Of a stretch of DNA of 64,000 bases, positions 1 to 64,000 are shown piece by piece. Position numbers and translations under genes: made by a program. Within the stretch, counting starts at the first letter, position 1; every line of letters starts with the position of its first letter. Origin of the DNA: Fibrobacter sp. UWR4 (GTDB taxonomy: Bacteria > Fibrobacterota > Fibrobacteria > Fibrobacterales > Fibrobacteraceae); assembly GCF_003149045.1 (NCBI RefSeq), contig NZ_QGDU01000001.1:1-64000 (forward strand). Reading direction: 5' to 3'. The notes beneath the pieces were generated by a model. That model was not told where the DNA came from. It saw only the letters and a list, made by a program, of their open reading frames with translations, and searched no databases.

Positions 1-1
1 T

Positions 2-67
2 GTAGATGTAAAGATAGCCTACGAATGGGAATCGGAATCGAGAGAATCATCTAGCAAGGCTGCCTAA
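2..67 (+). CDS. 3' end of an upstream gene (partial)
   Basis: From base 2 an open frame gives a 21-residue hydrophilic tail rich in Glu and Ser that stops at 65-67. It is on the same strand as the next gene, and the other two frames stop early or read less naturally. The rest of the gene lies outside the window, so no function can be given. This may be only a chance open stretch. Confidence 0.4.
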   Translation, partial: VDVKIAYEWESESRESSSKAA

Positions 68-126
68 ATGCTTCCACACATGTTGATGATGCCTCATAAG
101 TATATTTGTGATTGAAGAGTTGTTGC

Positions 127-972
127 ATGTTTAGAGAATTTAATTTCGTAAAGACGGTTGTCTTCGCTTTGGTTGCACTTGCTTGCGTAGGCATGTGGGG
201 TTGTTGGAGAGAAGATGTCGAAGATGTGTCTTGGCCTCGTTTGATTGGCTATTCAGGTGATTCTCTTGCTGTGTATGTGGTTGAAAAAAAGGAGGAGACC
301 TGCGAACATAAGCCTCTTGGCGCGGATTGTTCTACCCGGGAAAAAGGAACTCGAATTGTTGTGAACAATTTCTACACAGGGGAAAATGTTTGGAAAAGCA
401 GCAAAATTGACGATAAGTACGTTGTAGATGTCTATGACTTGGTTGACGATTCTACGATTGTGGAGTTCAATAAGAAGAATAGCAAGTTTTATAAATGGAC
501 TCTAGGTAAAGGGTACGAAAAATTAGGCGCTTTTCTGTGGTCTGGATGCTATGCAAACGAGAATGTTAAGGCCATTCGTCCGTGGGGTGAAGGAAAATGG
601 CGACTTGTGGGTGGAAATGCTGAATGTGCGTATGCTATTGTTGATGTTGAGAATAAAGAAATTACTGGATTTAAAAAGCTGGATGAATTTGCAGAAGGCT
701 GTTCTGATTTGTGGATGCACGAAGGTGTTAAGTATTGTGTAGGATTACTTGAGAAGGATACTATTATTTCTTACTATGAAAGATCTTTGGCTGGATACTT
801 TTTTAGGACTGAACTTGGCGTAACAGATTCTTTGTGGAATACGGAAATAGATTGTTTGCCTTTAAACTATGCTCCTGGTATAGTTTATAAAAATTCCTTT
901 TTGTATGCTGGCAATTATTTGTTCTCTGTAAATTATGAAAAGCGTAAGTTGAATTGCTTGCCAAAGGAGTGA
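127..972 (+). CDS. Putative secreted lipoprotein of unknown function
   Basis: This 281-residue product starts with a hydrophobic segment (about residues 7-24) ending in Cys-containing motifs (ALAC and GMWGC). Either could be a lipoprotein processing site, though neither is a perfect lipobox. The mature part is polar, with many Asp/Lys and several Cys, and has a beta-rich look. I do not recognise a family. ATG 127 is preferred over TTG 112 because an AGAG ribosome-binding stretch sits about 7 nt upstream of it. A possible very small gene and a terminator follow. Confidence 0.7.
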   Translation: MFREFNFVKTVVFALVALACVGMWGCWREDVEDVSWPRLIGYSGDSLAVYVVEKKEETCEHKPLGADCSTREKGTRIVVNNFYTGENVWKSSKIDDKYVVDVYDLVDDSTIVEFNKKNSKFYKWTLGKGYEKLGAFLWSGCYANENVKAIRPWGEGKWRLVGGNAECAYAIVDVENKEITGFKKLDEFAEGCSDLWMHEGVKYCVGLLEKDTIISYYERSLAGYFFRTELGVTDSLWNTEIDCLPLNYAPGIVYKNSFLYAGNYLFSVNYEKRKLNCLPKE

Positions 973-976
973 TAAA

Positions 977-1042
977 ATGAGAAGAACCAATGGAGGTTCT
1001 CTCGATACAACTTGGCGCTTATTCATGGAGAATATGCGCTAA
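977..1042 (+). CDS. Possible 21-residue small protein
   Basis: Immediately after the lipoprotein-like gene, an AAGGAG ribosome-binding site (964-969) lies 7 nt before ATG 977. The 21-codon frame ends at TAA 1040-1042, one base before the A-rich foot of a terminator. The product is basic with an amphipathic C-terminal half (begins MRRTNGGS, ends FMENMR). The start region also forms a hairpin (979-1003), so the segment could instead be structured untranslated RNA. Position and ribosome-binding site are the only support. Confidence 0.35.
   Translation: MRRTNGGSLDTTWRLFMENMR
979..1003 (+). other. Hairpin over the start of the small reading frame
   Basis: GAGAAGAACC pairs with GGTTCTCTC around a 6-nt loop, with one bulged A. 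It begins at the G of the small ORF start codon and could influence its translation, or be part of a 3' untranslated structure of the preceding gene. Confidence 0.35.
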
Positions 1043-1079
1043 AAAAGAGACCTCGGTTCTTGCGAGTCGAGGTCTTTTA
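1043..1079 (+). terminator. Rho-independent terminator, A/T tracts on both sides
   Basis: AGACCTCG (1048-1055) pairs with CGAGGTCT (1068-1075), with A-rich sequence before and TTTT after. It would end the lipoprotein transcript. The A tract on the other side means it could also work for the minus-strand threonine synthase transcript. Confidence 0.8.
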
Positions 1080-1093
1080 AGTTTTGATGCTAG

Positions 1094-1112
1094 ATTTCCG
1101 CCTTCGCGGGAA
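1094..1112. repeat. Small REP-like palindrome
   Basis: TTCCGC-CTTC-GCGGGAA forms a short GC stem in the gap behind thrC. Such GGGAA...TTCCC palindromes often occur as dispersed intergenic repeats in bacteria. Only one copy was noticed in this window. Confidence 0.35.
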
Positions 1113-1199
1113 TGACGTCCAGTGAGGGACTCTCGCGATTTTTAGCGCTTTCTTAAAAGCATTTGCGCGACCTTCGACCGCGCCAATGGCTTTCGAAAA

Positions 1200-2540
1200 C
1201 TAGCGCTTTCTTGCAGCCATTTCTTTCTTCAGGATATCCATGACGGGGCCGATTTCGGCGGGAGCCTTGAAGATGGGGTTGGCGTACTTGCTCTGGATGC
1301 CTTCAAGCTTCTGTTCGTGGTAGCCCACCTTGAATTCGGTGAACTTCAGGCCGTGAGCTGTGCTGATGACCACCACGTCTTCGTCCTTGTCGATCTTGCC
1401 TGCAGCGCAGAGCTTTTCAAGAGCGCCAAGGGCCACGCCGGTGTGGGGGCAGCAGTAGAGACCGATGCGGTCGCCGCGGTGTGCTGCATTTGCCAGTTCT
1501 TCTTCAGAGACGCTGACCACCATGCCGTTGGTCTTCTGGATAGCGCGAACTGCCTTGGGGTAGCTGACGGGGTTGCCGATCTGGATTGCAGAAGCGAGAG
1601 TCTTCTTGGCCTGCATGGGAACCAGCTGGTCGAAGCCGCGTTCGTAGGCCTGGTAGAAGGGGTTGGCGTTTTCGGCCTGGGCTACGATAATGCGGGGAAT
1701 GCGGTCGATGAGGCCCATGGCCTTGCAGTCTTCGAAACCCTTGGCGAGAGCGGAAACGTTACCCAGGTTGCCGCCCGGAATAATCACGGTGTCGGGAACC
1801 TTCCAGCCCAGTTCCTGGCAAATTTCCGGAGAGATGGTCTTCTGACCTTCCACGCGGAGGCTGTTCATGGAGTTGGCGAGATAAATGCGGTTGTCCTTGG
1901 TGACTTCCTGAACGATCTTCATGCAACCGTCGAAGTCGGTGTCCAAGGCGAGAACGATGCTGCCGTTGGAGATGGGCTGGATCAGCTGAGCAACGCTGGT
2001 CTTGCCGGCGGGCAGGAACACGATAGAGGGAATGCCTGCCTTGGCGCAGTAAGCGGAAAGGGCTGCAGAAGTATCACCGGTAGAAGCGCAAGCGACGGCG
2101 TCAATCGGGTGAATGTTCTTCTTGATGATGTGGTTCACCTGGCTTACCAGAACGGTCATGCCCAGGTCCTTGAAGGAACCGGTGTGGGAGTTGCCGCAAA
2201 GCTTAACCTTGAGGCTCTTGATGCCCAGTTCCTTGGCGATGGGGGCTGCGTCAAACAGGGGGCTCCAGCCTTCGCGCATGGTGACGATGTCTTCCACCGG
2301 CATGTCGGGGAGAACCATTTCGCGCTTGCTCCAGATACCGCTCTGGTCAGCCGGTTCAAAGCTCATGCGGCGTTCGGCAAAAAGCTTCTTCCATTCTTCG
2401 GGGCTGCGTTCGGCCAGGGCCTTGCGGTCGTGTTCCACTTCCAAAAGGCTATTGTCTACCTTGGAACGGTAAATGACGTCGGTTACCGGGTAGGTATCGT
2501 CGCCGTTGATGTTTCTAAAATGAGCGTTAAACTTGGTCAT
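1200..2540 (-). CDS. thrC: Threonine synthase
   Basis: This PLP enzyme converts O-phosphohomoserine to threonine and phosphate in the cytoplasm, the last step of threonine synthesis. The 446-residue length fits the family. The PLP lysine is in the SHTGSFKD motif (about Lys124), and a glycine-rich phosphate-binding loop (IPGGNLGN) lies near residue 255. A GAGGA ribosome-binding site sits shortly upstream of ATG 2540. The gene is alone on its strand, facing the 127-972 gene with terminator 1043-1079 between them. A 411-codon open frame on the other strand (1317-2552) is a codon-bias shadow. Confidence 0.95.
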   Translation of the reverse strand: MTKFNAHFRNINGDDTYPVTDVIYRSKVDNSLLEVEHDRKALAERSPEEWKKLFAERRMSFEPADQSGIWSKREMVLPDMPVEDIVTMREGWSPLFDAAPIAKELGIKSLKVKLCGNSHTGSFKDLGMTVLVSQVNHIIKKNIHPIDAVACASTGDTSAALSAYCAKAGIPSIVFLPAGKTSVAQLIQPISNGSIVLALDTDFDGCMKIVQEVTKDNRIYLANSMNSLRVEGQKTISPEICQELGWKVPDTVIIPGGNLGNVSALAKGFEDCKAMGLIDRIPRIIVAQAENANPFYQAYERGFDQLVPMQAKKTLASAIQIGNPVSYPKAVRAIQKTNGMVVSVSEEELANAAHRGDRIGLYCCPHTGVALGALEKLCAAGKIDKDEDVVVISTAHGLKFTEFKVGYHEQKLEGIQSKYANPIFKAPAEIGPVMDILKKEMAARKR

Positions 2541-2777
2541 AGTTTCCTCTAAAATTTTTACGGCGTAAAGTTAGAAAAAAGTGAAACGCAAATGGATGCG
2601 CTAATCTTGAATTGAGTCTATTATGAAATCACGGTAAGAAACACGAATGTCATGTTGTTAGATTAGTCTAATTTACTTGCTTAAATAACGAAAATAAGGT
2701 GTTTTCAAGTAATTTGGTTGTGTTAAACTTTCTATATTAGTGCCGGAAATTTTACAAAAAAGACTCGGGAGTTCTGA
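2541..2777. promoter_or_regulatory. Divergent promoter region of thrC and the 2778 lipoprotein gene
   Basis: This AT-rich 237-bp gap holds no gene. TCTATATTAG near 2731-2740 could be a -10 element for the plus-strand gene. TAAAATTTTAGAGGA next to thrC carries its ribosome-binding site. No operator or riboswitch was recognised. Confidence 0.4.
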
Positions 2778-4229
2778 GTGAAGAAGAAAAAATTAGGTTT
2801 TTTGCTTGTATTGATGTCTCTGTTGACGTCTTGCTTGTTTGAGACGAGTGAGACCGGCATGGATAGCTGGGCCGATTCTAAAGGGATCCCCTCGAGCTAC
2901 AAGGTTCATGCGGTTACTGTTAGCGATTTGAAGGCTTCCTCTGCAGAAGTCTTCCTGGATACGACTCCAAGGGCTTCTGATACCCGTATTCTTTTGGGAA
3001 CAGCTTCGAATTTGAAGCATGAACTGGCTATGGACTTCGCGATAAAGGTGGATACCACTTTCATCAAGAAGATGAACGCATCTGATTCCTCCGGAGCTTA
3101 TCTGTCCTTCAATTTGTTGAAGTCCCTTTATCGTGACAAGCGTTACCCTTCAGATTCCTTGGATGTTGATGAAGAGCTGGATTTGACTTTGAGCTGGAAG
3201 ATTGAAACGAGTTCCAAGAAAAAATTTGCGGATAGTCTAAGTGAAGTGACGGATTCCATGTGGTATGCTTCATTGGCGGATTGGGAAGACGCATCTTCTG
3301 CCGATACGACCTTTAGCATTTCTCTCTCTAATTTTGCTGCAAGAAAGGATTCCACCGTATTTATTGAATTGCCGAATGCGTTACTATCGGAACTGAGGGA
3401 GCTGAAGCGATTCTCCCGTGTCCAGCTGAAGCTTTCCTTGCCTAATGCCACAAGGGCTTACCGTTTCTACGGTGAAGATACGGATTATCCGCCTTATTTG
3501 AATTTCTGGCGTAAAAATGTGGATAGCGATTCCATTTACTATTCTAGAAGAATTCCCAGTCGTTTAGCAGACGTGATTGCCAACGAGGAAGATTGCAAGG
3601 AATGCCTGGTTCTCCATGGTGGTGTTTTTGACTCTCTGGTGGTGGAACTTCCTCCTGAACCCATCCTGAAGGCCCTGTCTGATTTTTACGGTGATGATTT
3701 CCCTGTGACGGAAGATGAAAAGTTTGACGTTCGTCAGTACGTGATTCTGGCTCAGCTGACGATGGCTCGTGATGATTCCAAGGGTAATCAGGAATTTGGA
3801 CTGCCTATTCAGGTTGTGGTCGGCTCTTATGTTGACAGTGTTGGTAAGGCTGTCCGCAAGATGGAAAATTACCGACTGAATGATAGCCTGATTGTTCAGG
3901 AAGGTCATCCCAATTTGATTTTCCATGATGGAGATTCCCTGTCCGTTCAGCTGACTTATGGCTTACGTGACTTTATCAATCGTGCCCGTGATGGCCGTAG
4001 CGTGAAATTTATGATGCGTATTGGTTATCCGTTCCTGCAGGAAAAGATGACTTCCTATCAGGATACGATTGTCGAAATTAAGGGCGAAGATGGAAAGACT
4101 TCCTACGATACCATTCCTAGGTTCCTGCCTCATTTCGACTATGCTCGATATGATTTCTCCTCGATTCTGGAAAATTCCATGACGCTTAAGATTTGGGTTG
4201 CATCCAAGAGAAGCAAGGAGGAGGACTAA
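2778..4229 (+). CDS. Large lipoprotein of unknown family
   Basis: This 483-residue protein begins at GTG 2778, with GGGAG about 6 nt upstream. It has a lysine-rich n-region, a hydrophobic core and a clear lipobox LLTSC (Cys near residue 19). The mature part is acidic, rich in Ser, Asp and aromatic residues, and looks largely beta. It overlaps the next gene by one base (TAATG), so it is probably translationally coupled to an outer-membrane barrel and may work with it in the envelope. No catalytic motif is seen. Confidence 0.8.
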   Translation: MKKKKLGFLLVLMSLLTSCLFETSETGMDSWADSKGIPSSYKVHAVTVSDLKASSAEVFLDTTPRASDTRILLGTASNLKHELAMDFAIKVDTTFIKKMNASDSSGAYLSFNLLKSLYRDKRYPSDSLDVDEELDLTLSWKIETSSKKKFADSLSEVTDSMWYASLADWEDASSADTTFSISLSNFAARKDSTVFIELPNALLSELRELKRFSRVQLKLSLPNATRAYRFYGEDTDYPPYLNFWRKNVDSDSIYYSRRIPSRLADVIANEEDCKECLVLHGGVFDSLVVELPPEPILKALSDFYGDDFPVTEDEKFDVRQYVILAQLTMARDDSKGNQEFGLPIQVVVGSYVDSVGKAVRKMENYRLNDSLIVQEGHPNLIFHDGDSLSVQLTYGLRDFINRARDGRSVKFMMRIGYPFLQEKMTSYQDTIVEIKGEDGKTSYDTIPRFLPHFDYARYDFSSILENSMTLKIWVASKRSKEED

Positions 4230-5461
4230 TGATGAAGAAAATTTTAAGTGCTCTTGCCGTTGTTTCTGGTCTGTCTTTCGGTTCTACCATTGGCCTAGAC
4301 GCTCTAGGCGAAGAACATGTTCTTGGTGGAACGGCTTCTGCTGCAGGCCGAGGCTTTTCCGGTAATGCAAAGACTGGGGATGCAGAAGGTCTTTCCGTGC
4401 TGAACCCGGCTCGTCTTGCTTTTGATAAGAAAGTGGTGTTTAACTTGAACTTCCTTATTGAAACTGATCTGGCGTCCGATGATGGTGAAGATTTTGCTAC
4501 TGCTAGTGTGTCCCTGCCTTCATTTAACCTGTCCTTCCCGATGGGTGACTTTGGCGCAATGGGTCTTTCCCTGTGGCAACACTACGCATCCTCCATTAAT
4601 GATGAGTCCGATAGCGAATCCAAGATGAAGGTGGAATATGCGGGTAGTGTTTATGAACTTGTCCCCACATACGCAATTCGCTTGCCGGTTTTGAGGTCTT
4701 TCTCTTTGGGTGTATCCGGCCATTATGTCTTGGGAAGCAACTATCGATCCATTTCCTTGCGGAGGAATACTTCCGAATTGGACTCCATTGATGTATGGGG
4801 TGCCGCGGATTATACCCTTTCGGATTATGTAAGCGGTACTTGGGAGATTAAGGATCATCCCATGTACTATACCGCAGCCCTTCAGTATCGCGGTAAGAAC
4901 GCTTCCTATTATTTCTCCTATACAACGGGCTATACTTTAAAGAATGACTTGAAGTACGATCTTCGCATCAGTGAACTGGATTCTCTGGAGACCACTCGCG
5001 AAACTCGTCTGATTGATATTCCTGCCATGTTTGCAACTGGTGTTAACTATCGCTTCAACAAGAAGCATAATGTGATGCTTGATTTGAATTGGCGCTCCTG
5101 GGATAGCGATGTGGAAAACATTGCAGGAAGCTGGGAAATGCCCGGTGTTACCAAGACTCAGAGTGACTTTATGGTATCTCTGGGCTACCAGTGTGATGGT
5201 AGCGGATTGTTCTACGATCCGTACTGGAAACAGATTAACTATCGTACCGGTGCCTGGTATAGGAATTGGTATATCGAGGATGTTTATGAAGTCGGCGGCT
5301 CTATTGGTGCTGGATTCCCCTTGGGTCGTAAGGGAACGACCGTGGATGTGGCTCTACAGGGTGGCATGAGATTTGCTGATACGAATCAGGAATGGGATGA
5401 AGCGTTCTTCGCCATCCGTATCGGTCTCACAGGGATTGGTTCCTGGGGCCAACGTCGATAG
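4229..5461 (+). CDS. Outer-membrane beta-barrel protein (FadL/OmpP1- or PorV-like)
   Basis: This 410-residue protein has a signal peptide (MMKKILSALAVVSGLSFG). It then carries an N-terminal stretch with many small residues and NPARLAF, reminiscent of FadL/PorV-type barrels that list inactive or empty positions as NPA. Alternating aromatic/polar strands follow to the end. An AAGGAGGAGG ribosome-binding stretch inside the upstream gene fixes the start at 4229 or 4232. It is coupled to the lipoprotein gene before it. Transport of a hydrophobic ligand or a role in secretion is possible but not shown. Confidence 0.75.
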   Translation: MMKKILSALAVVSGLSFGSTIGLDALGEEHVLGGTASAAGRGFSGNAKTGDAEGLSVLNPARLAFDKKVVFNLNFLIETDLASDDGEDFATASVSLPSFNLSFPMGDFGAMGLSLWQHYASSINDESDSESKMKVEYAGSVYELVPTYAIRLPVLRSFSLGVSGHYVLGSNYRSISLRRNTSELDSIDVWGAADYTLSDYVSGTWEIKDHPMYYTAALQYRGKNASYYFSYTTGYTLKNDLKYDLRISELDSLETTRETRLIDIPAMFATGVNYRFNKKHNVMLDLNWRSWDSDVENIAGSWEMPGVTKTQSDFMVSLGYQCDGSGLFYDPYWKQINYRTGAWYRNWYIEDVYEVGGSIGAGFPLGRKGTTVDVALQGGMRFADTNQEWDEAFFAIRIGLTGIGSWGQRR

Positions 5462-5488
5462 GATTAGGATTTTTTAAGGAGGCTGAAA

Positions 5489-6673
5489 ATGGCAGCTAAG
5501 AAAGAAACTGAAATAAAAGAAAAGAAGGTAGCCGCAGTCGCTAAGGGTACGACTAAGGCTGCTGTAAAGGCAAAGCCTGCTGTAGCAGAAAAACCTGCTA
5601 AGGAAGTGAAGGCTAAGGCTGAAAAGGTGGAGAAGGCTCCTGCTAAGGCTAAGGCCGCCGCAAAGTCCGCTCCTAAGGCCGCTGCAGCAAAGGTTGCTGA
5701 ACCTGCTGAAAAGAAGCCTGCAGCAAAGAAAACTGCTGCAAAGACTGCAACCAAGGCTCCTGCCAAGGCAAAGTCCGCAGCAAAGACCTCCACTAAGGCT
5801 GCTGCAGCAAAGGCAACTCCTAAGGCTAAGGAAGCGGAAGTCAAGGTTTCTACCGAAGAAACCATTTCCGCTCTTGCACAGTCCTTCGATGCAGAATACT
5901 TGGTTCTTATGCAGAAGGATCCTAACTGGATGCATGCCTTCTGGGAAGTTTCTGAAAATCGCATTAAGCAGGCTAAGAAGGGCAAGAAGAAGTTGGTGCT
6001 TCGCTTGTTCGATATTGCATCTGACTTGACTGTTCAGCGCAACAAGAAAAAGCAGAAGTTCCGCGATATTGAAGTTCCTGCAGATGCTCGTAGCTGGTAT
6101 GTGGAAAATACGGCTGGTCAGGCAGTGGTTGCTGTACTCGGTTCCGTTCAGGGTAAGAGCTTTGAACCCATTGTGGAATCTTCTCCTGTAGCAGTGTTTG
6201 ACAAGAATGCCGCAGCTCCTGCAGCCGATGACGCTTTTGCAAAGGCTTCCCTGGGTGGGAACACTCTGGGCAACTTCATGAGCTCTGGCTTTACCAGCCA
6301 GACAGCTGAATCCTGGCTCAACAGCCTGGGTGGAAACTTTGGTAGCTCTTCTGAATCCATGTTCTCTGGCGCTCTCTCCAGTGCAGCCCTCCAGGCTCTC
6401 GGTAGCAACGCTATTGAAACAGCAAAGGATTCCGTCAACTATGGTAAGGATTTCTTCCTGTGGGTTAAGACCCGCCTCATCGTGTACGGTGGCACTCGTC
6501 CGGATGCCCATCTCCAGGTTCGTGGTGAAGATTTCCCGCTGAATCCGGATGGTACCTTCAGCTTTGAAGAAGACCTGCCGGATGTCACTAAGGTGATTCC
6601 CGTCTTTGCTACTGATAAGGACGGTGATTTCCCCACTACTATCGTACCTATCGTAGTAAAGCGCACTGAGTAA
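5489..6673 (+). CDS. DUF4912 protein with a histone-H1-like Lys/Ala tail
   Basis: Of 394 residues, the first ~125 are a Lys/Ala/Pro low-complexity tail resembling histone H1 or bacterial H1-like proteins. A DUF4912 domain follows (DPNWMHAFWEVSENRI, near residues 145-165, is typical), and the C-terminal ~180 residues hold a Gly/Ser-rich linker and a second beta-rich domain. No signal peptide is present, so it is probably cytoplasmic. AAGGAGG precedes the ATG. It lies 9 nt before a GH57 branching enzyme, a pairing that suggests a glucan-related role. The tail could bind DNA, RNA or an acidic polymer. Confidence 0.8.
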   Translation: MAAKKETEIKEKKVAAVAKGTTKAAVKAKPAVAEKPAKEVKAKAEKVEKAPAKAKAAAKSAPKAAAAKVAEPAEKKPAAKKTAAKTATKAPAKAKSAAKTSTKAAAAKATPKAKEAEVKVSTEETISALAQSFDAEYLVLMQKDPNWMHAFWEVSENRIKQAKKGKKKLVLRLFDIASDLTVQRNKKKQKFRDIEVPADARSWYVENTAGQAVVAVLGSVQGKSFEPIVESSPVAVFDKNAAAPAADDAFAKASLGGNTLGNFMSSGFTSQTAESWLNSLGGNFGSSSESMFSGALSSAALQALGSNAIETAKDSVNYGKDFFLWVKTRLIVYGGTRPDAHLQVRGEDFPLNPDGTFSFEEDLPDVTKVIPVFATDKDGDFPTTIVPIVVKRTE

Positions 6674-6682
6674 GCTAACTGT

Positions 6683-8281
6683 ATGACCGCACCTGGTAAG
6701 ATCCTTTTCCTGTTGCACGCACATCTGCCGTATGTGCATCATCCTGAACATAACCGGTTCTTTGAAGAGAACTGGTTATTTGAGGCTATTGCGGAAACCT
6801 ACCTGCCATTGGTGCAGGCTATGCGTCGTCTGCTGGAAAAGGGTGTGCCGGGCGTTTTCAATTTAAGCGTTTCCGCGCCTCTCATTGAAATGCTGTCTGA
6901 TGAAGGTCTCCAGAAAAAGTTTTCGGAGCATTTGCGTTATCAGATGTCCTTGATTGAGAAGGAAGTTCGTCAGAATGAAGGAAAACCTCAAGAATCACTT
7001 TCCAGATTCTATCTGGATCGTCAGAAAACTTTGATTGATACATGGGAACACAGAATCAATCATGACCTTCTTGGGGAATTCCTTGCACTTGAGAAAGCTG
7101 GCAAGCTAAATCTTCTTACCTGTGTGGGAACACATCCGTTCCTTCCTGCATACCAGAGCGATCCTGATTCTATCCGTATGCAGCTGGATGTAACGGTTCG
7201 TTGCTTTGAACGTGCTTTCGGCCGTAAACCCAAGGGAGTGTGGCTTCCTGAGTGCGGCTATTTTAACGGGTTAGACAAGTATCTGGCAGAATTTGGCCTC
7301 ACGTATTTCTTCCTGGAAACTCATGGGGTCTTGCTAGCCAATCCTACTCCTAAGTATGGAGTCTTTACTCCTATGCGAACCAAACAGGGCTTGTTCTGCA
7401 TGGGACGAGAACAGAAAAGCTCCATGGAAGTCTGGAGCCGCCGTACTGGTTATCCGGGCCATCCTGAATACCGTGAATTCTTTAAGGATATTTCCCAGGA
7501 ACGTCCTAGGGATTATTTAGGCGAGTACTTCTTCTCTGGAGATACTCCCATCGATTCTGGTTTTAAGTATTACCGAATTACGGGCAGTGAGAATAAGGAA
7601 CTGTATCGTCCTTGGAATGCCATGCGCCTGGCAAATGACCACGCCCACTTATTTGTGGTGAATCGTGAAGCCACGATTTCGGAATTGTTGGTTAAAATGG
7701 AAGGCAACAAGGCATGCGTGCTTTGTCCTTACGATGCAGAACTTTTTGGCCACTGGTGGTTTGAAGGCCCCTTGTTCCTTGAATCCCTTCTGGAACGTGC
7801 AGCCTCCTCAACGGTCCTTGAGTTTGCCGGTGCCGACGAAGTAATGACAGCTTCTGCGGATTCTGAAACTCATGAACCTGCGTTCTCTAGCTGGGGTGAA
7901 GGCGGTTTCGGTTCTGTGTGGATTAATGGTGAAACGGATCAGTATTATCCGCAGTCTTACCGTCTGCGTGCTATGATTCAGCATCTGAAATCTGTGAAGG
8001 ACCGTATGGATCCATCCCTCAAGTCGGCAACATTGATGACTCGCTATATTAAGCAGATGGAACGTGAACTGATGCTGTTCCAGTCTTCTGACTGGGCTTT
8101 CATGATCCATAATCATTCTGCTGAAGGTTATGCAAAGCGTCGCCTCGATGACCATTACCATAATGGCCATGCCTTGTTTGCTGAAGCTTGCAAGTCCATC
8201 TTGAAAAATTCAGACAAGCCTAGTGCCAACTCAATTCTTCCGGAATTGGAAAAGAACAACAGTATCTTTAGCTGGCTTTAA
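6683..8281 (+). CDS. GH57 1,4-alpha-glucan branching enzyme (DUF1957 type)
   Basis: The 532-residue length fits GH57/DUF1957 branching enzymes, which make alpha-1,6 branches in glycogen. The N-terminal HAHLPYVHHP motif (His12/His14), the nucleophile Glu190 in VWLPECGY and the acid Asp351 in CPYDAELFGHWW are all visible. The C-terminal helical domain runs to the end. No signal peptide is seen, so the enzyme acts on cytoplasmic glycogen. It follows the DUF4912 gene by 9 nt and ends 14 nt from a convergent gene. Confidence 0.92.
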   Translation: MTAPGKILFLLHAHLPYVHHPEHNRFFEENWLFEAIAETYLPLVQAMRRLLEKGVPGVFNLSVSAPLIEMLSDEGLQKKFSEHLRYQMSLIEKEVRQNEGKPQESLSRFYLDRQKTLIDTWEHRINHDLLGEFLALEKAGKLNLLTCVGTHPFLPAYQSDPDSIRMQLDVTVRCFERAFGRKPKGVWLPECGYFNGLDKYLAEFGLTYFFLETHGVLLANPTPKYGVFTPMRTKQGLFCMGREQKSSMEVWSRRTGYPGHPEYREFFKDISQERPRDYLGEYFFSGDTPIDSGFKYYRITGSENKELYRPWNAMRLANDHAHLFVVNREATISELLVKMEGNKACVLCPYDAELFGHWWFEGPLFLESLLERAASSTVLEFAGADEVMTASADSETHEPAFSSWGEGGFGSVWINGETDQYYPQSYRLRAMIQHLKSVKDRMDPSLKSATLMTRYIKQMERELMLFQSSDWAFMIHNHSAEGYAKRRLDDHYHNGHALFAEACKSILKNSDKPSANSILPELEKNNSIFSWL

Positions 8282-8295
8282 AGCGTTTTTTAAGC

Positions 8296-9951
8296 TTAGT
8301 AAATCACGATAAAATCTTTGGTCTTTCCGCTGCTACCTGCTCTGAAACGGTAGACTCCGGGGACCATTAATTTTTTTACCTGACTCTCATCCATACAGAA
8401 CGTTTGGGTGTTATAGCGTTCGCGGGTAATTAAATCTCCGCGTCGATTTCGGATTTCAATAAATTTCTTTGATTGGGGAAGAGGGGTGAAGCAAAGATCT
8501 CCACCTCTCCATGGTGTCGGATAAGCCCTAAGAGTTGGATCTGTTGGAACTGTGGGGAGAATGCTGTCATTCATTCTACTGAAAACCCAGATAATGGAAT
8601 CCACGGAAGGATCCCTGTTCCAAACTTTATGAATGAAGTCTACGGCGTTTGTGGATTTAATGGGAAATATTTCTGATTTATTGGACTTGTATGCAATTGC
8701 ACTGGCCCTGCCTTTGAAAAGACTCATATCAGGATATCCGCCATTATAGAAGTTGTAGGCATGCATATCTACTTGTGGCAAAAATGAATCCGTTTGGCTT
8801 TCGATAAAGGTGTGCTTGAATTCTGGCCAGCGATTTGCATCGGTGCTAATCCATAGGGAGGAATCCAGAAGAGAAGAACGTTTTCCTGCGAAGGATAGTT
8901 TTGTCACGAAATCATGGTAGAGACTATCTGCTGAAAGCTTGTTCTTTTGTGAATATTCTTGAAGCATTCGCCAAAAAGATTCGTTCGGTTCTTTTGAAAA
9001 ACTTTCCCAGATGAATTTATCTGCATTCTTGGCTACATGGTTGTATAAATACAGGAAGAAAATACCTGCGCCATAATCTTCAAGCATTTGGTCTAGAGGG
9101 GTGCCTACAACCTTGGACATGGTGGGAAGATAGGTGAAGTAGTCGTCAATATCAGGAACGGAAACTTCTTCAACGCCAGAAGCGGATGCTTCAAACCAGA
9201 AGGTCCAATATTTGGACAAATCCAGATAGCGCAGCTGCACTGCATGATAAAGTTCGTGGACGGCTGTTACCCGAATCCCGTTTTCCCACCGATCTGCGTA
9301 GGAGTAGCCAAATGCGTCGTTTTGCAGTTCCTGGTCGGCGATGTCATAAATGCATTTTTTGCCATTGACGTTTAATGTGTCCAGGGTGCTTCTATAACTG
9401 GGTGAATAACGGAAGTCGTTGTCTATGACAAGCGTGGTTCTTCCTTTGGAATAGTCCTCGGAAATGGTTACGCCATAGCAACCATGACAAGAACCGCCCA
9501 GGTACAAGTCCGTTGCCCTCATCAAATCGACATCGATCACTTCAACTGGATAAAGTCCTTCAGAAACTTCCATGCGATAATGAAAGGAAGTGTCGTTCCC
9601 TAAGGGTGGTAACATTCCCATTTTGGATGTGTGGAACTGGTAGGCGTATTCGACGGCTTTTGCCAGGGTGTCCACGAATGCTTCTGTAGTCTGATGGGGG
9701 CCTGTCAGGGTGTAGAATATCTGGAAGTGGTTTGTTTTCTGGGTAAGAACAGTGTCGTAGTAATCCGAAGAGGGGCAGGGGGTGTATGCTCTTTTGGCAA
9801 CAGGCTTTTTAGAAACGAATTTGTTATCGCGGGCAGCGTGTAACTGTTGAATCGCGTGTGCTGTTCCGCAGGTTCGCGCAGAAACTTCCCCTACCCAAAA
9901 GAGGATGGTTAATGCAATTGCCAAAAGAGACAATTCATTTTTTAAAGACAT
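8296..9951 (-). CDS. Secreted zinc metalloprotease-like protein (MXAN_6640-like)
   Basis: This 551-residue protein has a signal peptide ending near VSARTCG. A zinc site HELYH (His232, Glu233, His236) and a downstream FWFEASASGVEE segment likely supply the third ligand and fit gluzincin-type proteases of the MXAN_6640 group. The C-terminal ~90 residues look like a beta-sandwich and end in YRFRAGSSGKTKDFIVIY, similar to the sorting/attachment domains of FCB exported proteins. It is the last gene of a minus-strand operon, 2 nt behind the UbiD-like gene, with which it has no obvious link. Confidence 0.75.
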   Translation of the reverse strand: MSLKNELSLLAIALTILFWVGEVSARTCGTAHAIQQLHAARDNKFVSKKPVAKRAYTPCPSSDYYDTVLTQKTNHFQIFYTLTGPHQTTEAFVDTLAKAVEYAYQFHTSKMGMLPPLGNDTSFHYRMEVSEGLYPVEVIDVDLMRATDLYLGGSCHGCYGVTISEDYSKGRTTLVIDNDFRYSPSYRSTLDTLNVNGKKCIYDIADQELQNDAFGYSYADRWENGIRVTAVHELYHAVQLRYLDLSKYWTFWFEASASGVEEVSVPDIDDYFTYLPTMSKVVGTPLDQMLEDYGAGIFFLYLYNHVAKNADKFIWESFSKEPNESFWRMLQEYSQKNKLSADSLYHDFVTKLSFAGKRSSLLDSSLWISTDANRWPEFKHTFIESQTDSFLPQVDMHAYNFYNGGYPDMSLFKGRASAIAYKSNKSEIFPIKSTNAVDFIHKVWNRDPSVDSIIWVFSRMNDSILPTVPTDPTLRAYPTPWRGGDLCFTPLPQSKKFIEIRNRRGDLITRERYNTQTFCMDESQVKKLMVPGVYRFRAGSSGKTKDFIVIY

Positions 9952-9953
9952 CT

Positions 9954-11834
9954 CTAACCTCCTAAGATCCCTTCTTCCCTCAAGATCTTGCGAGCTCTTT
10001 CCTTGATTTCTTCAGGAAGGGTCAATGCCTTCTGGTGGTGAGGCTTTACTCGGGCGTCAATAATGAGGGGTGCCTCTGCAGTCCAGTGCTTGTTCGTTAC
10101 TTGCTCGTTAAAGCCAAAGATGTCCTGGGCTGGATCGGAGCGGGTGAAGGTAAGCCAGAGAAAATCATTCAGGTTGTCTCCCTTGAGGGTGTCGTCTAGA
10201 ACCGGCCTGCTGTCAATGAGAGATACAAGAGGATAGTTGTCCTTAAATTTCCATTGGGCGATGGCGCCTGCAAGTTTTTCCATCAGGGCTTTGCGTTCGT
10301 CGGCATTAAATGAGGGACCTTCCACGACAAGTACGCCTGCCATAGGTATGTATACCTTGGGAGTGTTGTTGCCCACTTTGAATTCTTCGGGAAGCTGCAA
10401 AGACTGAAGGTCTGTTACATCCTGTCGTAAATTGCGACGCTTGATGCCTGCGGCAGCCATGACCAGCTTGGAACCGTGATTCAGGCTACTGCCGGAATAA
10501 TCCAGCGTGTCGATGGTTGTCGCCGTCTGGAAATGAAGATCCCGCTTGAAATCAATACGTTCCAGGATGTGTGCGAAAAATCCGGGTACGTCATTTACGT
10601 CGATTTTCTTGCCCGTTTCTATTTCGTCTTCCTTGGCGGCAATCAGCAGGTACTTGCTGAGACTTGCCTGGTTGAATCCGAGAAGTGCGTTAGCAGTCTT
10701 CAGGAGCTCCATAGGCTCGCGATCCTCGGGCTTTGCGTAGGGCAGAAAACGTTCGCTAGCAAGAGCTAGACAGAGGGGATGAACGCCTGCGGGATCTACT
10801 GCGTGAACAGCATGTAATCCCGGGATGGACGCTGGAACCATGGGCTTGGTAACCTGATGGATGAAACTCCCGAACAGGGTATCTTCCTGAGGAGGGCGTC
10901 CTACAACCGTAAAAGGATAGATGGCGTTCTTCTTGCAAAGAACTTTTTCGATCCGCATATACGGAAAGTTGTGCTTGTCGGAATAGTAGCCAATGTGATC
11001 GCCGAATGGGCCTTCCGGTTTCAGCTCCGGACCCACTTCACCCAGAATGCAGAAATCCGCATCGCTGGAAACAAGATATCCATTGTGGATAAAGTAATTG
11101 AACCTGCGGCCGCCCAGCATTCCTGCGAATACTAGTTCGGAAAGATTCTCGGGCATAGGCATCACTGCCGCTACGGTATGAGATGGAGGACCGCCAATAA
11201 AGACACTGACTTTCAGGGGGCGGCCTTCTTCAATAGCCTTCCGATGATGCCTTGCGATGTCGCGCTTGATCTGGTAATGGAGCCCGCATTCCTTGCCCTG
11301 CTGGTAGCTATTGCCGGACATCTGGACTCGGTACATGCCCACGTTGGTAGTCATGATGCTCGCCTTTTCACTCGGGCGTGTTGCCACCTGAGGAAGCGTT
11401 ACAAAGGCTCCGCCATCCATAGGCCAGCTTTTCAGCTGCGGTAAATCCTGCAGGCTACATTCCTGAAAATCCCTGATGGAACCGCTTTTGCGGGGCAGAG
11501 AACAGATGCCTGCCTTGGCGGCGGTCAACAGTTTAAGCGGATTGGGATGCTTGAAAAATTCAACAGGATTGGACTTGAAGAGAACCGCTGTCTGGGTGCT
11601 CTTCATGCTTTTACGGAACAAAAACTTTAAACGATCTTCACTTCCAAAAATATTGCAAGCGGCACGGAAGGGGCTTCCCTTTACCTTCTCGAACAAGAGT
11701 GCTGGCCCATTTGCCTCAAAGACCTGGCGTGCAATCTCCGCCATCTCCAGATTGGGATCCACCTCTTGGTGGACGCGCTTCAGCATACCTGCTTTTTCTA
11801 AGTCCAGCAGTGCCTGTTCAAGGGTGTTGTACAT
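9954..11834 (-). CDS. UbiD-family decarboxylase, probably for menaquinone synthesis
   Basis: This 626-residue protein resembles UbiD prenyl-FMN-dependent aromatic decarboxylases across its length. It has an N-terminal segment (EANGPALLFEKVKG), a central GPFGDHIGYYSD region and a C-terminal DDTLKGDNLNDFLW region. In bacteria using the futalosine menaquinone route, long UbiD homologs act on late intermediates, and the same role is inferred here. It is cytoplasmic and needs a UbiX flavin prenyltransferase, which is not in this window. The SRPBCC gene lies 3 nt upstream. Confidence 0.85.
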   Translation of the reverse strand: MYNTLEQALLDLEKAGMLKRVHQEVDPNLEMAEIARQVFEANGPALLFEKVKGSPFRAACNIFGSEDRLKFLFRKSMKSTQTAVLFKSNPVEFFKHPNPLKLLTAAKAGICSLPRKSGSIRDFQECSLQDLPQLKSWPMDGGAFVTLPQVATRPSEKASIMTTNVGMYRVQMSGNSYQQGKECGLHYQIKRDIARHHRKAIEEGRPLKVSVFIGGPPSHTVAAVMPMPENLSELVFAGMLGGRRFNYFIHNGYLVSSDADFCILGEVGPELKPEGPFGDHIGYYSDKHNFPYMRIEKVLCKKNAIYPFTVVGRPPQEDTLFGSFIHQVTKPMVPASIPGLHAVHAVDPAGVHPLCLALASERFLPYAKPEDREPMELLKTANALLGFNQASLSKYLLIAAKEDEIETGKKIDVNDVPGFFAHILERIDFKRDLHFQTATTIDTLDYSGSSLNHGSKLVMAAAGIKRRNLRQDVTDLQSLQLPEEFKVGNNTPKVYIPMAGVLVVEGPSFNADERKALMEKLAGAIAQWKFKDNYPLVSLIDSRPVLDDTLKGDNLNDFLWLTFTRSDPAQDIFGFNEQVTNKHWTAEAPLIIDARVKPHHQKALTLPEEIKERARKILREEGILGG

Positions 11835-11837
11835 GGT

Positions 11838-12332
11838 TTAACCGGCGGTAGCGGCGTTATCCAATGCTTCGAAGCTTTGAGTCTGCTTCTTGGATTCTAC
11901 TGCCAGGATGATTTCTCGTGCGGCCTTTCTGCCGGCAATCGCATAAACGATGCCTGCCTTGTCCATCAGGTTTGCAAATTCGCTTTCGGTGAATTCGCTA
12001 AAGCCCTGGAAAGAGAACGTGTCGTTACAGGCTGTCAGATTGCCTTCGGAAGAGAACTGGTGGGTTGCGTTAAAGCCGCGGAAAGGCCCTTTATCCAGAC
12101 GGACGGTGACCTTGTTCTCGCTAGATGCGGCAATAATGCCTGTCCAGGAAATTTTTTTGAATCCGGCTACTACGGTGTACTTAACGATTTCACCTGCATC
12201 CAAGGACTTAGGAAGCGTGTAGTAGACAATGGGATCTTTTACCATGGTCAAGCTCATGGGTGCAAAACGGAGCGTCTCCAGCACGTTTGCCAGAGAGTAT
12301 TCCTGCCATGAAGTTTGACTGAACTGTACCAT
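11838..12332 (-). CDS. SRPBCC-fold ligand-binding protein
   Basis: This 164-residue protein starts with the hydrophobic pattern usual for SRPBCC (START-like) proteins. It has the central signature GPFRGFNATHQFSSEG followed by a beta strand, matching the W/F-T-H-x-F-E block of that fold, and a long C-terminal helix. SRPBCC proteins bind hydrophobic ligands such as quinone or polyketide precursors. The 3-nt spacing to the UbiD-like decarboxylase gene suggests it may handle a menaquinone intermediate. That role is inference. Confidence 0.7.
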   Translation of the reverse strand: MVQFSQTSWQEYSLANVLETLRFAPMSLTMVKDPIVYYTLPKSLDAGEIVKYTVVAGFKKISWTGIIAASSENKVTVRLDKGPFRGFNATHQFSSEGNLTACNDTFSFQGFSEFTESEFANLMDKAGIVYAIAGRKAAREIILAVESKKQTQSFEALDNAATAG

Positions 12333-12370
12333 ATGCGTAGAATATAGAAAAAGTTTGAACAGTAGTGGGT

Positions 12371-13309
12371 CTAGTCTTGTTCTTTTAGAACAATCTTGGA
12401 TAGGGCCGCAAATGCTGTGTCAGGATTTGCGTCTACCCATTCCTTAGACAACTTTGTCTTGAGAAAACGACCTTCTACGGAATTGTACCAATGAACCACT
12501 CGGGTTTCGGGGAGAACAAGTTTATCTACCTTCTTGTGGGTTTCGTTCTTGAACCAGTGGGCGCTTACTTCAGGACCTAGAGGGTAGAAGTAAGGGGCAG
12601 GAACCACTTCCATGGAATCGCTGCTTGTGTTTCCTGTTACATTCTGCAGGAGGCGAGTCCCTAGTCGGAACCGTTTGAGACGTTCTTCCTCGGGCATGGT
12701 CTTGATATATTCAAATGCCTTGATGATGGTTTCGTTGCCGGGTTCCGCTCCAATGACAGCGTTGTTTACGGCTGCGGTAAACAGCCCTTCGAACGCACGG
12801 AATAACTTGTAGCCACCAGGCATTCTTGCGCAAAGTTCACGGAAGGCGAACTGCATCCCGCAGAAAGCCCAACGGAAGGGATTGATGCTCTTGAAAAGGC
12901 TTGCTGGAAGAGCCACGGGCTCTGTACCCACAAAGCCTCTCTGTTCCATCATTTCGCCAAAAGGCTTCACCATGATGATGTCTGTATCCAGATAGACTCC
13001 ACCATACTTGAACAGCAATGCAAGGCGGAGCAGGTTTGCTCGGCTTGCGGGAGCGGTCAATGTGTGGAACAGTTTCCCGCAGAGTCCGTCGTCTCCAAGG
13101 CCTTCAAAGTGGCTGCCTGTCACGGGGATGGCTTCCAGTCCAGGGATATCCTTAATGAGATCCCAACCATCGCCTTCCTGTTTCAAACCTTCGTGAACAA
13201 GCCAAATGGATTGTGGCTTCTGGATGTTGTAGGCAGAACGAATGGCAAGTCCTCCGCTCCAGGGAAACTTAGGACCTAGCCAAATAAAGATGAGTCGATT
13301 TGGAATCAT
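12371..13309 (-). CDS. Glycosyltransferase with DXD sugar-binding region (GT32-like)
   Basis: This 312-residue protein begins IPNRLIFIWLGP, the usual start of the Gly_transf_sug/OCH1-like group. It carries the conserved RANLLRLALLFKYGGVYLDTD block with DTD at 108-110 binding the nucleotide sugar and metal. It has no signal peptide. It sits between a Dabb gene and the SRPBCC gene in one operon with a GT4 glycosyltransferase, so it likely decorates a surface polysaccharide or glycolipid. The acceptor is unknown. Confidence 0.85.
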   Translation of the reverse strand: MIPNRLIFIWLGPKFPWSGGLAIRSAYNIQKPQSIWLVHEGLKQEGDGWDLIKDIPGLEAIPVTGSHFEGLGDDGLCGKLFHTLTAPASRANLLRLALLFKYGGVYLDTDIIMVKPFGEMMEQRGFVGTEPVALPASLFKSINPFRWAFCGMQFAFRELCARMPGGYKLFRAFEGLFTAAVNNAVIGAEPGNETIIKAFEYIKTMPEEERLKRFRLGTRLLQNVTGNTSSDSMEVVPAPYFYPLGPEVSAHWFKNETHKKVDKLVLPETRVVHWYNSVEGRFLKTKLSKEWVDANPDTAFAALSKIVLKEQD

Positions 13310-13347
13310 GGATATCTACAGGATGGAAGTGAAAAAGGGTGGATGAA

Positions 13348-13665
13348 TTAGAATTCGAAATCCACGGCGCGACGTTCGGTCACAACCTTCTTCACGAAGG
13401 AGACAATTGCCTGGTGTTCAGGATGGTTCTGGTAAAAGTCCAGTGCTTCCTTGGTGCGGAAGGTGGTGTCCAGGGCAATATCGAATTCGATGTCGCCGTT
13501 ACCCAGTTCAGCCTTGTTGAAGTTCAGGCCGGATTCGATGCTTACGAGACCGGGAATCTTGCCTTCCAGTGCGTGGAATGCATCGACCATCTTCTGGCCG
13601 TTCACCTTTGCGGTGTTTCCTTCTGCTTCGGCCTTCAACTTCCAATATACGATATGACGGATCAT
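13348..13665 (-). CDS. Dabb (stress-responsive alpha/beta-barrel) domain protein
   Basis: The 105 residues match the dimeric Dabb fold: MIRHIVYWKLK at the start, a central LVSIESGLNF strand, and EALDFYQNHPEHQAIVSFVKKV near the end. Members are small cytoplasmic proteins of mostly unknown function. The start overlaps the stop of the GT4 gene (ATGA), indicating translational coupling. Nothing in the sequence gives a substrate. Confidence 0.88.
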   Translation of the reverse strand: MIRHIVYWKLKAEAEGNTAKVNGQKMVDAFHALEGKIPGLVSIESGLNFNKAELGNGDIEFDIALDTTFRTKEALDFYQNHPEHQAIVSFVKKVVTERRAVDFEF

Positions 13666-14849
13666 TTTTTCCTCTTATGGTTTGCAATTTGTCTGTAAAG
13701 ATCCAACTGACGCTTGAAACAATCGTCCCAGCTGAATTTTTCAGCATAAGCACGGGCGTTCAATTTCTTTTGCTTCAGGTCGGAATGATAAAGTTCGATA
13801 ATAGCTTCTGCCAGGCTTTCCGAAGAACGTTCCTTTAAAATAGCGCCTGCTTCGGATTCCTTCACATGCTCTGCTGCAGCGCCAGTTGCGGCTCCCACCT
13901 GGGCGTTTCCACAGGCCATACTTTCGAGAATGGAGAGACCGAAGGTTTCCCAGCCGGAAAGGGCTAGACCGAGATCCACGCTGGAGTAGTAACGGGCCAT
14001 TTCATCCGCTGATTTGATAAAGCCAGCATATTGCATGTGTGGATTTTTTTCCACAGCAGCCTTTACCTGGGGGAGGTAAGGTCCTGTACCTGCCAGTACC
14101 AAGGCCGGCTCGCAGTTTAGCTTTTGACTAAGGATGTCGTAAGCTCCTAGCAGAAGTTCAATGCCTTTTTCTTCGCAGAAACGGTGGGGGAAGAAAATGG
14201 TCAGACGATCCGGATTGCCATCCTTCAACTGCTTCACTAATTCTTCATCGCGCTTCGTGGGATTGAACATCTGGATGTCGCAACCCAGGGGAATCCAGTG
14301 GGATTTAGGAAGGCCGTTTTGGTCTAGACGGTCCATTACTTCCTTGCAGGAAACCTGGACGCCATCGTAGCGTTTGAATTCCTGACGGGCATACCAGAAT
14401 GCGATCTTTCTGCAGAGCGCTCCAAGTGCTTTGCCAAACTTGTTCGCTACAGGTCTTTCCACATAAGTGATGGGGAAGTCCGCATGCCAGAAACTGAGAA
14501 GGGCTGCATTGGGCACAATCTTTTTGGCTGCAGCGCGTACCACCGTAGGAAGAATGTAGGGAGAGCCTACTTCGATCACATCGGGCTTGTATTTTTTCAA
14601 TACAGGACGAATCTGGGATTGCTTCCAGATAAAACGGTACTCCCAATTGCCTGGGAAACGGTACGCATCCACATGCTCGATAACCAGGCTGTCGCTCACC
14701 TTCTCTGTAAAGTTCTTGGAATCGGGCATCACAAAAACAGAAAGAACATCCTTCTGCTTTTTGTAGAAGTCCATCTTTTGTAGATGGTAGCGTCGAACAC
14801 CGCCTCCCGAAGGACTCCAGAAATTGTTGAAGTCAACGACGGTAAACAT
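13662..14849 (-). CDS. GT4-family glycosyltransferase
   Basis: This 395-residue GT-B enzyme has the N-terminal SPSGGGVRRYHLQKM loop that binds the donor phosphate region. The C-terminal half holds the E-x7-E type block around FGLSILESMACG (near residue 300) used by GT4 retaining transferases. It is cytoplasmic or membrane-associated. Its start shares one base with the stop of the primase-like gene (TAATG) and its stop overlaps the Dabb start. It probably transfers a sugar to a lipid or surface glycan; the sugar cannot be named. Confidence 0.88.
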   Translation of the reverse strand: MFTVVDFNNFWSPSGGGVRRYHLQKMDFYKKQKDVLSVFVMPDSKNFTEKVSDSLVIEHVDAYRFPGNWEYRFIWKQSQIRPVLKKYKPDVIEVGSPYILPTVVRAAAKKIVPNAALLSFWHADFPITYVERPVANKFGKALGALCRKIAFWYARQEFKRYDGVQVSCKEVMDRLDQNGLPKSHWIPLGCDIQMFNPTKRDEELVKQLKDGNPDRLTIFFPHRFCEEKGIELLLGAYDILSQKLNCEPALVLAGTGPYLPQVKAAVEKNPHMQYAGFIKSADEMARYYSSVDLGLALSGWETFGLSILESMACGNAQVGAATGAAAEHVKESEAGAILKERSSESLAEAIIELYHSDLKQKKLNARAYAEKFSWDDCFKRQLDLYRQIANHKRKK

Positions 14850-16735
14850 TAAAGTTGTTCCTGCATCTTATTGGACAGCGGGTCAATTGTCAGGTTGCCC
14901 TGATAAGTGTTGTTGCTGCCCAGACGCTTGGAGTCCACCTTTAAGAATAAATTTCCGCCCTTAGCTTCCAGCCAGTAAATGGCGTCGGAATCGCGAAGGT
15001 ATGCACGAGGACCGATTAGACCCTGTTCGGAATCAATCAGTTCCCCACCCAGGAAGAACGGAATGTCCAAAGCCTTGTACAGATCCAGGATGACTGCGGC
15101 TCGGCGCTCGCAAATGTCGTTCAGTTCCGGATGGTCAGAAACCTTTAGATGGTCGATACCGTCGATGATGACGACCAGGTTGCGATGCTCCTTCACTTCT
15201 TCCTTTAAGGTGGATAGAAGCTCGGTATTGTCGAACAGAGGGGAGTCTTCCCAGATTTCCAGACGGTTGCTACGGACGTAACCCATGAGTTCGCGGGTAG
15301 CTTCCAGAATCTTCTGGTTCATGCCTTCGTCTTCGTTTTGCTTACGTACGGTCAGGACGGATTCCCCGATCATCATGGCGACCAGTCGGTCGAAAATCTG
15401 GCGACGGGGCGTTTCCAAAGCAACGTAAATCAGTTTCAGCTTGGGATTGCTTTGTACAAGGTCCAATGCCAGGCTAGAAAGCAAGGTGGTCTTCAGACCA
15501 AAGGGCTTGGAGGAAACGTAGAAGCAGCCGGACTGAATACCGTCGATTTCCTGAGTCAGTTTCGGGAAAGTATTCAGGGAGTAACCCACGCTTACGTCTG
15601 GAGGACATCCCATGGCGGTATCGAAGTTTTCCTTGATGTCCTGCAGCAGCATGGAACGACGGTGAGTATGGACCGTGTCCACTTCGGTCTGTTCCACCAG
15701 GGAAATCAACTGGTCTGCGCCATTCTTACGGACAACCTGGTCTACAGTTTCGCCCTTCGGTAGCACGATGGACTTGAACTTCAAGTTCAGTTCCTGTGCC
15801 ATTTTCAGATAACGCTGGATACGGAATTCCTGTTCTCTGCGATCCTGTTCGCGACGGAGAACCACCGTAACGGATTCTGCGCCACAAGCCTTCAGCTTCA
15901 GGAGATGGCTTAAAGTCAGTTCCTGATACAAGGTGGAAACGACACCCGGAATGCCGGAAAGGTCTGCGGTCAATGCATCAAAGAAACCTTCCACAATCAA
16001 GGGTTTGCTGTTTTCCAGCTGCATGTTGAAAGGAATATCTGCAGGACCGGATGCAAAGGAGATATAGGTGTTAGGACCGTCGGCTTCGTCAATGAGACGA
16101 CCGTAGACGGAATGGATCAAACCCTTGGAGTTGCGAGCGGGAATGGTGATTCTCGGTTCGTGGTAGGCTTCCAGGTTGTCCAGGTAGAAACTGATCTGGT
16201 GGCGTTCGATCCCGTTCAGCATGCAGTAGCTGACGAATGGTTCTGGATCGCCACTATAGTAACCAATACCGTAAAGCTGTGCCTGGCCGATGCTCCAACC
16301 ACGGGATGCCAGGAATTCTGCAGAGGACGGACTCTTGCATGCAGCCCAATGGCAGTAACGGACGAAGTTCTCGAGAACCTTCGTCTTTTCTCCGCCCAGT
16401 TCCTTGATCCAAGGGTGTTCATCGGGCTGGTTGTCCTTTTCGATATCCTGGGTGCCCAGGAAGTCAAGAGCTTCTACTCGTGCGGCGCCTTCGTCCATGC
16501 CGTTAAAACGGCTACGCATCACGAATTCAATCAAATCACCTTCGCTACCGCACTGCAAGCAACGGTAACGCCAGTAACCTAGAGCGTCATAAAAGAACAG
16601 AGAGGTTTCTTCCGGGGAGTGGAACGGACAGCAGGCAATCAGGTTCCTGCCCCAACGTGAAAGAGGTACTCCCAACTGACGCGGGTGAGTCTTTGCCCGC
16701 ATGATAATACCAGCGTGTTCTTGATCGATAAGCAT
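14849..16735 (-). CDS. Primase/helicase-like fusion: CHC2 zinc finger, TOPRIM, RecA-like domain
   Basis: This 628-residue protein has a DnaG-type CHC2 zinc finger (Cys36, His39, Cys59, Cys62). A TOPRIM core follows, with Glu249 in LIVEGFFDAL. A RecA/DnaB-like C-terminal domain has a Walker B-like VVIIDGIDHL near residue 520. The P-loop position (SSKPFGLKTT, 408-417) keeps Lys and Thr but has Ser and Leu where both glycines should be. The layout recalls phage T7 gp4 or Twinkle, yet no phage genes are nearby. It is translationally coupled to a glycosyltransferase gene. A role in DNA replication or repair is inferred; it is not the standard dnaG. Confidence 0.75.
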   Translation of the reverse strand: MLIDQEHAGIIMRAKTHPRQLGVPLSRWGRNLIACCPFHSPEETSLFFYDALGYWRYRCLQCGSEGDLIEFVMRSRFNGMDEGAARVEALDFLGTQDIEKDNQPDEHPWIKELGGEKTKVLENFVRYCHWAACKSPSSAEFLASRGWSIGQAQLYGIGYYSGDPEPFVSYCMLNGIERHQISFYLDNLEAYHEPRITIPARNSKGLIHSVYGRLIDEADGPNTYISFASGPADIPFNMQLENSKPLIVEGFFDALTADLSGIPGVVSTLYQELTLSHLLKLKACGAESVTVVLRREQDRREQEFRIQRYLKMAQELNLKFKSIVLPKGETVDQVVRKNGADQLISLVEQTEVDTVHTHRRSMLLQDIKENFDTAMGCPPDVSVGYSLNTFPKLTQEIDGIQSGCFYVSSKPFGLKTTLLSSLALDLVQSNPKLKLIYVALETPRRQIFDRLVAMMIGESVLTVRKQNEDEGMNQKILEATRELMGYVRSNRLEIWEDSPLFDNTELLSTLKEEVKEHRNLVVIIDGIDHLKVSDHPELNDICERRAAVILDLYKALDIPFFLGGELIDSEQGLIGPRAYLRDSDAIYWLEAKGGNLFLKVDSKRLGSNNTYQGNLTIDPLSNKMQEQL

Positions 16736-16788
16736 AATAAGCCTCGTTTTTCTTTTGAGAAATCTAGATTTTTTTTAATTTTCCAGGT

Positions 16789-17397
16789 ATGATCATCCTT
16801 GGAATTGACCCCGGTTCAATCACTACGGGGTATGCTTTTTTGGACAAGACCGGAAACGACTTGAAAGTTCTGGAATACGGGGTAATTCATGCGCCTGCAG
16901 ACCATGCTCTAGAAGACCGTCTGCTCCATATTATTACGGAACTCGAAAAACTTCTGGATCGTTATCATCCCAATGCGTTGAGCATGGAAGGGGTGTTCTT
17001 TGCCAAGAATGCCAAGAGTGCCCTGGTCCTGGGGCATATTCGTGGGGCTGTTCTTGTGTCCTGTCGCAAGTACGGGATGACCTTCAATGAATATCCGCCC
17101 AAGGTGGTAAAACAAGCTGTTACAGGAAATGGCGCTGCCCCCAAGGAACAGGTGGCAAACATGATCTTTGCTCGACTGGGAATTTCCCAGGGAAACCTGC
17201 CTTTGGATGCTTCCGATGCGCTGGCCATTGCCTGGACTCATGCAAATCCATCTCCTCTATCTATTGCGTTAACGGGTTCCGCCAGTGTTAAAAAGACAGT
17301 TGGGAAGAAGACCGTCTCCTTGACCTCACGAAAGAAAAAAGCGACGACAAGGCAATGGATGGACTTAATCGAAAAGATGGGAGGAACCATCCAATGA
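16789..17397 (+). CDS. ruvC: Holliday junction resolvase RuvC
   Basis: RuvC cuts Holliday junctions during recombination, working with RuvAB. The catalytic acids Asp7 (GIDPGS), Glu67 (SMEGVF), Asp140 and Asp143 (DASDALAIAWTH) are all present. At 202 residues it has about 35-40 more than usual, as a Lys/Thr-rich basic C-terminal tail that may add DNA contacts. The stop overlaps the start of the next gene (ATGA). ruvA and ruvB are not in the window. Confidence 0.95.
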   Translation: MIILGIDPGSITTGYAFLDKTGNDLKVLEYGVIHAPADHALEDRLLHIITELEKLLDRYHPNALSMEGVFFAKNAKSALVLGHIRGAVLVSCRKYGMTFNEYPPKVVKQAVTGNGAAPKEQVANMIFARLGISQGNLPLDASDALAIAWTHANPSPLSIALTGSASVKKTVGKKTVSLTSRKKKATTRQWMDLIEKMGGTIQ

Positions 17398-18071
17398 TAA
17401 ATGCTGATATTTGCTTTGGTCTACGTCCTTTAGATTCTGATGAGTTTGTCTGTATTGACGGCTATATTGTAGACCGTGAAGTAGTTCCTGCCTTTAACAA
17501 CTTGAAGGAATCTCTTGCTCAATATGGCTTTGCCTTAAGGCTGGAATCCGCCTATCGCAATTTTGAAAAACAGCTAAGTATCTGGAATCGTAAGGCTTCC
17601 GGCCAGCTGAAACTTCTGGATGCTGCCGGCAAACCTATGGAACGTCCTGATGATGAAGAACAGCTGATGTATGCCATCCTGACCTGGTCTGCGTTACCTG
17701 GGGCTAGCCGCCACCATCTAGGAACGGACCTGGATGTGGTGGATGGCAAGGCCTGTCCCGACGGATACGAAGTCCAGCTGACTCCTGCGGAATGTGACGG
17801 CATGTTCGCTCCCTTCCATCAGAAACTTACGGAACTGATGGATGCAGGGGAATCCTTCGGCTTTAGCCGCGTGTTTGTGCCGGGGCGAGGAAAGATCCAG
17901 CCAGAAAAGTGGCATATTGCCCATTTGCCTACATCTAGAAAGTATCTGGAGAATTTCTCCCTGGATGGACTCAAGAAGATTTACGAGCAAACCCATATCG
18001 CCTGCAAGTCCGCCTTGCTGGACAACTTGGATCAGCTGGCGAAAGATTTCATTTACCCCTACTTTATCTAG
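17394..18071 (+). CDS. M15-family D,D- or L,D-carboxypeptidase (VanY/DacB-like)
   Basis: This 225-residue protein has the zinc motifs of M15B peptidases: SRHHLGTDLDV (S-x-H-x-x-G-x-x-x-D) and EKWHI near the C-terminus. The start at 17394 overlaps the ruvC stop. No clear signal peptide is visible, so it may act in the cytoplasm on recycled muropeptides, in line with the murein-peptide amidase gene that follows by 2 nt. The exact bond cut (D-Ala-D-Ala or L,D) cannot be told from sequence. Confidence 0.82.
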   Translation: MINADICFGLRPLDSDEFVCIDGYIVDREVVPAFNNLKESLAQYGFALRLESAYRNFEKQLSIWNRKASGQLKLLDAAGKPMERPDDEEQLMYAILTWSALPGASRHHLGTDLDVVDGKACPDGYEVQLTPAECDGMFAPFHQKLTELMDAGESFGFSRVFVPGRGKIQPEKWHIAHLPTSRKYLENFSLDGLKKIYEQTHIACKSALLDNLDQLAKDFIYPYFI

Positions 18072-18073
18072 TT

Positions 18074-18763
18074 ATGAATTTGGATGCAAAAACTCGAGGT
18101 ATTCTCCACTTGCCTCTAGAAGTATATGGTGAATCTGTCATGGGTTCGTCTCTTCGTTACATTCCATGTAAAGGGAAGTGCCGCCTACTGGTATTTGCTG
18201 GCATTCACGGGGAAGAACCTGAGTCCACTTTTTTGTTAAGTCGGTGCTTGAGGGCCTTTTGCGAACCTTTTCAGGATATTGCCTTTGTCCTCTGTGCCAA
18301 TCCCGATGGTATGACTCTGGGAACTCGCGGGAATGCCAATGGGGTGGACTTGAATAGAAATTTCCAGACTTCCAATTGGACTGCGGGGGAGGTCCTTTCC
18401 CGCTCCGTTCTTGAGGCTTCTCGGGACACGGTTTTGTCCGCAGGAAACCCTGCTGGACCGGAACCTGAAGTGGCAGCCCTGATGCGCCTTGTGGAAACCC
18501 TCCAACCGGAAAGCGTCCTGTCCATTCATGCTCCCATCGGGTGTGTTGATGCCCCTGTTCGTACCCCGCTGGTGGATGGCCTATGTAAGGCCTTTAACCT
18601 TCCGTGGATGCCGGATATAGGATATCCTACTCCAGGAAGCTTTGGAACCTGGTGTAAGGAACGACGTCTTGAATGTGTCACATTGGAACTTCCTAGAATG
18701 TCTCTGGAGGCTCTCTTCGATCGTTATGGAACCTCGTTCATAGACTTCCTGACTCAGGTTTAG
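18074..18763 (+). CDS. mpaA: M14-family murein peptide amidase (MpaA-like)
   Basis: This 229-residue zinc carboxypeptidase has the HGEE ligand pair (H-x-x-E), NANGVDLNRNF for substrate binding, a later His in SIHAP and a catalytic Glu in VTLELP. MpaA removes the meso-diaminopimelate end from murein tripeptide during cell-wall recycling. No signal peptide is seen, which fits a cytoplasmic recycling role together with the M15 enzyme just before it. The gene ends at a strong terminator. Confidence 0.85.
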   Translation: MNLDAKTRGILHLPLEVYGESVMGSSLRYIPCKGKCRLLVFAGIHGEEPESTFLLSRCLRAFCEPFQDIAFVLCANPDGMTLGTRGNANGVDLNRNFQTSNWTAGEVLSRSVLEASRDTVLSAGNPAGPEPEVAALMRLVETLQPESVLSIHAPIGCVDAPVRTPLVDGLCKAFNLPWMPDIGYPTPGSFGTWCKERRLECVTLELPRMSLEALFDRYGTSFIDFLTQV

Positions 18764-18770
18764 TGAATAA

Positions 18771-18799
18771 AAAAAATCCGGGGTAAACCCGGATTTTTT
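18771..18799 (+). terminator. Terminator, symmetric, between mpaA and pssA
   Basis: AAAAATCCGGG and CCCGGATTTTT form a perfect stem with a 4-5 nt loop, A tract before and T tract after. It can end transcripts from both converging genes. Confidence 0.9.
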
Positions 18800-18822
18800 G
18801 TTTAGCAGTAATCTACGGAAAA

Positions 18823-19626
18823 TTAGTGCTTCTGTTCTTCCTGTGCTTCGGCAATAATCTTCTTGCGGTTGGCAAGACCGAGGCTAAAGCCGATAGTCAG
18901 GTAGCTGGCCATGAGGATCAGGAGGTATTCGGTAATGAACGGAACCTTGGGGGAAACGAACATGAAGCCGGACACATAGGTGATCACAATCAGGACAATC
19001 TGGAAGATATTCAGAGCCTGGCTCTTGCGGGGCTGAAGCTTGGGCAGGAACAGGGGGCTCACCATCAGGAGGCCGGTAACCAGCATCACCATCAGGGGGA
19101 GGAAAATCAGGGGGCTATCGGTGTTTTCAAAAAGGCCATGGCTCTTGAGGAACACGATCAGGATAGCGTTGATTGCGCCAGCGAAGGTGGAGGGCAAACC
19201 AGAGAAGTGATGGTGGTAGGTGTCGGAGTCACATGCGTTGTACTTGGCAAGACGCATGGCTGCACACAGAACGTAAATGGAAAATACCACAATCAGCAGG
19301 ACGCCGTTTTCGCCAAACCACTGCGGAGCAAGGCTGCGGTAACAGAAGAAAACCGTGAATGCAGGGGCTAGACCGAATGCGATCAAATCTGCCAGGCTAT
19401 CGAACTGAGCGCCGAATTCGGAGCTTGCGTTGACCAGGCGGGCTGCAAAACCGTCCAGTTTGTCCAGTAGGACGCAGAGGACGATGAAATAGGAACCCAT
19501 GCGGATAGGGTCTGCCTGAGTAAAAGTAGTGAAAGCGCCTGTTGCCCAACAAATAGCGAAAACGCCCAGCAAGAAATTCATGCTAGTGAATGCGTTAGGC
19601 AAAATAAAACGGGACTTTCCCATCAT
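18823..19626 (-). CDS. pssA: CDP-diacylglycerol-serine O-phosphatidyltransferase
   Basis: This 267-residue membrane protein makes phosphatidylserine from CDP-diacylglycerol and serine, the precursor of phosphatidylethanolamine. The CDP-alcohol phosphotransferase signature is clear: Asp55, Asp58-Gly59, Ala62-Arg63, Gly72, Asp76, Asp80. About 6-8 membrane segments follow. GGAGGTTT precedes ATG 19626; a second ATG directly follows. The phosphatidylserine decarboxylase gene is not in this window. Confidence 0.92.
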   Translation of the reverse strand: MMGKSRFILPNAFTSMNFLLGVFAICWATGAFTTFTQADPIRMGSYFIVLCVLLDKLDGFAARLVNASSEFGAQFDSLADLIAFGLAPAFTVFFCYRSLAPQWFGENGVLLIVVFSIYVLCAAMRLAKYNACDSDTYHHHFSGLPSTFAGAINAILIVFLKSHGLFENTDSPLIFLPLMVMLVTGLLMVSPLFLPKLQPRKSQALNIFQIVLIVITYVSGFMFVSPKVPFITEYLLILMASYLTIGFSLGLANRKKIIAEAQEEQKH

Positions 19627-19681
19627 AAACCTCCATCATTAGATGTCGGGGTAAAAATAGATAATTATTGGCAAAATGAAC

Positions 19682-19708
19682 AAAAAAACGCCCCAAAGGA
19701 GCGTTTTT
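19682..19708 (-). terminator. Terminator behind the solute-binding protein gene
   Basis: AAAAACGCCCC-AAA-GGAGCGTTTTT forms a stem with one mismatch, flanked by A and T tracts. It lies between the end of the 19735-21510 gene and the pssA promoter. Confidence 0.8.
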
Positions 19709-19734
19709 CTGAAAGTTTACAGAACTAATGGCTC

Positions 19735-21510
19735 TTATTTAACCGGTTTGATTTCCCAGAGAGCCTTTACACCTGCAGCCACAACCAGATTCTGGGGAGG
19801 GGCATAGGGATTTTCTTCGGTGGGGAAGTTAGTCCAGTGCTTGGTAGAGAACTGGTAGAACTGGGTGGGGCGGTACATAACAGGCAATACCGGAATGGTT
19901 TCCATAAAGATCTTGTTCAGTTCACGATAGGCTGCTGCAAGTTCCTTCTCGTTGGTGAGGACAGGAATCTGTGCCATTAGTTTGTTTGCATTGTCATTCT
20001 TGTAACGGCCCTGGTTTGCGAAGGTTTCTTCGCCCACTGGCTTGTAGGCGGCAATGCCCATGATCTGTTCAAAACGGCACCAGGGGGAGGCGGCGGAAAG
20101 TTCGGCGGTCTGTGTTTTCATTGCCAGATCAAAGGTCCCGAGACGGAGGTCCTTGTCCCAGACGCTGTAGTCCACAAACTTCTCCTCGGCAGTAAGACCG
20201 ATTTCGTGGAAGGATTCTACAACAACCTTGATGGCGTCTTCCCAGTCAGTCCAGCCCTGCGGGCATTCAATAGAAATGCTGCGGACGGGAGATCCCTTCT
20301 TGTCAAGAAGCTTGTCTGTTTCATCCCAGCTATAGCCTGCTTTGGACAGGATTTCCTTTGCTTTTGCAACGTCAAAGCTGTAACCGAAAGCTTCTGCATC
20401 TTCCTTGACGAAATATTTGGATTCCGTCCCGAAGGGCAGGATGAAGCCCGGCTGCATGGCCGGAGAGTAGTTGGAAATGGCGCGGGACTTGATCTTTTCG
20501 AAATTAATGGAATGAGCCAGTGCGCGACGGAAGTCTACGTCGTTAAACGGGGGATTCTGCTGTGCAATGAAAAGGGTGGTAATGGATCCCGGCTGGTGGT
20601 ACGGTTCGTTTCGGCTCCAGGCACGGATGCTGTCTCGAGCCTTTTCCCAAATACGGGGCAGGAATACGGAGGAAATATCCAGATGCCCCTTGGTCATTGC
20701 ACTATTAAAGTGGTTGTTTCCGTTGTACAGGGAATGGATAATGAAACGCGGTGCAGGCTGCTTACCGTCGTGATGGACGTTGCCCCAGTAGTTGTCGTTA
20801 CGGACGAGAACAATCTGGTCAGGAGAATAAGTCTTGATGTTGTACGGTCCGGAAACGAGCGGGGTGGAATCGTTCTTGAATTCCAGAACCTTCGCCATGT
20901 CGTAACCCTTGCCGGACTTGGAGGCCTGGACCAATGGTTCAAAGACCGCTTTAGGAAGAATAGAGGTTTCAGCTAAGGCGTTCAAGATGATGAGCTGGTT
21001 CTTGTTCTTGCCATAGTGGAACGTGATGTTGTTGTTTCCGTCGTCGGTAATCTTGCTGAGGATGTTCCAGTTACCATGGCGGGGGGTGGGGAGAATGGAA
21101 TCGATGCGGAACGTGTAGATGACATCGTCTACGGTTACCGGAGTACCGTCGCTCCACTTTGCTCGAGGATCCAAATGGACCGTGATGGAACTTTCGTTGC
21201 TGGTGTAGCTGTCTGCCAGCATAGGTTCAAGTTCACCACTTAACTGGTTGTGTGCCAGCAACGCCTCGTACATCAGACGGACATTTCCGTCAATGGGGAA
21301 GTTGGGGTCGTAATCTAACGGATTGAAGGTTGTAGGGGGAGCCCAGTCGAAACCACCGATATAAAGCGTTTCATTACGGGGGTAATCAGGGTTGGTTACC
21401 TCGGCGGTTTCCTTCTTTTCTTCTTCACAAGCTGTAAACGCCATTGCAACACTTGCAGTGACTACACACTTTGCAAAAAAATTCATGTATTCAGTTAGTT
21501 TGCTCATCAT
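19735..21510 (-). CDS. ABC transporter substrate-binding lipoprotein (family 5, oligopeptide type)
   Basis: This 591-residue protein has a lipobox AFTAC (Cys near residue 28) and family 5 motifs: DPRAKWSDGTPVTVDDVIYT near residue 115 and DVDFRRALAHSINFEKI in the middle. The family binds peptides or oligosaccharides for an ABC importer. No permease or ATPase genes flank it, so it is an orphan component here. GGAAAGG lies just before ATG-ATG at 21510. A terminator separates it from the upstream operon. Confidence 0.9.
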   Translation of the reverse strand: MMSKLTEYMNFFAKCVVTASVAMAFTACEEEKKETAEVTNPDYPRNETLYIGGFDWAPPTTFNPLDYDPNFPIDGNVRLMYEALLAHNQLSGELEPMLADSYTSNESSITVHLDPRAKWSDGTPVTVDDVIYTFRIDSILPTPRHGNWNILSKITDDGNNNITFHYGKNKNQLIILNALAETSILPKAVFEPLVQASKSGKGYDMAKVLEFKNDSTPLVSGPYNIKTYSPDQIVLVRNDNYWGNVHHDGKQPAPRFIIHSLYNGNNHFNSAMTKGHLDISSVFLPRIWEKARDSIRAWSRNEPYHQPGSITTLFIAQQNPPFNDVDFRRALAHSINFEKIKSRAISNYSPAMQPGFILPFGTESKYFVKEDAEAFGYSFDVAKAKEILSKAGYSWDETDKLLDKKGSPVRSISIECPQGWTDWEDAIKVVVESFHEIGLTAEEKFVDYSVWDKDLRLGTFDLAMKTQTAELSAASPWCRFEQIMGIAAYKPVGEETFANQGRYKNDNANKLMAQIPVLTNEKELAAAYRELNKIFMETIPVLPVMYRPTQFYQFSTKHWTNFPTEENPYAPPQNLVVAAGVKALWEIKPVK

Positions 21511-21590
21511 CCTTTCCCACTTGGGTTATTCAATTGAAATTTAGTGAGATTTTTTCCAAGAAACCATACAAATTTTATTTACAACACGAA

Positions 21591-21614
21591 AAAAGCACCT
21601 TTTTAGGTGCTTTT
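21591..21614 (-). terminator. Terminator of the two-component/beta-propeller operon
   Basis: AAAAGCACCT-TTTT-AGGTGCTTTT is a perfect 10-bp stem with A and T tracts. It sits 8 nt behind the stop of the 21622-24150 gene and ends the long minus-strand operon. Confidence 0.9.
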
Positions 21615-21621
21615 TATTCCT

Positions 21622-24150
21622 TTATAGGGAAAAACCATAAAGAATTCGTTTTGGAGATGCGCTGAACAATGTGTTGTTCATAATGAAAGGGGTTCCTGAT
21701 CCGCCAGGAGTGCTGTAGTGCCTGGCTATTTTCCCGTCTTTCATGTTGACGGAGATGATTTCAGAGCCTTGGTCTAACCATATTTCGTTGCCTTTTACGA
21801 AAGGCTGTGAAAAGACCGAGTTTTTTCCGCTAAATTTCCAGATGGGTGCTCCTGATTCCGAATAAAGTAACATGGACTGGTTTGCCAAGTTGACAAGGAT
21901 TCCTGTGTCGCCGTTGTTGTTTACAATTTGCATGGTGGAAACCGGGGAATCCGTTAAAACCTGGAGGGGGGCTGCTTCTGGATGCTTGATGTTTTGGATG
22001 AGAATCTTGTTTGCTGTGGTTGCAAATACAAGAGAGGAATCTCCTTGCCCGATATGAGTGATGTTCCCGTTCAGTTTCTTGGAAAAGGTCTCGTTAGAAA
22101 TACCGGAATTATCATCGACGATAAGGAGATTTCCTTCCTGGCTGCATAAATAAATTTTGTCGTTGTCCTTGGACATGAGGAACGGACCTGAGAATACCTT
22201 TCGAGACCAGGCTTGCTTATTATCGGAACGATTTACCTTCAGAAGGAATCCATTCCAGGTAGAAACGAAGATGGCGTTGTCGAAAATCTTGATGTCAAAA
22301 GCTTTTCCCGGTAGCTGGATATTGGTTGCTGTAGAGGTCTTGTTCAATTCATAGAGGGACATGTTGTATTTGGTGGCGATGGCGATGGAATTCTCGTCAT
22401 GTCCAATAACCGGGTTGAAGTCTAGCTTGCCTATATTCTTCATCCAACGGATCTCACCATTGTCCGGATTGATACTGAAGATTTGACCTGCGGCCGGATC
22501 AATGGTGTATAGGTTCTTCTTTCCACCAAAGAATTGTGGGTATAACGTTTTAGGAGAGATGGGAAGTTGGCTTACGAATTTTGCCCCGATGGACTTGCTG
22601 TAACGCTCCAGAATCAGGTGTGCTGTCTTTGGATTGCCTGTGGATAGGCGGACTGCCTCTGCCCAGGCTTGCTGAACGGATTTCTCGCTTGCCTCCTGGT
22701 GTTCCAGGTAAAGTGCTCGCAGATACCATCCCTCGGCATTGCCAGGTTCCATTTTGAAAAGAGTATCCAGGGTGATGCTTAGGGAATCCCACTGCTCGTT
22801 GTCCATATAGTTGGATGCTTTCTTTGCGATTTGGCTAGAGAGGAGTATTTTCTTTCCGTAATATCTGGGAGAAAGGGCCTGCAGTTTTGTGTCGCCAAAG
22901 TTCAAGTAGATTGCATCATCGGTGTGGATCGGTTTTGTTTCAATGGCCTTGGTAAAGCTGTAGAACCATATGGGGCGTAATAGGGTGTCTACGGTAACGA
23001 TGGATCCTTCTGCAGAGAACAGCCCCAAGGTGCCCTGGGATAGAGGGTTCATAATGGCAGTTTCTGTAAGGACGGATGCCTTTATGAATCCGTTGCGCTT
23101 GTCCAAAAGACTCAGCCTTCCGGAAGACTCCAGAATAGCAATGCTGTTTTCGAACTGGATAATGTCTTCTACAGTTCCTACGGATATTTTCCATAGGGGA
23201 TTGCTTGTGCCCTTTGGGGAGTAGCAGTAGAATTTATTTCCGGAAACCAGATAGATCAATTTCTTTTCGACTAATACTTTTGTGATTGCGTCAAAAAGAG
23301 ATAGAGTCCTTGTTTCGATGCCTGTTTCTGCAGAAATCAAGTGCAGTGAATTGTCTGGACAATTCAGCGCATAACTCTTCGTGGGACCATAATAGCCTTC
23401 AATGGAACAATTGCTGTATTTTTCGGGAATGGTAATCTTGGTCCCGTTCAAGTTAATGATGGAAAGTCCCTGGCTGCTCTGGACTAAAACGCGATTGTCC
23501 TGCTCGAAGAAATCTGTAATGTCGCTGGTTTCATAATTGCGGCTCAACTTTCCTGAATGGAATGAAGTGAAATGCAAACTGTCTTCAGAGGCTGTTTTAT
23601 GCCAAATGCCTTGAGAATTTATCTGGTAGATTTCGGATTCATTCCCGATGGTGGAAGGAATGTCCTGAAGACCTGCTGTACTTAGTTTTTTGATGGAACC
23701 GTTTTTGAGTAATAGGTAAGTAGGATCCTGACCAAAAATTTTTCGAATGGGGCTGGGCAGTATTAAGGGCTTCTGGAGAAGTCGCTCAGCCTGGTTGCTG
23801 GTATAGGCTTCTCGTTCTGCAAGCCAGTAGGCGAGATTAGTCTTGTTGGTATTGACGAGACTTTGGTTGTAGTAGAAATTTGCGGATTGCCTATTGTTGG
23901 ACAACTCCTGGATTTTTCCTAGATAGAAATAGGCTTGTTCCTTGTCGTTCTGGTCTCCATCTTTCGCAACCTTTTCAAGAAGGCTTGTTGCGTTTACAAA
24001 GTCGCCCTTCATTTCGAAAAGGTAAATTGCTTCCTGGATGGATGCGTCCATCTTGCTTGCCAAAGCTGTTCCCAGACATAGCAGTACGTAGACCAGGACT
24101 GTGATGACCTGGTTTCTGCGTCGTGATGCTATGTGCTTTACATTAGACAT
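21622..24150 (-). CDS. Exported TPR plus PQQ-like beta-propeller protein
   Basis: This 842-residue protein has an Arg-rich n-region and a hydrophobic signal segment (VITVLVYVLLCLGTALAS). A TPR-like helical part follows, and then repeats of the PQQ/WD-like type in two blocks (for example FSINPDNGEIRWMKNIG and LLKVNRSDNKQAWSRKV), split by a second helical stretch near residue 470. ATG 24150 is preferred over an upstream start because it overlaps the response regulator stop by 8 nt. As the last gene after a kinase-regulator pair, it may be an extracytoplasmic scaffold or sensor partner. Confidence 0.72.
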   Translation of the reverse strand: MSNVKHIASRRRNQVITVLVYVLLCLGTALASKMDASIQEAIYLFEMKGDFVNATSLLEKVAKDGDQNDKEQAYFYLGKIQELSNNRQSANFYYNQSLVNTNKTNLAYWLAEREAYTSNQAERLLQKPLILPSPIRKIFGQDPTYLLLKNGSIKKLSTAGLQDIPSTIGNESEIYQINSQGIWHKTASEDSLHFTSFHSGKLSRNYETSDITDFFEQDNRVLVQSSQGLSIINLNGTKITIPEKYSNCSIEGYYGPTKSYALNCPDNSLHLISAETGIETRTLSLFDAITKVLVEKKLIYLVSGNKFYCYSPKGTSNPLWKISVGTVEDIIQFENSIAILESSGRLSLLDKRNGFIKASVLTETAIMNPLSQGTLGLFSAEGSIVTVDTLLRPIWFYSFTKAIETKPIHTDDAIYLNFGDTKLQALSPRYYGKKILLSSQIAKKASNYMDNEQWDSLSITLDTLFKMEPGNAEGWYLRALYLEHQEASEKSVQQAWAEAVRLSTGNPKTAHLILERYSKSIGAKFVSQLPISPKTLYPQFFGGKKNLYTIDPAAGQIFSINPDNGEIRWMKNIGKLDFNPVIGHDENSIAIATKYNMSLYELNKTSTATNIQLPGKAFDIKIFDNAIFVSTWNGFLLKVNRSDNKQAWSRKVFSGPFLMSKDNDKIYLCSQEGNLLIVDDNSGISNETFSKKLNGNITHIGQGDSSLVFATTANKILIQNIKHPEAAPLQVLTDSPVSTMQIVNNNGDTGILVNLANQSMLLYSESGAPIWKFSGKNSVFSQPFVKGNEIWLDQGSEIISVNMKDGKIARHYSTPGGSGTPFIMNNTLFSASPKRILYGFSL

Positions 24151-24841
24151 TGAACTTGTAACCTGCTCCACGTACGGAAAGGATAATTTTGGATTGCTCA
24201 TCGCAAAGTTTCTTGCGGAGAACCACAATGTGGTTGTCTACTACGCGGGTAGAAGGCATACTGTCTTCGGAATAGCCCCAAATGTCTCGAAGCATGTCTT
24301 CACGCATGACTACTTCGCCTCGATGAATCCAGAAGTATTTTAAAGTCTGATATTCGCGTGCAGTAAGATCCAGAGAGGTTCCGCCCTTGGTGGCGGTATA
24401 CTTCTTGAAGTCGATATGAATGTCCAGGAAGTCGATTTCATCAGGACCATTTTCAGTTTCTGCAGCCTTGGGCAAATCAAGTCTTCTCAAGAAAGCCTTG
24501 ACTCGTGCAAGAAGTTCCAGGATGGAGAATGGCTTGGTGACATAGTCGTCTGCACCAATTTCCAGACCTGCAACTTTACTGGCTTCTTCTGTTTTGGCGG
24601 TAAGCATAATGATAAAGGTTTCCGGATGCTTGTTACGGATGTAACGGCAAACTTCAAAACCGCTCTTCTTGGGAATCATCAGGTCAAGAAGAATCAGGTG
24701 GGGTTCGAACTCATCAACCTTTTGGATTGCTTCATCGCCATCGGCCGCTGTTTCCACGATGTAGTTTTCCAGTTCGAAGTTGTCTTGCAACCCCAAACGG
24801 ATAATTTCTTCGTCTTCAACAATTAGAATTTTGTTCTGCAT
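24143..24841 (-). CDS. OmpR/PhoB-family response regulator
   Basis: The 232 residues comprise a receiver domain (Asp10, phosphoacceptor Asp53 in LLDLMIP, Lys103 in VTKPFS) and a winged-helix DNA-binding domain ending in VRGAGYKFNV. It starts 1 nt behind the histidine kinase, which is its evident partner, and its stop overlaps the next start. Target genes are unknown; autoregulation of this operon would be usual. Confidence 0.95.
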   Translation of the reverse strand: MQNKILIVEDEEIIRLGLQDNFELENYIVETAADGDEAIQKVDEFEPHLILLDLMIPKKSGFEVCRYIRNKHPETFIIMLTAKTEEASKVAGLEIGADDYVTKPFSILELLARVKAFLRRLDLPKAAETENGPDEIDFLDIHIDFKKYTATKGGTSLDLTAREYQTLKYFWIHRGEVVMREDMLRDIWGYSEDSMPSTRVVDNHIVVLRKKLCDEQSKIILSVRGAGYKFNV

Positions 24842-24842
24842 T

Positions 24843-26909
24843 CTACTCCGCCTTCTTAAAACGTACCGTAAATGTGGAACCCTTACCTAGCTTACTTACA
24901 AGGGAAATGGTTGCACGGTGTGTTTCAGCTACTCTCTTGACGATGGCGAGACCAAGGCCAGAACCCTTTGTGCTTCGGGTCATTTCGTCGCCAACTCGAT
25001 AGAAATCATTAAATATATTTTTTTGTTCTGAAGTGTCAATTCCTACGCCGGAATCCGTAACGGAAAAGACAACCAGATTATCTTCGCTATAAGTTTTTAC
25101 AGAAACTTCACCTGAATTTGTGTACTTAATAGCATTTTCAATCAAGTTCTGTGCAAGACTGTAAAGGGCTGTGTAATCGCCCATCACCAGACAGCAGGGC
25201 TCAAAGGTTGCCTGCATTTTTAAACCCTTTTCGGTTCCAATACTTTCCACTGCTTCGTAAACTTTCTGAGCGCAAATGGAAAAGTCAATCCTTTCCCATT
25301 TGAAAGCGTCGGAACCGTGTTCCATACGGGTGTAGTTCAGAATCGCTCCAATTAAGTTTTCGAGACGAGAGGCTTCTTTGCCGATGAGGGTGGAGTATTC
25401 CTGAATTTTTTCCACCTTCTGGACTCGACCTCTAGCCATCATTTCGGAGAACATCTTGATAGAAGTAAGCGGGGTCTTTAATTCGTGGGAAACGCTGGAA
25501 AGAAAGTTTGCCTTCATGGAAAGCAGCTTTCGTTCCTGGGTGATGAAACGGAACATAAAGACGGAACCGAAAATGACCGTGATGAGGGCGAATAGCATCA
25601 GCCCGTACATCAGGAACATCCTGTGACGGGTTTCTTTCTGAATGGCCTGGGTATCCTTTTCGTACAAGGTCATTTCCCAGCCCATAGGCTCATTTATGAT
25701 AGTCTGGCTAACAACATTTGCACTATCCAGTTCCGTTCCCAGGACCTTCCTTTCGTCGCGATCGGTTATCACAAAGGGAATGTTCTTCCAACTTTTTGCA
25801 GCAAGTCTTACGCGGGTTCTTAAGCGGGATCTGTAAGCATCTTTATCCAGTTTTGCAAGAACTTGCTGATCGCCGGAGAGGAAGGGGTATGCCATTTTGA
25901 GAAGGATGATGTCGTTATTTTGACGGAAGAGAATTCCTTCTTTAGGAGACACGGCTTCTTCTAGAACATCCTGGAAGAACCCCTTGTTCTTGGAGAGGAT
26001 GTCCATGTAGCCCAGCTGACGGTTGAAGTTTTCTCGCAGGTTCCAGAATGCCTCACGTTTTTCCTGAGAGAGATTTTCAAAGGATAGAATCTGGGTGAAG
26101 GCGGATTCAAAGAAAAATTTGGAAGAGGAAATGTCGTCAACGTCTTCGTTTTCCAGGAAGTCCTTCAGGATAGCGATACAGTAATCCTGGGCTTCCTGAT
26201 GCTTTTTCTGTTCTACTAGGATGTCGAAATGCAGCAGGTTTACAGAACGAGTCAAGTCTGTGGTCAAGTAGCCTTGCTGATGGGGATTGTTCTCAAGAAT
26301 TTCCAGCAGTTCCAGAGCTTCTGGGTATTTCTTGGTTCGGTAGTAGAAACGAATCAATCCGAGAAGACTTTGAATCTGGTCGTCTCGATTTTCAAAGAAA
26401 AAGGCGGCGGGACGGAAACTTCTGGAAAGCCTGTTCAGGTAGGCTCTCTGCAACCGAGGGTCTTCTCCGTTTTCCTGTTCTGCCTGGAATAAATCTTTTT
26501 CTATGGAGGTGGGAACTGCTGTTGCAAAGTTGGTCTGTTTGTGGAATCTCTTAGAGGAAATATCCGGATAAATTAGATTTCCCTTATTAAAAAGGAAAAT
26601 GGCTTCAATTCCTTCTACGGATTTGAATTCGGTCTCGTGCCTGAAGTCCAGCATGTGCTGCGGCTGTTCGTAAAGGAATAGGGAGGCCGTCTTGATTTCC
26701 TGGAAGATTTTCCTTTCTTCACTGGCGATAGCGTCTTCGATTTCTTCCTGAAAAGAAATTCTGCTTTCGTCAAAGTCCTTTTGTGCAAGAAATTTTTCGT
26801 TCTGAATATTTCTAAAACTCAGAAACGAAAGAATTGCGGTGGGCAAGATAATGCCCCCCGCAAATAAGAGGATGAAAAGGAGATTGTTCCTGGAAACCTG
26901 CACGTTCAA
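24843..26909 (-). CDS. Membrane sensor histidine kinase with a large extracytoplasmic domain
   Basis: The protein has 688 residues. Membrane segments lie at about 10-31 and 431-455. Between them are ~400 residues with a TPR-like helical stretch (around 180-300) and a beta-rich end, an unusual sensor region. The kinase core has His475 in SSVSHELKTPLTS and an HATPase_c domain with DSGVGID and GSGLGLAIVKR. It signals to the regulator 1 nt downstream. The ligand is unknown; the neighbouring LysM gene hints at a cell-wall signal. Confidence 0.92.
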   Translation of the reverse strand: MNVQVSRNNLLFILLFAGGIILPTAILSFLSFRNIQNEKFLAQKDFDESRISFQEEIEDAIASEERKIFQEIKTASLFLYEQPQHMLDFRHETEFKSVEGIEAIFLFNKGNLIYPDISSKRFHKQTNFATAVPTSIEKDLFQAEQENGEDPRLQRAYLNRLSRSFRPAAFFFENRDDQIQSLLGLIRFYYRTKKYPEALELLEILENNPHQQGYLTTDLTRSVNLLHFDILVEQKKHQEAQDYCIAILKDFLENEDVDDISSSKFFFESAFTQILSFENLSQEKREAFWNLRENFNRQLGYMDILSKNKGFFQDVLEEAVSPKEGILFRQNNDIILLKMAYPFLSGDQQVLAKLDKDAYRSRLRTRVRLAAKSWKNIPFVITDRDERKVLGTELDSANVVSQTIINEPMGWEMTLYEKDTQAIQKETRHRMFLMYGLMLFALITVIFGSVFMFRFITQERKLLSMKANFLSSVSHELKTPLTSIKMFSEMMARGRVQKVEKIQEYSTLIGKEASRLENLIGAILNYTRMEHGSDAFKWERIDFSICAQKVYEAVESIGTEKGLKMQATFEPCCLVMGDYTALYSLAQNLIENAIKYTNSGEVSVKTYSEDNLVVFSVTDSGVGIDTSEQKNIFNDFYRVGDEMTRSTKGSGLGLAIVKRVAETHRATISLVSKLGKGSTFTVRFKKAE

Positions 26910-26918
26910 CCAGAAGGT

Positions 26919-28091
26919 TTACTTGGCGATGGTTGCGTTATGGGTTACAGAAACTCTATGACCGACTTCGATTCTACGATTGTTGGAGTAGATTTCGCGA
27001 ATCAGGATGGCTGCTTCGTTCTCGTTTGCGCGAACTACCACGCCGCGGCCAAGGAGATGGGGCGGAATGCTGGGGTCAGAGTTGTCGATTTCCCACACAG
27101 CTACAGCATTGCCACTGTTATAGCCCTTTGCAGAACCCTTGTCAATCAGCACGTAAGAGTAGGCGCCGATAATTAGCATGGGGTCCAATGCGTAGGTAAT
27201 GGCTGCCATGGAATCTACCTTGGCATTCTGTTCCTGTTCGTAACCGCTCACGTTGATAACGTTCAGAGGTTCCTTCAGTTTTGCCTTGGACTGGTTAATC
27301 TTGATTTCACGGAAGCTCTGGACCACTTGAGCTCTAGAGAGCGTGTCGCCAATGGCGGTAATCTTTGCTACACCGGAGAGACGGAGCAAGGCTTTCTTTT
27401 CGAAGTAGTTTCCCTTGTCGGTGGGAATGTTGATAGATTTTGCTTCGTAGATATCTACCAAGTCGCCTTTCTTTAGACCCTCCTTGGTCTTCTTGCCAAT
27501 TCCCACTACGATTTCACTTTCGGGAATATGGATCAGAGGTTTCTTCTTTTCGCCGGAGCGGATGGAGAAGAAACGCTTGTCGTTGCGCAGGGAGTCAATG
27601 GTGTAAATCTCGGGTGCCAGAACCTGGTAGTAACCGTTAAAGATCTTAGGTGCTGGACGCTGCTTGTAGAAGTAGGAGTCTGCGTCCTGCTTCTTTGGTT
27701 TGTTTTTCTTGTCCTTGGAACGCAGGTCGCCCAGCATGGATTCAAATTCATTGTCTCTGCCGTCACCCTGGTCGCAGCCTACTGCTGTAATGCCCTTGGG
27801 CAGGTTGGAGTCGGCAACTGCGGCGTCGCAAGGATACTTCTTCTTGGAAGGATCTACTCTCAGAACATTTTCTTCACGGACGCTGTCGCCGAGATACAGG
27901 GAGTCGCCCGGATAAATCCAGTGAGGATCCTGGATGTGACGGTTGTTTTCCCAAAGGTCCGGCCAGGCAAAGGGGTCGTTGAGGAATTCGTCGCTCAAAT
28001 CCCAAAGGGTATCGCCTTCCTTGATAATATAGGCGGAAGCTATCAGGGCGGTAAGGCCGAGGCAAATGGAAGCACTCTTCAAAAAATGCAT
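26919..28091 (-). CDS. Secreted LysM-domain protein
   Basis: This 390-residue protein has a signal peptide (to about residue 20). A LysM domain follows directly (IKEGDTLWDLSDEFLNDP to WIYPGDSLYL, about 22-67), expected to bind peptidoglycan. A charged linker and two or three small beta domains with VGIGKKTKEGLKKGDLVDIY-like segments make up the rest. It sits 9 nt upstream of the histidine kinase gene and could supply or modulate its periplasmic signal. No hydrolase motif is visible. Confidence 0.82.
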   Translation of the reverse strand: MHFLKSASICLGLTALIASAYIIKEGDTLWDLSDEFLNDPFAWPDLWENNRHIQDPHWIYPGDSLYLGDSVREENVLRVDPSKKKYPCDAAVADSNLPKGITAVGCDQGDGRDNEFESMLGDLRSKDKKNKPKKQDADSYFYKQRPAPKIFNGYYQVLAPEIYTIDSLRNDKRFFSIRSGEKKKPLIHIPESEIVVGIGKKTKEGLKKGDLVDIYEAKSINIPTDKGNYFEKKALLRLSGVAKITAIGDTLSRAQVVQSFREIKINQSKAKLKEPLNVINVSGYEQEQNAKVDSMAAITYALDPMLIIGAYSYVLIDKGSAKGYNSGNAVAVWEIDNSDPSIPPHLLGRGVVVRANENEAAILIREIYSNNRRIEVGHRVSVTHNATIAK

Positions 28092-28126
28092 AGTTAACCC
28101 TAAGTTGTTGACTGATATAGAGAAAT

Positions 28127-29470
28127 TTAACCTTTTCTTTGCTTGAACGTCGGAATTTCCTGCCTGAAAATCGATTTCTGGGCTGTTTTTGCGCCAGAAA
28201 CGCGTTCTTGTGGACGTTGGACGTTTCTAGAGCGAGATTTTGTGGCAGGATTTTGACCCAAAATGCCTGCACGGTCGGGAACAAGCAAGAATAGAACTTC
28301 GAACTTTCCTGAGCCAGGTTCCAGATACAAGGGAATGCTCTTGCGCAACATGTAGCCTTCGCTACGGAAACGCTTGATTTCCTTGCCTGCTACTTCCAGA
28401 TTGCCTGTCTGGAGAAGAATTCTTTCCGGTCGGGCCATAGCGATTGCTGCTTCGACGCCGGCTGCTAGGGTTTCTTCTGCCGGAAGGTTCAGGTAGAAGG
28501 TCCAGCGACCTTCGTTTTCCGGTTTGTTAAAAAACTTGTTGAAAAATTCTGCTTCCACATGTCCACGATGGAACTTCATGTTTTCGCTAATGGAATTTCT
28601 GCCGTTCAGCCTGGAGGAAATCATGGCGAATTCCCTACAGTCCATGGAGTCCACTCTCTTGAAAAGACCGGAGAGGGCGGCACTTACGAAACTGGAACCA
28701 GAATAGAATTCAAAGAAACAGTCTTCAGGATTGGGGTGGATCGCTCCTTCAATGCGCTTGGGCAGTTGGAACCAGGCGTCCTTGATTCTGGGCGCCCAGT
28801 CCATGACGTGCATCTGGATGCCCGTGTCGCCAATAGGGAGGAATTCACTTCCGAATGCAGTCTTGGTCTCGATGTGCATATTTGCAATGCCTGCGGGATC
28901 GAATAGGCCGTCAGGTACGCATTGGACGTGGTGGCAACTGATGATCTCGGGGCAGTTTCTTTCCAGAAAGTCTACAAAAGTCTTGTAGCCATGAGCAGAA
29001 TTACGTCCCTTCAGATTAATCTGCACTAACAAGGCGAAACGTCCATCACCGGCTGCACGGAACCAAATCTGGCGGAGAGCCTTCTTGAAAATATGAAGGT
29101 GTTCTTTTTTCAGCTGCTCCATGATATGGTTCACCACTTCCGGAGTCTTCATTTCGGCAGCGGGAGCTTCCACGGTAAATACTTCGTGCTCGCCTCGGAG
29201 CGTCTTGATGATACGCCAGTCTGCGTTTTCCGGATTTACGTCTGCCGTAAACCAGGCCTGAATCTTGCCGGGAATTTTCTCGGTTTCTGCCCAGGCAACA
29301 AGCTGTTGCTTGATGTCTTCAAATGTGGGAATGACCTTCTGGACTTTCTCTGCAGGAGCCTTTTCTCTTAGAGGCTCTCTCTGGGAGTCTCTTTGGAATC
29401 CTTTCTGGAAACCTCTTTGGGAATCGGCGACAGGACGTCTCGGAGCAAAATTCTTCTTAGGCTTATACAT
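28127..29470 (-). CDS. TrmA/RlmD-like methyltransferase-fold protein, catalytic cysteine apparently missing
   Basis: This 447-residue protein has basic, Gln/Arg-rich ends resembling RNA-binding tails. The middle follows the TrmA/RlmCD layout: FQLPKRIEGAIHPNPEDCFF, a SAM-loop-like EFYSGSSFVSAAL, an acidic-strand DSMDCREFAMISSRLNGRNS, and a last strand ARPERILLQTGN. In active enzymes that last segment reads SCNP with the nucleophile Cys; here it is QTGN. It may bind RNA without methylating uracil, or act differently. It is co-directional with the ATPase gene 21 nt upstream. Confidence 0.6.
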   Translation of the reverse strand: MYKPKKNFAPRRPVADSQRGFQKGFQRDSQREPLREKAPAEKVQKVIPTFEDIKQQLVAWAETEKIPGKIQAWFTADVNPENADWRIIKTLRGEHEVFTVEAPAAEMKTPEVVNHIMEQLKKEHLHIFKKALRQIWFRAAGDGRFALLVQINLKGRNSAHGYKTFVDFLERNCPEIISCHHVQCVPDGLFDPAGIANMHIETKTAFGSEFLPIGDTGIQMHVMDWAPRIKDAWFQLPKRIEGAIHPNPEDCFFEFYSGSSFVSAALSGLFKRVDSMDCREFAMISSRLNGRNSISENMKFHRGHVEAEFFNKFFNKPENEGRWTFYLNLPAEETLAAGVEAAIAMARPERILLQTGNLEVAGKEIKRFRSEGYMLRKSIPLYLEPGSGKFEVLFLLVPDRAGILGQNPATKSRSRNVQRPQERVSGAKTAQKSIFRQEIPTFKQRKG

Positions 29471-29491
29471 AATACTTAGTTTGTTTTGAAA

Positions 29492-31231
29492 TTAAACGTA
29501 GAACCTGGGGTAAATCCAGGAACACTCGCGGGCCAGCATCTTGGGGAATTCACGGAAGTTTCCGTTGATCTGGTACATATTCAAGCTGCCTTCCACGGGC
29601 TGTAACTTCATAACGGAGTCCGCACGGGCTTCCAGATAGGGGTATTCATCCAAGTTGCAGCTGGAAACCACTGCACATCCTGTGAGGGCGATGATGGTAT
29701 CGATCATCTGCATCAAGATTTGGTGGGGAGCGCCGTTCAGTCGAGTGGACTTGGGGTTGTGAAGTACTGCAGAAATGGGGTCAATGACCACCACCTTGTA
29801 GTCATGGTTCTCAAGTTTCTTGGCACCCTGGATACGCTTTGCAATGAGCTGTGCTGTCTCGATGGGGGAGAGGGCTGTGCCGCGTAAGTTCAGGAAACCG
29901 AATTTTGGAGTACTTGCGGTAAGGTCGCGCTTTGCGCCCAGCAAGTGCAGTCTGTTCAGGAATACGGACTTTGTCAGTTCAAAGTTTACGAAAAGTACGT
30001 CGTTAGAAGTGGTGGTGTTGCCGAACCAGTCTTCACCATAGCAAATGGAAAGACCCAGGTCCATCAAGGCAAGGGACTTACCGCTCTTGGGAGGTGCTGT
30101 GAAGAGGAAAAATTCACCGGCGCGGAGCATGTTTTCCACGATGGTCTGGTCTTTCTTGGGCGCTTCCTCGCTATCGCTAGCAAGTTCAATGAGGGGCTTG
30201 CCATCCAGGGAGTATTCTACCCATTCCTGCCATTCCTTGAAATTCTTGGCACCCTGTTCCAGACCGATGAGGTACTGCTGCTTACCTCCACGGAGAACGC
30301 CCGGCATACGGACCATCATGTGGGGGTTGCGGTTGGACGGATCCACCTTGAAACCCTGGGAATCCAAAGTCTTAAAGAGGAAGTCTACGCGTTCATTATA
30401 TTCTTCTTCGTCGTTGGCGAGAATTTTGATCCAGGCCTGCACGGAGTTCGCGCCTGTATTCACCAAAGCGGCGCAGGGAAGGTTCAATGCCTTGTAGTAT
30501 GCAAGCTGCTTGGCCAGGGACATCTTGGGATTGTCCACCACGACGTAACGGTAGTGCCAGCTTTCGTCGGAAGCATCCTGTCCGCCCTTGATGGCGTTGA
30601 TGCAGAGCAATGCACCTTCAGGACTGTCCAGTCCCTTCATGATTTTCTTGATAGAATCGTCCTGACCGACGATGTTTTCTACCAATTCTTCTGTGCTGTT
30701 GGGGGTGTTGGAAATCTTGAATTCGATGGTTTCATCGGGTTCAAAAGTTGCTTCCAAAAGCTTTGCAAGGTCCTTACGCCAGTCTGCTGCAGGCCAAGGA
30801 ATGGAAAGTGCTTCCGGATCAATCTTGAAGTTCTGCAAAAGTTCCAGGGACTGAGTATCCAGACCCAGGGCCAACATCTGCTCCATGGAAATCATCCCGG
30901 CAGAGAGCGGGGAGATAATTGGCATTGCTACCGTCTGGGGGCCTTCTGCAGGTGCTGCGGCCTGGGCCGGTTGGGCGGCTGGTGCGGGGACTTCTTCTCG
31001 ACGTTCGGTGGTTCTCTTTTCTGCAGAGAATGCACGGCGAAGAGTCTGTTCGACTTCGTCTCCGTCCATACCGTCATCCCGGGCCTTTCCGCCGAGCTGG
31101 AAACTGGCGTCCATAAAGGTCCAGCCTTCTTCCATAGCGGCAACACCGGCCTTGTACAGTTCGGCCTTTAATTCGTTTCCGCTAAATTTACCTTTCAAAA
31201 ACAGGTTAATAGTTTTTCTTGCGCTTTCCAT
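29492..31231 (-). CDS. AEP-primase-like plus RecA-like (RepA-type) ATPase fusion
   Basis: The protein has 579 residues. A helical N-terminus (1-70) and a Pro/Ala linker come first. A domain at about 150-330 (YRYVVVDNPKMSLAKQLAYY, LPCAALVNTGANSVQAWIKI, RMPGVLRGGKQQYLIGL) resembles the DNA-primase-like half of phage/plasmid replication proteins. A RepA/AAA_25 ATPase follows, with Walker A APPKSGKS near residue 385 and Walker B VVVIDPIS. Such fusions are usual in mobile elements, but no mobile genes are nearby. A role in replication restart or repair is inferred. Confidence 0.65.
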   Translation of the reverse strand: MESARKTINLFLKGKFSGNELKAELYKAGVAAMEEGWTFMDASFQLGGKARDDGMDGDEVEQTLRRAFSAEKRTTERREEVPAPAAQPAQAAAPAEGPQTVAMPIISPLSAGMISMEQMLALGLDTQSLELLQNFKIDPEALSIPWPAADWRKDLAKLLEATFEPDETIEFKISNTPNSTEELVENIVGQDDSIKKIMKGLDSPEGALLCINAIKGGQDASDESWHYRYVVVDNPKMSLAKQLAYYKALNLPCAALVNTGANSVQAWIKILANDEEEYNERVDFLFKTLDSQGFKVDPSNRNPHMMVRMPGVLRGGKQQYLIGLEQGAKNFKEWQEWVEYSLDGKPLIELASDSEEAPKKDQTIVENMLRAGEFFLFTAPPKSGKSLALMDLGLSICYGEDWFGNTTTSNDVLFVNFELTKSVFLNRLHLLGAKRDLTASTPKFGFLNLRGTALSPIETAQLIAKRIQGAKKLENHDYKVVVIDPISAVLHNPKSTRLNGAPHQILMQMIDTIIALTGCAVVSSCNLDEYPYLEARADSVMKLQPVEGSLNMYQINGNFREFPKMLARECSWIYPRFYV

Positions 31232-31235
31232 AGGT

Positions 31236-31306
31236 CAGCCTCATTTTATATCTATCCAAAGATAATGTAGTTTATTATTTTGTGGCTGTATAATAAAATG
31301 AGGTTG
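31236..31306. promoter_or_regulatory. Divergent leader region with inverted repeat shared by cysK and the ATPase gene
   Basis: CAGCCTCATTTTAT (31236-31249) and ATAAAATGAGGTTG (31293-31306) are inverted copies with one mismatch in 14. Each copy contains the GAGG ribosome-binding site of the gene on its side, 7-8 nt before ATGG. The AT-rich middle (TATAATAAAAT, TTATTATTTTG) can hold promoters for both directions. Confidence 0.55.
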
Positions 31307-31310
31307 TTTT

Positions 31311-32237
31311 ATGGCTCTTTATGGTAGTATTCTTGACACCATCGGTAATACCCCTCTCGTTCGTATCAACAAATTGAACAAGGGTGATGCAGAAGTTTAC
31401 GTAAAGCTTGAAATGTTCAATCCGCTGGGAAGTGCAAAGGACCGTGTGGCTCTTGAGATGATTGAATCCGCTGAAAAGGAAGGCAAGTTAAAACCGGGTG
31501 CATTGATTATTGAACCTACCAGCGGAAATACTGGTGTAGGACTAGCTTATGTGGGTGCCGTCAAGGGTTATAAGGTGGTGCTCACCATGCCCGATTCCAT
31601 GAGCATGGAACGTCGTATGTTGCTTAAGTCCCTGGGTGCAGAAGTTGTGCTTACCGAAGGCGCCAAGGGCATGGCTGGCTGCATTGAAAAGGCCAATGAA
31701 ATCGCCGCTGCAAATCCGGGCAGTTTCATTCCCCAACAGTTTGAAAATCCGGCAAATCCGGTCGCTCACTACAAGACCACTGGCCCCGAAATCTGGCGCG
31801 ATACGGAAGGTAATGTTGATGTTTTTATCGCTACTGCAGGTACGGGCGGAACCGTTAGCGGCACTGCAAAATACTTGAAGGAAAAGAATCCTAATTTGTA
31901 TGTAATCGCCATTGAGCCGGATGATTCTCCCATGATTTCCAAGGGTGTTGCCGGACCTCATAAAATTCAGGGTATCGGTGCAAATTTCATTCCCAAGATC
32001 TATGACCCCAAGGTGGTAGATGAAGTCTACCTGACCAGCACCGAAAAGGCGGGCTCTGCCGCTCGTGCTGCCGCCGCTGAAGAAGGTATTTTCGTAGGTA
32101 TTTCCTCCGGTGCCGCACTGGAATGCGCTCTCACTGTGGCAAAGCGCCCCGAATTTAAGGGAAAACGCATTGTGGCACTCCTTCCGGATACCGGCGAACG
32201 CTACCTCAGCACCTGGTTGTGGAACAATGAAAAGTGA
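31311..32237 (+). CDS. cysK: Cysteine synthase A (O-acetylserine sulfhydrylase)
   Basis: The 308-residue length is that of CysK. The PLP lysine is Lys43 (GSAKDRVAL). The substrate loop PTSGNTGVGLAY and the phosphate-binding GTGGTVSGTAKYL are both present, as is the C-terminal SSGAAL motif. It makes cysteine from O-acetylserine and sulfide in the cytoplasm. GAGG lies 8 nt before ATG. The stop codon already lies within the left arm of a repeat unit. Confidence 0.96.
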   Translation: MALYGSILDTIGNTPLVRINKLNKGDAEVYVKLEMFNPLGSAKDRVALEMIESAEKEGKLKPGALIIEPTSGNTGVGLAYVGAVKGYKVVLTMPDSMSMERRMLLKSLGAEVVLTEGAKGMAGCIEKANEIAAANPGSFIPQQFENPANPVAHYKTTGPEIWRDTEGNVDVFIATAGTGGTVSGTAKYLKEKNPNLYVIAIEPDDSPMISKGVAGPHKIQGIGANFIPKIYDPKVVDEVYLTSTEKAGSAARAAAAEEGIFVGISSGAALECALTVAKRPEFKGKRIVALLPDTGERYLSTWLWNNEK

Positions 32238-32370
32238 TTAGTGGTTAGTGGCTAGTGGTTAGTGTTTTCAGGAATATTCTTTCGGGCTATTTAAAGACGA
32301 AACCTCCTCGAAATTGCAAGCACTTGCATCCTTCTGCCCTAGCCCCTAGAACCTAGACCCTAGCCCCTAA
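32234..32370. repeat. Intergenic repeat unit, copy 1, with 7-nt-periodic arms
   Basis: The left arm (32234-32264) is a run of TAGTGGT/TAGTGGC heptamers. The right arm (32338-32370) is a run of CCCTAGC/CCCTAGA heptamers. In RNA, GGCUAG in the left arm pairs with CUAGCC in the right arm, with about one mismatch per 7 nt. The ~70-nt centre carries a GAATATTC palindrome and GCAAGCACTTGC. The next unit is a diverged copy. Confidence 0.75.
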
Positions 32371-32580
32371 ATTAGTGATTAGTGGCTAGTGGTTAGAGTT
32401 TTCGGGAATATTCCGCAGGGAAATTTAAAGATGTAACCACCTGAAATTGCAGGCTCTTACATCCCGCAGCCCTAGCCTCTAATGAACCTCTAGGAGCGAA
32501 GCTCCGACCTCATACCTCAAGCGAAGCGTACCTCAAACTCCTAGCTCCTAGATTCCTGTCCCTAGCCTCAAAACTAGTGA
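32371..32580. repeat. Intergenic repeat unit, copy 2, with extended right arm
   Basis: The left arm 32371-32398 and centre 32399-32470 align with copy 1. The centre has GGAATATTCC and a hairpin in which GATGTAA (32430-32436) pairs with TTACATC (32457-32463) and CCTG pairs with CAGG inside. The right arm starts CCCTAGCCTCTA and runs into GGAGCGAAGCTCC plus ACCTCA/CTCCTAG heptamers up to about 32580. No convincing gene lies in the whole 32238-32705 gap. Confidence 0.7.
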
Positions 32581-32705
32581 AAGACGATTGATGATTTGGT
32601 GTTGTCATTGGGATGAACCTTTGATTTTCACTGACGAACCGAATTAAATTCAACAATTTATATATTATCTTTATACAAAGTAGAACACAACATCGTCTTT
32701 TTTTT

Positions 32706-33543
32706 ATGCGAAAACTTGTACCGCTATTTTTCTTGATATGCACCTGTGCGTTAAACATCATGGCGCAGGAAACCTCCGCAGACGTTGCCGAGCAGCCTTC
32801 AGCGGACACCATCCGCATCGAAAAGACCATACGCGATACGGTTGTCATCAACATTAAGCCAAAGGCTGATACTATTTACGTCACCGAAGATTCCCTCAAA
32901 ATACTCCAGTGGAAAGCTCGGCGGGATTCTTCCAATAAGGCTACATCAGACACATCATTTAGCTTAAGTAGCGTCTATCTTGGCCTCAATTTTTTTTCAT
33001 CTGGCAGCAACAATCATCAAGTATCCCGCCTACGAAATCAGCATTGAAAAAACTCTAGATAAACGCCAATCCTTAAGGCTACTCCACAGTCTCATTTACA
33101 TCAACGACGAAGATTTTTCAAATAAATATGGAGACCACTTCGAAGGAGACATTTTCCAGTGGACGGCAGGAGCGGCTTACCGTCACTACAGGAAAAGCTC
33201 CATCCTAAGCGGATACATTGAATTCGGACTGCAATATGTCAGCAGAATCGGTGACTACACGGCGCTGGATTATGTTTATGAATGGAATGCCGACGCAAGA
33301 GATTATGTAAAAAAGGATATGTCCAAGGATATCCACCAAAAAGCTCAGGGTTATCAATGGTTCGTTAACCTAGGAATGGAAAACCGCAAGCGTGCCTTCG
33401 AGCATCTGTTTACAGACGTTTCTTTTGGTATCGGCTACAACGCTCTTAGCAACTGGGAAAAAGGCGTTCTTTATGAGTTCGGCACCATCATCAGCGATGA
33501 TTTGCAGTTCAACTTGAATGTCGTCATTGGATGGGGACTGTAA
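32706..33543 (+). pseudogene. Outer-membrane barrel paralog 1, frame broken at an 8-T run
   Basis: The first frame (32706-33047) has a signal peptide ending NIMAQ, then a DTIRIEK segment and SSVYLGLNFF, after which it goes out of register and stops. The continuation is in the +1 frame (to 33543: YPAYEISIEKTL, then beta strands, ending NVVIGWGL). The switch point is the T run 32990-32997. With seven Ts the frames join into one ~278-residue protein, the size of paralog 2. It may be a pseudogene, a phase-variable or slippage-expressed gene, or a sequencing error. Confidence 0.7.
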
Positions 33544-33544
33544 A

Positions 33545-34393
33545 ATGAAACACTTGATTTTTTTCTCGCTGTTGCTTTGTGCAGGAATAATTTCCGTCTC
33601 TCACGCCTCGGATACCTTATATGTAGAAACGCATGTTACCGACACACTGTACGTCATCGACGAGCCGGACGCAGTCTACATGGCCGTTTCCAAAGAAGCT
33701 CCAATGAAAATTCCATTGGACTCTAGCACAAGCGATTCCCTGGGTAATACAACAAACAGTCGTGGAGTCAAGGAACCTGGGCGAGCTATCCACGTCAACT
33801 ACATGTCCGGGATGTCTATTATCGGTATTTTCTTCAAGATACTTCCCATCGACCTGACCTATGAAATAGAGACAAAATACAGGTCATCTATCTTACTCAG
33901 CATCAGCAGCTATATGGAATTTGGAGACATCGACTTTATAAATCCCAAAGAATGGGATGGTTTCAGGACGATTACCAATTTCGGCATAGGGTACCGCCAA
34001 TACATTGTTACTGGCAAAACAACTCTAGAAAATGAGGAATCAAAAAAACATAAACTCATCAACAATCCCTACGGTTCCATTTCCCTATTCCTTCAGGGCG
34101 AAATTTTCCCTGGACTCATGTACAGGCATGAAGTCAAGCTGGACGATGATGGACACAAGAAAGGTGATTACCATAGAGACAACGCCTTCGGCACAAGTTT
34201 TGTACTTACACCAGGATTATCCTACACTATAGGGCACTCCGTATGGACTTTGGGTTGGAGAATCGGTTACCAATATTGGTCTCACAACTTCAGTAACTTT
34301 GGCTTGATTGGAAAAGACGAAGGTATTGCCTTTCAGCCAGGTGTTGCAAATGGCGGAGTCTATCAAGGGTTTATTTTTTCCATAGGCTTCTAG
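33545..34393 (+). CDS. Outer-membrane beta-barrel protein, paralog 2
   Basis: This 282-residue protein has a signal peptide (MKHLIFFSLLLCAGIISVSHA). A short SDTLYVETHVTDTLYV segment and a linker follow, then about eight amphipathic strands ending in an aromatic (FIFSIGF), typical of outer-membrane barrels. ATG 33545 directly follows the stop of the previous frame (TAAAATG). The N-terminal segment and strand pattern match paralogs 1 and 3. Function unknown. Confidence 0.75.
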   Translation: MKHLIFFSLLLCAGIISVSHASDTLYVETHVTDTLYVIDEPDAVYMAVSKEAPMKIPLDSSTSDSLGNTTNSRGVKEPGRAIHVNYMSGMSIIGIFFKILPIDLTYEIETKYRSSILLSISSYMEFGDIDFINPKEWDGFRTITNFGIGYRQYIVTGKTTLENEESKKHKLINNPYGSISLFLQGEIFPGLMYRHEVKLDDDGHKKGDYHRDNAFGTSFVLTPGLSYTIGHSVWTLGWRIGYQYWSHNFSNFGLIGKDEGIAFQPGVANGGVYQGFIFSIGF

Positions 34394-35068
34394 ATGAAAG
34401 TTCTTATCCTTCTTTTAGTTTTTTGTGCAAGCGTTTTTGCGACTTCGGATACGGTCTTTGTGGATAACCACAAGGTTGCCATTGTAGCACCGACATCTCC
34501 CGATACTGGAGGTAAGACGGTCTTTGGTCACGAAATCTCTGCACACATTAACGGAGACTATGGGTACTACTTCACGTATGAACTGCACATCAACAACTTT
34601 GGTGTGGCCGCTAGATTTGGCTACTCAGCTCTTACATCTAATGGTTGGACAAGTTCCCTTAGCTACTACACCCAAAAAATCAATGAAAAAGGCGAAGTCA
34701 AGGAGATGAACTTGGCGCTGATAGGACGCTACCACCCGGGTTGGCTCACGCGGACGATGGAAGTGGGAGACTTTCTATTTGCTGTTCAAGGAGGCCTTAC
34801 CGGCCTAAGGCACGAAATTGACATTGTGGAAGACGCCAAGGGCAATCCCATAAAGGATACCCAGTATGGCCTACAAATTTTCATCGGGGCCGATGCGCGA
34901 TGGATTTGGAAGCATTTTTACTTAGGTGCTGAACTAAACATAGGGAGACATATAGTCAATCCCTCCTGGAAAGACCAAATGAGCTGGAATGATCGGGCTT
35001 CCGTCACCAAACGCATCATCAGCAATGGATTTTTTGAAACCGTTGTCAGTATCGGCATTCCTTTTTAA
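34394..35068 (+). CDS. Outer-membrane beta-barrel protein, paralog 3
   Basis: This 224-residue protein has a signal peptide (MKVLILLLVFCASVFA) followed by TSDTVFVDNHK, the same post-signal motif as in paralog 2. Strands alternating aromatic and polar residues follow to the C-terminal VVSIGIPF. The ATG directly follows the TAG of paralog 2, so the three genes form one transcript. It lacks the long linker of paralog 2. No family was recognised. Confidence 0.75.
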   Translation: MKVLILLLVFCASVFATSDTVFVDNHKVAIVAPTSPDTGGKTVFGHEISAHINGDYGYYFTYELHINNFGVAARFGYSALTSNGWTSSLSYYTQKINEKGEVKEMNLALIGRYHPGWLTRTMEVGDFLFAVQGGLTGLRHEIDIVEDAKGNPIKDTQYGLQIFIGADARWIWKHFYLGAELNIGRHIVNPSWKDQMSWNDRASVTKRIISNGFFETVVSIGIPF

Positions 35069-35128
35069 GGGTAATCTTTTCTATAATTCCTAGTGAAAAT
35101 ATTATGGCAAAACCTAAAAGGTTAAACT

Positions 35129-36790
35129 ATGGACATTCCTGAATCTTCCAATTTTATTCAAGACATTATCGTCAACGACTTGCAGACTGGCAAGCGCAAC
35201 AAGGTTCTTACCCGTTTCCCGCCGGAACCTAACGGCTACATTCACATCGGCCATGCCAAGTCCATTTGCCTGAACTTCGGTACCGCCCAGAAGTTTGGTG
35301 GTTTTACCAACCTCCGCTTCGATGACACCAACCCCACCAAGGAAGACGTGGAGTATGTGGATTCCATCCGCGAAGACGTGAAGTGGCTGGGCTTCCAGTG
35401 GAAGGAAGAATTCTTTGCTTCCGACTATTACGATCAGATTTATGCCTTCGCCGAAAAGATGATCGAAATGGGCAAGGCCTACGTTGAAGACCTGACCCGC
35501 GACGAAATGCAGGAATACCGCGGCAACGACGCCGGTAAGCCTTCCAAGCCGTCTCCGTACCGCGACCGTAGCGTTGAAGAAAACATGAAGCTGTTCCGCG
35601 AAATGCGTGACGGCAAGTACGCCGATGGCGAAAAGTGCCTCCGTGCAAAGGTGGACCTCTCTAGCCCCAACATGAACATGCGCGACCCGGTGATCTACCG
35701 TACCAAGCACTGCTCTCATCACCGCACTGGCGACAAGTGGTGCATCTATCCTATGTACGACTTCGCTCACCCCATCAGCGACTGGATCGAAGGCATTACC
35801 CACTCCATCTGTACTCTTGAATTTGAAGCCCATCGTCCGCTGTACGATTGGTTCCTCATTGAACTTGGCTTGGAGAACCGCCCCCAGCAGATTGAATTCT
35901 CTCGCCTGAACCTGACCTACACCATGATGAGTAAGCGTAAGCTTCTCGAACTGGTGGAAACCAAGGCTGTTCTTGGCTGGAACGACCCCCGTATGCCCAC
36001 GGTATGCGGCTTCCGTCGTCGTGGCTTTACTCCCAGCTCCATTCGCGAATTCTGCAGCCGTATCGGCGTGTCCAAGGCGGAATCCATGGTGGACGTAAAC
36101 CTGCTCTACTTCTGCATCCGTGAAGAATTGAACCAGAGCGCCAAGCGCGTCATGGCTGTGATCGACCCGGTGAAGGTTGTCATCGACAACTGGGAAGACG
36201 GCAAGGTGGAAATGGTTGAAGTGGAAAACAACCCCAACGATCCGAACGCCGGAACCCGCATGGTGCCGTTCGGCAAGGAACTCTACATCGAAGCAGACGA
36301 CTTCATGGAAGAACCTCCCAAGAAGTACTTCCGCTTGAAGCCGGAAGGGGAAGTTCGCCTGAAGGGCGCCTACTTCGTCACCTGCAAGAGTGTCGAAAAG
36401 GACGCAAACGGCAAGGTCACCGTCATCCACTGCGAATACGATCCCGCTTCCAAGGGTGGCGAATCTCCGGACGGTCGCAAGGTCAAGGGCACCATCCACT
36501 GGGTAAGTGCCGCTCACGCTGTGGACGCTGAAGTCCGCCTCATCGACAACCTCTTCACTCTGGAAGATCCGTCCAATGTTCCCGAAGGCGAAGATTGGCA
36601 CAGCTACCTGAATCCGGAATCCATGGTTATCAAGCAGGCTAAGGTGGAACCCGCCCTCGCTGATGCCAAGATGGAAGACCGCTTCCAGTTCCTGCGTCTC
36701 GGTTACTTCTGCCTGGATTCCGACGATTCCAAGCCGGGCCACCTGGTGTTCAACCGCACTGTGGGCCTGAAGGACTCCTTCAATAAGTAA
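35129..36790 (+). CDS. glnS: Glutaminyl-tRNA synthetase
   Basis: This 553-residue class I synthetase charges tRNA-Gln with glutamine. Both signatures are present: [12 protein letters not shown] (HIGH at 39-42) and a KMSKS-type MSKRKL near residue 270. The C-terminal anticodon-binding beta-barrels fill the last ~200 residues. It implies direct Gln-tRNA formation. Codon use is biased toward C/G third positions, which also opens a false 542-codon frame on the other strand. A strong terminator follows. Confidence 0.97.
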
Positions 36791-36816
36791 GAATTACTGG
36801 TCGTGAAACCAAATGT

Positions 36817-36850
36817 AAAAGTCCCTTGGATTGCTCCAAGGGACTTTTTG
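36817..36850 (+). terminator. Terminator behind glnS
   Basis: AAAAGTCCCTTGGA and TCCAAGGGACTTTTT make a 14-bp perfect stem with a 4-nt loop and T tract. It also has an A tract for the converging cotH-like gene. Confidence 0.95.
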
Positions 36851-36872
36851 GGTTTTAGGAGATGATGTGCTT

Positions 36873-38708
36873 TTATCGGCTAAGCATCTTGCCGTTAAGG
36901 GTTGCGATCCAGTGCGAATTCCTTGCTTTTGCAGGAATTTTCATGGATGTTTGTCCCTCTTTAATCTTTGTCTTGAATAAGACGGAACCCTTTAAGTCAA
37001 TGATGGCGAAGGTTCCTCCAATGTCTGTTTGGATCTCAAGACGAGACCCATTTACAGTAAAGTAATTGGTGGGGGAGAGCCTGGTATAGTCAATTCTTTG
37101 AGCTACGGGAGGAGTCTCTACGGAGTCCTTCTTATCTTCAATAACAGGAATGTGGATTACGGGTTCAGTAACAATAGGATCGGCGGGTTCCTTGAATCCA
37201 AGCTGCTCATCCATCCAGACCATGCGTTCTTTCATCTTTTTACGGAGATGTTCTACTTCGCCGTCCCAGGTGTCTGCATTATAGCCGCCCATGGCCATTC
37301 CGAAACCGCCACCAGACTGGTTGCAGTATTTCATGGGCTGCGGGTCTGCGTCGTTCTGACCACTCGCTTTACCTAGATTAGGCCAACGTTCAAAATTTCT
37401 ATTCGCAGCATTCTTCAGATAAATTTTCATGGAATCCAGATAGGCATCCACTGTTTTGGTATGCCAGACTCCACTACGTAATTCTGCCCAACGTTTCTTT
37501 AGTTCGCTTTGATAGTTGCTGTCCTTCCACATGCTGGTGAGCCAACGGGGAGCCTTTAAGGAACTTCCCCCAAAGCCGCCCCACATACCGCCACCGCCGT
37601 TCCCGTCGGCGATTAGCTTGCTGCTATTTTCGATTTGCCATCCTGTGGTTCCGGAACTTCCAAAACCACCAGCTCCGCCCATACCACCAAATCCGCCGAA
37701 GCCTCCGCCCCAACCGCCATTGTTGTTGTTTTGACCTTCTGGAGAGGATCCATTGCTCATGGCTAAGTTAAAATCCCATGGAGGGCCTAACGTAACTTTT
37801 CCGCCCTTGCTGTCCTTGGGTTTATGCAAGAAGAAACTGCACCAGTAGGAATCTGCATTGTTGGTCACTTCCTGATGGAGAACATAGTCTACGGCAGAAC
37901 TCACGTCTACGTAGTTTTCGTAGCCGTTTCCATTCTTGCCGTTCTTGAACAATCCTTCAAGATCGTTCAGGTAATTTTTCAGGTAGTCTTCCTGCTCCTT
38001 CTTGATATTTTCTTTTTTGGGATAATGGAGAATGACATTTAGGCCATCGGATGTGCCAAAGCCTTCGTTGTTAACGCTGCCGGAACCAGCCCCGCCTGTG
38101 TTTGTGCCGGTCTTGTCAAAGGCCCAGATGTAACCGCCGGTTACGTCGTCTCCGCTGATGTCTTCTTCTTTCAGCTTGGATACGTTTACGCGATATTTGC
38201 CGCGCTTGATTTTCTCGATAAGCACGTACACACCGCGGTAAACCCCATTGATGTACAAGTCGAAGTGCATAGTGCGGGGACTGTAGCGGCCAGCCTGCCT
38301 AAAGAGCCAGTGGGCTAGGGAATTTCGCATCATGGACTTGTCTACGTATGGTCCGTGAAAGACCCAGTCATCTGCAGGGGGGAGCCCTAACATGCTTACA
38401 TCGATTCCTTCTCCCAATGAGTCCCGGACTTCCACGCTATAGCCTGGTTTGGGGAAAAGTGCTGAGGATTGCCCTCTAACCTTGATGCCAATATCATAGG
38501 AAGTCCCTTTGGCGCTGTCGGCTACGGAATTTGTAGCGGCGTCTAGCACTCTCATTGTAGCAGGGATTTTTTCAGTAACTTTGTTGTCTAGGCACTTGGC
38601 TTTGGTATCGACAAAGATAATCGGCAGATCGTATGTCTGCGCTAAAGCATTTGCTGCGGAAAAAGCAACAACGCCACCCATAAATAGAATCTTGGAATAC
38701 GAACCCAT
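36873..38708 (-). CDS. Secreted CotH-like kinase-fold protein with Gly-rich insert and C-terminal sorting-like domain
   Basis: This 611-residue protein has a signal peptide ending ANALAQ. The CotH core reads IKVRGQSSALFPKPGYSVEV near 75, GVYRGVYVLIEKIKRG near 165 and LGPPWDFNLAM near 310. A Gly/Trp/Asn-rich insert (about 320-390) interrupts the C-lobe. The last ~75 residues (FTVNGSRLEIQ to ATLNGKMLSR) resemble the beta-sandwich signal of type IX secretion cargo. CotH proteins include protein kinases and surface proteins of cellulose degraders. Confidence 0.82.
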   Translation of the reverse strand: MGSYSKILFMGGVVAFSAANALAQTYDLPIIFVDTKAKCLDNKVTEKIPATMRVLDAATNSVADSAKGTSYDIGIKVRGQSSALFPKPGYSVEVRDSLGEGIDVSMLGLPPADDWVFHGPYVDKSMMRNSLAHWLFRQAGRYSPRTMHFDLYINGVYRGVYVLIEKIKRGKYRVNVSKLKEEDISGDDVTGGYIWAFDKTGTNTGGAGSGSVNNEGFGTSDGLNVILHYPKKENIKKEQEDYLKNYLNDLEGLFKNGKNGNGYENYVDVSSAVDYVLHQEVTNNADSYWCSFFLHKPKDSKGGKVTLGPPWDFNLAMSNGSSPEGQNNNNGGWGGGFGGFGGMGGAGGFGSSGTTGWQIENSSKLIADGNGGGGMWGGFGGSSLKAPRWLTSMWKDSNYQSELKKRWAELRSGVWHTKTVDAYLDSMKIYLKNAANRNFERWPNLGKASGQNDADPQPMKYCNQSGGGFGMAMGGYNADTWDGEVEHLRKKMKERMVWMDEQLGFKEPADPIVTEPVIHIPVIEDKKDSVETPPVAQRIDYTRLSPTNYFTVNGSRLEIQTDIGGTFAIIDLKGSVLFKTKIKEGQTSMKIPAKARNSHWIATLNGKMLSR

Positions 38709-38881
38709 GATTCCTCCATCTAAAACACTCCATATTGTAATTTAAACAGGTTTTGGGAGAAAATTGTGTTAAATCGTGTTTACGTGTTGTTGCTGTTTAC
38801 AACAAAAAAGCCGTTTTTTGCAACAGAATGGAATGGTCGCGAATCAAAGAATTGAGTACATTAACTAAAATAGGAGGCCGC

Positions 38882-39964
38882 ATGATGAAAGATTTGTTTA
38901 AAAGTGCTTGGTCAAGGTTTTTGGGAATTCTGCTGGTTTGCATGGCGGCTTTGCCGTCTTCTGCAAATGCCGCACACAATTTTACTCCTAGCGAATTGGA
39001 TACGCTGGTTGCAACCATTGCGCTGTATCCAGATCCGCTATTGGTACATGTGCTGACAGCTTCTACGTATGGGGAACAGATACCTGCTGCAAATCAATGG
39101 GCTCAGGCTCATAAGGATTTAAAGGGCGAAGAACTTGCTACTGCAATGGAAAATGCGAATCTATCTTACGATCCCAGCGTGCAGGCTTTGATTCCGTTCC
39201 CCACCGTTCTTGGAACTATGGCGAAATATCGTACCTGGTCTGATCAGCTTGGAGATGCGGTTTCCGTCCAGAAGGAAGATGTGATGGATGCTGTTCAGCG
39301 TTTGCGTTCTCGTGCTTACGATCATGGCCAATTGAAATCGGATGATCAGGTTCGCGTGGAAAAGAATGAAACCATCGTTATTGAACCTACCCGTACGGAA
39401 TATGTCTATGTTCCCGTTTATAATCCTAACGTGGTGTTCTATGTTCATGCAGGGGGGGATCCTGCCGTTCGGTACCACCATCATGCCTGGCTTGGATCCT
39501 GGTTTGGCGAATGGGGCTGGGGCTCTTGCTGGTTTGAATGGGATTCTCATTTTATCTACGTGAGAGACTATCGTTGGTATCATCACAGACCTATTCCTCA
39601 TCATCCTCGTCGATATAGTCCTCCTCCTCGACATCGTCGTCTGGAACCTGTTCGTTCCTCTACAAGGCCCCGTGAAAACCGCTTTGATGATAGACGGCCG
39701 GAAAATCATCGCTTGGATGATCGTAGAACCGAAGATCGCTGGACGGATCGTCGTGTAGATGAACACCGATTTGAAGATCGTCGGAGTGACAATCGTAACG
39801 AAAAACAAGGCCGCACCTTTAGCAGAAACGGCTCCTGGGAAGATCATCGTCAGGATGACAACCCGCCCCCTTCTTCCAACAAGAATACTTCTTCATCTTC
39901 TCCTCTTGTCAAGAAGCATTCTGCAAGTGGCGGCAACGGTGGTTTTACCCGCATTAAACGCTAA
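38882..39964 (+). CDS. DUF3300 protein with a charged His/Arg/Asp-rich tail
   Basis: This 360-residue protein has a signal peptide ending SANA. A DUF3300 domain follows (SELDTLVATIALYPDPLLVHVL, then PAANQWAQ and PTRTEYVYVPVYNP). The last ~150 residues are a low-complexity tail of His, Arg, Asp and Pro with repeats such as ENHRLDDRRTEDRW. ATG 38882 follows AGGAGG by about 7 nt; a second ATG is adjacent. The function of DUF3300 is unknown. The tail could bind metal or a polyanion. Confidence 0.82.
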   Translation: MMKDLFKSAWSRFLGILLVCMAALPSSANAAHNFTPSELDTLVATIALYPDPLLVHVLTASTYGEQIPAANQWAQAHKDLKGEELATAMENANLSYDPSVQALIPFPTVLGTMAKYRTWSDQLGDAVSVQKEDVMDAVQRLRSRAYDHGQLKSDDQVRVEKNETIVIEPTRTEYVYVPVYNPNVVFYVHAGGDPAVRYHHHAWLGSWFGEWGWGSCWFEWDSHFIYVRDYRWYHHRPIPHHPRRYSPPPRHRRLEPVRSSTRPRENRFDDRRPENHRLDDRRTEDRWTDRRVDEHRFEDRRSDNRNEKQGRTFSRNGSWEDHRQDDNPPPSSNKNTSSSSPLVKKHSASGGNGGFTRIKR

Positions 39965-39990
39965 ACATTAACAACGTAAATGGAAAAGAA

Positions 39991-40236
39991 ATGCTCTGTA
40001 CGGAAATTTTAGGCACTACCCATCACGGTACTTATAAGAAAGTGATTGATGTCCTCTTTGAAAACAAGGAATTGGGTGATAAAAATTTCATGAGGATCGC
40101 TCGTGATGGCGTAGAACTGGATATCCGTCTGGACTGCGAATTGCAGGACGGAGACATTCTTGCCGAGAATGAATTTTATGTCTACGCTGTAAAGGCTGTG
40201 GAAAAATTTCCGGAAAAGAAGAAGAGTTCCTTCTAG
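39991..40236 (+). CDS. Small protein resembling the N-terminal domain of UreE
   Basis: This 81-residue protein reads like the UreE N-terminal fold: a strand, then RIARDGVELDIRLDCELQDGD, ILAENEFYVYAVKAVEKF. It has no metal-binding C-terminal domain or His tail, and no urease gene is nearby. It follows the DUF3300 gene by 26 nt and may share its transcript. It is probably cytoplasmic; a peptide-binding or chaperone-like role is only inferred from the fold. Confidence 0.6.
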   Translation: MLCTEILGTTHHGTYKKVIDVLFENKELGDKNFMRIARDGVELDIRLDCELQDGDILAENEFYVYAVKAVEKFPEKKKSSF

Positions 40237-40239
40237 ACT

Positions 40240-40926
40240 CTAGACGTCTAACTTATCCACTTCGTTAATGATACGGGTGACTGCATTGATGTAGTCATCC
40301 ACTTTTTGTACGAACTGATCTGCATTCTTGCTACGTTCAGGAATGCTGATGCCGGGAAAACTTCTGAAAATGGCGTCGTGACTTGCCGGATAATTTCTGA
40401 ATTTCAGGTAGAATACACCATACATAATGGGAAGGATGGTGTTCGTTGCCTGCATGAAGAAACCGTCTGAATTTCGGTTTTCCTTCAGGTGGATGTAGGC
40501 CTGACGCAGGTGAATCATGAGACCGCGAAGTTCGCGCTCGCATTCCAGACGGAGGCAGGAAAGATTTGGGGTGTAATCCTTTAGGGGATCGCTACCGGCA
40601 ATGGCCTGGTTTCTGTTTGCCAGATGGAGAAATTCCAGCGGGAATACATCTTCGGAGGCACTGATTTCGTCCTGAGTGAAGAAGTAAAGGAATTCAATGT
40701 TTTCCTTTTGTGCCTTGGGCAGCAGCTCCTGCAGCTTTTTTAGACTATTGACAGAGTTGTCCTTTAGAATAAAACTGATGGTCCAGGGACTGCTAATCGC
40801 ATCGTGGCCTTCCATAAGGCAGTCCCCATGGACAAATGCAGACACCAGGTTATCGCCCAGGGATTTTTGCAAAATACCGGGCCAATCAGAGTTTTGGATT
40901 TCTTGAACACTAAGTAGTTTTCTCAT
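40240..40926 (-). CDS. Nucleotidyltransferase-fold protein of unknown function
   Basis: The first ~100 of 228 residues resemble a MNT-type nucleotidyltransferase fold (VSAFVHGDCLMEG at the usual GS loop, then the FPLEFLHL motif). The rest is a helical HEPN-like bundle (RLECERELRGLMIHLRQAYI). The GS is GD and the catalytic acidic pair is not evident, so activity is doubtful. It is the last gene of a four-gene operon, 24 nt behind the TPM gene. Confidence 0.55.
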   Translation of the reverse strand: MRKLLSVQEIQNSDWPGILQKSLGDNLVSAFVHGDCLMEGHDAISSPWTISFILKDNSVNSLKKLQELLPKAQKENIEFLYFFTQDEISASEDVFPLEFLHLANRNQAIAGSDPLKDYTPNLSCLRLECERELRGLMIHLRQAYIHLKENRNSDGFFMQATNTILPIMYGVFYLKFRNYPASHDAIFRSFPGISIPERSKNADQFVQKVDDYINAVTRIINEVDKLDV

Positions 40927-40950
40927 AACTGTATCCGTTGCAAAAAAGCT

Positions 40951-41772
40951 TTACCATTTTTTATTGCCGAAACCGCCACCAAAGCTGCTGCCGCTTCCAA
41001 AATTACTGCCGCCGAAGCCGCCACCAAAGCTGCCGCCTAATCCGGAACTGCGTACGCCGCCGAAGTTTCCTCCAAAGCCTCCCAGATTTGTGAGAGGAGC
41101 TTCTTCTTTGTCTGCCTTGGGCTTACGGCGGATAAGACCGTTGACGAGAGTGCCTAACCATCCTTTCTTTCTTCCGCTAGCTTTAAGCCCGATAATCATG
41201 AAGAGTACAAAAAGGAAGAAGAGGATCATGCTTGCGGCGTTGCCTTCGTCTTTCTTGAATTTACTTTCATCTATTCCTAAGCTGATGTTTTTTTCTTTTG
41301 CGACCGTCTTAGAAATTTGATAGGCGAATTCCAGAATTCCTTCGTTGTAGTTTTGCGTTCTGAAGGACTTGACAATCGTCTTATGCTGGATTTTTTCAAC
41401 CTTAATGACCGGCAGATAATCTTCTGCCTTGTAGCCGATTTCAATAGATTTCTTTTTCTGCTTGAAAGCGACGAAAATAAGGACACCTTCATCGGACTTG
41501 CCGCCGATATTCCATTTTTCTGCAAGTTTGGCTGCGTATTCTCGATAGGGAACATCTCCAATATCATTGACGATGACGCAGGCTAAGGCAACCCCGGCCT
41601 TGCTATAGAGCGTATCGGATAATTCATCAAAACGCTGGATTTCCTGGGCGGTCAGGAATTTATTTTCGTCATAGACGTAGCTGTGGGATGGCTTTGAAGG
41701 GATATCCTCTAAGGAAAGGTTCCCATGGGCGAACATCACGAGTGCGAACAAGGCTATAAGAAGTTTCTTCAT
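40951..41772 (-). CDS. TPM-domain membrane protein with Gly/Ser-rich end
   Basis: This 273-residue protein has a signal peptide and a TPM domain (about 25-165: YVYDENKFLTAQEIQRFDEL, WNIGGKSDEGVLIFVAF, IEIGYKAEDYLP). One membrane helix (MILFFLFVLFMIIG) and a cytoplasmic Gly/Ser/Phe-rich tail follow. TPM proteins are periplasmic and often linked to envelope quality control. It lies in an operon with an LPP20-like protein, a lipoprotein and a nucleotidyltransferase-fold protein. Confidence 0.85.
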   Translation of the reverse strand: MKKLLIALFALVMFAHGNLSLEDIPSKPSHSYVYDENKFLTAQEIQRFDELSDTLYSKAGVALACVIVNDIGDVPYREYAAKLAEKWNIGGKSDEGVLIFVAFKQKKKSIEIGYKAEDYLPVIKVEKIQHKTIVKSFRTQNYNEGILEFAYQISKTVAKEKNISLGIDESKFKKDEGNAASMILFFLFVLFMIIGLKASGRKKGWLGTLVNGLIRRKPKADKEEAPLTNLGGFGGNFGGVRSSGLGGSFGGGFGGSNFGSGSSFGGGFGNKKW

Positions 41773-41781
41773 TAACGATCC

Positions 41782-42987
41782 TTATTTGCAGGAAGATCCA
41801 ATTTGTTTTTTGATGTCTGCAAAGTCAATCTTGTTAATTGCCTTTACCAATGCGTCCGTTTCATTTTTGCCTGCTCCCTTGGTAGAGTGGCTAAACAAGA
41901 TGTTGTTTCCTTTAAGGATGATGTCTATGTTGTATGAAGTCAATGCTCCCAAGGTGTTTTTTACTTGGGTGGATGTTTCCACGAAAATCATTGGGGCCTT
42001 TTCATCGGTACTGTTGAAAATGGATGCTTTGGAAAGACCATTTTCAATTGCGTTACAAATGTTGGCTATGCCATTGCACTTTAATTGAACATTGCATTTG
42101 ACTTGGGAAACGGTATAGCTTACTTCTATGCTATTTTGAATTCCTGCATCTCGTAGAATTGCTTGGGGCAGATTTGCTTCCACGTAAACGACGTAGGGGC
42201 CGTTACTGAAATTTACGTTACGAAGATTGAATGTCGTAGATCCCTTGTCCTGAGTTCTTCTTTCGGAGAGCGTCTGACGTCCCTGTTTTGCTACAAGAGG
42301 GAAATTGGGGAGGGGACCGAATTCATCGTATACGGTCACTTCCCAGGCGGGCATTTCCGGCTTGCTTAATACAAACTGTTCGGTAGGTCCTTCCATCTTG
42401 ATTTTGGTAAGACGGTCTACAATCAAGGTTTCGATACCCGCCAAATTTTGACGCAGTCGGTGACTCTCGTTAACGGGATAAACCTGTCCTAGCTGATCCA
42501 GAATTTTCTGATATTGAAGAATCATGGGCTGACCCTTCTCTATGGCTTTAATTGCGTTAGAATAGTTTCTGGCGTTCAGTGCGTTTTTAGCCTCTTCTTC
42601 TAGGGCGGTAATGTCTTGTTGGATTGTCTTTAACTTTAGCTGCAAATCTGCTGTAAAAATGTCCAGATCAAGTTTTGCGGTTGCCTTAAAACCGTCTGTG
42701 GTCTTGACCGCGGTGACTTCAACACCCTTGATTTTTATGTCGCTATGGACCTTGTTCTGGGCTTTGTAAGTCTGTTTGAAGCTACTCTTGCCGTTTACCT
42801 CGGTCTCGCTTTTGTTCATGACCTGGTTCGCTTCGATCTGGGCGGATATTTGCTTCGCGACGCCTGCAACGGCGGCGTTGTTCGCTTCTTCCTGAGAAAC
42901 GTTAGAGGTTGCGGTATACGTAACGATGCGTCCTGCAAATGCAGGAACGGTCATCAATGCGCATATAGCCAACAATCTAAGGTTCAT
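41782..42987 (-). CDS. Exported LPP20-like protein
   Basis: This 401-residue protein has a signal peptide ending VPAFAG. An N-terminal domain of the LPP20 kind follows (VSQEEANNAAVAGVAKQISA, then a beta meander to about 115). A coiled-coil-like helical stretch (about 118-160), an Ig-like domain (EMPAWEVTVYDEFGPLPNF) and a C-terminal alpha/beta domain with four Cys make up the rest. It begins 2 nt behind the lipoprotein gene. Function unknown. Confidence 0.65.
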   Translation of the reverse strand: MNLRLLAICALMTVPAFAGRIVTYTATSNVSQEEANNAAVAGVAKQISAQIEANQVMNKSETEVNGKSSFKQTYKAQNKVHSDIKIKGVEVTAVKTTDGFKATAKLDLDIFTADLQLKLKTIQQDITALEEEAKNALNARNYSNAIKAIEKGQPMILQYQKILDQLGQVYPVNESHRLRQNLAGIETLIVDRLTKIKMEGPTEQFVLSKPEMPAWEVTVYDEFGPLPNFPLVAKQGRQTLSERRTQDKGSTTFNLRNVNFSNGPYVVYVEANLPQAILRDAGIQNSIEVSYTVSQVKCNVQLKCNGIANICNAIENGLSKASIFNSTDEKAPMIFVETSTQVKNTLGALTSYNIDIILKGNNILFSHSTKGAGKNETDALVKAINKIDFADIKKQIGSSCK

Positions 42988-42989
42988 AT

Positions 42990-43970
42990 CTATTTAACGT
43001 CCATAATGATCAGTTTCTTGGTGATGCTGATCTTTTTAGTTTCCGCTAGACTCTTCAGTAATTTACGAATTTCGCTGTAGACAGATTGTGCGTCATCCAC
43101 CTTTTCTGGATCAGCATAGGCAACGAGATCGATGGTCTGGGCGGTCATTGTGTTCACCTTGACCTTGTTGAAGGATGCCTTCAGGTTATTTACTACGTTT
43201 TCCTGCAAGTCTTCCAGCTGGGAGTCGCTGTAGTCGCCCTTGATATTCATGATGATCTTATATTGGACGCCTTTTTTCATGTCGTCCAGCCAGTAGGAAA
43301 CGAGCTTGGTTTCCAGCCCGCTCATGGCCTTGCTTGCTGCGGTCTTCAAATTGGCTTTCATGTCGAGGGGTGAGGTGCGTCCATGGCTATTTACGGAGCT
43401 GCTGTGAGAACCCAGCTGCCTTGCGGTAGAAGATTCATAGGCGCTCAATTCCACAAAGACCTGCCCGTCGCTATTCAGGAATCCCGAAAACTTGATGTAG
43501 ATATCGGCGTCAAGGGATAGGCTTGCCAGGTAGCTCTGATCGTCCTCTGTGCCAATAATGTCGTTCTGCATCTGAATGAGGTTGTTTAGTTCGGCACTGC
43601 CTTCCAGGGACTTGACTTCATAACCTTTCTTGGTGAGGTAGTCCATGACTCCTTCCATGGTTGCTCTAGCCTCTGGATTGGATGCAACCACTTCCTGTAC
43701 GGAAAAACTCTTGCCGCTAGGAGCCGGCATCACCATGATTACTGGCTTCACCATATTTTCAGAGGAAGTCAGGTTCTTGGCGTCCGTTCCTTTGAAAACG
43801 GATTTGTTCTTGGTCACATTTTTTTGTGCCCCATATTCCAATTCGTTATATGCGGCATTCGCCTTTTGGCGGGTTTCCTTATTGGATTCCTTTTGCGTGT
43901 TTGCGGTGCCAGAGCAGGCCACACCCACTACCATCAAGGTACTGCAGAGAAGGAGTTTTAATCTTTTCAT
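42990..43970 (-). CDS. Lipoprotein, DUF6175-like
   Basis: This 326-residue protein has a lipobox VGVAC (Cys near 19). The mature part has a VKPVIMVMPAPSGK strand, an alpha/beta domain (EVVASNPEARATMEGVMDYL) and a second alpha/beta domain from about 225. The order resembles the DUF6175 lipoproteins of Bacteroidota, a tentative match. It is the first gene of the envelope operon and is divergent from the 44120 gene with 149 bp between. Confidence 0.65.
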   Translation of the reverse strand: MKRLKLLLCSTLMVVGVACSGTANTQKESNKETRQKANAAYNELEYGAQKNVTKNKSVFKGTDAKNLTSSENMVKPVIMVMPAPSGKSFSVQEVVASNPEARATMEGVMDYLTKKGYEVKSLEGSAELNNLIQMQNDIIGTEDDQSYLASLSLDADIYIKFSGFLNSDGQVFVELSAYESSTARQLGSHSSSVNSHGRTSPLDMKANLKTAASKAMSGLETKLVSYWLDDMKKGVQYKIIMNIKGDYSDSQLEDLQENVVNNLKASFNKVKVNTMTAQTIDLVAYADPEKVDDAQSVYSEIRKLLKSLAETKKISITKKLIIMDVK

Positions 43971-44119
43971 ACAAATAAAAAATATGTAAACACTATAGGG
44001 CAGTCAAGTAGAAGTGAAAAAATAAAAGGCGAAATGAGTTTTTTTTCGGATCAGTGATACTTTGTGAAAAAAGGCTGTATATTTAAAAAAGAATTTACAA
44101 TTGGGTGCGAGGTACAATT
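43971..44119. promoter_or_regulatory. Divergent promoter region
   Basis: This AT-rich 149-bp gap lies between the envelope operon and the 44120 gene. TGTATATTTA at about 44083-44092 is a likely -10 region for the plus-strand gene. No repeat or operator was found. Confidence 0.4.
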
Positions 44120-44764
44120 ATGTACGAAAAGTGGATTTGGTTACCTGATTGGGCGTCCGACTTGAGTCTTTGGGAAGACGACCTAATGGAAGTGAGCTCT
44201 GGTGCGGAGCACACTTTTGTTGGCTATGAAGACATGATTGCGCACTTGTCTAGTCTTTATGAATTGGATGGGATGAAGGACGCTACTCATGTGGTAGGCT
44301 GGGGATTTGGTGCCATGGCCCTTCTGAAAAATTCGGAGAAGCGTCCTAAGGATCAGAACTGGCTTTTGCTTTCACCTTTCGCTAATTTCTGCTCTGAAGA
44401 AAATAACTGGAATCAGCAGAATTTAATGTTTATTGCTACCCAGACAAAATCTTCCGTAGATCCATTCCTGAATGCTTTTATGGAACTATTTGAAGACGAG
44501 TTTGGAGACTGGGTCGAGGAATGGCGTGGGGCCGCAAAGAAAATGTCTCCCGTTGCATTAGGAGAGGGTCTTGCATTCCTTGCGCAAAATCAGATAGATT
44601 CTGAAATTCCTTTTGATGGGTCTGGGGAAACAAAGGTCCTTTACGGAAGAATGGATCAGGCGATAAAACCGTCCATGACCAGTTGCTTAAAGGACTATCT
44701 GCCTTATGCTCAATTTAAGGAAAGACCAAAGGCCGGGCATTGGCCGCCTATGCTTCTGTTCTAG
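44120..44764 (+). CDS. Alpha/beta-hydrolase-fold protein (BioH/BioG-like) without nucleophile Ser
   Basis: This 214-residue protein begins WIWLPDWASDLSLWED, typical of BioH-type esterases. The nucleophile elbow is VVGWGFGAMALL, where the usual Ser of G-x-S-x-G is Gly. A late GHWPP could supply the His. It may be inactive or work by another mechanism. ATG 44120 has a GAGG stretch 6-8 nt upstream. Its last 17 nt overlap the end of lnt on the other strand. Confidence 0.6.
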   Translation: MYEKWIWLPDWASDLSLWEDDLMEVSSGAEHTFVGYEDMIAHLSSLYELDGMKDATHVVGWGFGAMALLKNSEKRPKDQNWLLLSPFANFCSEENNWNQQNLMFIATQTKSSVDPFLNAFMELFEDEFGDWVEEWRGAAKKMSPVALGEGLAFLAQNQIDSEIPFDGSGETKVLYGRMDQAIKPSMTSCLKDYLPYAQFKERPKAGHWPPMLLF

Positions 44765-46721
44765 AAGTCTTGAAATTCTTGAAGAAGAACCCGAGACTTG
44801 CAAGTAGGTAAATTAGGAAGAACCAAAGCAAAGCGGTTTCTACAGCATCGCCTATGTGACTATAAAGAGTGTCCCTTGTCTTGAGGGGCATTTTTCTTTG
44901 TATGACAGCATCTACGAAAATATCCGTATTCTGATTGTAGTGTCCGTACTGGTCGATGAACAGGGATACCCCGGAATTTGCAAGACGGGCAACAGGCATT
45001 CCGTTTTCGATTGCGCGGTAGCGAATCAAATTCATGTGCTGGTAGGGGGCGGTGCTCCTGCCGAACCATCCGTCATTGGTAATGTTCACCATCAGGCGCG
45101 AACCTTCACGGATCGCTTCACGAATGAGATCCCCAAAGATGGCGTCGTAACAAATGTAAGGCGTCCACTTGAAAGGTCCGTAAACGGGAGTTTCCTTGCC
45201 GGTAACGAAATCTCCTTCACCTAAGTCCACGTAGTTCAAAATGGGGAAGATATCATCAAAGGGGATGCGTTCGCTGAAGGGCACCAGATGCTTCTTGATG
45301 TAACGCTTGGGGAAGGAAATGTCGTTGGGCGTAAAGAGGAATGCGGAATTGTAAATGTCGTATGTACGGATGGAACCGGGGTCGTTGCGTTTGTAGTCCA
45401 ATGTACCTGTAAGGATGCTGCCTTGCATTTCGTCGGCTAGACGATGCAATCTGCGGATGACTTTCGGCTGTCGGCGGATGTAGTCGGGAATGGCTGTTTC
45501 TGCAAGAACGATCAAGTCTGTTCCTGGCGGAACACTGTCCTTCACCATACCTAAGGTTTTGTTGACGATGTTGTCGAAGCGTTCCTTGCTCCACTTGGCG
45601 CCTTGTGCGATGCTGGGCTGGACCAGGGCGATGGAGGGATTTTCCTTGTTTTCCGCCCCGTAGAAGGGGGCTGCCTCTGGCTTGGAAAGCACATAGGTTC
45701 CCTGCAGGAAAAGTGCCAGGAGAAGAATGACTGGTACACTCAGGAGGGGAACGGTTTTCTTCAGTTCCTGCCTGTTTTTCAGATTTCCTGCCAGACGTTC
45801 AAATGCACCTGCTACAACCTGGTTGGATGCAACTACCAGGACTGTGTATCCGAAAATGCCTATCCAGGGGAGCATCTGGAGAAATTCGACATGATTCCCG
45901 AATACGTAGCCTAGGTGGCTCCAGGGAAAGCTGAAGTCCCCGCGGGTTCGGGTCATTTCGATGCCGGCATAGAATACAGGATAAATCCAGAGAAGAACAC
46001 GGTGACCCTTGATACGGACGTTCTTTACGATAGTATAGATAAAAGCGGCTAGAACGTTGTAGGCACTGAAATAGGCGATGAGCAGGAAGAGGCCGAACAG
46101 GATCAGTCCCGATGGTGCTGTTTCTACATTCATTACGTTGTAGATCCAGTAGTAATTGATGGTGTTGTACAGGACTGCTGACCAGAAGGTGGCAAAAAGT
46201 GCCTGTTGACGACCGAAGCGGTTCAGGACGATGAACCAGGGAACCAGCAAAAGGAGTGCTGCGGGGCCCAAGGGCATGGGCGGAAATGCAAAGGCGTAAA
46301 GACCCCAGGCGAAGACGCTTAGTATTAGGGCTGTGCGGGAGTCCCTTTCCTTAACCCGACGGACGTTCCAGCAGATGAACTTGAATATCCAGAAAAGTCC
46401 TGCAGGGAGGAATGTGGTTGCAATATGAATAAGGCCTGCGTGGCCTGCGCCATTGTGATTGAAGGAGTTGTAATCTATGGCGAGGAATATGAAGGATAGC
46501 GAACTGTAGGTGTAGATCCAGCGGGTAAATGCCTTTCGGATTTTTTTGAAAGGAAGAAATACAAGAGCTAATGCCAGTGGAACGCACTGGGGAGGGAAGG
46601 TGTAAAGACCTGGTTCGTCGGGGCGTAAAGCGATAATGACGATTTCTGCAAGAAGGACGATGGCGAAATAGGCCCGATAAATCTTGGGAAGGTCCTTGAC
46701 GTAGTTCTTAAATCTCTGCAC
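44748..46721 (-). CDS. lnt: Apolipoprotein N-acyltransferase
   Basis: This 657-residue inner-membrane enzyme adds the third acyl chain to lipoproteins. It has about eight membrane segments in the first 300 residues and a nitrilase-like domain: ALVQPSIAQG, Glu in LAETAIPDY, Lys in IKKHLVPFSE, Cys in YICYDAIFGD. One more membrane segment lies at the C-terminus. At 657 it is ~140 longer than E. coli Lnt, mainly at the N-terminus. It lies 16 nt behind rsmI. Confidence 0.93.
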   Translation of the reverse strand: MQRFKNYVKDLPKIYRAYFAIVLLAEIVIIALRPDEPGLYTFPPQCVPLALALVFLPFKKIRKAFTRWIYTYSSLSFIFLAIDYNSFNHNGAGHAGLIHIATTFLPAGLFWIFKFICWNVRRVKERDSRTALILSVFAWGLYAFAFPPMPLGPAALLLLVPWFIVLNRFGRQQALFATFWSAVLYNTINYYWIYNVMNVETAPSGLILFGLFLLIAYFSAYNVLAAFIYTIVKNVRIKGHRVLLWIYPVFYAGIEMTRTRGDFSFPWSHLGYVFGNHVEFLQMLPWIGIFGYTVLVVASNQVVAGAFERLAGNLKNRQELKKTVPLLSVPVILLLALFLQGTYVLSKPEAAPFYGAENKENPSIALVQPSIAQGAKWSKERFDNIVNKTLGMVKDSVPPGTDLIVLAETAIPDYIRRQPKVIRRLHRLADEMQGSILTGTLDYKRNDPGSIRTYDIYNSAFLFTPNDISFPKRYIKKHLVPFSERIPFDDIFPILNYVDLGEGDFVTGKETPVYGPFKWTPYICYDAIFGDLIREAIREGSRLMVNITNDGWFGRSTAPYQHMNLIRYRAIENGMPVARLANSGVSLFIDQYGHYNQNTDIFVDAVIQRKMPLKTRDTLYSHIGDAVETALLWFFLIYLLASLGFFFKNFKTSRTEA

Positions 46722-46737
46722 GATTCATCCTGTTAGA

Positions 46738-47424
46738 TTACAGACCGCTCTTGTCCTGGGGATTGAAAATCAGGACGAATTCACCTTTCGGCGGATGACT
46801 CTTGAAATGAGCCGTAATCTCAGTTGGCGTCCCGATGAGATGTTCTTCGAACTTCTTGGTGAGTTCTCGCATGAGGGCGATTTTAATATCTCCGAAGACT
46901 TGTTTGATTTCTTCCACAAACTTGTCGATGTTGTGGGGACTTGCGTAGAAAATCTGGGTAGATTCCTCTTCCTTTAGTTTTTCAAGCAAGTGAATTCGCT
47001 GTGCGCTTTTCTTGGGGGAGAAATACTGGAAGGTAAAGTGATCGGTGGGCATGCCGCTGGATACCAAGGCGGTAATCATGGCGCAGGGACCGGGAACTGC
47101 CCGCACATCGATGCCTTCGCGGACGCACTCACGGACCAAGTTAAATGCAGGGTCTGCAACGCCGGGAGTTCCAGCATCGCTGATCAAGGCGATGTCACCT
47201 TTGTTCTTTAGAAATTCCACGTATTTCGGGGTCACCTTTTCTTTGTTGAAGTCATGGTAGGCTTCCATGGGGGTGCCGATATTGTATGCGTCAAACAAAA
47301 CTCTGGAGTGGCGAGTATCTTCGGCCAGGACCAGGGGGACTTCCTTTAGGATTCGGACAGCACGGTAAGTGATGTCTTCCATATTTCCAATAGGAGTTGC
47401 TACGATGTACAAGGTGTGGGACAT
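46738..47424 (-). CDS. rsmI: 16S rRNA (cytidine-1402-2'-O)-methyltransferase
   Basis: This 228-residue tetrapyrrole-methylase-fold enzyme matches RsmI: LYIVATPIGNMEDITYRA at the start, LAEDTRHSRVLF, LISDAGTPGVADP and VPGPCAMITAL. It methylates the ribose of C1402 in the ribosomal P site. It is slightly short compared with E. coli RsmI (~286) because the C-terminal extension is missing. It is probably co-transcribed with lnt. Confidence 0.95.
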   Translation of the reverse strand: MSHTLYIVATPIGNMEDITYRAVRILKEVPLVLAEDTRHSRVLFDAYNIGTPMEAYHDFNKEKVTPKYVEFLKNKGDIALISDAGTPGVADPAFNLVRECVREGIDVRAVPGPCAMITALVSSGMPTDHFTFQYFSPKKSAQRIHLLEKLKEEESTQIFYASPHNIDKFVEEIKQVFGDIKIALMRELTKKFEEHLIGTPTEITAHFKSHPPKGEFVLIFNPQDKSGL

Positions 47425-47451
47425 AGGATTAATCTACCAAATAGGAATATG

Positions 47452-48024
47452 CTAGGACAGCCCGGCGTTCAGATCGGAGTTGCGATTCAATTGCAGTTCG
47501 TACTTCAAGCGATTCAGCAGTCGCTGGTGCATTGCTTCGGAGGCCTGGTTTACCAAATCGGAACGAAGTTTTCCATACCAGAAAGCTCTGACCAGTTCGG
47601 ATTCATCGAATTCAGCCTTGAATGTTAGACTTCCGTTGCAGAAAATGTGGGTGGTCATGTGGTACTTTAGGGTTTCATCCACCGGCATAATGGGCCAGAA
47701 GGGGAAAACCGTCAGAGGAACTGCCCAGGCGCTACCTTTTTCTTCGGTATTGGATTCTACGACTGCTTCGATGGTGATGTTTCCTCTGCAGGATTCCATC
47801 GGGTAGACCGTCGTATCTACGGCTGCGGTATAGGCTCGCTGTAGCTGAACGTCCAGAACGGCAGTCTGACCGCCATAATTGATGGTAATCGGTTCGAAGA
47901 ATGGAATTGTCTTGGGTTGGTCGAGGCCGCCAAGGCGAGTAAGATCCACTGAACAGGATGTTCCCAAGAGGAGCGTGGAGGCGGATGCTAAAATTAGCCA
48001 GACTTTTTTCATTTTAGTAATCAT
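47452..48024 (-). CDS. Lipoprotein of unknown function
   Basis: This 190-residue protein has a signal peptide and lipobox LLGTSC. The mature part is a beta-rich domain with hydrophobic strands (VPLTVFPFWPIMPVDETLKY) and a helical end. Two nearby starts (48024, 48012) both lack a good ribosome-binding site. A TATTAT box lies only ~10-25 nt upstream of them, so the leader would be very short. It is divergent from lpxH with 39 bp between. No family was recognised. Confidence 0.65.
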   Translation of the reverse strand: MITKMKKVWLILASASTLLLGTSCSVDLTRLGGLDQPKTIPFFEPITINYGGQTAVLDVQLQRAYTAAVDTTVYPMESCRGNITIEAVVESNTEEKGSAWAVPLTVFPFWPIMPVDETLKYHMTTHIFCNGSLTFKAEFDESELVRAFWYGKLRSDLVNQASEAMHQRLLNRLKYELQLNRNSDLNAGLS

Positions 48025-48063
48025 TGACCAAATAATAGCTAAAGATTTTTTTAGATTGGGGAC

Positions 48064-48795
48064 ATGGATCGTAAAGCCTTCTTCATTTCGGACGCTCATT
48101 TAGGCGTAAACCCTCCTGGAGCGATTGGACAACGTGAATCTGCCCTGATTCGCTTTCTGGACTCCCTGCGGGGAAAGGCTTCCCACGTAGTTATTGTGGG
48201 GGATCTTTTTGAATTTTGGTACGAATACAACGATTATGTATGCCGTAACCATTTCGACTTGTATTTTTCTTTAAAGCGTCTCGTGGAATCCGGAACGGAA
48301 GTTCATTTGCTTCAGGGAAACCATGATTTTGCCTATGGTACTTTTTTCCCGAAGTCCTTGGGTGTTCAGGTTCATAAGCAGGTGGTTCTGGAAATACAGG
48401 GGAAACGAGTTCTTTTTAGGCATGGGGATGGTGTTGCCAAGTCTGATTTTGGTTACCGTCTGTTCCGTCGCATTTTGGATTTCCCGTTAAACCGCTTCCT
48501 CTTCAAGCAGATTCACCCGGATTGGGGAATGGCCCTTGCCAGATTTGTTGGTCGTAGTAGTCGTAAGGCTGGCGAAGATCGCATTATCAACATTAAGGAA
48601 TACCAGGCTTGGGCCGATCGTACCATGAAAAAGGAAGACTGTGACTTCTGCATTTTTGGCCACATCCATATTCCCGGAATCTGGAAATTGGAACATGGTA
48701 CGGCAGCGTCTTCTGGCGAGTGGATAAAAAAACTCACCTACCTCCAGATGGATGCAGGTGAGATAAACTTGAAAGAGTTCTCGATAAACGATTAG
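48064..48795 (+). CDS. lpxH: UDP-2,3-diacylglucosamine diphosphatase (LpxH-like)
   Basis: This 243-residue calcineurin-type phosphoesterase has all metal motifs: SDAHLG (Asp10, His12), VGDLFEFW (Asp47), GNHD (85-88), RHGDG and GHIHIP. It removes UMP from UDP-diacylglucosamine in lipid A synthesis on the inner membrane surface. It fits the diderm envelope implied by lnt. The last 4 nt overlap the convergent gene. Confidence 0.9.
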   Translation: MDRKAFFISDAHLGVNPPGAIGQRESALIRFLDSLRGKASHVVIVGDLFEFWYEYNDYVCRNHFDLYFSLKRLVESGTEVHLLQGNHDFAYGTFFPKSLGVQVHKQVVLEIQGKRVLFRHGDGVAKSDFGYRLFRRILDFPLNRFLFKQIHPDWGMALARFVGRSSRKAGEDRIINIKEYQAWADRTMKKEDCDFCIFGHIHIPGIWKLEHGTAASSGEWIKKLTYLQMDAGEINLKEFSIND

Positions 48796-49247
48796 TCTTC
48801 GCCGCCTTGGGGTGCGGAACCATCCAGGCGGGACTCCGTGGATTTTCTGACTTTCTTGCCGGCGTTGTCGCCCCAGATGGCCGCTACGATATCGGTGTTG
48901 GCGAAGGATTCCCAGTAATCTTCTACCCAGCACCAATGGTGAGTGGTTCCCTTGTCATCTACGATGGACCAGTTCTTGACGGAGAAGGTCACCGTTTCGG
49001 GAGCGACTTCGTCGTGAGCATAGCCGTCGTTAGCTTCAGCCTTTTCAGGTTGAATTTCAATAGTCCAGGACCTGTTAAAGGTCTTCTTGTAAATAGCCAC
49101 GTTCAGCACTGCGAGAATGGCTAAAATCACAACGCCCAGTCTGAGGTTCTTCTTGGAAAGAAGGAAAATCAGGAACAGCAACAGCAGAACGCTTAAAGCG
49201 CCGATGTTGTAGTGGGTTGTGTAGAATACTTTGAAAACATCAACCAT
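48792..49247 (-). CDS. Small membrane protein of unknown function
   Basis: This 151-residue protein has two membrane helices (about 16-32 and 36-53) and a ~95-residue polar domain with several Trp (HHWCWVEDYWESF) that is probably outside the cytoplasm. CGAGG lies just before the ATG. It lies 20 nt behind the 49268 gene and likely shares its transcript. No family was recognised. Confidence 0.6.
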   Translation of the reverse strand: MVDVFKVFYTTHYNIGALSVLLLLFLIFLLSKKNLRLGVVILAILAVLNVAIYKKTFNRSWTIEIQPEKAEANDGYAHDEVAPETVTFSVKNWSIVDDKGTTHHWCWVEDYWESFANTDIVAAIWGDNAGKKVRKSTESRLDGSAPQGGED

Positions 49248-49267
49248 GATTGACCTCGTTTGTCAGG

Positions 49268-50014
49268 TTACTTTTTGGCAGCCTTGGTTGCCTTCTGATT
49301 TGCGACCAGTGCTGCAACGTTAAAGGTTACAGTCTTGCCGTTCACGGAACATTCTGTACGGAAACTGCTCTTGGGAAGAGCGATGCCGTGAGAGGTGAGG
49401 GTGCCCATGAAGGATGCGTTTGCGTGGCTAGCAATGGTACGGACGTTGATGAAACCCTTTTCCTTGCTGAAAGTCAAGGTGAATGTCTTCTTTGCCTTGT
49501 CGAATTCGGCAACCATAGTCTTGTTGACGATGGTGTTCACGCCATTTTTGGTATTTCTGTCGAAAATAATGGTGCCGCGAGTGTCGATAGAAAGCATCGT
49601 CTTGTTAGCGACGGCATTACGGCAAGCGATGGGCTGCCAAGTACCCTTTTTCTTGTTGGAGTTTGCGTTGGTGAAAATGTACTTGTTGCCGTCCTTTTCC
49701 AGTTCGTAGGAACCAGTGGCGATCTTTTCGCCGATAGCGTTCAGGGCGCCCTTAAAGTAAAGGAATTTGGACTTGGAACCATTTACACCAGGAATAAAGC
49801 GGAAGGAGGTTGCCTTAGGTTCCTTAGTGGGGGTGATTGCAATGCGCTTGCTGACCGGATCTACTTCGATATCTGCATAGGGACCGATTTCGGTAACTTC
49901 ACCCTTCTTGTTGGTTTCCTGCTTTGCCAGCTTATCCAGCTTCAGGGCCTTGATTGCCTGAAGGGGGAAACGAAGGAAACCGCGGATGTCCATTTTGACG
50001 ATGATATTTTCCAT
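49268..50014 (-). CDS. Basic cytoplasmic protein with possible repeated AbrB-like hairpins
   Basis: This 248-residue protein has no signal peptide and is Lys/Ala-rich at the end. It starts ENIIVKMDIRGFLRFPLQAI, which looks like the swapped-hairpin start of AbrB/MraZ-type proteins. Similar strand-Gly-strand segments recur (MLSIDTRGTIIFDR, SFMGTLTSHGIALPK). AAAGGAG precedes the ATG. A DNA-binding role is only a guess from that pattern. Confidence 0.5.
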   Translation of the reverse strand: MENIIVKMDIRGFLRFPLQAIKALKLDKLAKQETNKKGEVTEIGPYADIEVDPVSKRIAITPTKEPKATSFRFIPGVNGSKSKFLYFKGALNAIGEKIATGSYELEKDGNKYIFTNANSNKKKGTWQPIACRNAVANKTMLSIDTRGTIIFDRNTKNGVNTIVNKTMVAEFDKAKKTFTLTFSKEKGFINVRTIASHANASFMGTLTSHGIALPKSSFRTECSVNGKTVTFNVAALVANQKATKAAKK

Positions 50015-50198
50015 TTAACAACTCCTTTATGTTTTAAAGGTAAATTAACAAAAATTTACGGAGTTTGTGAGGGGTTGTGAGAAAAAAGTATAAAGTAATT
50101 TACAAAATAATCTTTTTGTAAGCGTTTGCTCTGCTATAAAAAAACTTTGTGAAAATTCGAAAATTGCCTCTAGTGACGTTGTACGTAAAATTTTAAAT
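50015..50198. promoter_or_regulatory. AT-rich gap before the 49268-50014 gene
   Basis: This 184-bp AT-rich stretch has no gene. The minus strand carries TTATAGCAGAGCAAACG and TTTTACGTACAACG segments that could hold promoters for the 50014 gene. No repeat or terminator is clear behind the 50199 gene. Confidence 0.3.
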
Positions 50199-50969
50199 TT
50201 ATTTGCTCAAATTTGAAAAAACTTCTTTAAGCGGATTGCCTTTACGCAAGATTTTACGGGATGTGACGAGGCTCACACTGTTTTCGTTTGTTCTCAATTC
50301 GAATTGGCTTTGGTCATAAATAATGGACGCCCTTTGTTCCAAATTTTTCAGTTGATCAGGTTCAATAGAAACGTCTGCACGGATTAAAAATTTGGGATAA
50401 AGGAAACCATACTTGCTGGAAATTGCGTCGGCAATACTGAATACGGGGTCGATGAAAAGCAAGGGAGTTTTGTTGTATGCTGGAATAAGCCCCTGCTTTG
50501 CGGCGAGAATTGCTCCGATACCTCGTCCTGCGATGTAAGCGAATCCGGACTCGTTTACTTGTGCTGCGCACTGGGCGATTTGGTTTGCGTCAGATTCAAA
50601 AGTTTCTTGGGATGGAGTTCCCTTGTTGTTGCCGCCGCCTCGGTAATTAAAGGATACCAAAGTGAAATTAGGGTGTTCGCCAACTTCTGCCAGAAATTGA
50701 GCAGCATCTTCTTCGGCGTCCGGATAATACAGTAAGATAGGAGCGGTTCCGTTTCCCATCATCCAGCCTCCAAGAAGGGTGCCGTCTTCAAGAGTGCAGG
50801 AAATGCCCTTTGCCTTTCCGGAAATCGCTTCGTTCGCTTCCTTATGGGTGATTGCGCGAGGGAAGGCCTTCTGCCTTTCCGTCAAAGCCAGGTAAAATAC
50901 CATGCTGATGTAAATCACCCCCAGGACACCAATAAAACGAAGCACACGGAAGAAAAACTCTTTTATCAT
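50199..50969 (-). CDS. Membrane-anchored alpha/beta-hydrolase-fold protein without nucleophile Ser
   Basis: This 256-residue protein has an N-terminal membrane helix (FIGVLGVIYISMVFYLAL). Hydrolase-fold blocks follow: ILLYYPDAEEDA, LVSFNYRGGGNNKG (the oxyanion region of this group) and the elbow IAGRGIGAILAAKQG, where Gly replaces the nucleophile Ser. An Asp is in LLFIDPVFS. ATG 50969 gives the better N-terminus; 50999 is an alternative, and neither has a strong ribosome-binding site. Confidence 0.6.
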   Translation of the reverse strand: MIKEFFFRVLRFIGVLGVIYISMVFYLALTERQKAFPRAITHKEANEAISGKAKGISCTLEDGTLLGGWMMGNGTAPILLYYPDAEEDAAQFLAEVGEHPNFTLVSFNYRGGGNNKGTPSQETFESDANQIAQCAAQVNESGFAYIAGRGIGAILAAKQGLIPAYNKTPLLFIDPVFSIADAISSKYGFLYPKFLIRADVSIEPDQLKNLEQRASIIYDQSQFELRTNENSVSLVTSRKILRKGNPLKEVFSNLSK

Positions 50970-50997
50970 GCCCCAAAGATAAAAAAAAGAGGGGAGC

Positions 50998-51065
50998 ATG
51001 ACGTTAAAAATGAAAGTCGCTCTTGCGAATGCAAGAGCCAGGGGGTCCAGGGGGCAGCGCCCCCT
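50998..51065. repeat. Two-hairpin intergenic repeat, copy 1
   Basis: The unit begins ATGACGTT and contains hairpin GCTCTTGC-GAAT-GCAAGAGC (51019-51038) and hairpin AGGGGGC-AGC-GCCCCCT (51049-51065). It is repeated 83 bp downstream. Confidence 0.85.
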
Positions 51066-51080
51066 TTAAAATGCGGAAAA

Positions 51081-51148
51081 ATGACGTTTAAAATAAAAGT
51101 CGCTCTTGCGAACGCAAGAGCCAGGGGGTCCAGGGGGCAGCGCCCCCT
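51081..51148. repeat. Two-hairpin intergenic repeat, copy 2
   Basis: Near-identical to copy 1, with hairpins at 51102-51121 (loop GAAC) and 51132-51148. The loop change leaves both stems intact. No reading frame is convincing. Confidence 0.85.
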
Positions 51149-51159
51149 GCAACAAAAAA

Positions 51160-51190
51160 GGACTCTCGCCGGGAGTGTCGGTGAGAGTCC
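51160..51190 (+). terminator. Hairpin behind the repeat pair, possibly a terminator
   Basis: GGACTCTCGCC pairs with GGTGAGAGTCC with one mismatch around a 9-nt loop. An A tract precedes it (minus-strand T tract), so it suits termination on the minus strand toward the 50969 gene. Confidence 0.5.
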
Positions 51191-51205
51191 GAGGGATGGG
51201 ATTGG

Positions 51206-51404
51206 GTGTTCCCCAAATATATCCAAAAAATTGTGGGGGTGGTATACTTTTTTTGCGGAGTGTTCCCGAAAGTGTTCTCTAGGTGTTCTCCGCTGTTTTT
51301 CCTATGGTTTATGGGGCTTGATGCCCTGAAAAAGCCTCTTTTTTGTCGTTGTTTTACAAAATCTAGTGTTCCCAAAAATGAGCAAAAAATTTATATTTGT
51401 TCCC
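51206..51404 (+). promoter_or_regulatory. Six GTGTTC-type boxes upstream of the TIGR02147 gene
   Basis: GTGTTCCC or GTGTTCTC occurs at 51206, 51260, 51272, 51283 and 51366, with a TTGTTCCC version at 51397. Boxes 2-4 are 11-12 bp apart, one helical turn. All have the same orientation. TATATTTG (51392-51399) fits the -7 element of FCB-group promoters and would place the transcript start at or beside ATG 51406. Confidence 0.55.
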
Positions 51405-51405
51405 G

Positions 51406-52260
51406 ATGAACGTTTATGCTTACTATAACTATAGGAAGTACCTGCAGGACTACTACGACTATCGTAAGTCCGTCCAGAGGTATTTTTCCTACAGATCTTT
51501 TGCAAAGAAGGCCGGATACTCTTCTTCCGGTTTCTATTTGGATTTAGTCCGTGGCCGTAAGTCCCTTACTCCTCAGATGCTGCCCAAGTTCATTTCTGCT
51601 TTGGGCCTGACCGAGAAGGAAGGTCGCTATTTCACCTTAATGGTGGACTTTACTCACGCCACTACCGCCGCATCCAAGCAGGCTATCTTCGAACAGATGT
51701 CTGCCCTACTGCCTAGTGCGGTCAAGTCTCTCACGAAGAACCAGCAGGAGTACTACAGCAAGTGGTACTATGTTGCTGCCCGTGAAGCTCTCGCCATCCT
51801 AAACATTGGCGAAAAGAATATCCAGGAACTTGCATTGTTCCTTAATCCCCGTATTACTTTGCCTCAGGCAAAGCAGGCTATCCAGTTGCTACTGGCTCTT
51901 GGCCTTATCGAACTGGATATTACCGGTTGCTATCGTTCTGTTAACAAGGCTATCTTCAGCGGTTCCGAAATTGCTCCGCTATTCGTTCATCAGTTCCAAA
52001 AGCAGATGATAGACCTTGGTAAAGACGCCCTGGATCACTACAGCACCGAACGTAGAAATGTATCTTGTATGACCATGAGCGTTTCCGCCGAAGGTCTGGA
52101 ACGCATTATTAGCAAGATTGACTTGTTCCGCAAGGAAGTCGTTGATATTGTTCGTTCTGACGAAGGTGAAACCATGGTCGCCCAGATGAACATTCAGTTC
52201 TTCCCGCTGAGCAAGGAAAAGGTGGCTCTGCCCCCCGAAACCGAGGAGGATGAAAAATGA
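51406..52260 (+). CDS. TIGR02147-family regulator (DUF4423)
   Basis: This 284-residue protein is a clear member of the Fibrobacter-expanded TIGR02147 family: YAYYNYRKYLQDYYDYRK at the start, FSYRSFAKKAGYSSSGFYLD (a helix-turn-helix-like block), LVRGRKSLTPQM, and the DUF4423 region with TMSVSAEGLERIISKIDLFR. It is probably a cytoplasmic DNA-binding regulator. ATG 51406 matches the family start, but no ribosome-binding site is visible. Its stop overlaps the next start (ATGA). Confidence 0.88.
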   Translation: MNVYAYYNYRKYLQDYYDYRKSVQRYFSYRSFAKKAGYSSSGFYLDLVRGRKSLTPQMLPKFISALGLTEKEGRYFTLMVDFTHATTAASKQAIFEQMSALLPSAVKSLTKNQQEYYSKWYYVAAREALAILNIGEKNIQELALFLNPRITLPQAKQAIQLLLALGLIELDITGCYRSVNKAIFSGSEIAPLFVHQFQKQMIDLGKDALDHYSTERRNVSCMTMSVSAEGLERIISKIDLFRKEVVDIVRSDEGETMVAQMNIQFFPLSKEKVALPPETEEDEK

Positions 52261-53681
52261 GAAAGTACATGAAGGATATGATTGTACCTCTGTTTTTTGT
52301 GCTCGCCTCTGTAGGCGTCCTTATTGGCTGTACCGAAAAGACTGCAGGTACTGTTACGGATACTGGTAATACCGTTGCTATGAGCGGTGTTGTTCACAAG
52401 GCCGATGGAACGATCGCATCTAACGCTGTTGTCCGCATGGCTCGTATTTCCCTGGATAGCTCTTCCCGTCAGATTCCCAAGATGCTTGAAACTTCCACGG
52501 ATACTGCAGGTGTATTCGCTTTCGACTCTTTAATTGCAGACACTTTCCAGCTGGCTATTATTGATTCTGTTGCCGAAGAAATCTTCTACATGCCTCGAGC
52601 TTCCAAGGACTCCCTGGATCAGGATATCATCAAGTTGGAAAAGGCCGCAGTCTTTAATAGCGTTCTCTATTATGAAGACGTTGCTGACTCTGATTTGTCT
52701 GTCGGCTCTCACTTTATGGTTTCTTTGACTGGAACTCCCTTCTATAAGGATGTGCTTGCCAAGGAAAACTTCCGTATGCTGATTCCTGCAGGCACCTGGT
52801 GGCTTGAATTCTTCCCCTACGATGCAAGAATCGTTGCTACTCTTCAGAATGCAGGCGTGGCTGATAGCCTGATCTTCCGCAGCTGGGAAATCCCTGTGGA
52901 AGTGGGTTCCGGAGACACTCTTGAAATCGGTCCTTTCATTTGGAGCACCACCGCAGAAGTGGATTCCCTGGTAAAGGAATCCGAAGAGGCGGCTAAGGAT
53001 GTCGCTAGATTGTCTGGTACCGTTCTTTGCAAGAATGAAAAGCCTTGCGAAGGCGTTGAAGTCGCCCTGATTACGGACCTATTCGGATTTACCTTTACCG
53101 AAGGTGATTCTCTGGAATTTGCATCTGTAACCAAGACCGATAGCGTTGGCCGCTGGTGGATTAATCTTCCTAAGGAAGTGCCTGAAGATTCCTTCCGAGT
53201 TGAATTCCGCAAGGTACAGGATGATATCGTTGTGCAGACCGGTCTTACCCGCTATATCCATAAGGGTGAAATCGAATCTCTCAAGGATACTCTTAATGTG
53301 GGTGAGGATACTTTGAGCAGGCCTGCTTCAATTCTTACGGGAGTGAAGCTTGCTGTGGATTCTCAGGATACGACTCAGTCCAGTAGTTGTGCGATGAACA
53401 GCGTTGTGGTGGGCATCAAGGGTACGTCTCATTTTGTTAGGGATATTACCTGCGATATGCTGAGCCTTTCCGGTCTTCCGGTGGGCGAGCAGGAAATGGT
53501 TCTGTATTCCGGTGATCCGAAGGTCATTTCTGTTTTGGAAAAGTCCGACGCTCCTAGATGGACCTATGTCACCTTGACGGCTGTTGAACTGACGGACAAC
53601 TCTGAACAGAAAGTCCAGTGGAATACTTATACGCCTCCCAGCAAAAATATTTTAGAAAACCCCTTGCCAAACGAAAATTGA
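52257..53681 (+). CDS. Lipoprotein with carboxypeptidase-regulatory-like repeats
   Basis: This 474-residue protein has a lipobox VLIGC (Cys near 25). Beta-sandwich domains of the CarboxypepD_reg type follow at about 38-110 (MSGVVHKADGTIASNAVVRM ... TDTAGVFAFDSL) and 255-330 (LSGTVLCKNEKPCEGVEVAL ... TDSVGRWWINLP), with other beta domains around. It is coupled to the TIGR02147 gene by a 4-nt overlap, so the regulator and this surface protein are probably made together. Confidence 0.82.
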   Translation: MRKYMKDMIVPLFFVLASVGVLIGCTEKTAGTVTDTGNTVAMSGVVHKADGTIASNAVVRMARISLDSSSRQIPKMLETSTDTAGVFAFDSLIADTFQLAIIDSVAEEIFYMPRASKDSLDQDIIKLEKAAVFNSVLYYEDVADSDLSVGSHFMVSLTGTPFYKDVLAKENFRMLIPAGTWWLEFFPYDARIVATLQNAGVADSLIFRSWEIPVEVGSGDTLEIGPFIWSTTAEVDSLVKESEEAAKDVARLSGTVLCKNEKPCEGVEVALITDLFGFTFTEGDSLEFASVTKTDSVGRWWINLPKEVPEDSFRVEFRKVQDDIVVQTGLTRYIHKGEIESLKDTLNVGEDTLSRPASILTGVKLAVDSQDTTQSSSCAMNSVVVGIKGTSHFVRDITCDMLSLSGLPVGEQEMVLYSGDPKVISVLEKSDAPRWTYVTLTAVELTDNSEQKVQWNTYTPPSKNILENPLPNEN

Positions 53682-53705
53682 ATAACTAACTTTGGCACAC
53701 AACGA

Positions 53706-53776
53706 TGAGTTATGGTGTAACGGTAGCACAACAGATTCTGACTCTGTTTGTCTAGGTTCGAATCCTGGTAACTCAA
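53706..53776 (+). tRNA. tRNA-Gln(CUG)
   Basis: Acceptor TGAGTTA pairs with TAACTCA (769-775), with discriminator A at 53776. The D arm has AACGGTAG. The anticodon stem ACAGA/TCTGT encloses TTCTGAC with anticodon CTG. The T arm is CTAGG-TTCGAAT-CCTGG. CCA is not encoded. It is expected to be charged by GlnS, whose gene is at 35-37 kb. Confidence 0.95.
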
Positions 53777-53781
53777 CTCCA

Positions 53782-53813
53782 AAAAGCCTCGGTCATTGGA
53801 CCGGGGCTTTTTT
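53782..53813 (+). terminator. Terminator behind tRNA-Gln
   Basis: AAGCCTCGGTC-ATTG-GACCGGGGCTT with a TTTTTT tract and one G-T/mismatch position in the stem. Confidence 0.9.
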
Positions 53814-53822
53814 AGTTGCAAA

Positions 53823-54160
53823 GGGGGAACTCTGTTCCCCCTTTGGAATCCCCCTTGCTAGTGACTTCGGCAGGGCCTTGCCACTAGGTTCTTTCAGGAA
53901 GATTCCGTCTGGATTGTCGCAGGATCGGGGGGACCTCTGTTCCCCCTTTGGAATCCCCCTTGCTAGTGACTTCGGCAGGGCCTTGCCACTAGGTTCTTTC
54001 AGGAAGATTCCGTCTGGATTGTCGCAGGATCGGGGGGACCTCTGTTCCCCCTTTGGAATCCCCCTTGCTAGTGACTTCGGCAGGGCCTTGCCACTAGGTT
54101 CTTTCAGGAAGATTCCGTCTGGATTGTCGCAGGATCGGGGGAACTTTGTTCCCCCTTTGG
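53823..54160. repeat. 105-bp tandem repeat, three full copies and a partial fourth
   Basis: Copies start at 53831, 53936 and 54041, with a partial copy from 54146. They are near-identical. Each unit contains GGGGGA..TCTGTTCCCCC (a palindrome-like piece) and CTAGTG...CACTAG around a GGCAGGGCCTTGCC core. As 105 is a multiple of three, one frame stays open on each strand, but the plus frame runs in from the tRNA and is not a real gene. Confidence 0.92.
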
Positions 54161-54210
54161 GAGCGCCTGAAAAATCCATTGGGGGGTTATCTTTTCTATG
54201 TTTGCGGGTG

Positions 54211-54972
54211 ATGGAATTTTTTGATTACTATTCTGAACTTTTTGGTGATCGCTGGCCAGCCCTGCTGGAGGCTTTGAAGGGCGAGGGTAAGGCGGTTCAG
54301 CTTTCCTTTGGCGAGGGGCTGGAACCTTACTTCCTGGATGAAGCTTCCGTGTATGCGGCTAATGCTTTGGGCGTCTGCCCGGGGGATGATTGCCTGGACA
54401 TGTGTGCTGCTCCGGGGGGTAAAACATTGGTAATTGCCTCTACCTTGAAGGGGGAGGGCTCCCTCCAGAGTAACGACCGTTCTCCGGATCGTCGTTTACG
54501 CCTGAGTCACGTCATTGAAAATTCCTTGCCGGAAGCCTGGCGTGCAAATATCAAGGTTTCTGGTTATGATGGTATGAAATTTGGTCTCCACAAGAAAGAG
54601 TGTTTCGATAAGATTTTGCTGGATGCACCCTGTTCTTCGGACCGCCATGTACTGAATTCTCCTGAACATCTGAAGGTTTGGTCTGCTAAGCGTGTGAAAC
54701 GACTCTCTGTAGAGCAGGGTGCCCTATTAGCTTCTGCTGTGGATGCCCTGAAGCCTGGTGGAACGCTTGTTTATGGTACTTGCGCCCTTTCTCCTATGGA
54801 AAATGATGATGTGGTCAAGAAAATCCTGAAGAAACGACCCTCCATGAGGATGGTGGAGATTGAAAATCTACTGCCCGGTGCGGATCGGACTGAGTTTGGA
54901 GTCCATATCCTGCCGGACCGTTCGGAAGGGCGTGGACCGATTTACTGCGCAAAGTTGGTCAAGGAACTCTAG
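54211..54972 (+). CDS. NSUN/RsmB-family RNA 5-methylcytosine methyltransferase
   Basis: This 253-residue enzyme has the SAM loop CLDMCAAPGGKTL near residue 70, the motif IV cysteine in LLDAPCSSDRH and the motif VI nucleophile cysteine in YGTCALSPMEND. It is short: the N-terminal RNA-binding domain of RsmF/RsmB is almost absent, as in NSUN4-type enzymes. Target rRNA or tRNA is unknown. ATG 54211 is used because upstream sequence is repeat array and tRNA. Confidence 0.85.
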   Translation: MEFFDYYSELFGDRWPALLEALKGEGKAVQLSFGEGLEPYFLDEASVYAANALGVCPGDDCLDMCAAPGGKTLVIASTLKGEGSLQSNDRSPDRRLRLSHVIENSLPEAWRANIKVSGYDGMKFGLHKKECFDKILLDAPCSSDRHVLNSPEHLKVWSAKRVKRLSVEQGALLASAVDALKPGGTLVYGTCALSPMENDDVVKKILKKRPSMRMVEIENLLPGADRTEFGVHILPDRSEGRGPIYCAKLVKEL

Positions 54973-55042
54973 CTGTTCCATCTTGAACGTCCTTTTTTCA
55001 ATTTGTTTTTTGAAAAATCCCTTTTTTATGTATTTTAATAGT

Positions 55043-56515
55043 ATGATGAAGCGTTTGTTTTTGTTGGTTCTTTGTGCCATGGCCTTTTCCTTTGCGGAAG
55101 AAGCCGCTCCTGTGACCGTTCCTGAGGCAACTCCTGAGGCAGCGCCTACCAGTCGTGAAGTCCCCGTGCGTTACTGGGTTAACGGCGACTCCTTGGAACA
55201 GATGGCCATTTTCGTCAAGATTCAGAACGATACGGTCTACCTAAAAAATCCGGAAGGAAATCAGCTGAAGCAGCTGGATAAACTGGTAGACCGGGAAAAT
55301 CAGGCTCTCCAGGAAAGTAACGGACAGAAGGTAGAAGAACCTGAATTCGTGGAAGAGGAAGAAGAAGTTCCGAAGAAAGATACCGTGGAAATTATCATGA
55401 CGGATGCTGTGAGAGATTCCGTGGCCGCCCATAAAGACGTCACCATTCAGGAAGACGAAGGTGACGATGATGACCTGGAAACAGCTATGGCCAGGGAATT
55501 GCAGCGTCAGAAACTGGAAGAAATTGCCAAGGTGGAAGAAGAAATTCGCCAGCGTGAAATTCAGGACAGCCTTGAAGCGGCTGCAAAGAATCCCTATATC
55601 ACCATTTATCGCTATGCCTTAAAGCGCTTGTATAATTTGGAAGACAATGTCATGATTGACTTGTCCTTGTCCAACTATGTGGTTCCTGTGATTGTGGAAG
55701 AAGAGGAAACCATTGAACTTTATCCGCCGGGAAATGCGAACCTGTTCGTGACTAGCGAAACGGAAGCCTGCTCTCTCTTTGTGAACGGAATTCCTCTGAA
55801 TCAGGTAACTCCGGATACCATCAAGAACATTATGCCGGGTAAGTACACGATTTCCATCAAGAAGGTGGTGAAGGACGTGGAACGCTGGGGTGTCCAGGTG
55901 GTGAAAATCAAGGCAGATTCCCTGAACAGAGTGTCCATTCCTATGCGTAATCCGGAAACTCGCCTGACGGTGAATACCAATCCGGAAAACGTGGAAGTGT
56001 TCGTGAATGAGGAACCTACGGAAAATGTGATGCCTCATTTTATTACGGACGTCATTGTTGAAGGCGTGAAGCCCCAATTATCTGCAACCATCTATCTGAG
56101 AAAAGTGGGCTACCGCGATACGTCCGTGGTGACGGAAATTCGTCCCTATATGCCCAACCTGGTGATGGTGGAAATGACTCCGGTTCTTGACGACCTGGAT
56201 TTCATTCAGGAACAGAAAGCTTTCGACAGGGAACGTAGCCAGCGTCGAATTGGCCGCGGACTCTTGTGGGGCGCTATTGCACCCATTATTGCAGGCGGTG
56301 TCCTGTGGGCGCTTGCCGAAAGTGACTGGAGTGACGCAGCTGACAAGAAGAAGGCATACAACAAGCTTTCTGCATTTGACAGTGAAGACACTCGCAAGAT
56401 GGTGAAGGATAACCATCGTTTAAATGATAGCGGCGATACGAAGTTCGCTATCGGTGCTTCTCTTGGCGGTATAGGCCTAGGTCTTTTGACGGCTGGTTTT
56501 ATCCTTGCTTTCTAG
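55043..56515 (+). CDS. PEGA-domain envelope protein with C-terminal membrane segments
   Basis: This 490-residue protein has a signal peptide (MMKRLFLLVLCAMAFSFAEE) and an acidic, Glu-rich coiled segment (about 85-190). PEGA-like domains follow (LFVTSETEACSLFVNGIPL and TRLTVNTNPENVEVFVNEEP), each a strand plus VNG/VNE turn. Two hydrophobic segments near the end (WGAIAPIIAGGVLWALA and GIGLGLLTAGFILAF) could be membrane spans. PEGA domains bind surface polymers. The next gene overlaps its end by 11 nt. Confidence 0.72.
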   Translation: MMKRLFLLVLCAMAFSFAEEAAPVTVPEATPEAAPTSREVPVRYWVNGDSLEQMAIFVKIQNDTVYLKNPEGNQLKQLDKLVDRENQALQESNGQKVEEPEFVEEEEEVPKKDTVEIIMTDAVRDSVAAHKDVTIQEDEGDDDDLETAMARELQRQKLEEIAKVEEEIRQREIQDSLEAAAKNPYITIYRYALKRLYNLEDNVMIDLSLSNYVVPVIVEEEETIELYPPGNANLFVTSETEACSLFVNGIPLNQVTPDTIKNIMPGKYTISIKKVVKDVERWGVQVVKIKADSLNRVSIPMRNPETRLTVNTNPENVEVFVNEEPTENVMPHFITDVIVEGVKPQLSATIYLRKVGYRDTSVVTEIRPYMPNLVMVEMTPVLDDLDFIQEQKAFDRERSQRRIGRGLLWGAIAPIIAGGVLWALAESDWSDAADKKKAYNKLSAFDSEDTRKMVKDNHRLNDSGDTKFAIGASLGGIGLGLLTAGFILAF

Positions 56516-57089
56516 AGCTCTTGCGTTATTTCTTTTTGCGGTGGGGGTGGCTTTTGCCCATCCCCATGTTTTCCTTGATGCAACCGTCAAGGTCCTGTTT
56601 AACGAAACGGGCCTGACCGCGGTTCGTAACCACTGGGTGTACGATGAAATGTACAGTACGGCCATGATGGCCTCTGGTGATAAGAACGGTGATGGTTCCA
56701 TTACGGGGGCTGAACTGGCCTGGTTTCAGAAGACTATTTTGGATCCTGTTTCTACGTCCAATTATTTCAATTACGTGCTGAACGGAACCAAGTTTCTTGG
56801 GGTTGAAAAAATCGTGAACTTCAAGGCGTCCATGAATAATGGGCGTTTGACTTTGGATTTTGATGTCGTTTTTACCTGCCCTGTGAAAGATGATTACACC
56901 ATGATTGTTGTGGTGGTGGCGGATCCCTCCAACTATATTCAGGTAACGACGGATATGGACGTTTCCGATGTAGATGCACCGGAATCTGTAGATGTGGAAT
57001 TCTTTGACGATGGTTTGGATGGTTTAACGATGTTTAGGGCATTCCAGTCCAACGTAAGAGGGCTTTACCTAAGGTTTAAGAAGCAATAA
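56505..57089 (+). CDS. DUF1007-family periplasmic protein with an EF-hand-like loop
   Basis: This 194-residue protein begins at TTG 56505, overlapping the previous gene. It has a signal peptide and AHPHVFLDATVKV, the hallmark of DUF1007. DKNGDGSITGAELAWF (about 60-75) fits an EF-hand calcium loop. DUF1007 genes often sit beside NicO metal permeases, as here (1 nt apart), suggesting a role in nickel or cobalt transport. It has no better start codon. Confidence 0.8.
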   Translation: MLSRALALFLFAVGVAFAHPHVFLDATVKVLFNETGLTAVRNHWVYDEMYSTAMMASGDKNGDGSITGAELAWFQKTILDPVSTSNYFNYVLNGTKFLGVEKIVNFKASMNNGRLTLDFDVVFTCPVKDDYTMIVVVVADPSNYIQVTTDMDVSDVDAPESVDVEFFDDGLDGLTMFRAFQSNVRGLYLRFKKQ

Positions 57090-57090
57090 T

Positions 57091-58041
57091 ATGGTATTCT
57101 CGGGACGTTTCAATTTCTTTCTTGCGTTTGTCCTTACGCTGTTCTTGGTTGTAGGGGGTTCCGCTGCTGTAAAGAAAAAACGATTTGATGTGGAAAATGT
57201 GAAAGATACCACTAGTGTGGTGGTGAGTCCTAATGATGCTCCTGTTGCGGAATCAGGTTTTAGCCTCCTTGCTGCTTTGGGGGCCGTGCAAAAAAATCTG
57301 CGAGAGACTTTGTCGGGGCAGATCAACGCCATGAAGGCGGGGAAAAATTCTGCTGTTTGGTATTTCATCGCGGTTTGTTTTCTTTATGGCTTGCTTCATG
57401 CTCTTGGACCTGGCCATGGAAAATCCATTGTGGTGGGCTTTTTCCTGGCAAGGAGAGGACGCTGGCGCCAAGGAGTTGCCTTAGGCGCGGGAATAACGTT
57501 TACACACACCATGAGTGCGGTTGTAATCCTGTTTGTCCTTTATCTTTTCCTTAAAACAGCTGTGTTTCCCGCTTTTGAGGTGGGACGTGGGGGCATTGAA
57601 AAGATCAGTTATGCAATGTTGGTCTTTACAGGCCTTGTTTTGATTTTCTTTGGAATTAAAGATTTCCTAAAACGAAGAAAAGAATCCTCATACGTGGCAA
57701 ATACAATGCCTGCGGTTGCTTCGTGGAAAGAAATTATAGGGGTTGCGGCTATAACAGGGATTGTCCCTTGCCCTGCAGTAGCTTTAATTGTTCTTTTTTG
57801 CCTGTTAAATTCAATGATTGTCTATGCTCTAGTGGGAGCATTTGTGATTTGCGTCGGAATGATGGTCACGAATATCTCCTTTGGTGTTGCTGCAGTGGCT
57901 TTCCGAAAGGGAATTGATAAAAAATCTCGTAGCAGCCGTTTTGCTTCGAAAATCTATATGATTGCCTCCATTGCAGGCGGAGTTCTGGTGACCACCTCTG
58001 GAGTGCTTTTGCTCCATAATACATTTGTCGGACAGTGTTAA
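57091..58041 (+). CDS. NicO/RcnA-family nickel-cobalt transporter
   Basis: This 316-residue membrane protein has about seven segments. The metal motif LHALGPGHGKS (about 104-114) and a second His motif TFTHTMSA are present. VPCPAVALIVL lies in the second half. An N-terminal signal-like segment and a ~60-residue periplasmic stretch precede the core. Direction (uptake or efflux) cannot be told. It pairs with the DUF1007 gene, as in other bacteria. Confidence 0.88.
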   Translation: MVFSGRFNFFLAFVLTLFLVVGGSAAVKKKRFDVENVKDTTSVVVSPNDAPVAESGFSLLAALGAVQKNLRETLSGQINAMKAGKNSAVWYFIAVCFLYGLLHALGPGHGKSIVVGFFLARRGRWRQGVALGAGITFTHTMSAVVILFVLYLFLKTAVFPAFEVGRGGIEKISYAMLVFTGLVLIFFGIKDFLKRRKESSYVANTMPAVASWKEIIGVAAITGIVPCPAVALIVLFCLLNSMIVYALVGAFVICVGMMVTNISFGVAAVAFRKGIDKKSRSSRFASKIYMIASIAGGVLVTTSGVLLLHNTFVGQC

Positions 58042-58060
58042 AAAAAATTATCTTTAGGGC

Positions 58061-58990
58061 ATGAGAAAGATTGCTCTAATTTCATTGCTTTTTTCATTGT
58101 TTAGTTTTGCGCAAGAGTTGCCTGCGGAAAGTAGCCTGCCTGTTGCCGCAAATGATACGATTGTTGTTCCTGACTTGCAAAATCCCGTTGTCGAAGCTCC
58201 GACAGCGAAAGCTCCCGTAGCGGAAACGCCTGTGGCTGAAGCTCCTGTTGTAAAAGAGCCTGCTGCTGTGCCTATTGCTGAAATTCCGGCTGTTGAAACT
58301 CCCGTCAAGAAAAAAGGTGGACTGTTGGAAGGCTTGTTGCCGGTCTCTCCTGACGAAGCTATTGCCAAGGGGCGTATTTATGGCGGCGTATCCCTTTCCC
58401 TAATTCAAGGAAATACGGATGACGATGCTTTGAATATTATGATTGGCGATGTGTATGACGCCTATGGTTATACTTTTACTGTTGAGGCCTTTGGTGGTTA
58501 CTTCGTGAAGGATGCTATGGCGATCGGTCTTCGGGCAGGCTATTCTCGCACTTGGTTTGATATTGATTTTGCCTTGATGGAAGATCTGCTTGATTTGAAG
58601 GAACGTCGCAAGTATGTGAGCAATGGCTTTTTCGTCCAGCCTGTTCTCAAAAACTATCTGAAGGTTTTTGATTCTCAGACGTTCTACTTCTTTAATGAAA
58701 CGTCCATATCCGTAGAATATTCCTATGGCATGTCCCAGACGGATAATGGGGAGGACATGAAGAAGACTTTGAACAATGCCTGGTCCATTGATGTAGGTAT
58801 CAATCCGGGTATTTGCATTATGGTATTGAACCGATTCGCTTTCGAAACTTCCGTTGGTTTGCTGGGGCTGAATTCCAGCGTGATGAATGTGGAAGAGAAT
58901 GGCGAAACTAAGAGTCAATTTGTCTATAACATCGTGAATTTTACCATCAACCTGCTGGCCTTGGATTTTTCCTTGGTCTACTTCTTCTAG
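58061..58990 (+). CDS. Outer-membrane barrel-like protein with Pro/Ala/Val/Glu linker
   Basis: This 309-residue protein has a signal peptide ending FSFAQE. A TonB-like linker of P-V-A-E repeats (about 45-90, e.g. APVAETPVAEAPVVKEP) follows, and then a C-terminal barrel-like part with strands such as IYGGVSLSLIQGN and ends LLALDFSLVYFF. The linker could span the periplasm or cross peptidoglycan. The gene sits 20 nt behind the NicO gene and 11 nt before a large lipoprotein. Confidence 0.72.
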   Translation: MRKIALISLLFSLFSFAQELPAESSLPVAANDTIVVPDLQNPVVEAPTAKAPVAETPVAEAPVVKEPAAVPIAEIPAVETPVKKKGGLLEGLLPVSPDEAIAKGRIYGGVSLSLIQGNTDDDALNIMIGDVYDAYGYTFTVEAFGGYFVKDAMAIGLRAGYSRTWFDIDFALMEDLLDLKERRKYVSNGFFVQPVLKNYLKVFDSQTFYFFNETSISVEYSYGMSQTDNGEDMKKTLNNAWSIDVGINPGICIMVLNRFAFETSVGLLGLNSSVMNVEENGETKSQFVYNIVNFTINLLALDFSLVYFF

Positions 58991-59001
58991 GGAGGTTGAC
59001 T

Positions 59002-60666
59002 ATGCTTAAGAAAATGATGATGAATGGAATCCGCGTGATGGGTATGCTTGTGATTGGTGCAAGCTCGGTGCTGGTATTTAATGCCTGTTCCGATGTGGAA
59101 AAACCAAGCGTTCCTCCTGTTCCTGATGGAACCGGTGTTTTTGACAATCTTGATTCTGTGGTTGTGGATGTAGAAACCGGTGTGATTGAATTGCCTGAGG
59201 GAACGGATTCCCTGGTGATAAGTTCTCTTGCTTCCCTTGGAGGAACCTATTTCTTTATCGCTACGGATGACGATCCTGAAGACCCTTCCTTTGATTGGGA
59301 AAATCCTCTGGACTCGGGTTCCGTGATTTCCCTGAAGGATAATAAGGATGTCCGCGTGGTGGCTTTGGACAAGAATTACCGCGTGATAAAGATCTGGACA
59401 ATCGCAAAGCCGGAAGATGTCGTTGAAGAATCTTCCAGCTCCGAGGATGTAGAATCTTCTAGCTCTAAAGCTGAATCCTCTAGTTCCGAAATAGTTGAAT
59501 CCTCTTCCAGTGAAAGCGCTGAAGGATCTTCCTCTAGTGAAAACGTAGAAGAGTCTTCATCCAGTGCTGCAGCTGTGGAATCCTCCTCTAGTGCCGTGGT
59601 TGAAGTTTCCTCTTCCAGCATTGCTGCAGCCTCTAGCTCTAGCATAGCAGTATCTTCTTCCAGTGAAGGGTATGTTTCTAGCTCAAGTATTGTAGAGTCT
59701 TCTTCTGGTATAGAGGTTTCGAGTTCCAGTGTAGATGTTTCCTCTTCCAGCGCGGTGATTGTCTCTAGCTCTAGCGTAGTTCCATCCTCCTCTAGTCAGA
59801 AGGTGTCTTCCTCCAGTGAAGAAATCTCTAGCTCCAGTGAAGTGGTAAGTAGTTCCTCTGAAGCTGTTCTTAGTAGCTCTTCTGAAGATGTGGTCGAATC
59901 TTCTAGCTCTGTAGAGACAGAGAGACCTCAATTGCCTGGTTCTGATTTTAGTGGTTGGGACAAGTCTTTCTGGGGCTCCACCAGCGATGCTATGGCAAGG
60001 GAAAAAACTACTGCGGCGATTAAGCTCAAGTCTTCTGCAAATGCTGAATTCTCTGACTCCAAGATGACACTTACAACGCGTGAAATCGAGGGCTCCTTCA
60101 TTGGCATTGAGGGAAGTTGGAAAATGGCTGGTGGATTCTATTTTGCAGGAACATTTGAGGATACTGACATAGTTCATTTGTATCAGTGGAACTATACGTC
60201 AGGTACGCCCGATGCAAGTTATGCTTCCGATATTTCTCAGGGCATGTCTTTTGGACAACCGTTCTCTGCACGTCCAGTATCCTTTGAGGTGACATTCGCC
60301 TATAGTCATGTGGCAAACACTAATAAAAAATTCCCTCAGCAGGGTTTGATCTATGTCGCTCTGGTAAGTTCCGACAATAAAATTGTTGCCGCAGGATCCA
60401 TCGTGAAAACAAAATCTTCCGATATGGCCACGGAAACTATTGAACTGGAATATGGTTCTGATGCGGGATTGATCAGTGCAGAGTATGCAGGTGTATCTGA
60501 TCTGACGGTTGGCTCTGGAAATGAAACCGTTGCATCGATTCGAGTGATGTTTGCTTCCTCTGCCTATGCCTTTGTGGTAGATGGCGGTGCTCTTGGAAAT
60601 AGCGGGAAGTATCGCGGAGGCGAAAATTCAAAACTCATTGTGGATAACTTCAAACTGAATTACTAA
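59002..60666 (+). CDS. Surface lipoprotein with Ser-rich linker and C-terminal PCMD-type domain
   Basis: This 554-residue protein starts at ATG 59002, 6 nt behind GGAGG. Lipobox VFNAC lies near residue 30 and an N-terminal beta domain at 40-135. A ~165-residue linker of SSSSE/ESSSS repeats (about 59420-59920) follows. The last ~240 residues begin PGSDFSGWDKSFWGST and end FVVDGG..VDNFKLNY, like the putative carbohydrate-metabolism (PCMD) domain. Such linkers are typical of Fibrobacter surface proteins. It is co-directional with the next gene, 11 nt away, which has the same C-terminal domain. Confidence 0.78.
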   Translation: MLKKMMMNGIRVMGMLVIGASSVLVFNACSDVEKPSVPPVPDGTGVFDNLDSVVVDVETGVIELPEGTDSLVISSLASLGGTYFFIATDDDPEDPSFDWENPLDSGSVISLKDNKDVRVVALDKNYRVIKIWTIAKPEDVVEESSSSEDVESSSSKAESSSSEIVESSSSESAEGSSSSENVEESSSSAAAVESSSSAVVEVSSSSIAAASSSSIAVSSSSEGYVSSSSIVESSSGIEVSSSSVDVSSSSAVIVSSSSVVPSSSSQKVSSSSEEISSSSEVVSSSSEAVLSSSSEDVVESSSSVETERPQLPGSDFSGWDKSFWGSTSDAMAREKTTAAIKLKSSANAEFSDSKMTLTTREIEGSFIGIEGSWKMAGGFYFAGTFEDTDIVHLYQWNYTSGTPDASYASDISQGMSFGQPFSARPVSFEVTFAYSHVANTNKKFPQQGLIYVALVSSDNKIVAAGSIVKTKSSDMATETIELEYGSDAGLISAEYAGVSDLTVGSGNETVASIRVMFASSAYAFVVDGGALGNSGKYRGGENSKLIVDNFKLNY

Positions 60667-60677
60667 GGAACTGGATT

Positions 60678-63416
60678 ATGAAACGTTTTTTGGTTTTTCT
60701 GACTTTTGCATTTGCCCTTTGGGGCCTTTGGGCTTGTACAGCGGATTATGATACATTTAGCAAGTCACACTATAAGACTTTCAATAGCATTGTCTTTGAT
60801 GAACAGGATGGCGATCCTTCCGTCTATGCGGATGAACATCTCATTAAGGTGACTCTTGTAGTTCCGCCGGAATCTCTAACTACCTGGGATTCCGTTACTG
60901 TTGCTTCTTTCGATGTAAGCTCGCTTGCATCTATTCATTTGGTGGATGGAAAGTTCAAGGAATTCCCCAGTGATTCAGCAGCACTGGATTCTCTTGCAAA
61001 CGCAGTGTCCTATGCGTCTGAAAAAATTCATGTGGGCGACAAGATTCGTATTCCCAAGAGCTTGGTGGTGTATATCGTGGTGGTTGCCGAAAATGGAGAT
61101 CCTTCCATTTGGAAAATGGAATTTACCATTCCTGGTGTGGAAGTCGCTAGCAGTTCTTCTGCCGCAGAAGAAGGTGATGATAACGGTCAGGATGGTGACG
61201 AATCTGACATATCCTCTTCTTCAAGTTCGGCGGAAGAAGATGATGAATCCTCTAGCAGTAGCGTAACGCTCAGCGATAATAATAGCTTGAAGATTTCCTT
61301 TAAGGATGAACTGGAAAATAAAACCAGCGGTGATACCATCTATGTTACTTTTGCCCAGGGGACGGATTTGTCCAAGGTTGAATTGGACCAGTCTGAAATC
61401 CATAGAGCAGCAAAGATTGAGGAAGATCCTTCTAAGGTTTCCGACTGGAGCAAGGTAAAGACTTTTGTAGTGACTGCAGAAGATGGTTCCGAAAGAACTT
61501 GGGTTGTGGTTACTCAGGCGATCTTAAGTTCTGCAACAGATTTCCAGATTTGGTTCAAGAATCAGTTGAAGGTAAATCGTAATGGAGATACCATCGCTGT
61601 AAAGCTTCTGAATAGCGAAACTGTGGGTGAGGCTGTTGTGGATTCTTTCAAGGTATCTACAGGTGCTAAACTTTCTCCAGAACCTAAGGATGTAAAATGG
61701 CGCGAACTTCAGAAGTTTACGGTTACTGCAGAAGATGGTTCCGAAAAGGTCTGGATCTTGACCATTGATGTGGCTGCCGCAGACGAAAAGGCTTCCGATG
61801 AAAAGGAACTGCTTTCTATTTCTGCTAAGGATGAAGTGAAGACGGCTACTATTGATGTTGAAAAGAAAACTGTAGTTCTTCACCTGGCGAACCAGGAAGC
61901 TCTTGCTGCTGTGAATCTGACGGTGAAAATTTCTGAAACGGCTTCCCAGAACTTGCAGACAGGTGCTTTGGATTTGCGCACTCCGGTTGTTATGACAATT
62001 ACTGCGGAAGATGCTAGCACTGCGGTGTGGAACATTTCTGCTGATTATCCGCTGTCTTCTGAAGCGGATGTGAAGACATTTTCTGTTGAAGGTGTTGCAG
62101 TCGATGCCGGACCTGTGATTGATGCTTCCAAACATGAAATCTCTTTTGAAGTTCCCTATGGAACGAATCTTTCTGACGTTTACTTTACTGCGACTTACTC
62201 TGACAAGGCAAAGAAAAAATCGCCTTCCGAAAATGCAGTCAACCTTACCAGTGGTTCTGCAAAGATTGTGGTCGTCGCTGAAAATGGCGATGAAGTGGAA
62301 TGGACTGTGAAGGTAAAGGTGGGGGAGGCTCCTGTTGTTTTGGAAGCTCCGCGAATTCGTTCTATGAAAATTGATGGTAAGGATGCTGTGGTGGATAGCG
62401 TCAAGGAAAACGGCAAGTGGATCCATTGGATTCATTACGATAACCTAGAGTTCCGTTCTGATTTAAGCAAATTGAAAATCAGCGATATTAAACTTTCTGA
62501 TGGTGCTGAAATTACGGGTGTCGCAGATGGTTCATCTTATGATTTAGGCACAGGAGTGAAAGCTACTGTTTCTAACGGGGCAGAGTCTCTGGACTATGAA
62601 ATCCGTGCCGGATATCAGTATCCTAATAGTAGTTTTGAAACCTGGAGCGGCAATAAACCTTCTGACTGGGACAATGGCAACCAGTCAGGACTTGTTAACG
62701 TTACCATAACCTCTTCCACATCTTCTGGTAACGGCAAGGCTGTATATATGCAAACCAAGAAAGCTCCTGTGGTGAACACTTTGGCTAGTGGAAATTTGTT
62801 TATCGGTGTGATGAATCCCAAGGGTGTTGCTGCGACAAGTATGCTAAGTTACAAGGATGGAAATGAACTTATTGATTTTGGAAAGCCCTTTGCTGCACGT
62901 CCGAAGTATATGGAATTGGACATCAAGTATACGGGAAAGAATGATAGTTGTGACGTTTATCTACTATTGGAAAATAGAACCTCTACGAAAACTTGCACGA
63001 ACGGATCTACTGCAGGATCAAATGTATGTAGAACTAGTAGCGACGTGAACACTTTGGTAGCTTCTGCTTGGTATCGTTCTACCTCTGATAATGATTTGTC
63101 GGATCCTGATGTCATTAGCATTTCTGAGCCTAATGCAACAACTGGACTTCGTACCTTGAGAATGAAATTGAAGTATGGAGAGCCCTATGCCGCATCGCCA
63201 ATTATGAATGTTGGTTCTGATAAGGGGTCTGTATCAACTTTGTATAGTGGCGCATTGCTTAATTCTAAGGGAATTGACAATCATTTGATTGTTGGTGATG
63301 GTACGTTGCCGGTGACTCATATTAGAGCTGTATTTGCTGCTAGTGCGGATGGCAATCACTACAGCGGAACTGAGGGTGCCGTGTTTATTGTAGATAACTT
63401 CAAACTTATTTACTAA
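60678..63416 (+). CDS. Large surface lipoprotein: DUF5018-like repeats and a PCMD-type C-terminal domain
   Basis: This 912-residue protein has lipobox LWAC (Cys near 20). Four or more ~80-residue beta domains, many ending VTAEDGSE(K/R)(V/T)W, look like DUF5018-type repeats. A short Ser/Asp/Glu linker (about 155-200) separates the first domain from the rest. From about residue 650 a PCMD-like domain starts NSSFETWSGNKPSDWDNGNQ and ends VDNFKLIY. It likely binds a glycan at the cell surface. It probably forms a unit with the preceding lipoprotein. Confidence 0.78.
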   Translation: MKRFLVFLTFAFALWGLWACTADYDTFSKSHYKTFNSIVFDEQDGDPSVYADEHLIKVTLVVPPESLTTWDSVTVASFDVSSLASIHLVDGKFKEFPSDSAALDSLANAVSYASEKIHVGDKIRIPKSLVVYIVVVAENGDPSIWKMEFTIPGVEVASSSSAAEEGDDNGQDGDESDISSSSSSAEEDDESSSSSVTLSDNNSLKISFKDELENKTSGDTIYVTFAQGTDLSKVELDQSEIHRAAKIEEDPSKVSDWSKVKTFVVTAEDGSERTWVVVTQAILSSATDFQIWFKNQLKVNRNGDTIAVKLLNSETVGEAVVDSFKVSTGAKLSPEPKDVKWRELQKFTVTAEDGSEKVWILTIDVAAADEKASDEKELLSISAKDEVKTATIDVEKKTVVLHLANQEALAAVNLTVKISETASQNLQTGALDLRTPVVMTITAEDASTAVWNISADYPLSSEADVKTFSVEGVAVDAGPVIDASKHEISFEVPYGTNLSDVYFTATYSDKAKKKSPSENAVNLTSGSAKIVVVAENGDEVEWTVKVKVGEAPVVLEAPRIRSMKIDGKDAVVDSVKENGKWIHWIHYDNLEFRSDLSKLKISDIKLSDGAEITGVADGSSYDLGTGVKATVSNGAESLDYEIRAGYQYPNSSFETWSGNKPSDWDNGNQSGLVNVTITSSTSSGNGKAVYMQTKKAPVVNTLASGNLFIGVMNPKGVAATSMLSYKDGNELIDFGKPFAARPKYMELDIKYTGKNDSCDVYLLLENRTSTKTCTNGSTAGSNVCRTSSDVNTLVASAWYRSTSDNDLSDPDVISISEPNATTGLRTLRMKLKYGEPYAASPIMNVGSDKGSVSTLYSGALLNSKGIDNHLIVGDGTLPVTHIRAVFAASADGNHYSGTEGAVFIVDNFKLIY

Positions 63417-63445
63417 GCGGAGAAAATAACCTGGGTTCTAAGCAG

Positions 63446-63469
63446 ATGATGGGACGTTTTTCCCATCAT
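63446..63469 (+). terminator. Hairpin behind the 60678 gene, likely terminator
   Basis: ATGATGGGA and TCCCATCAT form a perfect 9-bp stem around a 6-nt T-rich loop. The following T tract is weak. Confidence 0.6.
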
Positions 63470-63569
63470 TTGATTTACTAGTCGCTCTCAAAAGGTGTGA
63501 CCTGCGACATAAAATGGACTTTGGACTTTTTCTTTTAATTTGTTTTTGTTATATTTCATTGCGTAGAGA

Positions 63570-63592
63570 AATTCCCTTAACGGGAAATGGAG
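63570..63592 (+). promoter_or_regulatory. Leader hairpin and ribosome-binding site of the thioredoxin gene
   Basis: TTCCC-TTAAC-GGGAA (about 63572-63586) lies just before GGAG, which precedes ATG 63599 by 6-7 nt. TATATTT near 63550 is a likely promoter -10. Confidence 0.5.
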
Positions 63593-63598
63593 ATAATA

Positions 63599-63922
63599 AT
63601 GGCTGCTTTGAATCTTACAGCAGATAAGTTTGATGAAGTGATTAGCTCTGGTCAGCTGGTTTTTGTTGACTTTTGGGCTACCTGGTGCCGTCCTTGCATG
63701 ATGATGGGCCCCGTGGTTGAAGAACTTGCTTCCGAATATGAAGGCAAGGCTATTATCGCTAAGATGAATGTTGACGAACCGGGTGTAGGTGACATTTGCG
63801 CTCGTTTTGGTATCACCAACATTCCCAACATGAAGCTCTTTAAGAACGGCGTGGAAGTGGGTAACGTTGTTGGCGCAGTTCCTAAGAATACCGTCAAGAC
63901 CGTTATCGACCGCAATTTGTAA
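63599..63922 (+). CDS. Thioredoxin with WCRPC active site
   Basis: The 107-residue length is that of thioredoxin. The active site is WATWCRPCMM, with Arg where Trx1 has Gly; the cis-Pro motif TNIPNMKLF is normal. It reduces disulfides of cytoplasmic proteins. ATG 63599 is preferred over 63587 because GGAG stands just upstream. It may be a thioredoxin variant with a shifted redox potential. Confidence 0.92.
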   Translation: MAALNLTADKFDEVISSGQLVFVDFWATWCRPCMMMGPVVEELASEYEGKAIIAKMNVDEPGVGDICARFGITNIPNMKLFKNGVEVGNVVGAVPKNTVKTVIDRNL

Positions 63923-63967
63923 AAGTCCGTTCGTTCAGTACATTTGGTGAAGAACCGACAGAACTGT

Positions 63968-64000
63968 AGAATCCGTTCCTGTGCAAGGGATGGATTTTTT
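63968..64000 (+). terminator. Probable terminator behind the thioredoxin gene
   Basis: AATCCGTTCC and GGGATGGATT can pair with two imperfect positions, followed by a TTTTTT run cut by the window end. Confidence 0.6.

Follow-up and report, generated by a model that had tools for sequence, protein, structure and literature searches.

Frame Break in the First Gene of a Barrel Cassette

The reading frame of the first gene in a three-gene barrel cassette of Fibrobacter sp. UWR4 is broken at a run of eight T's, and this probably, though far from certainly, reflects a recent one-base mutation in the T tract, by which one barrel gene of a conserved cassette would be silenced. In broader terms, rather than an evolved switch the break is most likely to be a recent accident specific to this strain, or else an error in the sequence. 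The window, meaning the whole 64,000-nucleotide stretch that was analysed, lies at the start of a 255,655-base contig (C1) in a 3.60-Mb draft assembly of 93 contigs that is 99.99% complete. The three barrel genes sit on the plus strand between cysK (31311–32237) and glnS (35129–36790), and the features discussed below are as follows:

32706..33047, plus strand: upstream frame of gene 1 (ORF A), 113 aa; 96.9% identical to residues 1–97 of the intact gene in the nearest relative (L008)
32980..33543, plus strand: downstream frame of gene 1 (ORF B), carrying the remaining barrel, 187 aa; 96.7% identical to L008 residues 96–278
32990..32997, plus strand: run of eight T's at the frame break; the relative has a C plus six T's here
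33545..34393, plus strand: gene 2, an intact barrel paralog of 282 aa, beginning 1 base past the stop of gene 1; 91% identical in the relative
34394..35068, plus strand: gene 3, an intact third barrel-like protein of 224 aa, directly after the gene 2 stop; 95% identical in the relative

ORF A consists of a signal peptide, a low-complexity DT-rich linker, the first barrel strand, 16 out-of-frame residues and a stop. ORF B, which overlaps ORF A at the T run, has no signal peptide and opens on a TTG, probably not a genuine start codon. The proposal of the first-pass annotation that the two frames join into one gene at the run was confirmed by the nearest relative, the metagenome-assembled Fibrobacter genome Horse_feces15 from horse faeces (L008, also G064; hereafter the sister), in which the cassette is present with 94.3% identical DNA and gene 1 is encoded in one frame of 278 aa that matches both pieces. 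When this sister gene was compared with the window by ungapped tblastn, residues 1–97 matched in one frame and residues 96–278 in another, with the junction exactly at the T run, and amino-acid identity was 96.9% upstream of the run and 96.7% downstream. Gapped tblastn misses the break since its extension runs through the wrong frame, and the ungapped comparison was used for this reason. At the site itself, the sister reads AAC-TTTTTT-C and the window reads AAT with eight T's in all, which amounts to two changes: a silent C/T substitution (AAC and AAT both encode Asn) and one extra base. Beyond the run, gene 1 has no more stops and no indel relative to the sister, leaving a single disabling change, roughly one third of the way along the gene. 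Another run of eight T's is found at 32698–32705, directly before the gene 1 ATG, where the sister has five.

Predicted Fold and Relatives of Gene 1

Gene 1 is an ordinary small outer-membrane β-barrel gene heading a conserved Fibrobacter cassette. In AlphaFold models of genes 1 and 2, a leader helix is followed by a DT-rich linker of low confidence and then by a small barrel with about 8 strands. For the intact sister protein the leader helix spans residues 4–24 and about 8 barrel strands follow from residue 90 on, with pLDDT mostly 73–94 in the barrel part and an overall pTM of 0.59, so that a signal peptide followed by 8 amphipathic strands is predicted with moderate confidence. Foldseek searches with the predicted fold of gene 1 gave Ail, OprF, OmpA, NspA and a Thermus outer-membrane protein as best matches (probability 1.00, E down to 3e-4, TM-score normalised by target 0.5–0.7). 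Sequence searches of gene 1 against Pfam, NCBIfam and PDB sequences returned no match, placing it in no curated barrel family, and OMP_b-brl matched only two members of the gene 2 alignment, and weakly. Pfam hits to CtaG_Cox11 and Card1 on the N-terminal part were below the cut-off and were taken as chance. Gene 1 had also been called a paralog of the next gene, and this held up, as the two are distant paralogs (hhalign probability 98.7%, E 3e-16). The downstream frame had been said to end in an aromatic residue, which was mistaken: it actually ends in ...VIGWGL, and thus in Leu, and a C-terminal Leu or Phe is normal for the gene 1 family. The first barrel strand comprises residues 90–95 of the model, and because the break falls at the end of this strand the 113-aa product would be unable to form a barrel.

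Beyond the window, 19 other Fibrobacter genomes contain gene 1 homologs, 21 copies in all (the sister and 20 distant copies), and every one of the 21 is a single open frame of 260–302 aa. Gene 2 follows immediately in 21/21 copies and gene 3 comes next in most, with genes 1 and 2 usually overlapping by 1 or 4 bases outside the pair formed by this genome and its sister. A run of eight T's at the aligned site occurs in none of the 21 copies; the sister has six, the others have runs of three to six within 60 bases, and a run of seven lies near the aligned site in two nearly identical copies. A second strain of the window's species was not found among 80 genomes of the genus, a species-representative collection and viral contigs, and neither a pattern scan of viral contigs nor a plasmid search yielded more copies of the site.

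The surroundings of the cassette vary. The cassette (window 32706–35068 against L008:5716–8077) is 94% identical between the two genomes and their other shared neighbouring DNA only 66–86%. In other species the cysK–glnS gap is without the barrel cassette, and some of their genomes carry it elsewhere. The high identity of the cassette relative to its neighbourhood, together with its absence from this gap in other species, suggests that it may have been exchanged horizontally. When contig C32 of the sister was compared with window 31–54 kb, a glnS–cassette–cysK block was found adjoining homologs of window 39–54 kb, which means that the two genomes do not share one gene order around the cassette. 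An intergenic repeat some 120 bases long is present twice between cysK and the cassette, the two copies being 82% alike (TAGTGGTTAGTG...CTAGCCCCTAG; window 32237–32354 and 32371–32489), with a further copy at C1 242923–243057 and related copies in the cysK–glnS gap of another Fibrobacter genome (G011). A scan for promoters and terminators gave nothing above chance.

Age of the Break and the Possibility of Sequence Error

Codon differences from the sister were counted on both sides of the break. ORF A shows 8 synonymous and 5 nonsynonymous differences (dN/dS 0.12) and ORF B shows 7 of each kind (dN/dS 0.25), against dN/dS values of 0.17 and 0.28 for the intact neighbours, genes 2 and 3, respectively. 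Amino-acid change is thus not in excess on either side, and with no additional stop or indel in the gene the break is either recent or artefactual. Several disabling changes with relaxed constraint, the mark of a pseudogene, were not seen, as gene 1 carries one break and its dN/dS does not exceed that of the intact neighbours. In the interpretation offered at first pass, recent decay was set beside phase variation, and it is the former that stands: there is one disabling change, the sister copy is intact, and substitution in the broken gene resembles that in its unbroken neighbours.

The main rival to a real mutation is that the eighth T arose by mistake in sequencing or assembly and that gene 1 is intact in the organism, which we regard as rather unlikely while giving it more weight than any other alternative. 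An error would fit the intact state of the sister and all other gene 1 copies, the purifying-type substitution pattern on both sides of the break, and the nature of the assembly, a 93-contig draft whose contig C1 contains one stretch of 60 Ns. To this we can set a homology-based frame-break scan, in which ORFs of relatives give homology cover for about 126 kb of the sequence sampled. It replaced a codon-usage homopolymer scan (1.0 Mb) that had missed the positive control at 32990. The frame is maintained across 94 six-base, 19 seven-base and one ten-base run in the cover, and the only clear frame break is that at 32990. This single clear break indicates that the assembly is not generally prone to homopolymer errors and therefore favours a real mutation, though 32990 is also the only run of exactly eight in the cover. 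A run of eight T's is well handled by Illumina sequencing. Fibrobacter isolate drafts of like shape (≤100 scaffolds, ≥98.8% complete) are mostly Illumina assemblies (PMC6291624), which would also speak against an error if this genome is one of them. Elsewhere in the window (13193–13517), a 109-aa frame of another Fibrobacter genome (G036) finds matches in two frames, at 48% and 75% identity, with the change of frame near 13348; this is a weak candidate for a second frame break, or else a spurious frame.

Under the preferred reading of a recent mutation, a C-to-T substitution would have lengthened the tract from six T's to seven, and replication slippage would then have taken it from seven to eight, the extra base putting the rest of gene 1 out of frame. 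The product would be the 113-aa fragment, stopping at the end of the first strand, and no barrel would be made. RNA-polymerase slippage on the eight U's of the transcript could provide a few to about ten percent of leaky full-length product, and the tract may revert at a raised rate simply as a run of eight T's, neither of which would be a selected form of regulation.

Phase Variation, Slippage and Frameshifting

Phase variation had been put forward at first pass on the strength of the homopolymer, and as an evolved switch it was not borne out. The idea is that the run is a contingency tract whose length toggles gene 1 on and off by slipped-strand mispairing. The predicted product is a surface-type barrel protein, switching of genes by homopolymer tracts is known from other bacteria (PMC2715451, PMC2831843), and the run lies exactly at the frame break and is in its frame-breaking state, such that a one-unit change turns gene 1 off. 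However, the sister has six T's after a C, the 20 further copies lack a run of eight at the site, and the tract is not at the 5′ end of the gene, where such tracts cluster (PMC2831843). Eight is also short, and such runs are no commoner than expected in this genome, as contig C1 has 10 A/T runs of at least 8 inside genes compared with 14.7 expected from synonymous-codon shuffles. The tract is thus neither kept among orthologs nor longer than expected; it is a young tract without conservation, an argument against a maintained contingency locus, which we consider improbable. Hardly more probable is a switch newly arisen in this lineage of gut Fibrobacter, in which cells with seven and eight T's would coexist, the first barrel would flicker on and off, and slippage would keep expression at a low basal level while the gene is off. 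A literature search found no dedicated report of phase variation in Fibrobacter.

Transcriptional slippage could bear on gene 1 in two ways. In the first, transcripts with eight U's would lose one U on purpose and the full barrel would be made at a set level. E. coli RNA polymerase slips on runs of seven or more T's, deletion on eight T's rescued about 10% of a reporter (PMC6260861), the loss of one U needed here is in the same direction as in those reporters, and the downstream frame is conserved. Against this, the slippery run is present in no homolog, the sister encodes the protein without any shift, and selection against slippage usually becomes apparent at nine A/T, with A/T runs in many genomes visibly selected against only from that length (PMC1088944). 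Functional slippage is, for these reasons, very improbable. In the second, slippage would be incidental: leaky expression of gene 1 is plausible because deletion slippage gives the right frame and a run of eight T's allowed a rescue of about 10% in E. coli (PMC6260861), and it would only soften the loss caused by the favoured one-base mutation.

The run also offers a perfect slippery heptamer (U UUU UUU) in the zero frame, on which programmed −1 ribosomal frameshifting could be imagined. The −1 frame stops after 20 codons (FIWQQQSSSIPPTKSALKKL, then a stop) and is not the barrel frame, which needs a +1 or −2 shift, and this reading was rejected as having next to no chance of being correct.

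If real, the silencing of gene 1 would add one more surface-protein gene recently silenced by a change in tract length. The more useful by-product of this work is a barrel cassette of two or three genes that recurs across Fibrobacter and occupies different chromosomal locations.

Comparison with Known Systems

In its predicted fold, gene 1 is like the small 8-strand outer-membrane barrels OmpA, OprF, NspA, Ail and the Thermus major outer-membrane protein. It differs from them in sequence, with only 8–12% identity, and in its DT-rich N-terminal linker, which is specific to the Fibrobacter family. The layout of the break has a counterpart in tssM of Citrobacter rodentium, where an A/T run sits at a frame break and polymerase slippage is reported to give some full-length product (PMC4256274). 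In contrast to the tssM rescue, the intact sister gene shows that a shift is not part of the design of gene 1. The E. coli reporters with eight T's likewise combine an A/T run at a frame break with rescue by slippage (PMC6260861). Finally, the poly(A) tract of Listeria inlA and the tract of Helicobacter sabA (PMC2831843, PMC2715451) show how a change in repeat-tract length truncates a surface-protein gene, as seen here. Unlike those loci, the tract in gene 1 is not conserved, is not near the 5′ end, and is known from one genome sequence.
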